DNA of 64,000 nucleotides from Penicillium oxalicum (lineage: Eukaryota; Ascomycota; Eurotiomycetes; Eurotiales; Aspergillaceae), in the NCBI RefSeq assembly GCF_001723175.1, contig NC_064655.1, positions 3,100,001 to 3,164,000 of the forward strand, given 5' to 3'. The notes under the pieces were generated by a model. The model worked only from the letters and a program-made list of their open reading frames with translations. It made no database searches and had not been told where the DNA came from. Shown here one piece after another: positions 1 through 64,000 of the stretch (position 1 is the first letter of the stretch; every line of letters begins with the position of its first letter). Position numbers and translations under genes: made by a program.

Positions 1-589
1 GGTGAATATGTTTATGGACCCATTTCAGAACAAATTGCTGGTCGAGGAGACCCGGGTTCAAATCCGAGGTGCGTGATTCTTTGATGGCCTTGCCCGGCAA
101 GAATCCAAACGCATTTACTCGGTAGTTTGGGTAAATCACCACATAATCATTCAAGGTGCTGGCATTCAAGACCGGAAATGAAGACGGCGGCATGTCAAAC
201 GCGGCACTCCCTTGGATGAACGCTCCACCGTAGAAGACTACAAGGACCGGCCTCCGAATATCTTGTTGGGTGTTCCAAGGTCTGGAAAAAAGGCCCAGAT
301 AGAGACAGTCCTCGGAACCGTTGACTGTCCGCTGGGGGCACATGTCGAAGGTCTGGTCCGTGTCATACGTTCCATTCGTGATTGTGAATGGCGGCTGGGG
401 CGCGCGAAAGCGATTCTCTCCAATGGGAGGCGCAGCGAAAGGAATCTTGCGAAAATAGGAGAGGTTGTAAGCGGTATCGTATTTGCCTTGGAAGGAGCCG
501 TAGTCGAGATGCACCAGAGGGTCATCATAGGCATATGCCAGACACCCAATCGATAGTACAACGCATAGCAAGAAATTCGGAATTCGCAT
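1..589 (-). CDS. Secreted carboxylesterase, type B (5' part; runs off the left edge)
   Basis: The start codon is at 589 and the frame stays open for 196 codons to the window edge, so the C-terminal part is missing. The first residues (MRIPNFLLCVVLSIGCLA) form a signal peptide, suggesting export through the ER. Family marks of the alpha/beta-hydrolase carboxylesterase type B group follow: FAAPPIGENRFRAPQPP near residue 50, the EDCLYL block near 98, and VVFYGGAFIQGSA near 122, where YGGAF takes the place of the usual HGGGF oxyanion-hole loop. The segment DQQFVLKWV near the edge normally precedes the nucleophile elbow, so the catalytic Ser, Glu and His all lie outside the window. No intron is visible here. 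Substrate unknown; members hydrolyse carboxylic esters outside the cell. The family call is firm, the function is not. Confidence 0.85.
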   Translation of the reverse strand, partial: MRIPNFLLCVVLSIGCLAYAYDDPLVHLDYGSFQGKYDTAYNLSYFRKIPFAAPPIGENRFRAPQPPFTITNGTYDTDQTFDMCPQRTVNGSEDCLYLGLFSRPWNTQQDIRRPVLVVFYGGAFIQGSAAFDMPPSSFPVLNASTLNDYVVIYPNYRVNAFGFLPGKAIKESRTSDLNPGLLDQQFVLKWVHKHIH

Positions 590-774
590 TGCGAGAGATA
601 CAAAAAGTCAGAGTTGGGTATCAGCCACCTTTGCGTCGCTTCGTACTATGCTCTCATCTAGAGGGTGAGGGAGTACATGGATCCATTAGCGGCCTCATAT
701 AGTCAGTCAGATGCCGGTGTCCACTGCACCAGCGTCTGCTGTGCTCGCGAGCAAAAAGCCCGAGGCGCCAGCAG

Positions 775-1078
775 ATGCAACCTTTACGATCATTCTTCAG
801 CCACCCTCAAATGGAGGCCAAGCCTCAGTCTCATCGTGTGGACATGCCTATTGGTGCAAATTTTCTTCATCAAAATGGTGGAGGACTGACTGCGGGGGAA
901 AGATGTGGAGAGGGAGGATCCTTCGGTGTCGATCATCCCGGTGGTGGATTTTAACCCGATTCATGTAGAGCGGCTGCGAGTGCCAACGACACAAGAGAGG
1001 TACCTGTCCCTCAAGAGAAGGTTAAAAGAAATGCGACAGATTCATGGAGTTTACCCAGCTGCCGATATGAATTCGTAG
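775..1078 (+). CDS. Tentative small gene, 84 residues, unrecognised
   Basis: A two-exon model, 775..853 and 903..1078, reads as one 84-residue protein. The downstream part (VVDFNPIHVERLRVPTTQER then YLSLKRRLKEMRQIHG) reads like genuine protein, with a basic helix near residues 58-72. The proposed intron is 49 nt, starts GTGCAA, has a CTGAC branch-like sequence and ends AAAG. If it is retained, the first frame stays open to a stop at 955-957. An overlapping frame from 711 also stays open to 968, so the exact structure is uncertain; a decayed gene is possible. It lies divergent to the carboxylesterase and converges on set9. No function can be proposed. Confidence 0.35.
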
Positions 1079-1307
1079 CCCGGCTTTGATAGTATGCCGG
1101 GCCCCTGTGTATCTCTGGCAGAGATCCTGAATCTCTCTAAAAATACAAAACTCCAGATGATGAAGGGCGTCATGACCATTAAAAAAAAGAAAAAGAAAAG
1201 AAAAAGACAAGACAACATCTCAAACCCACCCAATGCACCTGAGCCTGGTCCAACTCCAAGATCCCCCAGTACACCATAATGCAAAAATAAAAATAGAAAA
1301 CAAGAAT

Positions 1308-1362
1308 AAAGAAAAAAAAAGAAAAAAAAAAGGAAAAGGAAAAGGAAAAGAAAAAAGAAAAA
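1308..1362 (+). repeat. Pure polypurine tract (A-rich, GGAAAA repeats)
   Basis: Fifty-five consecutive purines, including repeats of AGGAAA, with a second A-rich purine tract at 1181-1213. On the set9 sense strand these are polypyrimidine and lie just beyond its stop codon, in the likely 3' untranslated region. The Phe-rich open frames on the minus strand here are low-complexity artefacts. Confidence 0.8.
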
Positions 1363-1478
1363 TGCTGCAAGCCCCCGCAGCTCCGAAAAGTTGTACCCCC
1401 GAGAATCCACACATAAGTCCTCCCTCAGATGCCCGACCATCCCCAGCGCGAACTCGCCCACCCAGACGACTTACCACG

Positions 1479-3632
1479 CTACATCGTCATTCGTAAGTCG
1501 CGGACACGTCGCCGGCTGGCGCGGGTGTTGTGGCGCGGCTCATGACCATCCCCAAGGGGCGTCGCGGTGCGGGCATCGGAAAGCTCAGGCGTAGGCGTGA
1601 CCCCAAAGCTGATACCGCGGTCGCGGCGCGAGACACGGGCTTCCGAGTCGGGCGACAAGAAGCGATGGATCGTGCGATGATCCATCACCCGTTCCTCGCG
1701 GCCGGGCCCCTTGTCGGTCTTGGGCCATTGGAACCCGTAGATCTTCGAGTGCCGCTCGCACCGAGGGCATTCGCGCCGGGTCTGGTAGGAATTGGACTGC
1801 ACAAACCACGACTCGCAGGTCTGGCAGTCTACCCAGCGGTCGTACTTTTGAGCCAGGAGCCGGGACGTCTTGGTGTAGTCCCCGGGAGTGCGAGCGACGG
1901 GAACCTCATCCTCGACCGAAGCCACAACCGCCCAGTTCCGCTTGCGGCGGGGCTTTCGCTTCTTAGCCACGACGGTCTGGAGGGTATCGTCTAAGTCAAG
2001 GTGGCTTGGTAAGTCTGAGAGTTCACTGGGGGTTGGGGTGGGGCTCGGGGGGAGGAGATGGCATTCTCTGGCTGACCTGTAGGGGGGCTATCGGAGTGAT
2101 CCTCATGGTATTCTCCTTGGGAAGGATCTGGGTGGTCGCAATGGCCAGCAATGTTGGCGTGGTCGGAATGGTGGGCGGGATAGGAGTGGGTGGGCGAGTC
2201 GGAGTGGTCAGCGGGTGCGGGTGTCTCGATCTTCACTTTCGCGTCAGTGTCATCTACAGAAGTGAGGAGGGTGGAAGTCGAAGATCGATGACTTTCGGCA
2301 GTGAAGCTAGGTGAGAGACGATCATTCGGGCCGTTGACGGGCTCGGAGATGGGGGTCGGGTTGACGAGGATGACTTCATCCGCGTCCACGGCCGAAAGAT
2401 CTGTCACACTGAGTTGTGGCTGTTGGCTCTCCTGGGTCGACGGAAGCAACGTCTCCAGGCACGAGTGAACGTCCTCAGTGACCACGATCTCCTGTCTCAA
2501 CTTAGAGATCTGGCGCTCACCAGCGATACCCGCGGGGACGACGGGGACGTCGGTGTCCGAGTCGGGGGTGGGAGGGTTGTCGGACTCGGGAGTTGCGGTG
2601 GTCTCGAGCGCGACATCGGACATGCAGATCTCCTCGCACAGCTTGGAGGTCTGGCGAGTGAATTTGACCCGCTTGTTGGAAGAGGCGCAGGCCAAGGATG
2701 CATCCTCCGCATCCGAGTCCGAGTCTCGGCGACGCTTCTTGGTCGATCCGGTTGACTCCTCTGAGATGTCCTCGTCTGCTTTGACCGGGGGCGCCCACCC
2801 ATTGCGCACCGCACGCTCACAAGTCTGGCACAGGCACTCGCAATTGTCGATTCCAAAATAGTCCTCGCCATAGGAGACAGTGATTTCTTCTCCTTCATGG
2901 ATGTCGCGAGTGGCCATGACAGACATCCCCTCCGTGCCTCGGGTTACCAGGCGACCGTTGGCGTCACAGTCGTGGTTGGCGAATCGCGCGGGCCCCAGGA
3001 AGAAAGAGGGGGTCTTGCGGCGGCTAGACATGACCACGCTGAAATCCTTGCGAGTGAGTCCCAAGTCCATCTCTTCTTCCTTGGTCATCGCGACCAATGT
3101 CCCAGACAGATACTTGATCTCCTGGCCAGCCTTGATGAACTTTCGGGCGCAGATTGCCGCCTCGTGTTGGGTGATAATGTACCGATTTGTGGTCGTGACC
3201 TCGAAGGGGCAGTCGGGCTGATACATTTGAATGTACTTGCGGAGATGGCGGCAGAACCAGTCCTTGTCGCGAGAGCCTTTGAGATTGGCCACATACTTGC
3301 GAAGGCCTGGTAATTCCAGCAGCTTTTTTTCCGCCACGGCTGAGTCCTTTGCGACCACCACATCGTGGAGGAGAATGCGGCCGACATCGTCGTCATGGAT
3401 GCCGCGGGCTGGGTTGTATTTGTTGCGATTCTTTCGCGTAGTGGTCCAAAAGTAAGCCTGTAACAGAACATGGTCAATCGATTTTCCGCGGTCATCTATT
3501 CTCAGCAGGGATTCCTACGTGATCAACAAGCGCATCCGTTGCGACATCATCATAGCTAGCCAGTTTATCCAGAGTAAGACGCTCACGGCGCTCGGCCGCA
3601 GGCGAGGTGGTGCGCGCTTTCTTGAGCGGCAT
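1479..3632 (-). CDS. set9: Histone H4 lysine-20 methyltransferase Set9
   Basis: Three exons (3632..3519, 3457..2077, 2014..1479) encode 676 residues. The introns of 61 and 62 nt have good donors and acceptors, and the second restores frame between two long open stretches. Exon 1 starts [10 protein letters not shown] and matches the Set9 N-terminus ([20 protein letters not shown], then [11 protein letters not shown]). The SET domain spans about residues 135-260, with NHDC at 199-202, YGEDYF at about 234-239 and the post-SET cysteines CECLCQTC just after. A long acidic, Ser/Pro-rich, probably disordered region follows, then a conserved C-terminal cysteine motif (CQTCESWFV...CPRCERH). Family role: S-adenosylmethionine-dependent methylation of histone H4 Lys20 in the nucleus, linked to DNA-damage signalling. 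Length fits the Eurotiales family. Confidence 0.95.
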
Positions 3633-5506
3633 GGTGCACGTCACATGAAACAAGGTGAATATATGAGATTGTAGTTATGTGAAAAGGGTGAAAGTGAGAG
3701 TCGAAGAAGCAGGTTGTGTCGAAGACAAGAGTGAAAGTCGAAAGCTCGATGAAAGGGAGGACGAGTGACTGAAGAGGGGAGGGTCGAGAGGTCGGTGAGG
3801 GTGAGAGAGTATTTATGTTCGACGACCGACGCGAAGAAGCAAACATCTAGGTCAACATGAGAGGCAGCGACGTAGGCAGCATGGTGCGAGAACAATCGCA
3901 CGAGCAACTGAGGTAGGAAGGCTGCGATGCGGGCTGCGGCGGGCTCGAAACCAAAGGGGAAGTTTGTCAGATCCAACACCCGCGCTCCGAGAGTCGCCCG
4001 CTTTCCATTCCCTCAGCTTCTCTTCGCTCCTCGACAAATATGCGGCAGGCACTACAATGGAAGCCTTCTCTAGGCACCATCGACGAATGAGTTTGGCCAG
4101 ATGCGTCTCGATTCGACAAGAAGAAGATTCAATGTGTTTGTTTTCCATAACAATACAAACCCTTCAATCTTCGGCTGTATATCTCCACACTCGGATTCGC
4201 AAGATCTCGCCCTGTAGCTACGCTCCCGCTTGAAACTTCCATTTAAGCTAATTTGAAACTGGATTTGTGGATACACCTCTGGCAAAGATACTCCAAGGCT
4301 TTCTCAAGCATTTGCTCATGTTCACTATCCCTGGCCATCGAGCATTCGGGTGACTGCTCGAAACACATTCAATTGACATCGCCTGGATTACACGGCCTGA
4401 TAGCATCCAAGTGCACGTCGACATGGAAATCAAGTGGGCTATAAAAATCGCTTTTTTTTTCTCATTTCGGTCCAAACGCGACCTCAATTAAGGTCTCTGC
4501 TATTTCGAAGCGCAAATGTTAGGAAAGCCACCCTGGCTGCCCGGCTTAGTCCGTTCCAACTCAGTAGGGCTACTGAGGTAAGGTAGGCGCGAAAAAATCA
4601 TTGGATGATTCAGTTGTGCACTTCCACAATCAGGCTTGTCAGTGGAGATTGTCTGTTGATTCAAGATTTTGCTATATGTATGTTGAAGAGTTATCGTTCC
4701 ATGATGCTAGCGAGTGTCACTGGTTCTTACCAGGTATTCTTTTCCAGTTTCCGGGGCTTCTTATTGATCAGGACTGGCCTGTAAATATCCCACATCAACA
4801 TGAAAGCGCTCCTTTAACGTTATTTATTTGTTGACAAAAGTCCCATCGCACTGAAATAGCGAATAGCCCTAGCGTTCTGCCCTATTCCTGGAAGATCCAT
4901 GTATGCAAGACGACTGGCTGTCTACGTCCAGTACCTACATACCAGCAGTGCCACGGGTGCTGTGGTCAAATATTGCCCCGTAGGCAGCTTCTAAGAAAAG
5001 TGCCGTGAGCTGCCTCGGCTTTAGGTAGATCATGGATTTATGCGATTATATATGTAGACGGGTAGATAAATGATGAGCGTTTTCCAGTTTATCAAGAAGC
5101 TGGTATTATGATGGATGTCAACTCCAGTCATGTCCCCAGACGGGTGAAGGTCTCGCTCAACTCGGATACATATTTGAGTCCCTCACTACGGCTAACCTGA
5201 GTGATCGTGCCTGGAGGACTACCCGGCGGTTACCAACCGTCTGGATTTGAACTATATTTTTCTGCGCATTAGTGCCACTTACGAATCTTATCTTCATAGG
5301 AACTACAATCTAAAAAAGAATGTATCAACATCAAGTGGGTGGGTTGGCGAGAGCGCCAATCAATGCTTTAGGTTCCATCATATTGACAGCGACAGCCTCT
5401 CGGAGAAACCCTCCAGTTCGGGATAACCTGCTTCCGCCCGCCGACTCGCCGAACAAATTATCGTGATACAGACGTGCCGACAACTCAATACACTCGGGCG
5501 CCAGCA
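3633..5506. other. Divergent intergenic region, set9 / uL14m
   Basis: About 1.9 kb. The part next to set9 is CT-rich on the set9 strand and is probably its 5' untranslated region and promoter. A 98-codon minus-strand frame (4148-3852) and short plus-strand frames are present, but none shows a family match or convincing splice context. Nothing else recognised. Confidence 0.5.
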
Positions 5507-6130
5507 ATGATTCAACTAAAGGTACCCACTGACCGGATTGTCGTCTTCTGGTTGAATGAAATCTGACCCTTTTGGATGATTAGACATTACTCAACTGCAT
5601 CGACAACTCGGGCGCCTCGGTCGTCGAGTGCGTCAACGTTCTCAAGAAGAAGCGGCCCGCGACAATCGGTCGGTAACCCCCGAACTATGCGTCGAAAAAT
5701 GCTCGGAATCTCTAAGACCGCACCTTTGACTGATACTAATTGCCGAATCTGTACAGGTGACCGAATCGTTGTGGTCGTTCAGAAGCAGAGAGCCGCCACA
5801 TCGGAAGGATCTAGCGGCACAGCCCTCGCCAACAAGGTCCGCCGCGGAGATATTCGCCATGCTGTTGTGGTGCGGGTGAAGAAGGAGTTGCAGCGGGCTG
5901 ATGGTACAGTCGTTCGGTTCGGAGACAATGCGTGTGTTCTGGTGAATAAGTCCGGAGATCCCATTGGGACGAGAATGAACGGTGAGTTCCCTATCTCCTC
6001 TGCCCGCGAATGGCAGGACTCTGCAATGCTCTCTCCGCGGCTCTGACTCGATTGATTAGGCGTTGTGGGCCAAGAGCTGCGCGGCAAACAATGGTCCAAG
6101 ATCCTGTCGCTGGCTCCTATCAATGTGTAA
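5507..6130 (+). CDS. MRPL38: Mitochondrial large-subunit ribosomal protein uL14m (yeast Mrpl38 type)
   Basis: Four exons (5507..5521, 5584..5668, 5757..5981, 6060..6130) encode 131 residues, the usual size. The joined protein begins [20 protein letters not shown] and contains [52 protein letters not shown] and ends [15 protein letters not shown], the signature of bacterial-type L14. All three introns are short with standard ends; the first exon codes only five residues. L14 lies at the subunit interface of the large ribosomal subunit and contacts 23S-type rRNA. There is no obvious cleavable presequence, which is normal for this protein. Its 3' end converges on rpb9 with about 290 bp between them. 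Confidence 0.95.
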
Positions 6131-6424
6131 TATCCTACGTCCACGGAAACTCGGGCTGCACTTGGGTTTGATTTTTGGGAAAGCGTTCGTCATCTTCAAG
6201 CATCATTATATCTGTAACAATGTACCATATCCACTTTATGATATTTACCAGAACGGAAAGCACTTGTTTTGATATTAATGGGCGCGTATTTCATTGGGGG
6301 TTAACTATCGCCGAAGAAACTCCATCCCTATGCAAAGCACCATCGAACCAAGCTGATAAAAAAAGAAAGCATCATGGGGTATCCGGCTGGAGAGCGTCGC
6401 GCCATATTATAAGAGAAAAGAAAA

Positions 6425-7196
6425 TCAAAGGAAGACATTGCCGCAAGCGCAGCAGACGTAGTAAAGTTTCTGCCAGCTTCAGTCAGTGCTGGACTCGAGC
6501 AGGCAAAAGACACATGGCGCGGGCCAAAAACTCACCATTCCACTCTCAGCAGAACGCTGTTGAGACTGGAAAAAGACCGCCTCATTTTCACCGCAGCTTG
6601 GACAGAGCTTGTTGGCTCGAGGAAGCTATTGAACGTCAAGAAGCAGGGACAGTCAGCGGATGGGAAACTTTAAATCTGGCGCACGGAGATGGGGCTGTCG
6701 GGGGACTCCGAGGCGTTGGAGTCTGACAGGCAGCTAACAGCGGCATCGTCGTCATCCTTGGGAGCCGCATAGTATCCGTGACCACATATCTCACAGGAGA
6801 TTTCCTGGCCGCAGCAAGCGCAGAGTCCCGGGATGCTCATCAGACCGGTGAAGAGGAGCTCGGGGCAACAAACCGTGGGATCCGAGGCCACGTCCTGGGT
6901 CACACCGGCGGTGTCTCCGACCTGGCTGTTGAGCTTGTTTTGATAGACACAGTGAGAGGTGGCAGGCTCGCCGACGTGGCAGGTGCGGCAAGTGAACATC
7001 AATTGATTGGTAACGCGATCCTCCTTGGGATAGAGCAAGTTGGAGCTATGAGAATGGGTTAGTTGGGGTCATGGCACAGTCGTGTGATTTGCAATAGGAT
7101 AGTGCTTGGAGCTTACCACTCGCGGCAGAAGCGAAAGTGAATCTGATCGGCCGGCTTCACATCGGCGGCACCGGAGGCAGCTGGGCTAGCAGACAT
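6425..7196 (-). CDS. rpb9: DNA-directed RNA polymerase II subunit Rpb9
   Basis: Four exons (7196..7117, 7045..6874, 6625..6536, 6469..6425) give 128 residues. Zinc ribbon 1 uses C24, C27, C46 and C49 (FRFCREC...TCRTC); zinc ribbon 2 uses C92, C95, C120 and C123 (LCPSCGENEAVFFQSQQ then YYVCCACG). The start MSASPAASGAAD is the only ATG that fits. Introns are 71, 248 and 66 nt; the middle one is unusually long and stays open in frame for 68 codons, see findings. Rpb9 sits at the jaw and lobe of RNA polymerase II and supports start-site choice, transcript cleavage with TFIIS and fidelity. It is divergent from the Pin1-type isomerase, a polymerase II C-terminal-domain partner in yeast. Confidence 0.95.
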
Positions 7197-7584
7197 TGTG
7201 GAAGTTGAATGAAGCTTGAGACACAGCGGAAAGGTAGCCTGGTGAATAGTAATGACTGGAGACTTTGAAGCCGATATAAAAGGAAAGATGGAAGAAAGCG
7301 GACGAAGTAACAAATCAATCTGACGTGGTAAAAGACGAGTGATTGAATATGCAGAACGGAAAGAAAGCGGCGGAAATGAAGGGCGGCAGGCGCACGCCGT
7401 TTGATATTCCGGAGGGCTGTGGTGGCGGTCAGTTTGCATAGTTTGCAGCTGTTCCCCCCGCAACTCTGTCGCCGGCATCTATGATGGTTCCTGACTAGAT
7501 ACCTACCCTCATACAGACTTGCTCCTGAAAACCGTCCGTCAATTCACGCTACATCCTTGAATTACTTGCTCTCATATATTCACC
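7197..7584. other. Divergent promoter region, rpb9 / ess1
   Basis: 388 bp between two start codons pointing apart. Pyrimidine-rich stretches lie near both starts. No TATA box or named element could be assigned with confidence. Confidence 0.4.
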
Positions 7585-8296
7585 ATGGTATGTACAGCCA
7601 ATGTTTCCTCAGAGCTTGGAGCTGTGTTGACTGAATGATCTCCATAGGCTGCTACTGGTCTCCCCGCTGGATGGGAGGTTCGTCACTCGAACTCCAAGAA
7701 CCTGCCTTACTACTTCAACCCTTCCACCAAAGAGTCCCGTTGGGAACCTCCCGCCGATACCGATACAGAGACGCTCAAGGAATATATGGCGACTCACCAT
7801 TCTGTGGCGCACCCACATGATGTCAGTGGACAAGGAGAGGGCAAGATTCGTTGCAGTCATCTCCTTGTGAAGCACCGTGACAGCCGTCGCCCAAGTAGCT
7901 GGCGAGAGGCTGAGATTACTCGGTCTAAGGAGGAGGCTATCCAGATTCTGAAAGGCTACGAAGAACGCATTCAGTCCGGTGAATCCCTAGGTGATATTGC
8001 TGTCTCGGAATCGGATTGCAGCAGCGCCAGGAAGAAGGGTGATCTGTATGTCTCATTCCACCCCGTCGACAAAATTCTTGTTTATGCTAATCAAATTTAG
8101 TGGCTTTTTCGGACATGGTGAGATGCAAAAGGAGTTCGAGGATGCGGCCTTTGCGCTGCAGCCTGGTCAAGTCAGTGGCATTGTGGAAACAGCCTCTGGC
8201 GTCCATCTCATTCAACGGTACGTCTCCTCTCTGAAGTCGGCGAACACACTCTATCAACTTCGGAAAACTAACATTTGGAAAAATAGTGTTCAGTAA
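7585..8296 (+). CDS. ess1: Pin1/Ess1-type peptidyl-prolyl cis-trans isomerase
   Basis: Four exons (7585..7587, 7648..8045, 8101..8217, 8287..8296) encode 175 residues; the first exon is just the ATG. A WW domain covers residues 6-36 ([10 protein letters not shown]...[15 protein letters not shown], with both Trp and the YYF core), followed by a short linker and a parvulin domain from about residue 60: [19 protein letters not shown], the basic phosphate-binding loop, then [20 protein letters not shown] and [16 protein letters not shown]. The family isomerises phospho-Ser/Thr-Pro bonds, notably in the RNA polymerase II C-terminal domain and mitotic proteins, in nucleus and cytosol. The tiny last exon supplies the conserved ending RVQ. 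Confidence 0.95.
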
Positions 8297-8957
8297 ATAA
8301 CTTCCTCCATTGAGTGACTGCTACGATCTCTGAATGTGTTACGCGATATTTGACCCCAATGAATATCTCATCTTTTTTTCGGTCTGGCTCTCGTGGTCGA
8401 TTTTTTAGCGGGGATACTCGCGACTATGCTGGAATGAAAAAAAAAGAGAGTTGAATTTGAACATCTCAAATCTATTTCAAAAATCCTTTCCAACGTCGTT
8501 GGCAACAGAACACCTGTATAGTATGGGAGGACTCCTCGGACTTCTGGTCTACGCAGGTTTTGAAGATAACGTAGGTACTGAACTACTAAGATTGATGACA
8601 GAGCATTGTTTGGGATGTTCTTCTTATATTTATATCTTGTGGCCATTTCGTGTGTGACATTCCTACATAGATAAAACAGAAACGATATGGGATGCCGTCA
8701 ATATCTGTTACCATTTCAGTCGAGTGTACCTGCAAATCGTCTGACTGACAATGTTTGCTTCGCCGGATCGCTACGACGTGAGCTTCACCTGGGTTGTGTT
8801 TCAGCATCACTCTCAACTATCACACTCACGTTATGCTGCAAATGTTTCGTGTCCCACTGCGTCGCGTCATCCATTAATCCTATCCTTTCTCTACCTCAGA
8901 ATCGCGTCAGAGGCAGAATTCACCGTGGATGCCAGACGTATGGCTCCTCACTGAGGC
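8297..8957. other. Gap downstream of ess1
   Basis: About 660 bp of relatively AT-rich sequence holding the 3' region of ess1 and the upstream region of the next gene. No coding or regulatory signal could be supported. Confidence 0.4.
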
Positions 8958-9656
8958 ATGGCTTCTAACAGACGCCCTCCTGTTTCTTCGTTCAAAACAA
9001 TCTTATCTTACCCCGGGGTTCCAGAGGATTTCAAGCCCCCAGAGTATCTCACTATCCCCGATGAGCTTCGTCAGCAGCACGCAAGACTTGCTGATGCCGC
9101 GGGGGCTGTGATCAATGGTCTGCGCATACTTCAAGGTGTTTTAGACAACCATCTCATCGGTCTTTGCCCCGAAATGAGCGGTCCCATTCTCGAGCAGCAT
9201 ATCAGTGCCCTTCGACGCCTCGACAGCTGGAGGGAAAACACCCTCGTCAGAAACCCAAGTCTTCTCCCGGCTGCTAAGATCCCCAGCTTCGCCCTTCAAC
9301 TCACCGTGTACAAACCGGCCTACGAGGATCTTACGACCCTTTTCAACCTACGTACATGCCGCCTCCTTTCAAGAGAATGGGCGAGCTACTGCTTCAAAAG
9401 CACAGCCATTCATGTCGAGGCGGCACGGCGGCTGGGTGCCGAGGAGTACGAGGCATGGCTTTACTGGTGGAGAGTTGAGTTTCAGCCTCGTGAAAGAGAG
9501 TGGCAGTCTTATGTCCGCAGAATGATCCTGCCAACGTGGGAGCAGGCCATGTCTTCACTGCACCTCATGATCTGGGAGTGTGCTGAGGAGCCTCGAACTG
9601 TGATCAGAAATATGATGTCTTCTGAGGAGTACGACTACCACGTCAACATCATCTAG
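8958..9656 (+). CDS. Hypothetical protein, 232 residues
   Basis: A single uninterrupted frame from an ATG (GGCATGGCT context) to TAG. The protein starts MASNRRPPVSSFKTILSYPG and is mostly helical in appearance, with Trp/Arg/Glu-rich stretches such as EEYEAWLYWWRVEFQPRERE near residues 160-180 and an acidic C-terminus ending YDYHVNII. No signal peptide, membrane segment, zinc motif or known family signature is visible. Absence of introns and of a recognisable family suggest a lineage-restricted gene. It is followed on the same strand by another unrecognised gene. Confidence 0.65.
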   Translation: MASNRRPPVSSFKTILSYPGVPEDFKPPEYLTIPDELRQQHARLADAAGAVINGLRILQGVLDNHLIGLCPEMSGPILEQHISALRRLDSWRENTLVRNPSLLPAAKIPSFALQLTVYKPAYEDLTTLFNLRTCRLLSREWASYCFKSTAIHVEAARRLGAEEYEAWLYWWRVEFQPREREWQSYVRRMILPTWEQAMSSLHLMIWECAEEPRTVIRNMMSSEEYDYHVNII

Positions 9657-10322
9657 CCTGTTGGCTGATCAAGCGTGGTCAGACCCATTTTTGATGCAGG
9701 CTTCAGGTTCAGTTTGTCGATCTCACCTCGATTCTCATTTTCAACGATACCCTCACGCGTCCCATGATCTTCTTCAACGACAAGTTTAGGGGAAGGACTC
9801 GCATTTGCAGGATTGAGGAACGCCGCTCCTTTGAGTTTCCTTACTTACGGACATGGTTTCTTGTTCTCCACATAAGCGGATTCACGTGCATTTATACATC
9901 TTCTTTTATTACGCGACATACAACACTTCGGCGCAGCGGTGGATTTTTGCAGAGTCTTCCTACATATCACCACGACGGAGGGATGTGACGACTCTATTTC
10001 TGGACAGCTTTGCAGGGGCATACAATCGTCTTTGTTACGACTGGTCACCAATTCGCTTTGAATCATGAAATTTGAATTCTGGCATTATGATCCACAAAGG
10101 CTCTCTTTGACTATTGTCTCTACTACCCTGGGTAACAATATTTCCAAATTGTATACAAAATCACACAAGAAGAACGTCTTTACTCCACCTCAGTATATAA
10201 AGGTGCCCTGCCTTTTCGAATCTTAGGTTCTTTTCACCTAAAATTCTCTCCCCGAAGACTACTTACTCATCACATTGGCACATTATCCATCGAGTGGACT
10301 CAAATCCCATCACACAGCCAAT
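9657..10322. other. Gap between the two hypothetical genes
   Basis: About 670 bp. It contains the 3' region of the first gene and the TATA-containing promoter of the second. No other supported feature. Confidence 0.4.
10194..10201 (+). promoter_or_regulatory. TATA box of the gene at 10323
   Basis: TATATAAA lies 129 bp upstream of the ATG at 10323, followed by a pyrimidine-rich stretch around 10228-10252 typical of fungal transcription starts. Position and sequence fit a core promoter; no experimental support. Confidence 0.5.
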
Positions 10323-10874
10323 ATGTGTTTAATTTGGACCCAGAAATACCATGTCTGCGGCTGTATATGGACCATTCGTGACCTCTATTGCAACCCCACC
10401 GAAACCTGCTGGGGCGCAAGGTTTCTCATCACTCATAATCACTTGCAATCCTGTCTGAAATGCAGAATATCAAGAACCACAGGAACAGACTCAGCATCAG
10501 CGGTTCAGCCACCTGATTCACCAGCAGCAGAAAGGTCCATGCCTGTTCTAGATCCCACCGACTCTACAACCTTTTGCAAGAAAGGCGATGAAGGGCTATC
10601 AAGAATTTTACTTGAAGTTCATTCCTCAGATAGAATTAGTGATGCAGAAACCGACAGCGATGATCCAGAGCAGGTTCAAGAACCTGATGATTTCCCTACA
10701 TTTGAGCTGAAGTCCGATGCACAGCGGTTACCGGGGTGGGTGTATGAGCCAGAAAATCTAGGCGATGCGAGTAGAGTTTGTGATCCAGTGAAACCCGGAC
10801 AGATCTGGAAGAATTACCGAGCTCGTCGGGGGAAGACAGGCTGGCATCTGGATGGGCGTCAGATGTCCAAGTGA
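10323..10874 (+). CDS. Hypothetical Cys-rich-N-terminus protein, 183 residues
   Basis: Single exon. The first in-frame ATG is at 10323 (the frame extends upstream without an ATG), giving MCLIWTQKYHVCGCIWTIRD. Eight cysteines lie in roughly the first 55 residues, in the pattern C-x9-CGC then CNPTETC and CLKC; similar N-terminal Cys/Trp patterns occur in many short uncharacterised fungal proteins and may bind zinc. The middle is acidic and Ser/Asp-rich (SDRISDAETDSDDPEQ), the C-terminus basic (NYRARRGKTGWHLDGRQ). No signal peptide. Function unknown. The TATA box and codon pattern support a real gene. Confidence 0.6.
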   Translation: MCLIWTQKYHVCGCIWTIRDLYCNPTETCWGARFLITHNHLQSCLKCRISRTTGTDSASAVQPPDSPAAERSMPVLDPTDSTTFCKKGDEGLSRILLEVHSSDRISDAETDSDDPEQVQEPDDFPTFELKSDAQRLPGWVYEPENLGDASRVCDPVKPGQIWKNYRARRGKTGWHLDGRQMSK

Positions 10875-11458
10875 TGTGGGAGCGTTGTTTCATGTTACTA
10901 CTGTGCGCTCGTATCGGTGATATCAGGTTACCCTCCTAGAGCTGTTCAAGTCTTCGAGGCTCATGATGACGGCGAGGAGCTGCATTCTACAATGAGAGGA
11001 TCTAGAATCGAAAAGATGTGTTGTTGAAAATAGCGATTCCGATGGATCGTAGATTGTCGTTATCTCAATTGAGATGGTTGCTGTAAGATGGAACAACCAT
11101 GGTTTCTTTGCTCCGCATCGGGATGATAGGTGATCGTACGGTCAAGTAGACTTATGCGAAATCCGCTTGGGTTGGATCAGTGCAAACTGAAAGTAAGAAC
11201 TCTGCGGGTCGAGGTAAAAAGGGAAAAACGAGTTTTTACACAAGAACTCCCATTCATATCGTAGGTATGGCTAGCTTCTGAGAAGCTATGATGAACGGTA
11301 ATGGCTAATTTGGCAGTGAACTCGGCAGACCAATTCTGCATCTCCTACGCTCACAAGCTGGTATGAAGCCGCTCGAGACGCGACGTGATTGCGTCAATGA
11401 CCGCAGACCTGAATTAGAAACGATGTCAGTCCCTGATATTTTCACCAATGAGATACAC
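10875..11458. other. Convergent gap before nup82
   Basis: 584 bp between two 3' ends. Presumably both terminator/polyadenylation regions; no gene seen. Confidence 0.4.
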
Positions 11459-14211
11459 TCATCTTGGCTCAAAGTTGACATACTCTCGCTCAACCATTCT
11501 CATTGCATCCGCGACCTTGGCGCGCTGGAGCCGCTGTGGCACCTTTGGCTGAGCACCCCCCGGCGAAGCGGGACTGCCAGGCTCAGGGGACAATGCCTTG
11601 GCACTAATGGTTTTGGCTTCAGCCACAAGCTCGTGGGCAAGATCCTTGACCTGTAGAATGTGTGAGCAGGGTAAATAGGATTAGGAATCACAAATGAGGA
11701 ATTCGCCGTACCGTCACCAATCGTTGAGTCAGCTGCTGATCTGCCTCATTCGCTGAGGGTGCTTTCTCGCCAATGGAGTCGTTCAATGTATTGACTTCCG
11801 AGATCCAGGCTTTCTCCTTCTCGCTTAGTGGGCGACCACCCGAATTGAGGAGCTTCTTGCGCAACGCGTCATATCTGCGCGTAATTTCGTCCTGTTTGGC
11901 CTTCGCTGCCTGCAGTCGCTTGTCGAGGACATCACCGTTGCGCGAACCATATTTGCGAGTACCGTCCTCTCCGATCTCGCTCGTCACGCCCTGGATGCGT
12001 TCGGCAACGTCGGCGAGTTGCTTCAGCTGATCCTTCATTTCGCCTTGCAGTCTCTCACACCGACGGAACAAGTCCGACGCTGCTCGCTCCAGAGCGTTTG
12101 TATGGGCGGAGAGAACGCGATGAGCCGTAGTCACCAAGTCCAGAGTCGCGGGAGAAAGTCGAACATGCTCTTTGAGAGTGTGCCGTTGACGATGCGGCAC
12201 ATGCTTCTCGACAAAAGTCTCGAGGGGCGACTTGGCATAGAGAATAGCGGGGACTTGGTAAGGAGCTCGGTGAGGAGCCAGCGCGGAAGAAGCATCTGAG
12301 CTGGGCTTGTAATCATATGTACGAAGTTCCAATGACGCCGAGAATGCGTCCTCCGGACCATCCATAACCGCCGCGTACGGGTTGGAGGGATGATACGTGA
12401 GAAGCATGTATCCCAGGTCGAAGTCATAAAACACTAATGACGCCGCCAGATGTTCGTTGAGCGCGATGGCGTCTGAATCCGAGGCTTGCAAGATCTTCTC
12501 TCTCTGCGCAACATCTCCACTGCAGAGGACCTGCAGTCGGAAGCCTGATCCGGAAGTGTCTTCGGCCTGCAATTCAGCCTCTAGTCTTTGTACCCAAGAT
12601 GTTAAGGAAAAGTGAACCACGTTCGAGGCCGTTGTAACGAAAAATGAGTATCGAGAGTGGACGTCCTTGGTGAAAGTCGGCCAGACAACAGATTCTGCGC
12701 CCGTGGTCTTGATGGTGTCCAGCGACTCAACCAACACCAAATCGGCAGGCTCTGAGAGCGGCGTGCGGAACGCGTTTTTCTTAGCTTTGGGCAGCCACTG
12801 GCCTTCGACGCCGTCCAATTCCAGGCAAATGTGAACACGACCATTCCCACTGGTAAGACAGACGATCGTGGCAGACAGCTTATCCTGGTCACCGGCCTCC
12901 ACTCCCAGTTCTTCGTCTTCTCCGACCATAAGGTCTTCCACGTCGAGTTTCGACGCAATAACCAGAATATCACACAGATCAAGATCATCGAGTTGATCAC
13001 CAGTGTCGAACCGGAACGGACCTTGCAGGCGTGGGATTGCACTAGGGTTTGCGGGCCGCGAGAACACATCAGCGCCTGGAATGAGGTCCGAATCAGAGGG
13101 GTGATAGGCAGCCTCTTGTTCATCAATTTCCCTCAGCCATTCGTACTGCTGTCGAGAGGCGATCAATTCCTCCTCGACATCTTCGGGTGCTTCTTCCAGG
13201 GCGGCCAGCTTGGGAATGATAGCTGACGAGAGCGCGGGGATCGTAGCGGACGGGGCTTGCCACTTGGATGGCAGTAATGGGCACAGAGCGTAGAGGTCCC
13301 CAGGCTTCATAGCAACCCATAGGGTCATGGGGGCCCAAGCATCCTCCTTTTCACTCCCGTTGCCAGCGAAGCAAGCTGATGCAACCTCCATATCAAAGAC
13401 ATCGGCAGAGAATCCCTTATTTTTACCAAATCCAGAGGGAGCAAAATCTTGGTCTGATGAGGTGCCGTCAACTAACTTCTTAAGATCCACAGCCAATGTT
13501 GGTTGATCGAACGACCAGTGGTTGTTTCGATCGAGTTCCCAGACTCGCACGGCGGCATCGGCGGTGATTGTGACCAGGCATCCGCCAAGGTTGCTGTGCA
13601 GGCCCAGCGGGTGCCAGATCGCAGAGACCACTGGAGCTTCTGGAATGACATGAGTGGTGGGACCCAGCTGGTATGTCTTCAGTCGAATCTGAGATTTGTC
13701 GGCCGACGCGAGATGTGACGAGTCCGGAAGTACCGCGATGTGTACTGTATGCTCGGTGACAATTGCCAGGAAAGCTCCATTTGGGGAAGGAATGATTTGT
13801 TTGATGAGCCCGTAGACAGGCACGGCGAGCACCTGTAAAAACGTTAGTTACATGTCGCATACCCAACAGTTCGCGCAAATAAGTCAATTGAAACGAACGA
13901 GAAGGAGAACATACTCGATAAGACGGAGAGGGCGTCTCCTCAGCGTGTGTGTTGGTCTTCTTCTGCCTCGCCTGCTGCTGCCATTGATCCTTCAACCGCG
14001 CCAGATTGGACCAGCGAATCTCATTGTCGATCACAACGAACACCTCGCTACCCCTCTTGGCAATCGTTTTGACCGCGCCACTCACTGCGGAAGCTTTCCC
14101 TGGCTTTAGCGCCTCATCTGTAGAAATCTTGTCCGGATTGCTCGCAAAGAGGTTGGCGCCAGGTGACGGCCGGCACAGCCAGGCCGGCGCATAGCTGTGA
14201 ACCTTGGGCAT
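11459..14211 (-). CDS. nup82: Nucleoporin Nup82
   Basis: Three exons (14211..13915, 13832..11712, 11650..11459) encode 869 residues. The N-terminal ~550 residues carry beta-propeller-like sequence (VVSAIWHPLG, GCLVTITADAAVRVWEL, the block ending YDFDLGYMLLTYHPSNPYA). The C-terminal third is coiled coil (DLFRRCERLQGEMKDQLKQL; KRLQAAKAKQDEITRRYDAL), ending AMRMVEREYVNFEPR, the usual Nup82 end. The 82-nt and 61-nt introns are in phase 0 with good signals. Nup82 anchors the cytoplasmic Nup159-Nsp1-Nup82 complex of the nuclear pore, which drives mRNP release. Its divergent neighbour encodes the nuclear cap-binding subunit, also in mRNA export. Confidence 0.92.
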
Positions 14212-14480
14212 GTCTTTATCGGTAACAAAAGAGAAAATATATCGCGCAGTGGTAGTGTTGAGAAAGCAAAGTTGAAATCAGACCGTCTCCGTCGAAGGGA
14301 GAGTGGCATGAAATACGGAAAGTAGGCAAGCTTGTCCAGGGTTGTTGATTGCCCGTGGAATTTGGCGACGCCAAGACTTTGTTGGAGCTCCGAGCTTCCT
14401 TTTGCCGCCGCTCCAACGCTCCGCAACTTTCCATACTCTACGTACTTGCAACATTTCTCGTCTGTGTCGTTCTATCCACC

Positions 14481-15266
14481 ATGAGTCTACTAGCTATCAA
14501 TACAGTTGACCGTCTGGACAGGCCCAGCGCCTATTATGTGGGCAAGGTAAGGGAAAAAATGCAATCCGTCTCAGGTGGACCTACCCGTAGGTGTGCTAAT
14601 CGCGATCCTTGCGCAGAACAAGCGGCGCAGCAGATACAATGACGATGATGAACCCGAACGAGAGGACCCCATGGCCAAGTTGAAGGATGCGACTACGCTC
14701 TACGTAGGCAATTTGTATGCAATGCGCCGACAATCTCGACAGATCAGCAATGGTCCACTAATTCCCTTTGCAGGTCTTTTTACACGACGGAGGAACAGAT
14801 CCACGAGTTGTTCTCCAAGTGAGTAATAATGCAACCGCTGATCTTTCAATTGTTCGACTTGTTCGATTTCTGATGTTTTTCTCTAGGTGTGGTGAGATCA
14901 AGCGCCTGGTCATGGGTCTCGACCGTTTCAACAAGACTCCCTGCGGATTCTGCTTCGTCGAATACTACACCCACCAGGATGCTCTGGATTGCCTGAAATA
15001 TATTGGAGGAACCAAGCTGGATGAGCGAATCATCCGAACCGATTTGGATCCCGGGTTTGAGGAGGGACGGCAATACGGGTATGTCATCCTCTGGACTGGC
15101 AGGATGTAAGACTGCGACTGACAATCTATCCAACAGACGCGGTAAGTCTGGTGGACAAGTCCGTGACGAATATCGCGAAGAGTACGACCCTGGACGCGGT
15201 GGTTACGGTCGGGCATACGACGAGCAGCGTCAACGGGAGGAGGAACAATATGGCGAGGGAAGGTAA
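14481..15266 (+). CDS. cbp20: Nuclear cap-binding protein subunit 2 (CBP20)
   Basis: Five exons (14481..14546, 14617..14714, 14774..14818, 14887..15078, 15137..15266) encode 176 residues. The RRM spans about residues 44-122, with RNP2 as LYVGNL, helix [19 protein letters not shown], and RNP1 within [20 protein letters not shown], followed by [20 protein letters not shown]. The C-terminal tail is Arg/Gly/Glu-rich. An N-terminal Tyr-rich segment (RPSAYYVGK) corresponds to the cap-stacking region. With CBP80 it binds the 7-methylguanosine cap of RNA polymerase II transcripts and promotes splicing and export. It shares a 269-bp divergent promoter with nup82. Confidence 0.95.
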
Positions 15267-15474
15267 CACAATCTTGTATGGCGACATGGGACAGCACCGG
15301 GACAGCCGGCAAATTGGCGTTTATTATGTTTACAACGGCCGCAAGGTCAATTAGCAGGAACTTGAAGATTTTGTCTATTCTATCCAACGGATGCTCTATT
15401 TACATGATCAAGTCTTTTTCGCAGCGTGGTCTATGTGACTTGAAATCTCGGCGCCCCGGCGCAAGAACGCGTGT

Positions 15475-16344
15475 TTACGAGCTGCGCTTCTGCCTCCTCT
15501 TCAGAGCATCCTCTACCTGATGCAACCACCAGGCGTGGATTCTGGCATCTCCCGTCAGCTCAGGATGGAAGCTGGTTCCAAACACATTGCCTTGGCGCAC
15601 CGCCACGACATCGCCCAACTCGTGATCCGGACTGATCGCACGGCCCTGTGTGGCATGGCGCGCCGCTGGCCCAGACAAGGTGGCCATCACCTCGACATCG
15701 CTATTGGCAGCGTCCGCTACCGAATTTCTCGCCTTCCTTGAAGGCGCAATAATTGTGTCCTCGCGTTGAGATTCCTCCTCTTGAATTCCCGATTGGGTGG
15801 GCAAGATGCACTCGACAATGGGTGCTCGGATAAAGACGGCAGGGAACGGCGGGGCATTTTCGCCCAAGAATGGCAGATCAAGAGGTCCCTGGAAGCTCTC
15901 CGTCTGTCGACCGAAATGATTGCGATTCACTCGAACATCAAGGCCACCAATCAACTCCTGACCACCCTTCTTCGTCTTGTTGGCGGATTCCGCGAGGAGG
16001 ATCAAGCCGGCGCAAGTGCCCCACGTTGGCCTACGGCGGACTCTGGTTGTAATGGCGTCACCGTTAGACCAGGCCGACCATCAACATCCTATTTTTGAGG
16101 GCACAACTCACTTGACAAATTCTCTCAGTGGCTCTAGTAGATTTGAACGTGCCGCAACCAGCGACATGGTGGTGCTCTCGCCACCGGGCAATACAAGCCC
16201 ATCGCATTTCTCGAGCTCTTGTGGCGTTCGAACTTCGATGAACTGCCAGTCAGCGAAGCCTTCTTGCTCCGCTGCCGTCTTCAGTAGCTTGATATGTTCA
16301 ACAAATGCGCCCTGTAGAGCGAGAACTCCCACGGTGACCGGCAT
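15475..16344 (-). CDS. SNO1: Pyridoxal 5'-phosphate synthase, glutaminase subunit (Pdx2/Sno1)
   Basis: Two exons (16344..16112 and 16030..15475, intron 81 nt) encode 262 residues. Class-I glutamine amidotransferase features: VTVGVLALQGAFVEHIK at the start, GLVLPGGESTTMSLV, the nucleophile loop TWGTCAGLILLA with C84, and the catalytic pair in SFHPELT (H233, E235). A hydrophilic insert (QEEESQREDT region, about residues 145-180) is longer than in bacterial PdxT, as seen in fungal homologues. It releases ammonia from glutamine for the Pdx1/Snz synthase, which makes vitamin B6. It is divergent from npgA across 454 bp. Pdx1 is not in this window. Confidence 0.93.
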
Positions 16345-16798
16345 CTTTTCAACAGTGGCAAGACGGAGACAGTGTAGAACGACTCAGACGGTTTATCTTC
16401 CTTGCGACTACTGTATGACTCGACCGACACGTGATTTTAGACTTTCCGCGGAGACAATAGGCTTATCGGGCCAATCCTTCTTTGTCCCCTTCTCCCACCG
16501 CCCTTTTATCGCCACGTGAGTCTCCACCCAATCTTTTCTGGTCGCTGGCGGGACGACAAGCGCGGGGCGGCGGAGGTTCGATGCAGCCCGCAGACGTGGC
16601 TGGTGGGCCATGCAAGCTCACTGCGTAGATGGAAATGCCGGTCTGCTTAGTGCTTCGCTGCTTGCTGTCGCCTGAAGAGTATGAGATCTGCCCAGCAATC
16701 CACAATCAAATATCAGTTTTGTGAGACGTGACTGGGCTTTCACATCGACCCGCAATCGATCCTCTGAACTCCACTCTAGAAGACGGCAACACTCAAAC
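16345..16798. promoter_or_regulatory. Divergent promoter region, SNO1 / npgA
   Basis: 454 bp containing two CACGTG hexamers (near 16428 and 16514), possible bHLH sites. No TATA box seen. Assignment is by position only. Confidence 0.35.
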
Positions 16799-18019
16799 AT
16801 GACAGCCAACCAGCTCGGATCTGCTGGTACACAATCAGCAATGACCGGGGCCAAGACCGAACAACCGTGGCACGGTCTGCCAACGTTGGTTCGATGGTTC
16901 ATCAGTACTCGGCAGTGGGAGGCGCGAGGCCTTGATCTTCCATTGATCGACGCACTACGTCCTGCGGAGCAAGAAGCGATTAGAAGGTATCACTTTGCAT
17001 CCGACAGGCGCATGTCACTGGCATCGCATCTTCTCAAATATCTTTATATACACCGCTCCTGCGGTGTGCCTTGGAAGCAGATCGTCCTCAGTCGCACCCC
17101 CAAACCCGAAGGTCGACCCTATTATGCGTCCAAGACGGAGATACGAGTAGATTTCAATGTCAGCCACCAAGCCTCCTTCACCATTCTGGCGGGGGTCATC
17201 GTGCCGTCCAAGGAACAACTTGCGCGACAATCTGCTGCCCAAGGCGTGGTAGCATCGCCGCCTAGAATTGGAATTGACATCACATGTGTCAGCGAGCGAC
17301 GCAAGCCAATGGAGACCATGCGGGAATATCTCAATTTCATATCAGCCTTTGATTCCGTATTCTCGCCACAAGAAATGGCTATCATGCAAAATCCGCTGTC
17401 GACGCTGCGGCGAGCGCGGGATCTGGGCCTCGCCGAGGCCTTCCCTTTGGACGACGAAGCGACACTGATCAATTTTGGCTTTCGTCTGTTCTACTCACAC
17501 TGGGCTTTAAAAGAGGCGTATCTGAAAATGACAGGTGACGCCCTCCTAGCAGACTGGCTGCAGGAACTTGAATTCACAAACGTCATTCCTCCACCCATGG
17601 CGGATCGTTTCGCTGCGCAAAGACCCGCGGGCAGTGATTCCGGAGTGGACAACTGCCAAAATTCCTCCCAGCAATGGGGTGTGCCCTACACGGATATCAG
17701 GATCTTCAAACATGGCACAGAGATTCACGGCGTACGGCTCCAGCTCGAAGCCTTTGAGGCTGATTATATCCTTGCTATCGCCGGTCAAGGCTGCCCTGTT
17801 GGTCCACTCTCTCAGCTACAGCTGGACGATAGCCTCTCTCATCAGAAACCGGCCACTACAACACATGCGACACGCATTCCTATCAACACTCGCCTGGCTT
17901 TGGGCCAGTCCGACCCTTGGAACCCAGAATGTGGCATTCTCGATCCGTGGTTGCCCGTGCAAGAAGTTGACATTGATCTTGACGTTCGGGCCTGTGCCGA
18001 AGGAAGGTGTTCCCATTGA
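16799..18019 (+). CDS. npgA: 4'-phosphopantetheinyl transferase (NpgA/CfwA type)
   Basis: Single exon, 406 residues. The first ATG is at 16799; upstream in-frame codons lack an ATG. Sfp-type motifs are clear: RMSLASHLLKYLYIHR and FNVSHQASFTIL upstream, GIDITCV with D160, and WALKEAYLKMTGDALL with E239 and K243. The C-terminus ends ACAEGRCSH, like the NpgA ending. These enzymes transfer phosphopantetheine from CoA to a serine of carrier proteins; in Aspergillus one such enzyme activates polyketide synthases, non-ribosomal peptide synthetases and alpha-aminoadipate reductase. A disordered insert (about residues 265-295) is the main variable part. No synthase gene lies nearby, so this is a housekeeping activator rather than a cluster member. 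Confidence 0.93.
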   Translation: MTANQLGSAGTQSAMTGAKTEQPWHGLPTLVRWFISTRQWEARGLDLPLIDALRPAEQEAIRRYHFASDRRMSLASHLLKYLYIHRSCGVPWKQIVLSRTPKPEGRPYYASKTEIRVDFNVSHQASFTILAGVIVPSKEQLARQSAAQGVVASPPRIGIDITCVSERRKPMETMREYLNFISAFDSVFSPQEMAIMQNPLSTLRRARDLGLAEAFPLDDEATLINFGFRLFYSHWALKEAYLKMTGDALLADWLQELEFTNVIPPPMADRFAAQRPAGSDSGVDNCQNSSQQWGVPYTDIRIFKHGTEIHGVRLQLEAFEADYILAIAGQGCPVGPLSQLQLDDSLSHQKPATTTHATRIPINTRLALGQSDPWNPECGILDPWLPVQEVDIDLDVRACAEGRCSH

Positions 18020-18973
18020 TCTGGGGAGATCAAGAAAATCTTGGCATCGCAGTACATTCGAACAACAAATATGACTCACTATTCAAGAACCGTCTGTTCA
18101 TCGCTTTCATCGGGGGTCAAAAGCAACTTTCATATCTAAGCCTCTCAGTTGATGCGACCCATGTCCTATCCAAGTGGATGAGTAGACTATTTTCCCCCTC
18201 AATCTTGCGCCACGTTGTACGCAGAAGGACTCGACTGGTTTTGTCGAATGAATCACAGCGGAACCATAGGCACCAGGATGCAAAATATACCTCTCAGCCC
18301 ACATACAAGTGCTGAATTCGAGTTGGAAGAATTAACCTTTGTTTTGTTTTGCTTTGTTTGTTTGTGTTTTTTTTTTAGCAAGGAGCCTACTAGGTAGTAC
18401 CTATTTCTGCTGGATGAACCATTCACAGACGGAGAAATCCACAGACAACCTTGGAGATTGAGCCAACACAAGCAGTTGGTTCAAACATCAGCAATTCCTG
18501 TACATTCAGGCATGAATTAAAATTCATGGCACCTTCAGAGCGTAGAGATATATACATTTTGCCAGAGGCATAGGGGGAACAGGGGACATTGACGAGACCA
18601 ACCTGGAGTGATGAGGCTGGGGAGAAAGACTGGATAGGATTAACGGGCGAAAGCAAGGTCTATTTAGATGGAGGAGGAGAAGAGCGATTGTTCAATGTGG
18701 CAGTCCAGAGAGGGAGCAGCTCATCGGTAGCAAGGCGTGACCCGGTCATTTGATGACCCATCGCATGGCCGAAGCTATCTGTATGAATCTCTGGCTTTCC
18801 GAGTCTCTGGATGGCATTTGCCACGAGGGGGGAGAGGTTCTTTCTGCCATGGTCACAAGAGCAGGCTTTTGTCTCGCATGGGATGGGTAGAAGATGTAGA
18901 AAGCGTGTCATCATTTGCCCAACTACACGCGAGCGAAATGTTGCGGCAGAGGGTTCATCTTGAAGGGGTGATC
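18020..18973. other. Convergent gap, npgA / slc1
   Basis: 954 bp between two 3' ends. It includes a T-rich run near 18340-18380 and no credible coding frame; plus-strand frames reaching into 18974-19216 are shadows of the acyltransferase. Confidence 0.4.
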
Positions 18974-19912
18974 TCAGATCTCAATGGCGGTCGAGACGCC
19001 GTTGGTTCGCGAGGGCTCAACTTTGTGTGTTTGCTTTGCCATGCTCATCATCGCCTCGAGCATCGAGTCACGGGTGGACACAGTCAACCGATCCACGTCG
19101 GCAGGGGTCAGATTCTTAGTTTCAATAGGAGGCAGGACTATTGGATTTCAGTCTGTCAGTTTTGTCATCCCTCGCGAGAACAGCATGAAATGGGACTCAC
19201 CCTTGATCTTGATTGAGCCAGCGTTGAATCGCAAGTTGCGAGGCGACAGGACATGGGAGTAATTCTCAGCCACGACCGGCACAATTGGTACACCAGCCTT
19301 TACAGCCAGATGGAAAGCACCCTTCTTGAACGGCAGTAGCATAGGCTCGTCAGAGTAGCTTCGCGTACCCTCGGGGAAGATAAACACGCTCTGACGGTGC
19401 TCGCGCATCTCCCTCACTGCTCCGTCAAAGGCTTTCATGGCATTCTCCCGGTTGGCTCGGTCAATGAAGACCGTACGCGACAGGGTCATAAACCAGCCGA
19501 GGAACGGAACATTGCGTAAAGACTTCTTCGCGGTCACACTGCAGTATGGTGGGAAAACAACCCCGAGCATCAATACATCCAGTTCTGACTGGTGGTTGCC
19601 AACAAAGATCGCCGGCCGCGTGGACAAGTGCTCTTGGCCCTCGATGATATCAAATGTCACACCAGTTGCAAGCCGCATCACCCACTTGAAGCTTCGGGCA
19701 GTCGCCCACTGCGAAACACGGCCATAGCCAACGAGACGAAGGACGATGGAAGCAATCACACCGTAGATGGCGCACACAAGGAGCGAGCCATATGCAGCGA
19801 GGCAGCGCGCGACGAATGCCGCGCGAGGGACTTTTTGGCCCAGGGCAAAGAGTGCCAGTGTACCGGCTACGTAGCAACTGACACCTGTAACAATATAGGA
19901 AGTAAACGACAT
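18974..19912 (-). CDS. SLC1: 1-acyl-sn-glycerol-3-phosphate acyltransferase (Slc1/PlsC type)
   Basis: Two exons (19912..19201 and 19137..18974, intron 63 nt) encode 291 residues. Two N-terminal hydrophobic segments (about residues 5-25 and 38-62) are membrane anchors. PlsC motifs: NHQSELD (H107, D112), TVFIDRANR near 147, FPEGTRS near 179-185 and the KAGVPIVPVV block near 210. The family acylates lysophosphatidic acid to phosphatidic acid at the ER or lipid droplets. The start MSFTSYIVTG was preferred because it opens with a membrane segment. An in-frame ATG at 19987 would add 25 polar residues and cannot be excluded. The C-terminal tail after the catalytic domain is hydrophilic. Confidence 0.92.
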
Positions 19913-21020
19913 CGCGGTAGGATCGTGATGAAGACTTCTAAGAGAGAAGGGAGACTTGTGGTCAGCATGGAGTGTGAGAAACGGCATATATAACGAACAG
20001 CAAAATAGAGCCTAGACCTACCTATCTTCATCCACTATGGACGCAGGAACCCACGTGCAAATGACAAAGATCTAGAGGACCAACTGGTACAAATCGCGTT
20101 CCAGCAACAAGATCAAATGCTCCCGGATGGTGGGGATCAAGTCAACCGATGTCATTTTCTGCCCTGGGCCGACTCACCGCCAGCTGACCGCGGCATATGA
20201 CGGCATCACGCCGCACGCGCCGCCAAATGACGATCCAAGCCTAAGACTGAAGACTGATGACCACAAATCAACTGGGTGGACAGGGCAGCATCTTCAAGTC
20301 TGGTTGTTATGAGCATTGTGCACGCCAGAAGACTGTGAAACCAGGAACATGAATTTGGCCCCAGCCGGCAGCCTCGGTCAGGCGTCAGTCGCTCTCGGCG
20401 CAGCTGGGGAAAGCTTGTGCTTATGAATCCAGGAGCACTGAATCTGTGGTCTCACATGTATAGAAACAACTTTTGCCCACATAGCAGAGCGGCTCAAGGT
20501 AAGCCTCCCTGGGCAGATATGTAGCGCATCAGAAACCTCCATGCTGAATGAGTTGAAGCGAGAAATTACTTTGTGTATTTTCTTGGCAGGGAAGTCAATG
20601 GCAGTGCAAGGAAGTCGCAAGTTCAGAGAATGCGGTTACGGATCCTACCATTGCATCTTGATCACAATTCATCATCGAGATCCGATCGTCATGAATACTT
20701 GTACAAAAACACCGCACCGGATGCCAAATGCTCGTCAAAAGTAGCCCACCCACTTGCATGGACGCCAAATCCCAGGGACGCCAAGCAAACAGAACTCCCG
20801 CCCACGATGCTGTGCAAAACCAAACAGGAATTGGGCAATGAGAAAAAGAAAAGAAAAAAAAGAAAAGAATGGACCGCTGAACGCCCACTCTACAACGTAA
20901 ATGGACATCATTATCTCAAACGGTGAGAAGGTCCAGAAGTAGTGCATAAAAGATACCGAGGCAGAGAGCAAAAGAGTGAGGGAAGAAGGGGAACCCGAAG
21001 ACATAAAGGTCTCATAGCTT
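19913..21020. other. Gap upstream of slc1 and downstream of bimA
   Basis: 1.1 kb: the slc1 promoter side and the bimA 3' region. It holds a 30-nt polypurine run at 20840-20869. No supported gene. Confidence 0.4.
20840..20869 (+). repeat. Polypurine run (GAAAA-rich)
   Basis: Thirty consecutive purines in the region downstream of bimA, polypyrimidine on the bimA strand. Similar in kind to the tract downstream of set9. Confidence 0.7.
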
Positions 21021-23646
21021 TCAGGCGATGTCGGCGTCCTCCATTTCATCATCGTCCAAAGATTCCATTGCATCTTTGATGAATTGTGCAGCCTGTGACC
21101 GTGGTACATCAGTAAGAAAGCCTCCCGGGGAGCCAAGCTTAGAGGCATCGAGGAGTGGGAAAACTGACCTTGGGATCGAGGTTCAACGCAGTGGTGAAAT
21201 GCTTGATGGCATTGCCCTTGTCGCGGAGGATCTTGTACAATTTGCCAAGTAGGTAGTGCACGTTGGCCTCGTCGGGAGCAATATCCTTGAGTGACTTCAA
21301 CTCTACCAAGGCAACATTAAATTCCTGGAGTTTCATCAAGACACGAGCCTTGCGGAAACGAGCCAGTATGGAGTGGGGTGCGAGGGAGCATGCCCGTTCA
21401 TAGTGCAAAAGAGCATTTCGCGGGTTGTTCATCTTCTCCAGGACCAGACCCATGCAGCAGATGAGAACAGCGTTGGTCGGATTGATGGTTGCGGCATTAC
21501 GGAAATGTTGCTCAGCAAAGTCCAGCTTGCCCATTTTGTCATACACGGTGCCCAGCCCATACCAGGCATTGTAGTGGCGGTTCTCCACGTTGATACCTTG
21601 GCGGTAGGCATCCAAGGCCTTGTCGTATTCTTCATTTGCGACGTATTCATGGCCCTGTAGTGTGAAAGCGTACGCAAATTCGGGATCCAGCATAGTGGCC
21701 CGCTTGAAGCATTTCAAGGCCTGGTCATGATCGCGTTGATGGGAGAAGGAATTGCCAACCGCACACCAAGCTTGTGGTGACAATCGATCAGCCTCGAGGA
21801 GCTGGTGGGCCAGATACGCCAGCTCCACATCATTCTTGAGATGCCAGAGAACAGTCGAATAGATCTCCATGTCCTCAACTCGTGATGGCGCCATAGCCTG
21901 GACCCGTGCAAAGTATTTCGCAGATTCTGGATACATTGCTTGCTCAAAGTAGGCTCGACCCAGCTGAGCTAGAACCCAGGCAGTCTCCCGCTGGCCCTGC
22001 GAAAGTGAATTGAAATGCTGGATCGCCTCTGGGCATCTGTACCTGCATAGAGCACTATACCCAGATGCGAGCTTCGCAAACAGACCAAGCAGCCAGTTCA
22101 GAGCCTCAAGCTCTTTTGTTCTCTCGGCATTTCGCGGAAGAGGAGGGGGCCCAGGATTGGAGGGGGGCATCGAGCCAGTCCGCGGTTCTTTGCCATCACT
22201 GTCGGATGACTCGACGTGTTTGCGATTGCCACTGACGACGCGGCCCACAGTGGACGTTGTGGTGGTCGGACGTCCTTTAGCAGCAGGATTTCGCACCTTC
22301 TTCACTTCACGACCATCGCGACCTGAGAGTGAAGCCATCGCAAGTTTGCTGGTAGTAGGTTTGATCTGACCTAGAAGGCGGACACTCCGTCGCTGGGGAG
22401 CTCCGGGTTCGATTGGCTGAGCAGGCACAGGATGGGCGACTTGACCGGAGACGGTCCGTTTCCGATCGCCGAACCTCGACGCAGGTGGTGGCGGATCGCG
22501 GTCCAAAGGCGCCAAAGAGGCTTCCTCGGGTTCCGTACGGGTTCTGGGCCGGGATCGAATACCCGCAGATCTCATTTTGGGCGGAGGATAACCTGATTGA
22601 TCCATGCTCACCGACTGAACGGCCCGGATCCTCCTTGCTGGCGCGAGCGGTGGTTCCCAGGCGGACTCCGGTTCGGTCACTCCGTTTGCGATCCGAAAAT
22701 CCTCCGAGCCACTGCTGCTTTGTCCACTGGGGGTTTCCGTTCCCTCGTGTATTACTGGCGCAGCGGCCGGATTCATGCCAGTAGAGTGCCCGTTGAACGG
22801 TCCCCAAAAGGCCGAGCTTCCATTTGTCGAATCAAATTCACCGCGCGTAGTGGAAATCATGAAAGGATCGCCGGTATGGTGAGAAGGATACGGTTTGTCG
22901 GGCTGCGCGTACTGCGCTGGAACGGCATCGACGTCGTCCGGACAGGCGGATATTGCGGAGAGGAGTTCGGGGCTTAATTGGTAGATGTTGGGCACTCGTA
23001 TGTTGACACCTGTCTAGAGGTTAGTCTTCTGCCGTCCCATTTCAGCCTGGTAAGTGAGCCGATAAATACGGACCGGTCGAACACAGTCCGAGAAATGCAT
23101 CCCACATGAAGGGATTCATTTTGAGTGATTCCACATAGCAGTCCACCGCCTTGTCTAGGTCTTTGTGCGCTTGCCACAACTTGCCAAGCAGACAGTACAC
23201 GGCGGGCGCATCCGGTAAGTGTTGTCGCGAAGTTTCACTGTGTTTATCTGGAGCCACCCTCATTAGCGCCGAGATCAAAGGGACCAACTAGTGCAGCGGA
23301 ATCACGTACTCCAGTGATTTTTGGATGACCAGAGGGCTTTGCTGCGCTCCAAAGCAGTGATGCCATCTAGCTCTTTTCCTAGATCAAGGCAGGCTTGTGC
23401 ATAGACATAAGCGCAGCCTGCATGTAAGCCACGCGATCCTGAACCCTGGCTGCACTCGAATGCGGCCTTGACTTCACCACTCAGGAGGTGGCAGAGTGAT
23501 AAGAGATATTGCGCCTCGAAGGACCGAGGCTCATAAGCGTGGAGACGACCAGCAAGGAAGAGCGCATTGCGAACGAGGTTATTATCGAGGTTGTAGTAAA
23601 TCAGATGCCTGAGTTGGCTAGCCACATGGCCAGTGGACAGGGCCAT
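21021..23646 (-). CDS. bimA: Anaphase-promoting complex subunit 3 (BimA/Cdc27/Nuc2)
   Basis: Four exons (23646..23310, 23247..23074, 23009..21169, 21092..21021) encode 807 residues. The N-terminal TPR block (LRHLIYYNLDNNLVRNALFL; LLSLCHLLSGEVKAAFEC; YCLLGKLWQAHKDLDKAVDC) is separated by a Pro/Ser/Arg-rich disordered linker (about residues 190-460) from the C-terminal TPR array: AYFEQAMYPESAKYF, WCAVGNSFSHQRDHDQALKC, YNAWYGLGTVYDKMGKLDFA and VHYLLGKLYKILRDKGNAIK. It ends with an acidic tail (SLDDDEMEDADIA). The subunit is a core scaffold of the APC/C ubiquitin ligase and binds the IR tail of Cdc20/Cdh1 and Apc10. bimA is the Aspergillus nidulans name for this gene. Confidence 0.94.
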
Positions 23647-25383
23647 TTTGGCGGGCGGTGAGGGGAACGTGATGTTGTTGTTGTGATGAGGAGCATCGAG
23701 TGAGGACAGACCATCAGCGCCCGTGGCCCATCAGCATCGGCTCAAATCCCGGTGGTCGGGTCACTGGACCGACTGAGACAGGAGAGTGTGGTTTGTCAAA
23801 CGTGAGAGGGAAGCGCCCGTGAGATGCGGAAGAGTGGTGGAATGCCCACTGAAGCCGGAAGCGGGAGGCGAGAGTAGTGTAAGATGGTGTTCCGCGACAA
23901 CTAGGCTGTACATCATATATCGAGCCAATCAGGGGAGAATTTCTGCTCAAAGTCGCCAGTGCATGCTGAAGACCCCTCTGTACATCAATGATCAAGTGAC
24001 CTATAGACGGCGGAGCTGATGTCGTCGCGCGCTCTCTGTTCTTGTTTTCTTCAGCCTGTTCTTTGTCTTATTTTGATTGCATTTCTACTTCGCGGATGCT
24101 ATTCGATTCTGCCAGGCGGTCGGTGTCGTAGTGGGCAACCCATATAAGGCTGATGTACGGACACAACAAGAACAGATACATGTAATTGGACCACACCATC
24201 AATTACCGCTGAGAATGACAATAGATGCCAGACACAGCAAGTATTAGGACTAACTACTTGGATTTGTATGGTATGTCCGTACATAGTGCATGCGTCATGA
24301 AAATCTTTCAAATTCATTCTGGGCTCGACTGACATCTTGACCATGTTGTTAATCAACAGAAGTAAAGAGAAGTCTAGACTGCGGTAACACGTGCCTAATG
24401 GGCTCAAATATGCATATCATGAACCCCCGGCCAGGACTAACCTACAAGTGGCCTGAAATCTACCTAGAACGTCGGAAAGACCCAGGTAGATATCTCGGGT
24501 CAATAGATAAATGAAATCCGCAATAAGTTTTTGGATATCAATGACAGGGCTCCCTTCTCATCTATATGCAATTGCTCAGCTAAACATATTTACTACGAGA
24601 CATGGGCGAATGGATACCGTCTTCCAAGCATTTCACTCATCCCAGTATGCTTGCTAGACTAATCCTCCACGAAATCTTATATCGAACCTGATGGTGGAAA
24701 AAGGCAAGGTCATGAAGTTAGATAAGCCTTTTACATTCCAAGCTTTTATTTTTTGTAGATAGGTAGAGCTTTCGTGACTCAGGTTGGTACATGAAATAGC
24801 GGGCTTCCAGCTACAAGGTCGGGTTCCCGTCCACAAGCATGCTAGCACGCATACTAGCATCTAGCACAGAGTTACTGACGGGCACTGGATTCAAATACAA
24901 GCATTAACTCCTTAACTACCAGGTAGGTACTGCAGCATATAGCTCTATCAGTGACGGAATCAGCAGAAGCACCAATAGGTCCAACATCTATGAACAGACA
25001 AGAATCCTGACCAGGATCTTCTCCTTTCTACACGATCGGACAGATCCCTACATATATGCATGCCCATCCCTCATTATATACAACGATTATGTATAGTCCA
25101 AATCCAGCCACTGCCACGCGTGTTTTTACACCCAAGAGGGTAAAGTATACAGAAAGCACCATCGCATTTCTGTGGAGACGAATCCCCAAGTGGCCGATTA
25201 CACGCTGATGGGGCCACGCTGTTGGCCAGAGACCACCTTTCTCCGTCTCCATACGACCGGAGCTTTCCGCACGAGCTGAACCTCTTCTCCTTCTGAGTGC
25301 AGTCGTTGTCCACGTCCTCTCTCTGCTCACCTCCACCTCGATTCCTGCGCAATCAATTGCCAACTCGGCACAATTGTCACACC
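23647..25383. other. Divergent intergenic region, bimA / snd2
   Basis: 1.7 kb. Purine/pyrimidine-biased 5' leaders lie at both ends; the middle (24000-25000) is AT-richer and holds only short frames without family resemblance. A CACGTG lies near 24390. Nothing else seen. Confidence 0.4.
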
Positions 25384-26055
25384 ATGGCTCAAGTAAGCTC
25401 CCAAAAAAGAGAACACACATTCAACCCCCCCAAATCATGGCACTTCCAGATAGCGAGGTTGTCAGAATAACTGCGACACCCCCTCCTCATCCATGATCCT
25501 GATCACTCCTCAGCCGGGCACATCAAGCTAAGACAAGACACTCAGAAAGCAGCCAAGACCCTGGCCACTCGCAATGCGGCAGTTTTGGCCCGGACTCATC
25601 TCATCACTGCCGCACTACATCTCCTCTTCTTGATCCTTCACTTTACACTGGGGCGTCCCCGCTCGCTGAAGCCCTATTTCTTCCTTGCTGTGCCGACCTT
25701 GGTCATTGAATTCTACCTGGACCGCGTCGGCCGCCCTACGTATAATGAAGATGGCTCGCTGCGCTCAGCAGGCGAGGATCTCAATGCGACCGGGCTGACG
25801 GAATATATGTGGGATGTGCTCTACTGGACCGAGGGCTGTCTCGCAGCGGCCTGCATCTTCAATGACCGAGCTTGGTGGTTGTGGGTTGTGGTCCCGGTGT
25901 ACTCTGTCTATCTGGCCTATACGACTGTCATGGGTGTCAAGAAGGGCTTTGCGGGGATGGGAGGTGGTGCAGATGGATCGGATGCCCCGGCACAGATGAG
26001 CAAGACGCAAATGAAGAAAGAGAAAAAGGGGGATCGCGTCAAGTACCGCCGCTGA
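25384..26055 (+). CDS. SND2: SRP-independent targeting protein Snd2 / TMEM208 family
   Basis: Two exons (25384..25392 and 25546..26055) encode 172 residues; exon 1 codes only Met-Ala-Gln before a strong GTAAGC donor, and the intron is 153 nt. The conserved start MAQKAAKTLATRNAAVLART is followed by hydrophobic segments near residues 20-40 (LITAALHLLFLILHF), 46-62 (YFFLAVPTLVIEFYLD), a pair near 97-135 (CLAAACIF and WWLWVVVPVYSVYLAYT), then a polar basic tail. Snd2 is an ER membrane protein of the SND pathway, which inserts membrane proteins with internal or C-terminal anchors. Its 3' end converges on the KDEL protein gene. Confidence 0.88.
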
Positions 26056-26876
26056 ATCGGGCAGATGGCGGAGGTGCTTTTTGCTCTCGCTCCGTGGGAT
26101 TGTGACTCGGTTATTTTGTCTTTGGAGCTTCCGTGGCCAACCTTGCCCCGCCATATCTTTGGCCCTCTTTCTGATTGCCACTTTATTCAATGTGGAAGCC
26201 ACACAAAACTTGTGGGCCGTGAGGTATCTGGGTCAAAAGACTGGGAGTGCATGCTTTACAAGGCAGATGCGGCATCTCAGCTTTTCGAACAGGGATAGGC
26301 GTGCACCTTGAATGTTTACATTTTCAAACTGTTTCCTCCGTCCATGCCAGATGTGTGGAATATGGAGCTCGGTGATTTGCAAGAGCAGGTGCTGAAAAGA
26401 GGCTGGGAAACAGGCTGAAACAAGAGTCTCCTCGGGGGGGGAGAAACGTTAAAGGACTTGGACATACTGATGTTCACCACAAAAAGGAACGAATTTCATT
26501 ATGTATGAGGGGTACAATCGCTAGGCCAAATGAGCAAATACCAATCAACAAACATAACCCGCCGAGATAGATGGCTCGAATGGCGAAACATTTCAAAGTA
26601 AGAAAAATGAAGCCGAAGAAAAAAAATCGAGAAAGAAAGACAAAAAAAAACCATGCAAGGACTGCAATTTGAAAGTCGTGAGCATAATAATATCAACGTG
26701 TCGAACCGCCCAGGGGAGGTTTCTCGGACACCGACCAGGCCACACATGCTGCTGGCATGCCGCTGTAAGAGGCCTGGTCCGAACGTCGCCCACACCGAAG
26801 AAGGGGGGACGAAATTAGGGAGGTTGGAGAGTGATCGATGCCAGAAAACAAGCGATTGTGATCATGATCTTTCAAT
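26056..26876. other. Convergent gap, snd2 / KDEL protein
   Basis: 821 bp between two stop codons. It contains A-rich purine stretches near 26600-26660 but no supportable gene. Confidence 0.4.
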
Positions 26877-29800
26877 CTAGAGTTCGTCTTTGGAAAGAGA
26901 TGGAACGCCGGCTGTGATGCTACTCCGCACCTGCTCAGCCTGAGACGCCGCAGTCTCGATGACCTTGGAGGCTCCACTGCTCGCATCCGCCGCCAAATCC
27001 TCCAGACGTGACTGGGCGCTCTCTACGGCAGCGGCAAGGCGGCTGGTGGCATGCTCCAGTACACCAGGCTCCTCGCCGTAGAAAGCGACACTCGCCTTGG
27101 ACCGAATCAGCTCAATGTTCTCCTTGGCGACGTCAATGTAGCTGGACTCGGATCCAAAGATGGCGTTGCTGATCTGAGCCGATGCACTGGAGTAGGTCTC
27201 TGATGCGGCATCAGTGGCCTGCGCAATGCGACCCTTGGGAGTACCGTAGATGCCGGCACTGGCGGCATCAACGACCGAATGCAGTTGATCGTTCACCTGT
27301 TGCATGACGTCTTCGACGCTGGGCACGTCGGTAACATATGCGTGTGTCGCCGAGGAAGCTACACTGCTCATGCTCGAGGCGAGACTGGCCAATTGCGCTT
27401 GAGCACTTTCCACGGCAGCGGCAAGACGGAGGGTTGCGCTCTCGACCGCGCCAGGCTCCTCACCGTAGATCGCTGCACTAGCCCTGGATTGGATCTGCTC
27501 AATGTTCTTCTTGGCAATGTCGATATACGTCGGCTCTTTCCCGTAAACAACACCGCTGATTTGAGCCGAGGCACTGGAATAGGCCTGTGCAGCGGCCTCG
27601 GTCGCTTGTTCGAAACGGCCTTTAGGGGTGCCGTAGACTGCCACGCTGGCGGCCTCGACGGCTGACTGGAGCTGATCATTGGCCTGCTGAACAATGTCCT
27701 CTACACTTGGAACATTGGTGATAAAGGCGCTGGCGACAGAGGAAGCTGTCTCGTAAACTTCACTGGCGTAGCTCGATGCCGCGGATACTGCTTCAGCAGG
27801 ATAGGGCGTCTCGAAAGCGACACGAATGCGGCTCATCACGCTCTCTGTAAAAGAGGGCTGCTGTCCAACGAATGCCTCGGACAGAATTCCTTGAATCGCG
27901 TCGAATCGCGGGACAATGTCGTCCGTGAGACGTTGATAATACGGGGTTGGGGTGCCATAAACCTGCTCGCTGGCTTTTGCGACGAGGGTTTCCCAGTTCT
28001 CAGATGCCTGGCGTGACAAGGACTGCACAACGCCCGGGGTTGTACCGTAGAGGGCCGAGCTGGCGGAGGCCGAAGCGAGAGAAAGAGAAGACGAAGCAGC
28101 AGATACGGCGGCATGATACCTAGATGAAGCATCATCCACAATGCTTTGGGCCTTACCATCGTCAGCTGCAGAAATCATGGAACTGGCGGAGGCTACAACT
28201 GCCGCAAGACTCGCAGAGGCAAGAGAAGATGCCTTCTGGTACTGAGCGTCAGCTTGAGCCACAACGTTCTTGATATCCCAAGTGGCCGCTGTAGGCGTGG
28301 GAGTGCCGTAAACTGCGCCTGATGCGGTAGACAAGAATGCTGTGTAGTGGTCATGCGCTAGGCCTACAGCCTCGTAGTAACGTCGCTGTGCGTCGAGCAC
28401 GAACGGCTGTGATCCGTCCGTCGACGATGCGGGCACTGTATATTGCGCCAGCTGCTCCGATGCGCGGCTGAGCCCTTCACTCAAGCACGAGGATGCAACT
28501 GAAGAGATGTGAGCCAGTGGACCTGTAGGTGTGGGTGAGGCCCGAACAGCGCGAATGCGCGAATTGAACTCTTTGCTGGCATAGCTCACAGCGCCGGAGT
28601 AGGCGGATTCAATGGACGTCAAGATTTCGGCATGAGCAGGGGCGCTGGAATGCGCCATCTGTGCGACAGCTTGAGACTTGGCGATCTCATAGAGAATCTT
28701 AGCCTGTGCAGTCGAATCCGCAAAAGCAGAACTTGCGTCGTAATACAAATCCTCTGCTTTCTGTGTGAGCTCATCAAAGTAGTCCCGCTCCTCCTCGTCC
28801 AAAATGGGCTCTTGTTTGGTGGTCAATGAAGCAGCAGCAACTCCGAACGCAGACTTGCTGATGTGTTGATATTCCTCGACAGGAGATTCGGAGCCATAGT
28901 CGGTAATTTCCTCGCTCTCGGCGGATCGGGAAACCTCCTCAAGCTTGGGGGACTCGTCCCGAACATCGCCATCGACGATATCGGAGGAGATATCCTCCGC
29001 CTTCTGACCCTCGAAGCTAGCAGAAGCCGACTCCGATTGAGCAGCAGCATCGTCGGCGACTGTGCGTTCACCAGCGGCCTCCTCGCTCTCAGCAGCCATG
29101 GTCACCGGCTTGGGCCATGAAGGCGGGGGTTCTGTGCGGGATTCAAAGTTGTCGCTCACGTCACGAGCAGCGATCTTCCACTTGCCAACATCCTTGAGCC
29201 TGATGAGCTCGTTCGCTGTGTCTTCGGCGACTTGCATTCCGCTGTCCAGAATGGCGGCGCCCACAGAACGTGCAACGACCGCAGACTTGTGATTCATGCC
29301 AACTTTGCGGATCTCGTTGCGCCAGTCGTCGAATTGAGCTTTGAGTGAATGATATTTTGCCCAATCTTTGTAAGTCACATCATCCATCCAGGCCCATCGG
29401 GTACCAATCTCCTGCAGACCCAAATCCCGAATACTGTCCAAAACGTCGAGTGTTGAATTGATGGCGGCAGAAACGCGCCGCGTCAATTCCTCATCGAATG
29501 TGATGGACCATTGTCGAAGAGCGTGGGTACGGTCTCGAACCGAAACGGCAGCAACGCGGATGTCATCGATAAGCTTCTCACGAGCTTCCTCCTCCGCATC
29601 TGGGACATCTTCTACGGGCAAGGACCCCGCCAAGTCGATAATCCTTTGCTTGACAAAAGCAATCTTTTCAGTAGAAACTGCCTCGAGGGCCGTCGACAGA
29701 CTTTGGCCATGACCCTGGGCGCTACTTTCGACAAGAGCAGACACGATGTCTTCGATGCGCTCCTCCAAATCTTCAATACCCTTATCAGCAGCCACCGAAA

Positions 29801-31037
29801 ACTTTGCCTGCCATCGTTGCAGATCAGAGTCGATGCGAACGCGGGCTTGCTTGGCCTGCTCCGCAGCCGACAGTGTGGGCTGAGCTGATTGTACCTGGGC
29901 ACTCTCGCTTGTCATCATGCTTGTGGTGGAGGAGGTGCGCGGTTTGACCATTGCGGTAGAGGCCGAGGTTGACGACGGACGTGAAGAGGAAGTGCTTTAG
30001 ATTGAATTAACGTTTGGACCTGACTGAGTTTCAATGGACCAACACCTTACCTGTCCATCTCGTCCATGACGGCACGAAGACGTTTGCCTTCCCGGTAGCT
30101 GGCCAGACGCTGTCCAATTTTCACAAGCTGGGGCTCAACTTGTTCCGAGTACAGGCCCGTGACGTGGGGCCACAGAGAGCTGTTGGCGAAATAGATGAGC
30201 GACGACCAAGTGTAGCGAGCGCCAGGCATGACCTGAGTTGCCAGGATCTCCTGGCTGGTACTATAGGTCTTGCCGATGTAAGGACGGGAATGTGTGTACA
30301 TCGGGACCAGTTGATTCCAGTATAACCACTTCGCGAACCCGTCCACCTGGCGGTAGTAAGGCAAGATCACAGAGACTGCTCGCTGAACATAAGGATCTAC
30401 TTGTGCCATGTACAGCTTGTGGACTTGATCGTGAACAGCTTCCAGACGTGGGGTCACTTGCTGCCTCCATTGAGATTCACCGAGCACTCGGGCCTGGTGT
30501 AGTGCTGGTGCGCCATATGTTTCGTAACCAAGCTTAGCCGCTTTGGAGGCAGGTGTGTACACTCGCTCATTGAACACGGCTACATATGGCCGTGCTTGAT
30601 CCACATAGGGAGCAGCATATGTCTCATAATAAGGTACCAAGTACGGCTCAACCTGGGATCGAACCACCAGATATGGCTTGCAGACCTTCGGGGAGGTCTC
30701 ATTTAACTCGTTCAAGCGAGATGGGCACCGGAGAAAGGGTGTCAAAAGGGCGTACCAGATACAAAGCCTATAATTGAATCCTGTTAGCTATGAAAATACT
30801 CCCTGCTCCGGTTCAATATCTCCAACCCAAGAGTTTGACGGCAAGTTTTGCTGAAATAGCGGCGGAGAAAAAAAAAGACAAAACACAGAGCCACACTTAC
30901 CGCACTGCCAGCCCAAGCGACCACCGCAGAGGACCTTTTCGACGCGACTTGCCATTTTGGGTGCTTTCCCTCCCTTTGCTGACTTTGCTCGTATACAGCG
31001 ACCCTGAGGGTGCTGACCCGTTCTCTTGAGCTGTCAT
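26877..31037 (-). CDS. Large repeat protein with N-terminal anchor and C-terminal KDEL
   Basis: Three exons (31037..30901, 30767..30051, 29994..26877) encode 1323 residues. The start at 31037 was chosen because the exon-1/exon-2 join then forms a basic stretch (NGKSRRKGPLRW) followed by a hydrophobic segment (SLGLAVRLCIWYALLTPF, about residues 40-57), typical of a membrane anchor; another ATG at 30956 does not join in frame. Residues about 60-290 are rich in Tyr-Pro and amphipathic pieces (VEPYLVPYYETYAAPYV). Later come acidic segments and Ala/Ser-rich helical repeats marked by a recurring YG-x-x-P motif (VYGTPTP, IYGEEPG, VYGTPKG). The last four residues are KDEL. I recall database entries for this family labelled 'transcription factor hoxa13'; no homeobox is visible here. 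ER or lipid-surface role is inferred; function unknown. Confidence 0.8.
26970..27332 (-). repeat. Tandem protein-coding repeat, unit B
   Basis: Starts TDVPSVEDVMQQVNDQLH and parallels unit A along its length (IYGTPKGRIAQAT, YIDVAKENIELI, FYGEEPGVLEHATSRLAAA). It ends before the C-terminal tail of the KDEL protein. Confidence 0.85.
27333..27719 (-). repeat. Tandem protein-coding repeat, unit A
   Basis: About 129 codons starting TNVPSVEDIVQQANDQLQ and including VYGTPKGRFEQAT, VVYGKEPTYIDIAKKNIE and IYGEEPGAVESATLRLAAA. It is directly followed by a diverged second copy. The nucleotide sequences differ at many sites, so the duplication is not recent. Confidence 0.85.
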
Positions 31038-32107
31038 GCTACAGTGCCGTTGGCGGCGGGCCGACCCCTTCGCGTGATAAACAGAGAAAAGACAGGTCGC
31101 AGGCACAAGTTTCAGTGGCCGCACTGGATCGAGCCCCTTCTGGAAATGGCTTTGTGGAGGAGCGGCGACGGACTATCGCATTCTTAGGTAGACCTGCAAG
31201 GCAAGGTAAATCGGCGCAGCCTCTGTCCAGCGACGTGACAGCTGAACCTAGGGATTCAAATCTGCGATTGATGCGGAGGCTCGCGTCGGCTTGGCGCTCG
31301 GGGACTGTCACGGCCCACTGTTCCCAAAATCCCAGATGACAGTCGGAGCTTCAAGGCAAAAATGCAAAGATGTTTTCACGAGCACCAAAGAAGCAGTCAG
31401 AGGTGATGTAGAGACAGATGTGAATTTAGAGAAACCTGACCATGCGACGTACACCTAGGCCCTTGCAACGGTGGCTTGTTGTGCTGCTTAGCACCAGTTG
31501 AGTGAGGTCATCGGTGGCACGGACGCAGGCCTGCATGAGCTCGCATGCTGTGACCAAGCCAGTAAAGTCCACCGTTGGAAATTACATGCTTCAGCCAATA
31601 AATGACTTGATGCGCTCCAATAGCCGTAATGAACGGGGTAAAGTGGTGACGGGTGGGAGCTGAGTCAGCGTCCTCGATGGACCGGCCGCTGGCTGCTCGG
31701 AGGGCCGCCCAACAGCGCTTGGCCCTTTTCGACCCTTTCGAGGATCAAAATCGTCAATTTGTCTGAGCCTCAGCCATCATACTGTTGCAGAATCAAGAGT
31801 GAATCTTGGATATCACTTTAAGAACCTATTTACGGACATTGAGTAGTTCCACCAGACAAAAAAATAGTGGTGGACAGCACGCCTGCGAATTCCGGACATT
31901 TCCAGCTTCCCGCTATCTTGCCTAATCGACTAGAGGGTCGTCGCTCTCTGAAAATCATCCCTACGGCATCAGCATCGATCGGTCATCCTTCCCAAAAAGA
32001 CCCAGTCACGTGGGCTCAACTCATGGAACAGTGATCAAACGAGGATGAAGAGCTGGTAGAGGACCTGCTACTCGGGCGACATTACTTGACCTGCAAGACC
32101 GCCAACC
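31038..32107. promoter_or_regulatory. Divergent intergenic region, KDEL protein / doa10
   Basis: 1.07 kb between two start codons pointing apart. A CACGTG lies at about 32007-32012, roughly 95 bp upstream of the doa10 ATG. No TATA box or unfolded-protein-response element could be assigned by eye. Confidence 0.35.
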
Positions 32108-35100
32108 ATGGACTTTACAACCCATTCACCTCGGAGCCCCGCGGCCACATCGTCCAGGCCCGACGTGATGAACGACCCGGCTTATGACAAGCGAGATGCT
32201 GGACCAGAAGATGCGGATACATGCCGAATATGCCATGGAGAAGGATCGGAGGAGGAACCGCTGTTTTACCCGTGCAAATGCAGTGGCAGTATCAAATATG
32301 TCCACCAAAGCTGCTTAGTGGAGTGGCTGTCACACTCGCAGAAGAAGCACTGCGAACTTTGCAAGACACATTTTCGATTCACGAAACTCTACGATCCAAA
32401 TATGCCAAACAGCCTTCCAACGCCACTCTTCCTTCAACAAGCCTTCCTCCAGGTGGTCCGGACTCTCATCACCTGGTTGCGATTTGTTCTCGTGGCTTTT
32501 GTATGGTTGGGCTGGCTGCCATGGTCGATGCGAGCGATATGGAGGGCACTTTTTTGGCTTGCGGATGGCCGTTGGTCGGCTGCAGGGTCTTCTCAACAGG
32601 CCGGGTCGAGCTCCAGTCAAGCTACGAATCACACAGGTAGTGCCGCTGCCGCTTTAACATCGATTGGCCTTGCGGATTCAAGTTCCACCTCTGCCTTGCC
32701 GTCCGCTTCCGCAATAGCAGTGCAGCCAGGGCAATCACCCAGCAATGGCTTCCCTACTGACGAGCCGCTAATGCTCACTCTGATCAAGAAACTTATTCCG
32801 AGTCTTTTTGTCCCTGCATGGTCATCCAGCAACAATGGAAGCATACCGCAAGCCAGTGACGTTTCCAGCACATCAAAAGCACGCTACCCGTCATGGCTCT
32901 CGGACGTCAAATTTCTCAGGGCCTTGACGCCTTATCCGACCATTAACAATATGATCATCGACACCCTTGAGGGGCAGTTGATCACACTTCTTGTCGTCGT
33001 CGCCTTTATTCTTCTATTTTTGATTCGAGAATGGGTGGTCCAACAGCAGCCCATGGCAAATATCGCAGAGGGAGAGCGGGAGGCTGCATTACAATTGATT
33101 GCCAACGATCGAATCGTTGACGATCTCGGTGGGCCACAACCAGAACCGGCGGTGGATCATCTTGACGAAGATCATGAACCCGATTTCCGTCTACCCCGGG
33201 ATGCCAATGATGCTCTACCTGGCGGTCCCCGGCAACATTCCCCTGCGCCCTCGTGGACTGATTCGGATGACGGTCTTCCTGCATATGAAAGACTGGCAGA
33301 GTTTCGTGATGAAGAATTCCCCAGACGCCGGTTTGGAGATGATGATATGGTGGACTCCGATCAACCAGAACAGGAGTCGGCAGACGTCCCATATCCATCG
33401 GACGTCTTGTTGCTTCGAGACATCCTGAGACGGGCCAATGGTGATCGTAATGAGATTCTACGAATTATCCGCCGCGAAGGTCATGAAGCAGAGCTGGCTT
33501 GGATTGTCGAGGCGATGGATAGAGAACCAGACGAGCGCACGGTTGCCGGACCATCATCTCGCGTGGAAGATCTCTACATGGCTCACCGGGGAAGCTCTTC
33601 AAATGGACTTGGAGCGGAAATTGCAAACACCCAAGGGAGCGCCGACACTCCTGCCTCGTCGGCTACAGCCCAAGCTCACAATGAGGCACATGTGGGATCA
33701 GCAAACGAACACCAGAACATTGCAAATCCAGAACCAGAGCCTGTGAAATCCTTAGTTGAGCGAACGATTGATTGGTTTTGGGGAGACATTGCGCCCGAAG
33801 GTCATGATAACGACGATGGCCTTTTACAAGATGAGGAACGGATTGTGCAGGACCCCGCTCTGGAAGATCCCTTCGTTCCTGTTCAAAACCGACTGGACCA
33901 GCGGCCCGCTGAAGATGCGGCTGCAGCTGCGCCTGGAGCCGACGGACCACTGGAAGGCAACGATGCGGATGCTATTGACGGTGACGATTTTGACGGCATC
34001 TTAGACCTCATTGGCATGCAAGGTCCTATTTTTGGGCTCCTCCAAAATGGGGTATTTTGCGCACTTCTTATTGCATTCACTATAGCGATTGGGATTTGGC
34101 TTCCCTACCTATGGGGCAAAATCGCTCTTGTCCTTCTAGCCAATCCTTTGCAACTTGTCATCGGTGTGCCTATGACAGCTGTCACCATCATCGCAGATAT
34201 TGTACTTGACACTCTCATTGGGTCCCTGGGCTACGCAATGTATTGGTTAAGTATTGTCTTGAAAGTACTCACCAGTCCATTCGGAAATTTCGGGCCCGCA
34301 TTCGAGTGGATGTCGACATCTCGGTCTTTTACCAGCACCTCTCTCTCATTGATCGGCAAAAGCACGGACCGGTTGAACAAAGTCGTCCGAACATTTTTGA
34401 TACTTCAAGAGTCCGACATCCCCATGTTTTCTGTGCTTTCTCACCAGGCCCTCAAATTGCACCAGGCACGGATTGTGGCTCTGTGTAGGTCTCTGTTCGC
34501 TGTCTTCAAGTTCACTCTTCATGACTTCCCTCTGCGGTTAATGACGGGGACCCCTGGCGCGTTCATGAACGACTTCAAGCTTTCGGATATCGCCGACGTT
34601 ACAGCACATGTGAAGGCCTCTTTTGGTAACTTGACAATCTCGTCGATTTTTGCTAGTCCTGGGCCTACGCTTTTGGGTACTAATGCTGCCCGAACAAACT
34701 CTGCTGCTATCTATCTTGAGGAAGAGTTGGCTGTATGGGACACCAAGGATCGTGCGATAGCCATTGCCATGGGGTATCTCCTCGCCACCATGGTAGGCTT
34801 TCTATATCTGCGAATCAGCGGTCTGCTTGCCGGCGCCAATCGTGGCCAAAGAGTCGACGGAGTCGTTGCTGAAGTGCTCCTTCAAGCTGGAGGTGTCATG
34901 AAAGTGATTCTGATCATCGGCATAGAGATGATTGTTTTCCCTCTGTATTGTGGTACCTTGCTGGATGTTGCTCTCTTGCCTCTCTTTTCCGGCGCGACAA
35001 TATCCTCGCGTATGGCATTCACGGTGGCTTCTCCTCTGACATCTCTGTTTGTGCATTGGTTCATTGGGACATGTTACATGTTCCACTTTGCCCTATTCGT

Positions 35101-36770
35101 GTCCATGTGCCGAAAGATCCTAAGAAGTGGTGTCCTTTGTAAGCATAGTTCTGACCCTGGGGTAGACTTCGCCCCCTTTCGCTCCCTGTACTGATATATT
35201 GGCAGACTTTATCCGTGATCCTGATGACCCCACCTTCCATCCTATCCGAGACGTGCTCGAGCGCAGCATCACCACTCAACTTCGAAAAATTGGCTTCAGT
35301 GCTCTAGTCTACGGCGCCTTGGTCATTGTCTGCCTTGGTGGCGTTGTATGGGGGTTATTCTTCGCGTTCAGTGATGTTTTACCCATTCACTGGTCATCCA
35401 GTGCGCCAATGCTGGAATTTCCCGTGGACCTCCTTTTCTACAATTTCGTGCTGCCACTCGCACTGCAGTCCGTCAAACCCTCAGATATCCTCCATGACGT
35501 CTATGATTGGTGGTTCCACAAGTGTGCTCACTTCTTGCGGCTGAGCAACTTCTTCTTTCCCGAAAGACATCCCGAGGAGGAGGGACGCCACGTCCGGCGG
35601 ACTTGGTGGAGCTTCCTTCTTGGTCAGCAAGGTGACTGGAAGCACCCGGTTGTCAGCAACAACGGTCAAGTTGCAGCTGAACAGGAGAGTCAGGATGTCT
35701 ATTTCCTCCGGGATGGCCGCTATGTGCGCGCTCCAGCGTCTGACCAAGTCCGCATCCCAAAGGGCACGAGAGTCTTTGTGGATGTGACTGAAGACAACAG
35801 TCGGCTTGACGGCCTCCCCGATTTGGATGATGGGCTTCATGGGCGTACGAATCCTAATTTCACGAAAGTCTACATTCCCCCTTACTTCCGGACTCGCATC
35901 GCTGCTTTTATCGTCTTGATCTGGCTTTTCGCTGCTATCACTGGCGTAGGTATCACAGTGGTGCCGCTCGTCATGGGACGCGTGATTGCTTCCGTCTGCT
36001 TTTCCAGCCCCGTCCCCGTCAACGATATTTACGCTTTTTCGATTGGTCTTTCAGTGGTGGCTGCCCTAGGCTACACCGCGTACTACTGCCGGGTAGCTCT
36101 TCAGGCTTTGCGCGAGAATCGGAACGCATATATGAGGTCGCCACGCGAGGTTGCCAAACTTCTAGGCAGCACTGTACTCGATTTCACCAGGCTCTTGTAT
36201 CTTGCGACTGCCCTGGGGGTGGTGCTTCCGTCGCTCTTTGCTCTTCTCACCGAATTGTATGTTTTGATTCCGGCGCACACATTCATCGCAGATGGGCAAG
36301 ACCACGTCATACATATTGTTCAGGATTGGACGCTGGGGGTCTTGTATGTCCAAATGGCGATCAAGCTCATCCTTTGGCATCCCCAATCCTGGGCAGCGGC
36401 CGCTCTCAATGGCGTCTTCCGCCAAGGCTGGCTCAAGCCCAACGTGTCCCTCGCAACCCGTGCGCTAATCTTGCCAATGGTGCTTCTCGCCTTCATCGCA
36501 ATCACTGCCCCGCTCTTGCTAGGATTCGTATTGCGATGTACCCTGTTCTTCGCGCGTGGCGGAGCGCAACCTGAAATTTATCGCTTCGCTTATCCAGCCA
36601 CCCTCTCGGTCGTTCTGGCAATGTGGAGTGTTCATTTCATTGTGCGCAAGTTGACAATTTGGCGCATCCATATCCGCGACGATGTCTATTTGATTGGCGA
36701 GCGGTTACATAACTTCAGCGAGAAGCGGGCGCGGGACGTTGGAGTCTCGCGACGGGTTCTCACGGGCTAG
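32108..36770 (+). CDS. SSM4: RING-CH E3 ubiquitin ligase Doa10/Ssm4 (MARCH6 type)
   Basis: Two exons (32108..35138 and 35206..36770, intron 67 nt) encode 1531 residues. The N-terminal RING-CH finger has the C4HC3 set C39, C42, C56, C58, H66, C69, C82 and C85 (TCRICHGEGSEEEPLFYPCK; VHQSCLVEWL; HCELCKTHF). Many transmembrane segments follow (for example residues 110-140 and 295-312, then clusters after 640), with a large acidic loop at about 330-640. The conserved junction [20 protein letters not shown] confirms the splice. The enzyme sits in the ER and inner nuclear membrane and ubiquitinates proteins with misfolded cytosolic or membrane degrons, using Ubc6 and Ubc7. Size is close to yeast Doa10 (about 1300) and larger than MARCH6. 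Confidence 0.94.
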
Positions 36771-37585
36771 GGTCCCTCAATTCCTTTTCTGCCTCTCGGA
36801 GATGACGCCTGCGCCATCGTTCTCAGACAACTTCGAAGGCTGGCCCAGTGATCACCTGTTCTCGCCCACACTCCGACCCCGTGAAGAGATTCTACAAGCT
36901 CAATGACTTGATTGCTCTTCCCCCGAGATCCTCCACCTTTAGCATTCGCTCTCACTTTGTAAATTTAGAAACTTCACTCTGCCATCGATCGCATCCCGCC
37001 CTCTTTGGCACCTCGACGCAGGCCTGCAGTGAAGACTAGGCCGATGGCTTGACTTCGTATATATTCCCTGGATCATTCCCAATACGCAATACGCTTTTGA
37101 TACCCCATTCCCATTTGAAACCCCGTGCATCGCCGGTGCCATTCTCCACGGCCTTGTACAATAGTAGTGCATCTCCTCATCGGTTTCTTCTTCTCTAATG
37201 CTGCTGCCTGACCATAAGTAATTGTATTACCCGTAACTTACCAGAATCCACCCGTCTTAGATGCATACGGGTGCAGCACGTGACCCACTTCATCTGAACC
37301 GACAGTCCTGATTGGTTAGGCAACAGGATTCCTATGGGATCTGCCCGCAGCGAAATAATGATGGCTTATCGCCATACACCACTGTCGCATCACCCGTCGA
37401 CCAGGCATCCATCGAAATTGGAATTCCTCAACCATCCCTACACTCCATGGCTTTAGAAGCTTTCACCTCGCCTGGCTTATGTCACGATGTGTGAATACTG
37501 ACCTTGACGATATCGACTGCCACCTTCATGTTATCGTCTCGGCTTCCGCTCCCCTCTCGGTCCTTCTCGAAACGCTGTAGTCAAG
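36771..37585. other. Gap between doa10 and the HeLo-like/pseudokinase gene
   Basis: 815 bp including the doa10 3' region and the next promoter. A CACGTG lies at 37277-37282, about 300 bp upstream of the following ATG. No gene seen. Confidence 0.4.
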
Positions 37586-40500
37586 ATGTCCGTGATGCGC
37601 CATGGAGGAAGCGGCTTTCTCCAGCGTCGCCTCACGAAGCTCTACACTGATACCAAGACCTCATGCGAAAGTGTGACGACTGCATCCAAAGCTCTCGATG
37701 ACCCAGAATTGATTGCGCTCCATGAAAGCTTCCAGAAGCAGCGGGATCGTTTACTTTCATGGGGTTTGGATTGGAGCGACGCCAGTGCCGCTCAGCCGAA
37801 TGATATTGACGAATCTTTGACTGCCGCCGGCTTCAGTGATGTTGTCGAAAGTGTGATGTCTACGATTCAGGACTTGCTGAATGATGCGGAGCGTGTGCAG
37901 CACATTGATCCGCCAATGACCTCCAAGGAACACAAAGTCGACCTGCCGACAAAAGACACTCTTAGCGGTCGACCTCTCAAGACCCAGTGGACAGACGATG
38001 ATATCAGCCGCTCCAAGACGATCTTGACTGATTTGACCTCATGCATCGACACACTGTATGAGCTGTCCACTTCACGCCGCACGATGGCATCCAGTATGTC
38101 ATCGAGCAAGCACAATATGGCCGGTCGCCGATCGAAAACGCATCCTCTTCCATCCCACGATACTCCACACAGGTCGTACTCCGATAGCAAGGAGAAGATG
38201 AGATCCTCTAAACAGGGATACGAGGCCTTCTTTTCCACACCTATGAAATCCAAAATCGATCAGGCCCCAGATCTGGTTATTGAGCACTCCGCGTTACAAC
38301 TATTCGGTACTACCCACGACAGCAGTCCACCCCCGTACGAATCGGTTGCAGCCTCAACGAACTCTCGCATGGTGGGGCGTCTGCGAACGTCTTCATGCCC
38401 ATTGCTTCGGGACACAGTGACAGATTCCCATGTGTCCGTGCTGGTAGAGTTCATGCCCATGATTGTCGATTCTCAGACGAATGCGAAGCCTTCACGTTTG
38501 GGAAAACTGCAAAAGTCTCTCGATCTCCTTCTTCATAATTCTAGAGTCGGGCATCTGGGACTTTTGAGGTTTCTTGGATACTGCACTGACGATCGTCATG
38601 CCCGTTACGCCTTCCTTTACCAGATGCCTGTTGATTATTTCCCCTTTTTGCGCAATCCAAGTGACCTTTTGAAGGAGCTCAAGCCCATCTCCTTGGGTGC
38701 GCTACTTCCATCAACCGAGGACTATCGTGAGAAGCGGATGCCAAATTTGGAGACACGCTTTCGCCTGGCCTATGATCTGATGATGTCCGTCTTGCATATG
38801 AGAAGCCAGAATGTGGTGCATGGCAATATCAACAGCAGCAACATCATTTTCTTCCCTGGCCGGACCGATGCTAGTCACGACGAGAGTGGTCTGGCTCCAG
38901 ATATGCGGCGACCATATTTGACCTCGCCGGCACGCTTTTCTGCCGACGGGCCTACTCCGGAGCTACTTTCAACGGCGATGTATCGTCATCCCGATGACAA
39001 GAGAATAATCGAGGACGAGGCCGCTTGGGCATACGATCTCTACTCTCTGGGCCTGGTGCTGTTAGAGATTGGGCTTTGGGCTCCAATTGGTCGCCTTTGG
39101 AAACAAAAGTACGACCGGTCCTGGTTTAAGCATCGCATCGAAGACCTTTACGTGAAGAAACTAGGTTCAAAATGCGGTACCGCGTACCTCCAAGCTGTGC
39201 AGCTTTGTCTCGACGCTCCAAACTTTCACCTCTCGACCCAGCCGATGACCGACCTGACCCTTCGTGTGCCTCAAATCTACCACTACCCGGTTCTGGAGCA
39301 GTCTGATCCTGACGGCACCTTCTCCTTCTCCATGAATTTCCTTTACACGATATGTAAAGTCCTTTGGGCGTGCACTCGCATCGACATCTTCGCTGCTCCA
39401 CCGGCAGAAGAACTCGATGATTCTCTGCCCCTGGCTCTCGTTCCATCCCCAGAGCTTACACCAGCCACAGAGGTTGCGGAGCCCCTCTCATTCCATAACG
39501 AGCCGCTCGGCCTGGAAAAGGATCTACCACCACTTCCCCATCAACAGTGGGAAGTACGACCCGAGCAAACCATGATCGAAAGACCGGCAAAGAAAAGAAC
39601 TGTCAAACGTCTCCCACACCTCGAAATACCCGACGACCATCTTCAAGAATGGAACTTTCAGGTCATGCCTCGCCTCAGTCGGCTTCTTCAGAAAATTTTG
39701 AAAGAGTCAGATGAGTCGTGCGGGGTGAGCCTCATGATGACCGGCGAAGACCTTGAAAGCGCTAAAACCACCATTTGCGTCACCTGTGCCAGCGTCAAGA
39801 AAGTTCGATCGGCTTTGAAGAAGCACTTCCCTCTTGACCGCGAAGATTGGGATCTCATTGTCCTTCGTGGAGATATTGAAAGGTCTAAAGTTCCCCGCGC
39901 GAAGCGCCGGAAGCCTGCGAAGACACGTCCCAATGGCTCGAACGAGACGCCTTTCCGCCAGCGTGAGCTAAATCCATGCTATCAACAAAGACCTTTGTGC
40001 GGCGCATCGATCGGAGCTTTTCAGAACGAGGAGCACTTGCCTCCCGTATCCTACGGTGGTGCTGTGCTTGTTGATGGTTATCCATACGGTCTCACGGTCC
40101 ACCACATGCTCGAGGCGCCGAGTGATGACGAAGATCTTGAAGACGATGAGCCCGAGGCACCTTTTCGTTCTGCGGGTACAGGGCCCCGGGATGCTTCCCA
40201 GGCAGCTTCTAGCGTTAGCAACCAAGATCTCACATACTCCTGGCGCGATGACGAGCCTTCAGAGGCCAACCTGGACCTTGAAATCTCAGACTCAGAAGAT
40301 GACGAGTCAACTTCTCCTGCGGCCGAGGGTGATGGCGATGAGTACTGGCTGTCCGAGGATGACGAGTCGGATGACGAGTCGGTTGAGGGTGCTGACGAGG
40401 ATGACTTTGACGACGACGCGGCATCGGTTGGTGATACTGCTGGCGTTGAGCCAGGGGAGGAGCCACGGCTGTTGGTCACACAACCAGCTATTGACGACGT

Positions 40501-41707
40501 GCACAAAGATTTTTTTCCTTCGCTTGAAGACCGGGATGACGAACATCTCGCCTCACACTCTCTTGGTTACGTCCACGCCTCTTCGGGTCTCCGTCGTTGG
40601 ACGCGCCAAGGGATGAAGCATGAAATCGACTGGGCCCTCATCAAAGTCGACGATACTCGCATGGATGCCCGCAACATCATCGTCGACACGACGACGCTGC
40701 TCCCCGGTCGACCGGGGTTTGGGCGGGGCCAACCACACCCAATTTATCTGAATCAGGTCGCTCGCACCGAGGAACTCGGAGGATTGACCGTCCACTGCTG
40801 TGGTCGCACCAGCGGGTTACAGACTGGACAGATATCTAAAGCCATGACACTCGTCAAGTTACATGGCCGCCATTCATTCTCAACCAGCTTTTCTGTGAAT
40901 GGAAATTTTGGAGGTAAGCGGCGTCACTCTGCGGATTCTCTTTGCTTTTCACGCCATTTTTAGTTAGATACCCTTGTTGTGATGGATAGTCTGGGTCGAC
41001 TCCTCGCTCTATTGATCTCCTTCCCACTGCCTTTCCTGCCCTCGTTGTTTTCCGTCTTGTATAAGGCCAGCAGTGTAATCCAAAACCATTGCTCTTCCAA
41101 AACCACGAGGAGCAACGCAAAGCTCGTCCTCATGTCCATATGTATGGAGTAAATCTATCACCGAAAGATTGCTAACCCTTTCCACCCAGCCCCTGGTGAC
41201 TCCGGCGCCTGGGTTTTCGATAGGTCTACCGGCCGCGTTTGTGGTCACGTCCTGGCTTGGTCAGCGCGATCAAATACAACCTACATTCTCCCCATGGAAG
41301 TCATTTTCGAAGATATTCGGCGGACTCTCAACGCGACCCTCGTCTGTCTCCCTGGCGATCCCAGTCGCGGTCTCAGTTACGCCAGCCCGACGCCTCCTCT
41401 CCATCCTGGAGGGTACGGTTATCCGAGTCCACAACTGGCAGATGATTTTGGCCGGCTCGCCATTCGAGGCCCTCCACCAGGTCCACCGGGTGTTCCTCCA
41501 CGTCCGGTTGCCCACCCATATGGGTATCACCCGGGCGGTTTCGCTCGTCCTCCGCCTCCTCCACCACCACCACCACCACCTCCTCCTCCTCCTCCTCCTC
41601 CTCCTCCCCGTCCGGGATCTCAAGAGGCTCAACTATACAGGGGTGTTGGTCCCATCCCACCTTCATTACTGGCTGGACCCCGGAACATTGAGCGACAATT
41701 TGCTTGA
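37586..41707 (+). CDS. HeLo-like / pseudokinase / trypsin-like serine protease fusion
   Basis: Two exons (37586..40913 and 41190..41707, intron 276 nt) encode 1281 residues. Residues 1-170 are helical, with a QKQRDRLLSWGLDWSD segment (W59) and ESLTAAGFSDVVESVMSTI, resembling the L-x-x-W-G pattern of fungal HeLo domains. A kinase-like fold spans about 280-560: the catalytic loop is HGNINSSN at 412-419 in place of HRDxKxxN, and YDLYSLGLVLLE (D484) matches the DxYSLG helix; no DFG is visible, so a pseudokinase. Residues about 810-1150 look like a trypsin-fold protease: GASIGAF, GGAVLVDGYPYGLTVHHML (H840), a long acidic insert, DWALIKVDD (D1015) and PGDSGAWVFD (S1114). The tail is a long polyproline run. 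A signalling or cell-death role is inferred only from architecture. Confidence 0.8.
41550..41612 (+). repeat. CCT/CCA trinucleotide repeat (polyproline tract)
   Basis: A run of CCT and CCA codons encodes about 20 prolines near the C-terminus of the fusion protein. The repeat is in frame, so length changes by whole codons would be tolerated. Confidence 0.85.
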
Positions 41708-42502
41708 TTCTACCGGCAAGCCATTCTTGCTCACATCACGCCTGAGAAAATGGAGACATTCTCGCCACCGTCTTCATTCTCATCCCCCTCCGTCAATTTT
41801 GCTTTTGTTGAATCCCTTTCTATTTCATATCTTGGGTGTGAACCTCGATATGGAATCCTTCAAGGGTCTTGCTTTGCCCTTAGAGGTTATGTCATGTTCT
41901 AGTTATTTGTGAACTTTCAGGGAATACCCATGGTGATTGGTTTTTATGTTTAGGAATTTGACGATTATGATTTTCCCCATTACCGGGGCCAGAGATTTAA
42001 AGGCTCCCTCAGGATAGAGACGGTGAAGGTATATGTGGAAGCAGCATCCCTCTGAAGCCTACTGCCGCGAAGGCGGGTGACGCTCCATTGCTCTGTCATG
42101 CTAGCTTGACGCGTAGGTGTATTTATTGGATCACGAGTAAACGACTCTTGAAAGTACCTAAATTGCAATTGAAACAGTGACTAAGCTTTAACCTAACCAG
42201 TTGGTTCTCCTATCCAGATTCCAATCCACTTCATGAGGACTTCGAAAAAGATCATCTTCGGTCGATCAGCTCATGGCAATGAAGGCAGTGCCTTTAAGGC
42301 ACTCAGTCCTCGAGCAGGACAAGAGTCACGTGGTATCCCGAGAACTTGCCCGACGGACGGCAAACGGGAAACTCGACTGTGACTCCACCGGGCAGCGATT
42401 TGCTGATAAGCTCCAGACGCCCAAGTTGACTATCACGTCTCTCTTGCGCATGCTCGTGCGGACCATGTCTTCCGTCTTCGAGACAACAGGGCACCAGGAG
42501 GA
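41708..42502. other. Gap upstream of FOL3
   Basis: About 800 bp. It holds a CACGTG at 42327-42332 and an upstream open frame (about 42273-42506) whose stop overlaps the FOL3 start; see findings. No other gene supported. Confidence 0.4.
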
Positions 42503-43747
42503 ATGATTGAACTAGGGCTAGGTCGCATAGCGCGGCTCGTTCAACAAACCCCGCTGACATGGTCAGCCATCCACATCGCTGGCACCAACGGTAAAGGCTC
42601 CATCAGTGCCTACCTCTCTCATTTACTCTCCGCGGGTGGTGTCCGATGCGGTCGCTTCACCTCGCCACACCTGATTGACAAATGGGACTGTATCACCATC
42701 GGGGAGCGAGTGGTTCAGGAGTCGCTGTTTCGAAAGATCGAATCTCAAGTCAAGCAGCGGGATGAAAAGCTTGGGATCGGTGCATCCGAATTCGAGCTCT
42801 TAACTGCCACTGCGTTTGAGATCTTCAACCATGAGCAGGTTGAAGTAGGAGTGGTGGAGGTGGGCATGGGTGGACGTCTCGACGCTACCAATGTGTTGAG
42901 TAATGTCCTTGTCTCGGTCATCGCCAAGATTGGAATGGATCACCAGGCGTTCCTCGGATCGACTATGGAAGAGATTGCTCGAGAGAAGGGCGGCATCCTC
43001 AAACCGGGCGTGCCTTGTGTGATTGACAACACCAACGAGCCGGGGGTGATCCAGACGTTATCCGGCCTTGTGCAAGAACTTGGGATCGACGCAAACTTCG
43101 TCTCCCCCGACAAGGTCGAGGAGCAGATCCCAGCGCTGGCCCAGCTCTTCAAGACCTGGGACCTGGAGCCTCACCAAGAAGAGAACATGTGCTCTGCTGT
43201 ATCTGCATTGCGTATTGCATTGGCGAGACTTCGTCCTCAGACAGATGCATCGTCCCTACTGTCTCGTCTTTCGGAAGTTCGATGGCCAGGACGCTTGGAG
43301 AGCGTGGTTCTTCACCCTCTTATTGCCCGCACGCAGCCTGTTCTTCTGGACGGCGCCCATAATCCGCAGTCTGCTGCCGTGCTCGGACGTTACGTCGATC
43401 GGAAACTCCGTGCTCATTCGCGAAACGTGACCTGGGTGATTGCCGCTTCAAGCGGTAAAGACCTAGCGGGCGTGTTTTGCTCGATCATTCGTCCTGGTGA
43501 CAATGTGGCGACAGCCGAGTTCGGCCCGGTCGATGGCATGCCCTGGGTCACTCCCACTAAGGCTGCTGATCTTGCCAAAACCATTGAGTCAATCCCGGAG
43601 ATCGGACAGGTGAAGAGCTTCCAAGGGGACCTGCTTCCTGCTATTCAATGGGCCAGCGAGATATCCCCGGAGGGGCCTGTGGTGATTGCCGGCAGTCTGT
43701 ATCTTGTCTCAGATATCCATCGCCTCCTTCGAGATGCCCAGAAATGA
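42503..43747 (+). CDS. FOL3: Dihydrofolate synthase (folylpolyglutamate synthase family)
   Basis: Single exon, 414 residues. It begins MIELGLGRIARLVQQTPL, the standard fungal Fol3 start, followed by the ATP loop HIAGTNGKGSISAYL at about 24-38 and GRFTSPHLIDKWDCITI. Mur-ligase-family signatures follow: EVGMGGRLDATNVL, the KIGMDHQAFLGSTMEEIARE block with its conserved His, and LLDGAHNPQSA near 290. The enzyme joins glutamate to dihydropteroate to make dihydrofolate, the step between Fol1 and Dfr1. The yeast paralogue Met7 extends polyglutamate chains; the short length and start favour Fol3. Confidence 0.92.
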   Translation: MIELGLGRIARLVQQTPLTWSAIHIAGTNGKGSISAYLSHLLSAGGVRCGRFTSPHLIDKWDCITIGERVVQESLFRKIESQVKQRDEKLGIGASEFELLTATAFEIFNHEQVEVGVVEVGMGGRLDATNVLSNVLVSVIAKIGMDHQAFLGSTMEEIAREKGGILKPGVPCVIDNTNEPGVIQTLSGLVQELGIDANFVSPDKVEEQIPALAQLFKTWDLEPHQEENMCSAVSALRIALARLRPQTDASSLLSRLSEVRWPGRLESVVLHPLIARTQPVLLDGAHNPQSAAVLGRYVDRKLRAHSRNVTWVIAASSGKDLAGVFCSIIRPGDNVATAEFGPVDGMPWVTPTKAADLAKTIESIPEIGQVKSFQGDLLPAIQWASEISPEGPVVIAGSLYLVSDIHRLLRDAQK

Positions 43748-44203
43748 AGGCAGAACTAGGTTGTGAGAAGTTACAATGAGAATCGCGCCCTGATGGTTTG
43801 GTGAGACATGTATTGATTATGCGCTGAACTAAATCCCATTATACTCGACGACATTGACACCCTCAATTGCGCAATATTTCAAGATTTCGACTTCATAATT
43901 TGTCATTGTATAATATTTATAAACATCATGCAAATGATAACAAGAGCAGTTGATGCATAGATTTCATCTGAACACTGTACTTCCAAAGGTGTTCCTCCTG
44001 AACTGGTCATTACTCGACTTGGCATCCACACAACGAATGGAGGTGGTGATTGTCTACCTGTTCCACAGGCGGTGGGCTTCGGGGGAGTTTTTTCTGCCGA
44101 CAGAAAAAAAAAAGTACCATGGGTACCCTCTCTTGTCGTCCTTGAACTTTTGTTGTCAATCTCCAGTATGCAATAAAGGTCATCGACCCAGTCACGCCTT
44201 GCA
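43748..44203. other. Gap between FOL3 and rex4
   Basis: 456 bp, FOL3 3' region and rex4 promoter. No other signal supported. Confidence 0.4.
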
Positions 44204-45249
44204 ATGGATGCAACAAATCTTTCCAGTAATTGGAAGAGACTACAGGCCACACTCAAGCAAAGCGGTGCTGCGTCGGCGACGTCAACTGCCAAACGGAAGA
44301 CCGCAGATCGCGACTCCTCCTCCGCGACCACGAAGAAACGCAAATTCGCCGACACTCCCCACAAAGTTCCCTCCAAAACGCAAGTTACTAGGACGACGAT
44401 CAAGAAACGCAAGATGTTGGATAGTGCCACCAATGGCCCTACCGATTATTCTGAAACGGCCTCTTCCACAAGTCGAAGGAAATCCAGCACGAATGCAACG
44501 ACCGCTCCAATTCCGGTGTCACGAAACTCTCAGGTCAACGAGGGACGCTCTCCTACGTAAGTTCTGCCGTCAGTCCGGACAGACTACTTCCTCTCATTCC
44601 TCCACATACAGTCCTGCTTACGCCACATCCTTGAGATCGGAACAGTGCGGAGCTAGGGAAACATATTGCCATTGACTGTGAAATGGTCGGCGTCGGGCCC
44701 AATCCTGATAACGACTCGGTTCTGGCGCGAGTCAGTATCGTCAATTTCAACGGGGACCAAATATACGATTCATATGTTCGACCGAAGGAGATGGTCACCG
44801 ATTGGCGGACACATGTGAGTGGCATCGCGCCGAAACACATGGTCGAAGCCCGCACCCTCGAGGAAGTGCAAAAGGAAGTCGGCGAGATCATGAATGGCCG
44901 CATCCTCGTAGGCCATGCGGTCAGTAACGACCTGGACGCTCTTCTCCTCGGTCATCCCAAGCGCGACATCCGCGATACCAGCAAACACCCCGAATATCGC
45001 AAGATCGCGGGTGGAGGTTCTCCACGGTTGAAGATGCTCGCCGAGCACTTTTTGGGATTGAAGATTCAAGACGGCGCGCACTCCTCCGTGGAGGATGCCC
45101 GAGCTACCATGGCGCTGTATCGTCGGGAAAAGGACGCCTTTGAAAGGGAGCACTTGAAGAAATGGCCCATTCGCAATGTGCCCACAACTTCGGGGGACGG
45201 TGAACAAAAGAAGAAAAAGAAGAAGAAGAAGACCACCCGCAAGCGGTGA
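44204..45249 (+). CDS. rex4: RNA exonuclease Rex4 (DEDDh family)
   Basis: Two exons (44204..44556 and 44646..45249, intron 89 nt) encode 318 residues. A basic, Ser/Thr-rich N-terminal region ([29 protein letters not shown]) looks nucleolar. The exonuclease domain has the DEDDh set: [12 protein letters not shown] (D128, E130), [14 protein letters not shown] (D213), and [17 protein letters not shown] (H263, D268). The C-terminus is a polylysine stretch followed by TTRKR. Rex4 is a 3'-5' exonuclease implicated in pre-rRNA (ITS1) processing in yeast. The AAG repeat coding the Lys tail (about 45208-45231) is a likely site of length variation. Confidence 0.92.
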
Positions 45250-48200
45250 TTTCGAGGGACACCAAGAGATCCAAGGAGATGAGAAAAGGACGGTCAGTGA
45301 TGCGGACGTGTTGTCAACTGGCTTTGTGTATAAAAAATATTATGGATACCCCCCCCCCCCAATTTGGATTGTTATATTATCGATTGTCTCACGATTCGAC
45401 TTGCATGGGATGGAGACATCCTTGTGACTCCTCCCTATGAACTAGTGTCTAGTCAGATCTCCAGATCTCCCGTAGTGTCGGATATCTTGTACGGGCCCAT
45501 GGGGTGGGAGCCTCATCCACGTGCAAGACCAGACTATTCGCCCGGTCGGCCCAGGCAAAGACGGGTTCCCGGGTCACGAGTATTTTCCACATCCGTACTA
45601 AGTACTCAACTAAGGATGACAGTGTGATTCTCAGGTTGATTAAAGTGCCGGCCCATCCTGATCATTTGACACTCGTTCTCCGCTCCACCAAGGTAGAAGA
45701 ATAAGTACAGAAGTACCCTGTCCGCAAAGGCCGATCTCGGCCGAGGCTAATTCATCATCTGCAGCCAAGCCAGATGCTTCAGGCAACACTGTCTCTAGAC
45801 CCTCATGTCTTCTGCTGTGGACTCCTTTCTCGATGTACTGCCATAGTTGGACATTCCCGGCTTTTACAGCTTTTACCTGTTCCGTTCCAGCCCAGCGGCC
45901 AGCGGGGCTCAAACTTTGCACTCCACACCTGCGACACGTCGAGCCGAACAGGGTGGCTTGCGCCGGCGGGTAAAAATGACGTAGAGGCTGTCTTCGGGAG
46001 GATGCCCCCTCTCAATTCATGGCCTGTATTGTAATGTATTGATTTGGTACCGTGCGTTACAGCTTCCACGGTATTTGCATCGGACCATCCATTTTGGACA
46101 TGGACGAAACGGTTATGGCCCTGCAGCTGGGGTCATTGCGAGAAATGCCTCGATGCTGGGCTCTTGATAAGTCTTGCTCGCGTGGATACTAGGGAATTAT
46201 GCATCGGACTGGACGTGCAGTTTTTGACTTTGGCGCATGGAGGAGCCACGTGGTGTAATGTTGGGCAGGAGAATGGTATTGGGGAGCACACCGTCCTTCT
46301 ATGAGCCTTGCCTACAAAAGGTGTATGTATTTTGCAGCACTGCAATGATCATTCCGAGATGATATGCCACGTCTCAGCTCACCCGTCCATGTCTGCCTTG
46401 TTTTACGTGTGCTCGTCTCGCCTCACAACAAAACCAATGCTTCTGAATCGAAGTACCATGTGCACTTTTCGCTTTTTGAGGCTCTCGATTGATTCGTTGC
46501 TTCAGAGCAGACTGGATTGAGAATAGCTAGGATTGGCCCTGCGAGTCTAGACCGTGGTAGCCTCCGTGTTAAAGCTGAAGGCTGGCCACATGGAGGACCC
46601 CAAGGGACCGATCATTGATCCGTACAGTATTCCATCGCCTCTCGATGTGATTGACTCGCGTCTAGACTCTGCATCAAGTTCCCCAACTGTCTCCACCAGA
46701 GGCGAAAAAAAAAAGATCAATGCAAAGCGTGGTCGACCTGACAAATTCGAGATGGCCGTGTGCGCTAGCCATTAGGAAGGATTCATCGATGCTGGAGGCG
46801 CGTGATGGAGGCTGATCTGCGCAGGATCGGAAAATAAAAAAGCCAAAAAAAAAGAAAAAGAAGAATGGAGAAAGGGCATCCGCGATCTGCACTCCAGAGT
46901 GCTGATCTCTGGGGATAGTCTGTTTGCCTCCATAGTTAATTCAAGACTAAGTTGTCTCTACTGTATCCAAGGGTCCCAACGAAGCTCTTGGCTTTTAAAG
47001 TTTCCATCGCACTGGGAGATGGGTACCAAAGTACCGTTGTCTATCTCTTTTCATGGTCCGGATCTATACAGTACGAAGCCAGGTCGCGGTACAGTAGGTT
47101 TCGGGTTCCGAATGCCGAAAGTCCGATTTCTCCAAGGTGCTCCAGTTCTTTGATACAGGTGTGCTTTTTACCTGTCGCTGGAGAAAAGTCGGCTCTGGCT
47201 GTTGAAATAGTGAGCGCCGATACTGTACGAGGATGCTGTCTCTTCCACGCTGCAGGACAGTTCTTTTGCGCAAAGGCCAAAAGTGAGCGGCCCCTCTCCC
47301 CCAAACATCGGATAACTGCTGGCACCCGGTCATGACACACGAACCCGCTTTGGAAATCAAGCATTCTTTTTTGGGGCATGCCTTCGCCCGAGTCAGATCG
47401 AATAACCCTTCATAGAAGGCCGGTATGGGATAAAAGGGCTGTAGAGGGACCCTCAGATGTGATGGTGAGGTGAGACATGCTCGTCGCAATCGGGCCTGAT
47501 CACTTGGCACTTTATCAATGACGTCAGGGGTACTGATGACAGCACCCCCATTAGCGGCACCTGTTGTCAACAAGCACCCCACCCGCTATTGGTTCTGGTA
47601 ATTTGAGAGGGCCGCCAAGTCTGAACCAACCAGAAATCCGAATAAGCTGCGACTCCCATGCGACTTGGAGGCGAAACGGAGATCCTGGTTCGGACGTACG
47701 GTGATGCCAAACTGTGTAAACCAGACGCACCACTCACTTTTGTTCTAAGCGATGAGGAAGTGGCCAACCAGGTCTCGGGGTTCTTCCTCATTCCTAGTCC
47801 AACCTTCAAAGGTATCGGCATGCATAATTCATCTGACCCATACTTTGTCTGACTGAATAAAGTTCATCCATTTCAGACTACTAAATGGGGTGGAAGATCT
47901 AGACGCAGCACACCTCAGTCTCTCAGTCCACCTACTGTAGTCTCACCTCGTATATGCCTAGTTATGCCAGTCCCCACCTTGCACTAATGAATTCATCTCT
48001 CGCATAAACCGTTGTTTTTTTTTCCTTGCCTTTTTTATTCGTCTTTCGGGGGCGCTGAGACTATTCAGCAATTATTGCATGGTTTCAAGGGGCCCAATCG
48101 TACTGATTGCACTCACAGGAAACGCATTCCTCGGGCTTCCCGAAATGGTATGTAGTGAACGGCAAACCCGAGCTGATCACAGAGTAATGTATGAATAATG

Positions 48201-49496
48201 TAGAGACAAGAGAAGTGGAAAAAATTGAGCACATGGCTACATACTCACTTTCCTCGGTTCATATCCACACTGTCCAAGTGTTCGCCACTGAACAATAAAA
48301 TCATGATCAGATGCCTAGTTGTTGGAATACGGGAAAATCAGACCTACACAGGTCGGTATCGGCGGGCCCCGGGTTTTGCTGACTGTTGGCCACACGAGTC
48401 AACCCAAGGTCAAGTCTTGAAGCGTGCCGGACGGTACCCAAAAAACCTTAGCCTATGACTAAGTGCATGGTATGTGCATATCCATACATAGTCGGTCTGG
48501 ACTAATTATATTCCATTACCTGCCATCTGCAATCCTTTTCATGAGACACACGTGTTGTCGCAACAGAATCTCGAGTAGACGATTCTCTGGGGACGTAAAA
48601 GGGGTCAGAGAACAATAGACGGGTACTCTACCCTACTGCTGTGGCGTGGGTTGAGCTATTTTACCCAAGGAACGGGGGTCCTGTGTAAGAGGGGTACAGT
48701 AAGAATCCTGGGGCCGTTGGCTCAGTGGTCGAGTCAGACGAAAATATCCGTGGAATCTTCGTGCAAATGGAAACTGTCGGGACTTGGCTTCATCGGTCAT
48801 TGGCGTGGCCAGATGTAGACAAATCGCACATGATAATTACGGTATGTACAATACAGTATACCAAAAGCAGAACCAACATGAATAAGACCACTAGTACTGT
48901 ACCAATTTCTTAAACGGTCGACCCGCGGATCTACCCGATAAGTAGGACACATTATCTTTCAGCATCTCAGTCTGGACCAACTGGTGCAGACTCAGGTCGC
49001 TATCGGGTATACGACTGCAGACAATTGACCCTATTGCAGGCCCACTAATCCAGTTAAACTAGCTGTTCCCATCTCGGATAGATCCTGTTGGAGCTGGAGC
49101 CCCGAGTCCACATCTTATTTGATCCTGCTCATGATACATCGTGTTCGCCCCGGCGTTTGTCCTGGTCGTGTCTATTTTTTTTTTTCGAGGGGGGCGTCTC
49201 GCCTAGTCTAGAACACCGGTGGACCCGCTGGTGGTTCCCCCATCTCCACCTCTCCGGCAGCCTATCAGCAGCCGCCCGCAGCATGGCAGTTGGCCCTGAC
49301 GATGAATGGAACATTTCCCCCCCCAAGATCCGGATTTCTTCCCGCTTTCTTTCCTTCCAACACGGCATGTCCTTTGGCGTGCTCCCTCGCCCTCGTCTCT
49401 CCTAGCACACTTCACCCAGTGTGCATCACCATCTCGGAGCCTGTCGACTAAATTATCCCCCAATTCATGCCCTAGAAGCGGCGTGCACTCGATCGG
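45250..49496. other. 4.2-kb gap with no supported gene, upstream of sln1
   Basis: The longest gene-free stretch here. It includes a run of 12 C at 45349-45360, A-rich purine runs near 46836-46865, a perfect TGACGTCA at 47519-47526 and several CACGTG hexamers. Short frames at 46593-46775 (with a KRGRP core) and 47658-47852 look faintly coding but match nothing known. Frames on the two strands overlap each other and none has convincing splice partners. It could be a long regulatory region for the histidine kinase, a non-coding transcript, or hold an unrecognised gene. Confidence 0.45.
47519..47526. promoter_or_regulatory. CRE-like octamer TGACGTCA
   Basis: A perfect palindromic ATF/CREB-type site about 2 kb upstream of the sln1-type kinase. 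In fungi such sites are bound by bZIP factors of the Atf family. Functional use is conjecture. Confidence 0.3.
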
Positions 49497-52400
49497 ATGC
49501 GGATTCCAATCGCCGTGCAGCTTGCGCTGCTCGTCCTGTTGACCACCTTGACCGGGATCGCCATCCTTGCAATCACCACAGTATGCTCATCTGTCCTCCA
49601 CCTTTCTGCTCCTCGCCGACCGAGACCTATTTTCATAAGAGATGGTCAAAAACGCGACCCCGTTGCTGATGTCGCACTAGTGGTTTACTACATATGACTT
49701 TGTCGTCGATGTCGGGTAAGTTGGATACAAAAATGCCGCGGACGCTAGAATGTGGCCGTGTATAGCAAGGCATCAAGCACGAACCCACATTGACTGTTTC
49801 TGCAACAGCTCCCAGGGTCTCGAGCTGGTCGCATCGATCAAGGCCAGTCAGATTGCATCCACTCTGGAAGTGCTAGAAGTTACCTGCAAGACCATCTCGA
49901 CTCGCATCTTGATTCAAGCTGCCCTGAAACGGAATATCAATGGCAACACCAGCAGCAGCAACTGGTCCAATTCACTATTGGATTTCCAATCCGCCTTGGG
50001 CAGCCGTGGCTATCTCAGCCTATACCAGGTGATGCTTTATTCGCGCGATGGCCAACAAGGCAGTTCTCGACTACTGAATGTCACCAGCGACACGCTTCCC
50101 GATATCACGCTTCCGTGGGCCGACGAAAATGGCAGCGCGGTCAAGCTGAGCAGTACCGTCTTTCCTCCGTCGCTCTATCCAAACATCACCTATTCTGAAA
50201 CCCAGAATGAAAACGGCGTCTCCTCCATCACAGCGTACGCCTTCCCTGACTCACCGCTGGGCTTGCATACGGCTTTGCTGTTGGGTCCTCTGTGGGTCAA
50301 TGACTCGTTCTCGTTGGTGTCATTGACGCTCCCGATTGTCAACAACACATCCGATACTGAGCTCCTCGGGTTTATGACGTGAGTGAATTCCTCACTATAT
50401 GCTTTGCACCAGAGAGGTTAACAAATGATCAGGGTTTTGGCCAGCGCTGCCAACATTCAAGACGTGGTCTCGTCTCGCGATGGCCTCGGTGAGACGGGTC
50501 AAGTGCTGCTGATAGGTCCATCACGGCCACAGAACAGATTTGTCAAAGATGCGCAGCCTGCCACGGCCAGCACGACCCCTGATTCCGCAGCTCTGGCCGA
50601 CGCGCAGGTTCACTACGTCTTTGAGCCCACGCCACTTCCCGGCCAGGCCAGCCGGCACAGTAAAATGAACACCAGCACGCCTTTTAGTCTTTCCATGTAC
50701 AAAACTGCCCTGGAGATTATGAACCGACCATATTCCCAAGAGAACAAGACCCTGAGTGAGCTGTCAACGACCAACGAAGAAGGAAACTCGGTGGCAGTTG
50801 GTGTCATTCGTCCCCAAACCAGCTTAGCGCAGTGGATTCTGGTGGTAGAGGAGACTCATTCGGAAGCCTTCAGCCCAGTCTACCGCTTGAGGAAGATTAT
50901 CTTGGCATGCTTCTTTGGTACCGCTGGGGCCATTCTTCTATTAGTTCCTATCCTTGCCCACTTTGCCGTGACTCCGATTCGAAGACTTCGAGAGGCCGCA
51001 CGGAGATCCGTCATTCCGCAGATGCCCAGCCCGCCATCTTCGCGACAAGCACCACACCGTCTCCACTCGACAGAAAGTGATCCTGAAGGCCTGGAAGAGA
51101 AATTTGATGAGAAGAGCGGGCCTGCCGCTTGGATCCATGCGATGCGCCGATCAGGCAAGCAGCGAATCAGCAGTACCAACGATGTGGTGGAGGACACTTC
51201 TCGTCGGCCCTTCCAGATCCCCGCCCGTGTCAAGGAGCGGCGCCACTGCGTGAGGGACGAGCTTACGGAATTGACTAGTACATTCAACGAGATGTCGGAC
51301 GAACTGACCATCCAATACAACCGGCTGGAGGAGCGTGTGGCCGAGCGCACCCGTGAATTAGAGAAGGCCAAGCTGGCTGCTGAGACCGCCAACGAAAGCA
51401 AGACACTCTTCATCGCAAACATTTCGCACGAGTTGAAGACGCCGCTGAACGGCATCCTCGGCATGTGCGCAGTTTGTATGGGAGATGACAATCTCGCGCG
51501 CGTGAAAAAGTCCCTTCAAGTGGTGTACCAGTCCGGTGACCTGCTCTTGCATCTGTTGAACGACTTGTTGACATTCAGCAAGAACCAAATCGAGCAGGCG
51601 ATTCAATTGGAAGAGAAGGAATTCCGTGTCTCCGATATCCGTGCCCAGTTGACCACCATTTTCCAAAACCAAGTCCACGAGAAGAAAATCAACTTCAGTG
51701 TGGACTGCTTTGCGGGGAATGAAGTGCAGACGGGTCCGCTGAGTCAACTGTCCGGGAACCAAGACCATGCGCGACCCCGGTCAAGCACAGACACCGCGAA
51801 CGGGACCAAACTCATGGATATGGTGCTCTGGGGAGACCAGCATCGCATTCTCCAAGTGCTGATCAACTTGGTGAGCAACAGTTTGAAATTCACGCCCGAA
51901 CGAGGAACCGTCGAAGTTCGAATTCGCTGTCTGGGCGAATTCCATGGTCCGTTGGAGGATATCGATTTCCCCACGGGATCCCGCTCTGGCAACGCTCAGA
52001 TGCTCGTTGACACGACCCCCATTCGGAAGACCGTGACGGACCGATTGCAACCAGTCGAGAGATCAAGTGAAGACCAGATATCATTGATTGCCCGGCTTCC
52101 CCAATTGGTTTTCCAATTCGAAGTTGAGGACAATGGGCCTGGCATTCCTGCGCATCTCCAGCGGCGTGTATTCGATCCCTTTGTGCAGGGTGATCTTGGA
52201 TTGAATCGAAAATACGGTGGTACAGGTCTGGGGCTGAGTATCTGTGCTCAATTGTCCCGAATCATGGGTGGATTGATTCTCTTGGACAGTCAGGAAGGAC
52301 AAGGGTCGATGTTCACTCTTCGCATTCCTCTGCGATTTGTCAAGGAAGCGGCTCCCAGCACACTGGCCCCCAGTACGCCCGGTTCCAGAACACCCAGTGT

Positions 52401-53210
52401 GCTCTCGCTGGAGGAATTCTCCAATGCGGCTCGCACGCCCTCCAATCACTCCGTGCGAAATGAGACCGTTGCACCCGGGTTTGAAAAATCGGAAGTCCAG
52501 CCACGCTTGGTTGGTCTGAGCCAGCCATTCTTCACCCCGACGGTTCCCTCCAACGCGTCTGCTCCACCCCCTAAAGCCAACGGTGATACGGCCGCTCAGG
52601 CAGATGGTACGAAAAAGATCCGCGTGCTGGTGGCCGAGGATAACACTGTGAATCAAGAAGTCGTGCGACGGTAGGAAGACCCTTCCATGCCCCCTCTTGT
52701 CTTCCCGACGGCCTGAGCTAATTGTGTTTTAGAATGTTGGCCCTCGAGGAGGTGTACGATGTGACCATGGTAAAAGATGGACAGGAAGCTTTCGACACAG
52801 TCAAGGCGAACATGGAGAAAGGCACCGTGTTTGATCTGATCTTCATGGATATCCAGGTAAGCCAGGGCCCCTCCGCCGGACGAGTCACGACCGCCGCTTA
52901 CCAATTACAGATGCCCAACCTGGACGGACTCCAAAGCACCCGACTGATCCGCGAGATTGGTTATTCTGCACCCATCGTGGCTCTCAGTGCATTCGCTGAA
53001 GAGAGCAACATCAAAGACTGCATGGACAGTGGCATGGACATGTTCATGAGGTGTGTACCGATCAAATCCACTTTCTTTTTCTTGTTCTCCCTCGGCCGTA
53101 TATCTCATCACTAACTGGGGAACAGCAAACCGCTCCGTCGGCCTGTACTGAAGCAGGTGCTCCACAAATTCGCCACGATTCCTGAAGAAACGGAATCCAA
53201 CGCATCTTGA
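49497..53210 (+). CDS. sln1: Sln1-type hybrid sensor histidine kinase (TcsB)
   Basis: Seven exons (49497..49580, 49681..49715, 49809..50378, 50433..52670, 52733..52856, 52911..53050, 53126..53210) encode 1091 residues. The N-terminal membrane segment ([20 protein letters not shown]) precedes an extracellular domain with many N-glycosylation sequons, then a second membrane helix ([20 protein letters not shown]) and a HAMP-like linker. The kinase core has the H box [19 protein letters not shown] (H562), N box [14 protein letters not shown], and G boxes VEDNGPGIP and GGTGLGLSI. The receiver carries [12 protein letters not shown], acceptor Asp in FMDIQMPNLDG (D1015) and the conserved Lys in SKPLRR. 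This protein is the membrane osmosensor feeding the Ypd1-Ssk1-HOG phosphorelay. Introns 1, 5 and 6 split conserved motifs and fix the model. Confidence 0.94.
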
Positions 53211-54096
53211 AAATCTTCTTTTGTCTAGTGGACTGAATGTACATGTAATTGTTTCTTTCCTGGGCGCATTTGGGATTTGAGCGAGGGACTTTTTTTTTGC
53301 ATTGAGCAGGCGTTATCAGGGTATCTGCGTGTTCGCAGTCTGGGCTTTCTACCCTATTTTTTTGTGGTTCCTCATTCCTCCTCTTTGTCTCACTCTTCTT
53401 CCTTCTCCGAAGATGCTACCACGCACATCAATACCGGTAGCTCAAAATCGAACTTTGGGGTCATCTCAACCTTCTTGAATAAAAGGCCCTTTCCTAATCT
53501 ACAATCTTACCGCTTGACCGAGTAGCCCTCTTATGGGGAATCTCCACCGAGTTCTCTCCTCTCACCATCCCCGTGCAGGAGAGCTTGGCTCGCGACCAAG
53601 CAGTGGTGGAGCAATATCTTCAGGATCACCGCCCATCGACGACCATGATTCCATCTCCGAGTCTGCATATTCTCAATGGCCAAGAGATACATCTCAACCG
53701 TCGGCGTTCTTACCATTCCGTTCCACTGTACCAAAGTCATTACAGTATTTTCAGTCGACTCCGACTCGTCCCGCATAAACACACTTCCGTGCGGGGGCCA
53801 GTTCGGCAACTCTGCAACGGGTCCAGCCGAGCAGACTCCACCTGTGCCGACGGAGCAACTGTACCAGTGGACCACCGCTCCCGTATGGAGTACGACTGAC
53901 ATAACAATAGGCCAGCCCTGACGGGGGCAATGGAAGCGTCTCGTCACGAGAATACTGGACAAAGTGAGCACATGACTGAGACGGCACCTCCTCCATGAAT
54001 CGTATCCTGCACCTGCATCCCAGGGTCCGTCTCCGTCCCTTCTTCTGTGCTCCTCCACCTTGCTCAACTTATCCAAGTCAAATCCCCACACGCACC
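53211..54096. other. Gap between sln1 and the decarboxylase-family gene
   Basis: About 890 bp. Both strands carry open frames at 53530-54090, but they overlap each other, lack an ATG at their ends, and show no family pattern. Treated as 3' region plus promoter. Confidence 0.4.
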
Positions 54097-54723
54097 ATGC
54101 GTCTCCCTTACGCCCCCAACACTCCCCCCTCCGAGGGCGACAACATCACCGAAACAACAGAGATCTACTCCCGCATCGCCGCCCGCCGGCACCCCCGACC
54201 ACTCATCCCACTGGACCTTTCCCTGCTGCACAGCCCCCCGGTAGCCGACGGCTGGAATAGCTTCCTGGGCGCTATCCGCACACGCACCGTCGTCGACCTA
54301 GGCCTCCTCGAGCTGGCCGTCTGCCGCGTCGCCGTGCTGAATGGGGCCGTGTATGAGTGGAATGCCCATGCGCCGCTGGCGCTCAAGGGCGGCGTGACGC
54401 CCGCGGAGCTGCAGGCTTGCCGGTCCCTACCCTGCACGGCTGAGGGAGACGAGAAGGTGTCGGCGTTGGAGAGCAGTGTGTTGACTGCGCGACAGCGAGC
54501 AGTGCTGCGGTATACGGACCAAATGACGCGCACGATCAAGGTGGAGGAGGTGGTGTTTGCGCAGCTGCAGAAGGAGGGATTCACGGATCGGGAGATTGTC
54601 GAGTTGACGACGGGGATTGCGGGATATAATTGCGTCAGTCGGTTTTTGGTCGCTTTGGATGTGGGAGAGAATAATGATCGCGAGATGAAAAGTGTGGAGG
54701 AATTGATGGCTGCGCTGAAGTGA
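54097..54723 (+). CDS. Carboxymuconolactone decarboxylase (CMD/AhpD-like) family protein
   Basis: Single exon, 208 residues from the ATG at 54097 (ACCATGCG context); an in-frame ATG at 53995 would add 34 residues of Arg/Pro-rich sequence. The protein starts MRLPYAPNTPPSEGDN and contains PPVADGWNSFLGAIRTRTVV, the CMD helix pattern LELAVCRVAVLNGAVYEWNA followed by HAPLALKGGVTP, and VFAQLQKEGFTDREIVELTT. The peroxidatic CxxC of AhpD is absent from the core; instead the region resembles the decarboxylase branch (EWNAH). Enzyme substrate unknown. It is GC-rich with strong codon bias relative to the flanks. Not part of a recognisable catabolic cluster. Confidence 0.85.
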   Translation: MRLPYAPNTPPSEGDNITETTEIYSRIAARRHPRPLIPLDLSLLHSPPVADGWNSFLGAIRTRTVVDLGLLELAVCRVAVLNGAVYEWNAHAPLALKGGVTPAELQACRSLPCTAEGDEKVSALESSVLTARQRAVLRYTDQMTRTIKVEEVVFAQLQKEGFTDREIVELTTGIAGYNCVSRFLVALDVGENNDREMKSVEELMAALK

Positions 54724-55304
54724 GGGTGTCTTACGGGAACTTGTTCTTTTTATTTTCTCGGTTCTTTTGGGAGAGGAAGGAGATAATCTTTTTTTTTCAA
54801 AGGTTCTGATGTATGTCCATCTTGGGGGGTTGGGGGGGGGGGGGCTGTCATTACTTTGGACAGCCCTGTTTCTCAAGTTGAGTTCCTCATAGATCGAGAG
54901 CGGGAGTAGCGTCCATCTCTGTGTTTTGCATCACCTCCTATTGACTTTATAGCACCATCCCCGTTCGAATTGAACACATAATCCTAGAAGAAACTATTCG
55001 ATATACCAATTACGAGATTGATCAGCCAGTGATCGTAGCAGAGGTGAAACGATCATTCTTGATCGACTCCTTCTCCCAAGACAACCCACACCCGCACAAC
55101 TCGACAGTTGACACGACGCCCGCGCCGCATCCCACCAAAAGCTTATCTTATCGCCTGTGCCCCCGCCAGAACGGACAGAAAACTTTCCGCGGGGAAGCGA
55201 AACCCACGCGACGTCATGACACAACCTGCGCTCGTCGAGGTCGATGGCTCGCGGTCTCGAATGAACTGATTCATATTCCAATTTGTACCCTCAATTCCGC
55301 CCCG
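54724..55304. other. Gap between the CMD-family gene and uba4
   Basis: 581 bp with a G13 run (54832-54844) in the 3' region of the upstream gene. A GACGTCA-containing sequence lies about 90 bp before the uba4 ATG. No gene seen. Confidence 0.4.
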
Positions 55305-56977
55305 ATGGGACATCTGGAAGATCAATGCGCCTCGCTACAGGCGCGCATTGCCGCTACCGAGGTGCAGCTTGCCGATCTCAAGCAGGAGCTTGCCCGAGCC
55401 CAGGAAGCTGTCGCAAATGCCCAGACCCAAAAAGGAGATCATACACCGGCACAAGAATCGCAGGGCCGATCCTCTTGGCCTCTGGGACCAGAGGAGTACA
55501 AGAGGTATGGTCGGCAGATGATCGTATCGCAGGTGGGGTTGCCGGGTGAGTCTCGATGCGCCAAAAGGAAGATAGGATATGTTGCTGCTGGTTGGGGTGA
55601 AATTGAATGATTGCTGATAAAGTAATGGCGTGGAATCTTTCGAGTACAATAGGCCAATTGAAACTCCAAGCAGCGAGGGTGCTTCTGGTTGGCGCCGGTG
55701 GTCTTGGATGCCCTGCAGCACAATACCTCGCCGGAGCGGGCGTTGGAACCCTTGGCTTGATCGACGGGGACACGGTCGAAGTCTCCAACCTGCATCGTCA
55801 AGTCCTCCATCGGACTCGAAACGTTGGCAAATACAAAGTTGACAGTGCGATCGAGTCGTTGAAAGAGTGAGTTCATCCCATGACTTCGCACGGGTCTTGC
55901 GAACCGCAAAGACGCTGACCTGGTCCTCTCTCTTTCTCTCTCTCGCCTTGCCACAGACTAAATCCGCACCCTACATACATCGCGCATTGCACACATCTCA
56001 CCCCCGACGAGGCGCCTGAAATTTTCGCTCAATATGATCTTATTTTGGACTGTACTGATAACCCCGCCACGCGATACTTGATCTCCGATACAGCCGTGCT
56101 CCTGGGGAAGCCACTGGTATCTGCATCTGCGCTCCGCACCGAGGGACAACTCATGGTGCTCAACAACCCTCCTCGCCCACCGGGCGACAAGACGGGAGGA
56201 CCCTGCTATCGCTGCGTGTTTCCGAAACCACCACCTGCGGATTCCGTGGTCAGCTGTGCGGATGGAGGTATTCTGGGTCCTGTGGTGGGAACGATGGGCG
56301 TGTTGCAGGCTCTGGAGGCGATTAAAGTGATCACCGCCGGTACCAGCTCAGCAAATCAGCCCGTCACGTCGAGCACGCCCGAGTCACCTCTTCTACATAT
56401 GTTCTCAGCATACTCCAATCCTCTATTCCGCACTATTCGTATCCGTTCAAGACGCGCAAATTGTGCAGTCTGCTCGGCAGAAGCAACAGTCACCTTGGAC
56501 ACGATCACTTCTGGATCCACAGATTATGTGTTTTTCTGCGGTTCGGCAAATCCGCCCGCACTCCTGGGCCGTGACGAACGCATCTCTGCACTCAAATACA
56601 AGGAGCTCGTCTCGCGAGCTGAAAGTTCCTCTGATAAGTCGCCGTCATCCAAGGATCGCCACATGATCATCGATGTGCGAGACAAGACACAGTTTGGAAT
56701 CTGCAATTTGGAAAACAGCATCAATATCCCGATTACGGAGATCCTGGCGTCTGATCCCTCTGACGCCACGCCTTCGTGGGTACCGGCCCAGCTGGTCGAG
56801 GCGGAATTAGATGAGCCTGTGTACGTTGTTTGTCGACTCGGTAATGATTCCCAGCTCGCCGTTCGACGGATGAAAGAGTTGGGGTTGGATCGTGGCGGCC
56901 AAAGGTTTATCGGGGACATTCAGGGCGGCCTGCGAGCGTGGCGCGAACACGTTGACCCTGAATGGCCTGAATATTGA
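55305..56977 (+). CDS. cnxF: Adenylyltransferase/sulfurtransferase Uba4 (CnxF, MOCS3)
   Basis: Three exons (55305..55545, 55653..55866, 55957..56977) encode 491 residues. An N-terminal coiled-coil ([18 protein letters not shown]) precedes the ThiF/MoeB domain: [18 protein letters not shown], the nucleotide-binding [35 protein letters not shown], and [12 protein letters not shown]. The zinc pairs are CYRC (in [13 protein letters not shown]) and CAVC. The C-terminal rhodanese domain has its active cysteine at C444 ([11 protein letters not shown]) and ends [10 protein letters not shown]. It adenylates and thiolates the sulfur carriers Urm1 (tRNA wobble thiolation) and the MOCS2A-type protein for molybdenum cofactor. 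cnxF is the Aspergillus nidulans name. Confidence 0.94.
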
Positions 56978-57288
56978 ATCCGGGGAGCAAGAAGAGCACA
57001 AAATTCATTATATTGTCCCAGAACAATACTACGGACTTCATAGCCCAGGCCTGCCAGAGGCGTTGTTTGAGGGGAAGGGAGAAAACGAAAAAAAAAACGT
57101 ATATATGATTTCTATGTGGTATAGCCTACCCCCTCCGAAACCCTCCGAAGATCAATCCCATCCTGGACAAGAAAAAGAAAAGAAAAGCTACAAGTGCGAC
57201 AGCCGGGTGCAAAAGCTTTGTGTGAAAAGAGTCAAACCCAAAGAAAATTCGTTAAATGAGAGGGGCATTCAGTTTGTTGCATGGTCCC
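56978..57288. other. Convergent gap, uba4 / dehydrogenase
   Basis: 311 bp between two stop codons. It contains an A-rich run near 57086-57097. Nothing else. Confidence 0.4.
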
Positions 57289-58390
57289 TTAGTGAGCAAG
57301 GTTCTTCGGTGCCGCAGGTGCGGGGCCTTCCGCGGTGACATACGCCTAGTGAAGATTCGTGTTAGCGCCGGGTGATCGCCCACAATAAACGATGTATAGG
57401 CCGTGACGAGGTTGAGAGCGGGGGGGAAATGCCTACCTTGCTCAGACCACCATCCACCACAAAGTCGGTGCCGTTGACGAAGCTGCTTTCATCGCTGGCA
57501 AGGAACACTACCGCGTGCGCCTGCTCGACGGCCTCGCCAAAGCGACCGCTGGGGAAGTGCACCTCCCGACGGAAACGCTTGGCGTGGTCATCACCAAGCC
57601 AGTCCTGGAGCAGGGGAGTGCTGTGTATTTGTCAGTATGTGGTGTTGATGATTTATAATCCAAAATGGGAGAGGGTCTTACTTGAGGGGACCGGGGCAGA
57701 GCGAGTTGAAGCGGAAGCCCTCGCGGGCATGGACAATAGCCAATTCCCGAGTCATGGCCAGGACCGCACCCTTGCTGGCAGTGTAGGCCAGCTGAGGGGT
57801 GGCGGCGCCCATCAGGGCGACGAAGCTTGCCGTGTTGATGACACTGCCGGTCTTCTTGTTGTTGCGGCGGAAGCTCAGGACCGCGTGTTTGCAACCGAAC
57901 CACACACCCTTGACGTTGATGCTCTGAGTCAGATCCCAGATCTTCTCGGCAGTGTCAACGGCATCCGCATCATCGGCGTGCATGATACCGGCATTGTTGA
58001 AGACGATATCGGCACCACCCCAGGAGTCCACGGACTCGATCATCGCTTGCACGTCGGCCTCCTTGGACACATCGCAGCGGATAGTCTCCAGACGGCCAGC
58101 GTTGGGGACCACCTCCTTCACCTTGTCGAGAGCCTTGGCCAAAGCGGGCTCTGAAATGTCGGCGAGCAGAACGTTGGCACCCTCGCGGGCAAACAGGATG
58201 GTGGTTTCAAGACCAATGCCACTGTGGGAGGGACAAGTGGGAAGAAGGGCACATATTAGCGAGCTTCGCCCTGGCAAAGTGGGGGACAAGAAAAGACAAT
58301 CAAAACAGATGCCAGTGCATCGAGCTCTTACCCTGCAGCGCCAGTGATGATGGCGTTCTTGCCCTGGAGGCGACCCTTGGGAGAGGACAT
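57289..58390 (-). CDS. Short-chain dehydrogenase/reductase (classical SDR)
   Basis: Four exons (58390..58332, 58221..57682, 57620..57437, 57345..57289) encode 279 residues. The Rossmann motif is ITGAAGGIGLETT (TGxxxGxG) at about 15-27, split by intron 1; NNAGIMHADD follows near 100, the catalytic Ser in SVINTASFVALMG, and Tyr-Lys in YTASKGAVLAMT. FVNGTDFVVDGGLSK is the usual SDR end, with an extra tail AYVTAEGPAPAAPKNLAH from the last exon. The acidic residue after strand 2 (LLADIS) suggests NAD(H) rather than NADP(H). Substrate cannot be told. It lies divergent from the glutamine-synthetase-like gene. Confidence 0.9.
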
Positions 58391-59204
58391 TGCGATGGTT
58401 GTTGGGATGAGAGGAGCTTCTTCCAAAAGTCAAGCTGTCAGTATGGCCAGAGACAGAGACCTCCGTGCGGGGGAAAGTCCCGAGCTTTATTGCTTGCTCG
58501 AGCTACCGGCCGCCGAGCACAGAGCACTCACATGACAGATTTCCGCGCGCGGATAGTAAGTCAATCGCGTGTTCTGCGACTGTCGGTCAATTGTTGGGAT
58601 GTTCTCAGCAACAAGATCGGTCTGGGAGCTCGACAAAAGAGACCGCGGGGTACTGCTCTGCAGGGGATACCTCAGGCTCCAACTTGCGGTCTTAGATAAG
58701 CCAGGACCGCGCTGCATTCCGGTTCCGAGTCTGACGTCTCCGCCTGAGGTTCCAGGTATATCTGTACATGCGTCACACTGGCGGAAACCTGAATTCCACC
58801 AAGCTCCCCTTGCGTGATGCTGCCTGACTGTATTGTAAGCTGCGGTATTCGAGCGAGACACCCGGCGGGATTCTGGTGACCGCGCGGACCGCGCTGTGGG
58901 TCCTGCCGGCGCTTATCCGGTGGTCTTCAGTTGGAACCAGACAGTTCCGCTCTCTCTATGCGGAGATAAAGCCTCAGGCGGAAACGGACCAAGTGGGCAG
59001 AACGATCGTCACTGATAAGCTCGTGGCCAGGGCAGCTTCGAACATGATCCATTCTCAAGTCTTGGAATAGTTCTTCTGTCTGGCGTTGCAGCTGGTGACT
59101 TGTTTGATCTTCACTTCACCCTTCCTCCTCCCCCCCACGCCTCAAAAGCTGCTTTCGCTCCAAATCACACCCTCCGTCGCCCTTTAATTTACCTCTCCCC
59201 CACC
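58391..59204. other. Divergent intergenic region, SDR / glutamine-synthetase-like
   Basis: 814 bp between two start codons pointing apart. A CT-rich leader (about 59110-59200) precedes the plus-strand ATG. No named element assigned. Confidence 0.4.
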
Positions 59205-61025
59205 ATGTCGGCCCCCGACGTCACTGCCGAGAATGTGGCCGAAATCCTGCAGAACGACCGTATGGTCAAGGTGGCCGGAGTCGACGTGGATGGCCAATTG
59301 CGCGGTAAAATCATGAAGAAGAGCAAGTTTCTCTCGGTGGTCTCGGAAGGGTTTGGCTTCTGCTCCGTCATTTTTGGCTGGGATCAGCATGACATGACCT
59401 ACTTCAAGGAGCTCTCCATCAGCAACAAGGAGAACGGCTATCGTGATCTCCTTGCGATCCCGGATTTGAGCAGTTTCAGGCGTATTCCATGGGAGAACAA
59501 TATTCCCTTCTTCCTGGTCAGCTTTTTGGACCCGGACACGAAAGAGCCCGTGTGCGCATGCCCACGTGGGCTCTTGAAGACAGTGTCGGCCAAGGCCGAG
59601 GCCGCTGGATATCGCGCCATGGCTGGAGGTAGGTTGCATGCCCGCAGTCACCAACAATGAGCGCCTATTTTGGCCTGACTGACTGATTTCAAACAGCCGA
59701 GTATGAGTTTTACCAATTCCGCGCTCCTAGTGATCACCCTAGTCCCGAGCGCGCAGCATCCGCGACGGCACCTTTCCTGCAGACAAATCCTGTCGATTCT
59801 CTGCCATCCTTAACAGAGGGCATGTTTGGATATTCCATTACTCGGCCCTTGCACAACCAGGATTATTATTATGGAATCTTTGACGCCTGCGAACAATTCC
59901 GCTGCGACATCGAGGGTTGGCACACAGAGAGTGGACCTGGTGTTTTCGAGGCCGTGAGTACTTTGCATAAGAGGGACATCCGTCGGTGTTTGATGTCATC
60001 GACTACGAGATTGGTTACTAAATGCTGATGGCTTGCGACAGGCACTACAATTCGGAGAAGCAAAGGATATGGCTGATAAGGCCGGGTTGTTCAAGTACGT
60101 CTCGCAAGCGCTCTCACAGTGGAGAAAAAGCAAGTAAATGGGCTGACCTTAGGTGGTTTCCAAATAGATATGTGGTGAAAGCATACGGCATCAAGCACGG
60201 AATCACGCCATGTTTCATGGCAAAGCCGCGCCAGGGCCTGCCCGGAAACAGTGGGCACATGCACATTTCTCTGGTTACGGCCGATGGCAAGAATGCTTTC
60301 ATCCGCGACACACCCGACCCTTCTCCCCCCTACCCAGACGTGGCCCACCTCTCGGATCTGGGTCGTCATTTCCTCGCCGGACTACTGGTGGGATTGCCTG
60401 ATGTGATGCCGCTTTTTGCGCCCACCATCAACTCCTATAAGCGCCTAGTTGAGAACTTCTGGGCCCCTGTCACTGTGTCGTGGGGCCTGGAGCACCGTGC
60501 CGCCTCAATTCGCTTGATCACACCGCCCACAGCTAGTGCTAAAGCTACCCGGTTCGAGGTCCGCACCCCCGGTGCAGATGCCAACCCACACTTTGTGCTC
60601 GCCGCCATTATGGCGCTAGGCTGGCGCGGCGTGGAAAAGAAGCTGGAGATTCCCGTACCGCCTCTGTCAAAAGGCGAAGATATGGGCGGGGCTAGTGATC
60701 AGGGGGTACGACTCGCCAAGTCCCTCAAGGAGGCCATCGCCACCTTCACGCGGCCCGATAGTGTGGCTCGAGAGGTCTTTGGAGATACTTTCGTGGACCA
60801 TTTCGGTGGTACGAGAGAGCATGAAGTCCGTTTGTTCGAGGAAGCTGTCACAGACTGGTAAGTGACCGCCCCTGGAAAGATCAGTGATCGCTCTTTCTCT
60901 CTCCCTGCCACTTTCTCCCTCCTCACTTTGTTTTGCGCTTTCTTTCTCTGATCCTCGCTTTTTCTCTCCGCCTCGAGTCTAACTTGTCTCACAGGGAGGT
61001 TCGCCGATATATCGAGACTGTTTAA
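59205..61025 (+). CDS. Type-I glutamine-synthetase-like protein
   Basis: Five exons (59205..59628, 59697..59953, 60042..60094, 60168..60857, 60995..61025) encode 484 residues. The N-terminal beta-grasp part is VKVAGVDVDGQLRGKIMKKS. The catalytic domain shows AGAEYEFYQFRAP (metal-binding Glu), NQDYYYGIFDACEQF, GPGVFEAALQFGEA (Glu pair), GNSGHMHISL (His), TINSYKRL, and the Arg-containing HRAASIRLI, then FEVRTPGADANPHF. This is the GSI-like branch that includes the C-terminal half of FluG, lengsin and gamma-glutamyl-amine ligases; there is no amidohydrolase domain, so it is not full FluG. Expected reaction: ATP-dependent amide bond formation between glutamate and an amine or ammonia. True substrate unknown. 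Confidence 0.9.
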
Positions 61026-61576
61026 AGCAGTTTTGTTTCAACGTGCTTTGTCTTCTTCTTTTCATGATGATGCCGATACCATATTATGACTCTCACAACT
61101 TTGCTTTCTCATGTCTACTTCGGATACCTTCGTACCTATCTCACCTATAGTTCTATCCCGGAGATCCACAAGCGTACTTCAAGCGCTCCATCCTGGTGAT
61201 CTTCATTCCATTTTCGATAAACACGAGGGCTCTACATCCCATCCACTTTTCGTCGTAGATGAGAGCTTTCATAATGTCCTTTGGGAACGGTAGCTTTCCT
61301 CGATTTTGCGAATGTGTTGAGTGTGGACAGTCGTACGTGACTGCCCGACTTACTAGAACACGACAAGGGTAGTCCATTTGACACAATTGTTGGTCCAGAA
61401 AGGCCCTTGCCTAACCATGGCAGGCATGGTCGCTACCAATTTTTGTTCATCGCCGGAGCAGTTTCATGTCACAAGCACATTCCCGAGTTATCAATCCAAA
61501 TGGTTTGCAGTCACCGCAGAACGTTAGTTGAACCTCGGCAGTGCGATAAGGGGCTGACTTCGAATCAAACTGGGCT

Positions 61577-61587
61577 GATAAGATAAG
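61577..61587 (+). promoter_or_regulatory. Tandem GATA sites upstream of cysB
   Basis: Two overlapping GATAAG hexamers (61577-61582 and 61582-61587) lie about 155 bp before the cysteine synthase ATG. They fit sites for fungal GATA factors such as AreA. A CACGTG follows at 61615-61620. Binding is not shown. Confidence 0.4.
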
Positions 61588-61614
61588 GAGCAGAATGACG
61601 TGCTCACGTATCAG

Positions 61615-61620
61615 CACGTG
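61615..61620. promoter_or_regulatory. CACGTG E-box upstream of cysB
   Basis: Palindromic bHLH site about 120 bp before the ATG. In yeast Cbf1 binds this hexamer at sulfur-assimilation genes; whether that holds here is conjecture, and the same hexamer occurs in several other gaps of the window. Confidence 0.35.
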
Positions 61621-61739
61621 ATCTGGGGTTGGGCCGGCTATCGGGGCTATGGCAGCGTGCTTGAGTGACAAGGTGAGCTTTTGTTGAATTTGGAATATTG
61701 CTGGCCCACTTGCACATCTTTGTCAAGTCTCAGATCAAG

Positions 61740-62925
61740 ATGTTCCGTCAAAGTATCAGACGCTTTGGAACGACCAGCCTACGAGCGGCCGTCGGGGGCT
61801 CCCCTTATACCGTGCGTGTGTCGGCGGCCCAGGGTGTAGTGAACGGACTGACGGAAGGTATGGCACGCTTTTGCTTTGCGTATGAGAATACGTGGGACGT
61901 TTCAATTGACGCGAAACTGGATAATAGCTATCGGCAATACGCCTCTTATCCGATTGAAGCGTCTTTCCGAAGAAACCGGATGCAATGTATTGGGCAAAGC
62001 CGAATTTCAGAATCCCGGCGGCAGCGTCAAGGATCGTGCTGCCTTGTTCGTGGTAGAAGATGCCGAGAAGAAGGGACTTTTGCGCCCTGGCGGTACTGTC
62101 GTGGAAGGTACCGCTGGAAACACAGGAATCGGTCTGGCGCATGTGTGTCGGTCCAAGGGCTACAAGCTGGTGATCTACATGCCCAACACTCAATCACAGG
62201 GCAAGATTGACCTTCTTCGCCTGCTCGGTGCAGAGGTCTACCCCGTTCCAGCTGTGGCTTTCGACAACCCTCAAAACTACAATCATCAGGCGCGTCGACA
62301 TGCCGAATCTCTGGATAACGCTGTGTGGACAAATCAGTTCGACAACATTGCCAATCGCCAAGCGCATATCGAAACGACTGGTCCAGAAATTTGGGCTCAG
62401 ACGGGCGGCAAGATTGACGCCTTCACTTGTGCTACTGGAACGGGTGGAACCTTAGCCGGAACTACTCGATTCCTCAAGGAAGCCAGCGATGGCAGAGTCA
62501 AGAGTTTCTTGGCTGATCCCCCCGGCAGTGTCCTGCACAGCTTCATCCAGAGTGGTGGCAAGTTGACCGACCGCTCTGGAGGCAGTATCACCGAGGGCAT
62601 TGGTCAGGGACGTGTGACCGACAACCTGCAGCCTGATATTGATCTTTTGGATGGCTCTTTGAACATTTCCGACGAAAAGACTATCGAAATGGTCTATCGC
62701 TGCCTTGATGAGGAGGGTCTCTACCTGGGAGCCAGCTCCGCACTGAATGTTGTGGCCGCCAAGGAAGTCGCCGAGAAGATGGGCAAGGGCAGTACCGTGG
62801 TGACGATTCTCTGTGACGGAGCTTACCGCTATGCTGATCGGTTGTTTTCCAACACATGGCTGGAGTCCAAGAACTTGCGGTCAGCCATCCCCAAGCATTT
62901 GGAGAAGTACATTGTTTTGTCCTGA
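61740..62925 (+). CDS. cysB: Cysteine synthase (O-acetylserine sulfhydrylase), mitochondrial
   Basis: Two exons (61740..61857 and 61928..62925, intron 70 nt) encode 371 residues. The N-terminus [18 protein letters not shown] is a mitochondrial presequence. PLP-fold type II motifs: [38 protein letters not shown] with the PLP lysine K74, the phosphate/substrate loop [12 protein letters not shown], and the glycine loop [28 protein letters not shown] follows near 315. The enzyme makes cysteine from O-acetylserine and sulfide. Eurotiales also have other OASS paralogues; this one fits the mitochondrial CysB type. Likely regulation: the GATA pair and E-box upstream. Confidence 0.93.
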
Positions 62926-63302
62926 GCATCATGGCAGTGGGGAGGTTGAAGAATATGTACATATAGATTTCTCAATTTCCAAAATTCATGCGGCAAGTCT
63001 GGGATTGAGTCCCTTGAAGAGGCAGCCCGTCAATGGTCGTAGCCCATGATTTTAGAACCGAAGACTCGTAATTGCCAATTCCATCCAGGCAAGTCTCTAC
63101 TTGGCAGGCTTCGAGGCAGCCCGGACTTCAGAGCTGTTGATTTTGGTTCGATCACCACATGGCGGAATCGAGCCTGCTTGTTCGCGACCAGCATTGGATG
63201 TCTTCGAAGAACCGAGAGGGACACAATCATCCCGAAAAATGAATCCATGTAGCGTCTCCAAAGCATCAATTATGGCAGTGCAGACAGAAATGCAGAGATG
63301 TA
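62926..63302. other. Convergent gap, cysB / glutaredoxin-like
   Basis: 377 bp between two stop codons; no coding or repeat signal. Confidence 0.4.
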
Positions 63303-63608
63303 TCATTTCTCGGCTTCATCGACCACCTTCTCCAATTCTTGCTCAGTCCACCGATGGAACAATTTCCGGGCATCAGATAATTGAGCTTCCTGAGGAAGAC
63401 CATCCTTGATGGACTGTATGTGTAAGACTGGAACATCGAATTCATAAACATCCTTCCAACACTTGTTTCGCGAATCCATGATGTCCTTCTCAATATACTC
63501 GAATGGACGTCGCTTTCGAAGCTGGACGACGGTGTTTTTAGCAGTATCGCACAAGCCGCAACCGGCTCGAGTAAAAAATGTCAGGCGAGTGAGATAATTG
63601 GGTGCCAT
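63303..63608 (-). CDS. Glutaredoxin-like protein (DUF836 type)
   Basis: Single exon, 101 residues. A thioredoxin-fold start LTRLTFFTRAGCGLCDTAKN has a CxxC at C17-C20, then IEKDIMDSRNKCW and the cis-proline strand FDVPVLHIQ, and a helical C-terminus (KLFHRWTEQELEKVVDEAEK). This matches the small glutaredoxin-like family typified by yeast YDR286C, of unproven function, probably a mitochondrial or cytosolic thiol oxidoreductase. The start MAPNYL is the only nearby ATG. Confidence 0.88.
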   Translation of the reverse strand: MAPNYLTRLTFFTRAGCGLCDTAKNTVVQLRKRRPFEYIEKDIMDSRNKCWKDVYEFDVPVLHIQSIKDGLPQEAQLSDARKLFHRWTEQELEKVVDEAEK

Positions 63609-63858
63609 TTTCCCGCGATATCAATGACCTGCTGGGCAAGAGTGAGAGTGAATTAGCAATGATGTCGCGTCTACCGTTTTCCATTGGCGTGCGGTTCGTT
63701 CCACATCTTATCATCACATGATCTTGTTATCAACGGTCAGCGGGGATGCATCACGGGGCCAAATCACGTGTGGAGTCTCTCCGCATCTGCGTCACTCTGG
63801 GCGATAAGGTGCGATAGCCTTGTCTCCGTCCTCGGCGTTCTTAACACCATTGGCCATC

Positions 63859-64000
63859 ATGGCTCGTCTTCAGCACTCTCGAGCTCGACAAAAGGGTAAA
63901 CCAAATATGTGGTCTGTATTGATTTCAGCACTTGTACTGCCGCAGGCTGTGAAGTCCTTCGACAACTCGCCTGCGGTACAGCTCCCCATTCTTCCGCCAC
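63859..64000 (+). CDS. Start of a secreted or membrane protein (cut by the right edge)
   Basis: From the ATG at 63859 (ATCATGGC) the frame is open for 47 codons to the edge. The protein begins MARLQHSRARQKGKP, basic, then a hydrophobic segment (MWSVLISALVLPQAV) and SFDNSPAVQLPILPP, a pattern of a signal peptide or signal anchor followed by a lumenal or extracellular region. Not recognised; too short for a family call. It is divergent from the glutaredoxin-like gene across 250 bp. Confidence 0.55.
   Translation, partial: MARLQHSRARQKGKPNMWSVLISALVLPQAVKSFDNSPAVQLPILPP

Follow-up and report, generated by a model that had tools for sequence, protein, structure and literature searches.

In Aspergillus nidulans, SltB (AN6132) was described in 2015 as a protein of 1272 residues in which a pseudokinase is joined to a serine endoprotease and which signals to SltA (PMC4557415). 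Null mutants of sltB tolerate neither cations nor alkaline pH normally and are described as hypersensitive to both (PMC4557415). The introduction of a 2024 paper states that the protease activity of SltB leads to auto-proteolysis with release of the pseudokinase prodomain, and that SltB then processes the transcription factor SltA from 78 to 32 kDa; deletion of sltB prevents SltA processing, which is ascribed to the protease activity of SltB (PMC11011638). As published for A. nidulans, processed SltA is needed for the expression of both sltB and sltA. The kinase-like part of another A. nidulans protein, PskA (AN7985), is related to that of SltB; however, PskA has no protease, and deletion of pskA gives no Slt phenotype (PMC4557415).

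The gene discussed here lies in a 64,000-nucleotide stretch of Penicillium oxalicum DNA (the window). It occupies positions 37586-41707 of the plus strand, has a single intron, and encodes 1281 residues; before intron removal, the reading frame from 37586 is open for 1125 codons [Table 1]. The original prediction was that one protein unites a helical N-terminus, a kinase-like region, and a trypsin-like protease. All three parts are present, and H840, D1015, and S1114 are found at these numbers in the 1281-residue translation after intron removal. The accompanying remark that its author knew of no described protein with all three parts is answered, as the type is already known: it is SltB, published in 2015, for which the HeLo part is unnamed in the sections of that paper used here (PMC4557415). 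We consider the gene to be the Penicillium orthologue of A. nidulans SltB, the protease that signals in the Slt cation/alkaline-stress pathway of Pezizomycotina, presumably with the same role of a prodomain-gated SltA protease (probability roughly 0.94). The identification rests on the position and phase of the intron, the published residues as they appear in a 1272-residue relative, and cross-class conservation over all three parts.

Table 1. Features of the sltB-like gene; positions refer to the window, residues to the 1281-residue product.
Feature	Position	Strand	Remarks
Exon 1 of the sltB orthologue	37586..40913	+	Codons 1-1109 and base 1 of codon 1110
HeLo-like region	37616..38107	+	Residues 11-174; Pfam HeLo, structure prediction, hhalign
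RRLT motif	37625..37636	+	Residues 14-17, helix 1, where canonical HeLo has its hydrophobic helix
Pseudokinase domain	38258..39394	+	Residues 225-603; Pfam DUF7580 at 364-546
Degenerate catalytic loop HGNINSSN	38819..38842	+	Residues 412-419
Predicted alpha/beta domain before the protease	39623..39910	+	Approximately residues 680-775; model of relative P0130
Predicted PA-clan serine protease domain	39983..41356	+	Approximately residues 800-1165, intron inside
Putative catalytic His840	40103..40105	+	H in 195/195
Acidic insert between His and Asp	40112..40465	+	Approximately residues 843-960; variable, C-terminal end conserved
Putative catalytic Asp1015	40628..40630	+	D in 195/195
Single intron	40914..41189	+	276 nt, phase 1 in codon 1110, GTAAGC...CTAAC...CAG
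Exon 2	41190..41707	+	PGDSG, final protease part, Pro-rich tail, stop
Putative catalytic Ser1114 (SltB Ser-1142)	41201..41203	+	S in 145/145 usable rows

The donor of the sltB intron was reported at nt 3413-4 (PMC4557415), that is, between bases 1 and 2 of codon 1138, which is the phase seen in codon 1110 of the window gene; both donors are positioned just 5′ of the PGDSG sequence. The two introns differ in length (approximately 66 nt in A. nidulans vs 276 nt here), and an alternative donor 4 nt downstream reads GT in A. nidulans and GC in the window. The published SltB numbers were checked on P0095, a 1272-residue relative from Aspergillus recurvatus. Eight of the 12 published residues are at the exact number in P0095 (N544, Y568, E743, H925, T972, F1126, S1142, and G1156), each of the three Asp candidates (1037, 1046, and 1049) is found one position earlier than published, and position 939, where one section of the SltB paper names a His, is D. 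The likeness to A. nidulans SltB comprises the length class, the place and phase of the intron, the region of Ser-1142, and the residues of the published mutations. One of the latter, Glu743 (sltB106), corresponds to Glu710, which is located in the alpha/beta domain and is E in 196/196 aligned rows including the window protein.

With the 1109 residues of exon 1 as query, 320 protein matches were obtained at E≤0.001, among them annotated gene models of approximately 1230-1320 residues. The closest named protein among the best 120 of the 320 matches is P0002 from Penicillium ucsense, with 86% identity over 100% of exon 1. Three-part relatives are found in Eurotiomycetes, Leotiomycetes, and Sordariomycetes, a class assignment that we take from organism names. 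When 22 relatives outside the Eurotiomycetes were aligned and compared with an alignment of 35 Eurotiomycetes, the two matched over positions 11-1090 of 1211 (E 2e-189). This distribution is in keeping with the Pezizomycotina distribution published for SltB. Column counts given below refer to an alignment of 195 proteins of at least 1080 residues, out of 326 collected. In the genome holding the window (30.8 Mb), the protease part as query gave only one match at E≤1. The second genome match to the whole protein is a HeLo-pseudokinase gene (locus L006) adjoined by a divergently transcribed kinase gene, the arrangement in which pskA and ffkA were described (PMC4557415), and L006 looks like the PskA orthologue. 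The NCBIfam scan returned one match, which was sub-threshold and irrelevant; pattern searches matched 10 stretches in prokaryote genome contigs, with none confirmed, and gave no match in phage records. Upstream of the gene there are four AGGCA (SltA) sites in 1150 bp vs 2.2 expected (P 0.18), a number compatible with chance.

The N-terminus was originally predicted to be HeLo-like. Structure prediction, with low confidence in places, puts helices at residues 11-28, 40-58, 84-105, and 137-174, and an LSWGLDW segment is present at residues 57-63. The Pfam HeLo profile (PF14479) scores the window protein below its cut-off of 23.2 bits (19.9 as an N-terminal piece and 14.8 as the whole protein). 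Three of six orthologues exceed the cut-off (P0040, 27.7; P0042, 25.0; P0086, 28.3 bits) and three fall below it (P0100, 20.9; P0119, 17.5; P0120, 19.4 bits). At E≤0.01, HeLo matches are found in 29 of 35 members, and the nearest relative, P0002, has none. Comparison by hhalign with a single HeLo sequence of the same genome gave a low probability (4.8%, E 0.0083) for an alignment that is colinear and includes the WG and the final IDxLY segments. In the comparison with the L006 HeLo-pseudokinase protein only the kinase part aligned, and kinases take up the Foldseek and VIA lists obtained with residues 1-620 of the encoded protein. Some database names for relatives already flag the domain, e.g., "HET-s/LopB domain protein". 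HeLo is not mentioned for SltB in the sections of PMC4557415 and PMC11011638 consulted, and "het-s" is absent from those of PMC4557415. The modest profile scores suggest that the N-terminus is HeLo-like.

Killing by HeLo domains relies on the membrane propensity of the first helix (PMC10197012). Here, helix 1 is polar and basic, and the N-terminal helix with transmembrane propensity that is a HeLo feature is not found. Its best 19-residue hydropathy is 0.29, vs 1.63 and 1.26 in two HeLo controls of the same genome; the values range from -0.32 to 0.75 in 100 orthologues starting with MSV. A further 75 full-length relatives, including some with late-called starts, do not exceed 0.22. With an amphipathic moment of 1.30, helix 1 lies close to the two controls, whose values are higher (1.53 and 1.50), and it may make peripheral membrane contact. 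In place of the hydrophobic helix, the family carries the RRLT motif: among the 160 rows with residues at these columns (35 of the 195 are gapped), R stands at position 14 in 158, R at 15 and L at 16 in all 160, and position 17 holds T in 154 and S in the other six. In 157 of the 195 proteins, RRL(T/S)(K/R) occurs within the 60 N-terminal residues, and most of the other 38 start at a later Met. Basophilic kinases, PKA among them, have RRx(S/T) as their consensus. The T/S exchange at residue 17 is as expected of a phosphosite, and RRL(T/S) is perhaps one. The apparent replacement of the hydrophobic first HeLo helix by a basic RRL(T/S) segment is absent from the accounts in the portions of PMC4557415 and PMC11011638 used here.

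In this context, the protein could be read as a cell-death executioner that perforates membranes like MLKL or HET-S, its HeLo bundle being freed by self-cleavage or through the pseudokinase. A HeLo region that precedes a pseudokinase reproduces the order of MLKL, certain fungal HELL domains belong to proteins with a kinase or pseudokinase domain (PMC12881547), and both the profile scores of half of the six orthologues and the amphipathic moment of helix 1 are compatible with such a role. However, the SltB family differs from MLKL, HET-S, and HELLP in having no hydrophobic helix 1, in its fusion to a protease, and in its published role in stress tolerance; the sltB null is stress-sensitive (PMC4557415). 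We therefore regard an executioner as very unlikely, and the "cell-death switch" of the original prediction is unsupported because helix 1 has little membrane propensity and the published null phenotype is a loss of cation and alkali tolerance (PMC4557415). The hydropathy of helix 1 likewise speaks against an MLKL mechanism, in which phosphorylation of the pseudokinase releases a membrane-active 4HB. What is shared with MLKL, HET-S, and HELLP is a helical region preceding a pseudokinase, together with a modest HeLo profile match.

As in A. nidulans SltB, the kinase-like part has no VAIK, HRD, or DFG. The column of the HRD Asp (n=195) holds N in 183 proteins, S in five, D in three, K in two, A in one, and H in one, and the Lys position that follows is K in 0 of 195, in agreement with the predicted loss of the Asp and Lys of HRD from the HGNINSSN loop at 412-419. 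At the presumed VAIK Lys, 193 of the 195 proteins have E and the other two D, and DFG was not found at its presumed place, where the column reads mostly L-T-S in the 195 proteins. Judged by these motifs, the kinase is dead. A PDB sequence search with exon 1 gave kinase hits at chance level only.

For the C-terminal half, the model of relative P0130 (pTM 0.81) supports the fold, the alpha/beta domain is modelled with high confidence, and the stretch matching the acidic insert has low pLDDT. The model and the alignment show a chymotrypsin fold with His, Asp, and Ser in that order, and they support the assignment as a PA-clan (chymotrypsin-fold) serine protease with H840, D1015, and S1114 as the triad; the trypsin-fold triad with a long acidic insert that had been predicted is consistent with this. 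The S1114 column has a residue in 147 rows and none in 48; P0091 and P0096, whose frames run into the intron (GDSR), were set aside, leaving 145 usable rows. A PDB sequence search with P0130 gave no match, and with profiles A1 and A3 the PDB hits, to alphavirus capsid proteases and ribosomal L23, did not rise above chance level.

The catalytic His of SltB has been proposed to be His925 (Discussion) or His939 (section 3.4), and the Asp to be 1037, 1046, or 1049 (PMC4557415). Across 196 rows including the window protein, most have a gap, V, T, A, or I in the His925 column and 163 have D in the 939 column, whereas the TVHH sequence (residues 839-840 here) and the equivalent of Asp-1037 (residue 1015 here, allowing a one-residue shift) are invariant, 196/196. 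The equivalents of Asp-1046 and Asp-1049 are D in 53 and 112 of the 196 rows, respectively. On the basis of this conservation, a His of TVHH (873/874 in P0095) together with Asp1037 appears to be a better choice for the catalytic pair than the published His925. The second His of the TVHH pair is taken to be the catalytic one by analogy with the chymotrypsin motif, which is the basis for this choice.

The conservation also bears on the suggestion that the protease is dead and that its fold has been retained as a scaffold for binding only. One of 97 aligned members, P0211, has Thr in place of Ser (GDTG), and the sltB mutations of 2015 are outside the putative triad (PMC4557415). But His and Asp are invariant in all 195 rows, as is Ser in its 145, and sltB deletion blocks SltA processing through what is ascribed to protease activity (PMC11011638), which makes a scaffold highly improbable. 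That the protein activates a fungal gasdermin, like multidomain S8 or CHAT proteases, is hardly credible: the proteases that control fungal gasdermins do have several domains, at times a kinase-like one (PMC12881547), but those known are mostly S8 or CHAT with genes near a gasdermin gene, unlike the chymotrypsin fold here (PMC12881547, PMC10197012), no gasdermin family was detected by Pfam in 10 of the window's 122 listed ORFs, and the substrate SltA is already published (PMC11011638).

A fold search with the P0130 model identified plant NAL1 (Narrow leaf 1 in rice) as the closest solved fold to the protease module of SltB. The NAL1 alignment spans 300 residues from model residue 4, and that of alpha-lytic protease 187 from residue 122; from these ranges, we infer that the likeness to NAL1 covers the first (alpha/beta) domain as well as the protease. 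Rice NAL1 differs in sequence (approximately 15% identity), and the aligned NAL1 chains have no HeLo or pseudokinase. NAL1 was called a plant-specific protease in a maize paper, and its link to the protease module was not seen in the portions of PMC4557415 and PMC11011638 consulted. The Nal1 family is not listed among the 44 relatives scanned, and the Nal1 profile (PF25819) had no match in the genome, where no positive control matched either. The relation suggested by the model is one of fold only.

With respect to function, SltB resembles Ssy5 (MEROPS S64), the protease of the yeast SPS sensor, which has a prodomain and activates transcription factors by cleaving them. Unlike SltB, Ssy5 is not known to have a HeLo or kinase-like part. 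At E≤0.01, the Ssy5 profile (PF08192) matches two of 35 members weakly (best E 0.0035), and at E≤10 it matches two of 44 relatives; among the six orthologues scored with Pfam, two matched it with 10.6 and 12.3 bits (cut-off 23.6). The 2015 paper likewise linked SltB to Ssy5 (PMC4557415).

Returning to the SltB reading, its role in SltA processing and stress tolerance would, by analogy, also apply in P. oxalicum. The protease would cut its own chain and be freed from the N-terminal pseudokinase prodomain, and the freed protease would process SltA from 78 to 32 kDa; auto-proteolysis as published (PMC11011638) fits the originally predicted "pseudokinase-gated protease". In this model, the N-terminal half would be an MLKL-like module made up of a HeLo-type bundle and a pseudokinase. 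It would have given up its attack on membranes and would serve as a prodomain with a regulatory function, in which the HeLo part would share and RRL(T/S) may be a phosphosite. The C-terminal half would combine a chymotrypsin-fold protease and an additional alpha/beta domain in a NAL1-like arrangement, acting through H840, D1015, and S1114. A more far-reaching possibility, which we put forward tentatively and consider on balance doubtful, is that an MLKL-type executioner was converted into the stress sensor SltB: helix 1 would have lost its activity on membranes and become a phospho-regulated RRL(T/S) switch and the HeLo-pseudokinase part a cleavable prodomain fused to a NAL1-type protease, with fungi and plants sharing an architecture used to cut or degrade transcription regulators.

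What is of interest beyond the known SltB is that its prodomain may descend from a HeLo-pseudokinase protein, that its protease is NAL1-like in fold, and that the triad is revised, which would replace the published catalytic His and select one of the three published Asp residues. The sections of PMC4557415 and PMC11011638 drawn on here do not account for the activation of SltB by ion or pH stress, and the reading of a HeLo-pseudokinase prodomain joined to a NAL1-like protease points to concrete residues. If it is true, a death-protein architecture would be able to serve ordinary homeostasis.

The extreme C-terminus of SltB is kept across the Eurotiomycete set; ERQLA forms the last residues in 52 of the 71 Eurotiomycete members with the GDSGAW segment, and the corresponding end of the window protein, the Penicillium oxalicum SltB orthologue, is listed below together with the neighbouring genes and the related loci. 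In the kinase-like part, the alignment of 195 proteins shows Asp at the HRD position (HGD) in three members, P0297, P0298, and P0305, all of them without the Lys. One collected relative, P0248 (1246 aa), is labelled as a Rickettsiales MAG protein and ranked amid the fungal members; it probably represents contamination of that MAG.

Features at the sltB locus and at related loci of the same genome
Feature	Location	Strand	Remarks
MARCHF6-like E3 ligase gene, upstream of sltB	window 32108-36770		RINGv and MARCHF6_C (Pfam); spread over two open frames
C-terminal end of window protein	window 41690-41704		ERQFA
Mur-ligase-type ORF, downstream	window 42503-43747		Pfam scan
Histidine kinase ORF, downstream	window 50425-52674		Pfam scan
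HeLo-pseudokinase gene	L006 370-2031	-	loop HKNIWSRG; DWG kept
Kinase gene	L006 2410-3507	+	HGDVKPEN and DFG present
L004	G000:C3 around 3288536		3600-base stretch
L005	G000:C3 around 3393570		3600-base stretch

Among the neighbours of sltB, we take the Mur-ligase-type ORF to be perhaps a folylpolyglutamate synthase. The two L006 genes are divergently transcribed, and the pair looks like pskA/ffkA of A. nidulans. L004 carries a HeLo ORF and, judged by eye, an NLR-like P-loop ORF. L004 and L005, separated by about 105 kb, are identical at 3600 of 3600 bases, reflecting either an assembly artefact or a recent duplication.

According to PMC4557415, Aspergillus sltB has an alternative splice donor 4 nt downstream; the same position in the window (within 40914-40919) reads GC, not GT.

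Sub-threshold matches to the IQ (calmodulin-binding) motif precede the protease module in two relatives (P0134 and P0139), with none among the listed matches for the window protein. In some lineages, such a motif could connect the protease with calcium.
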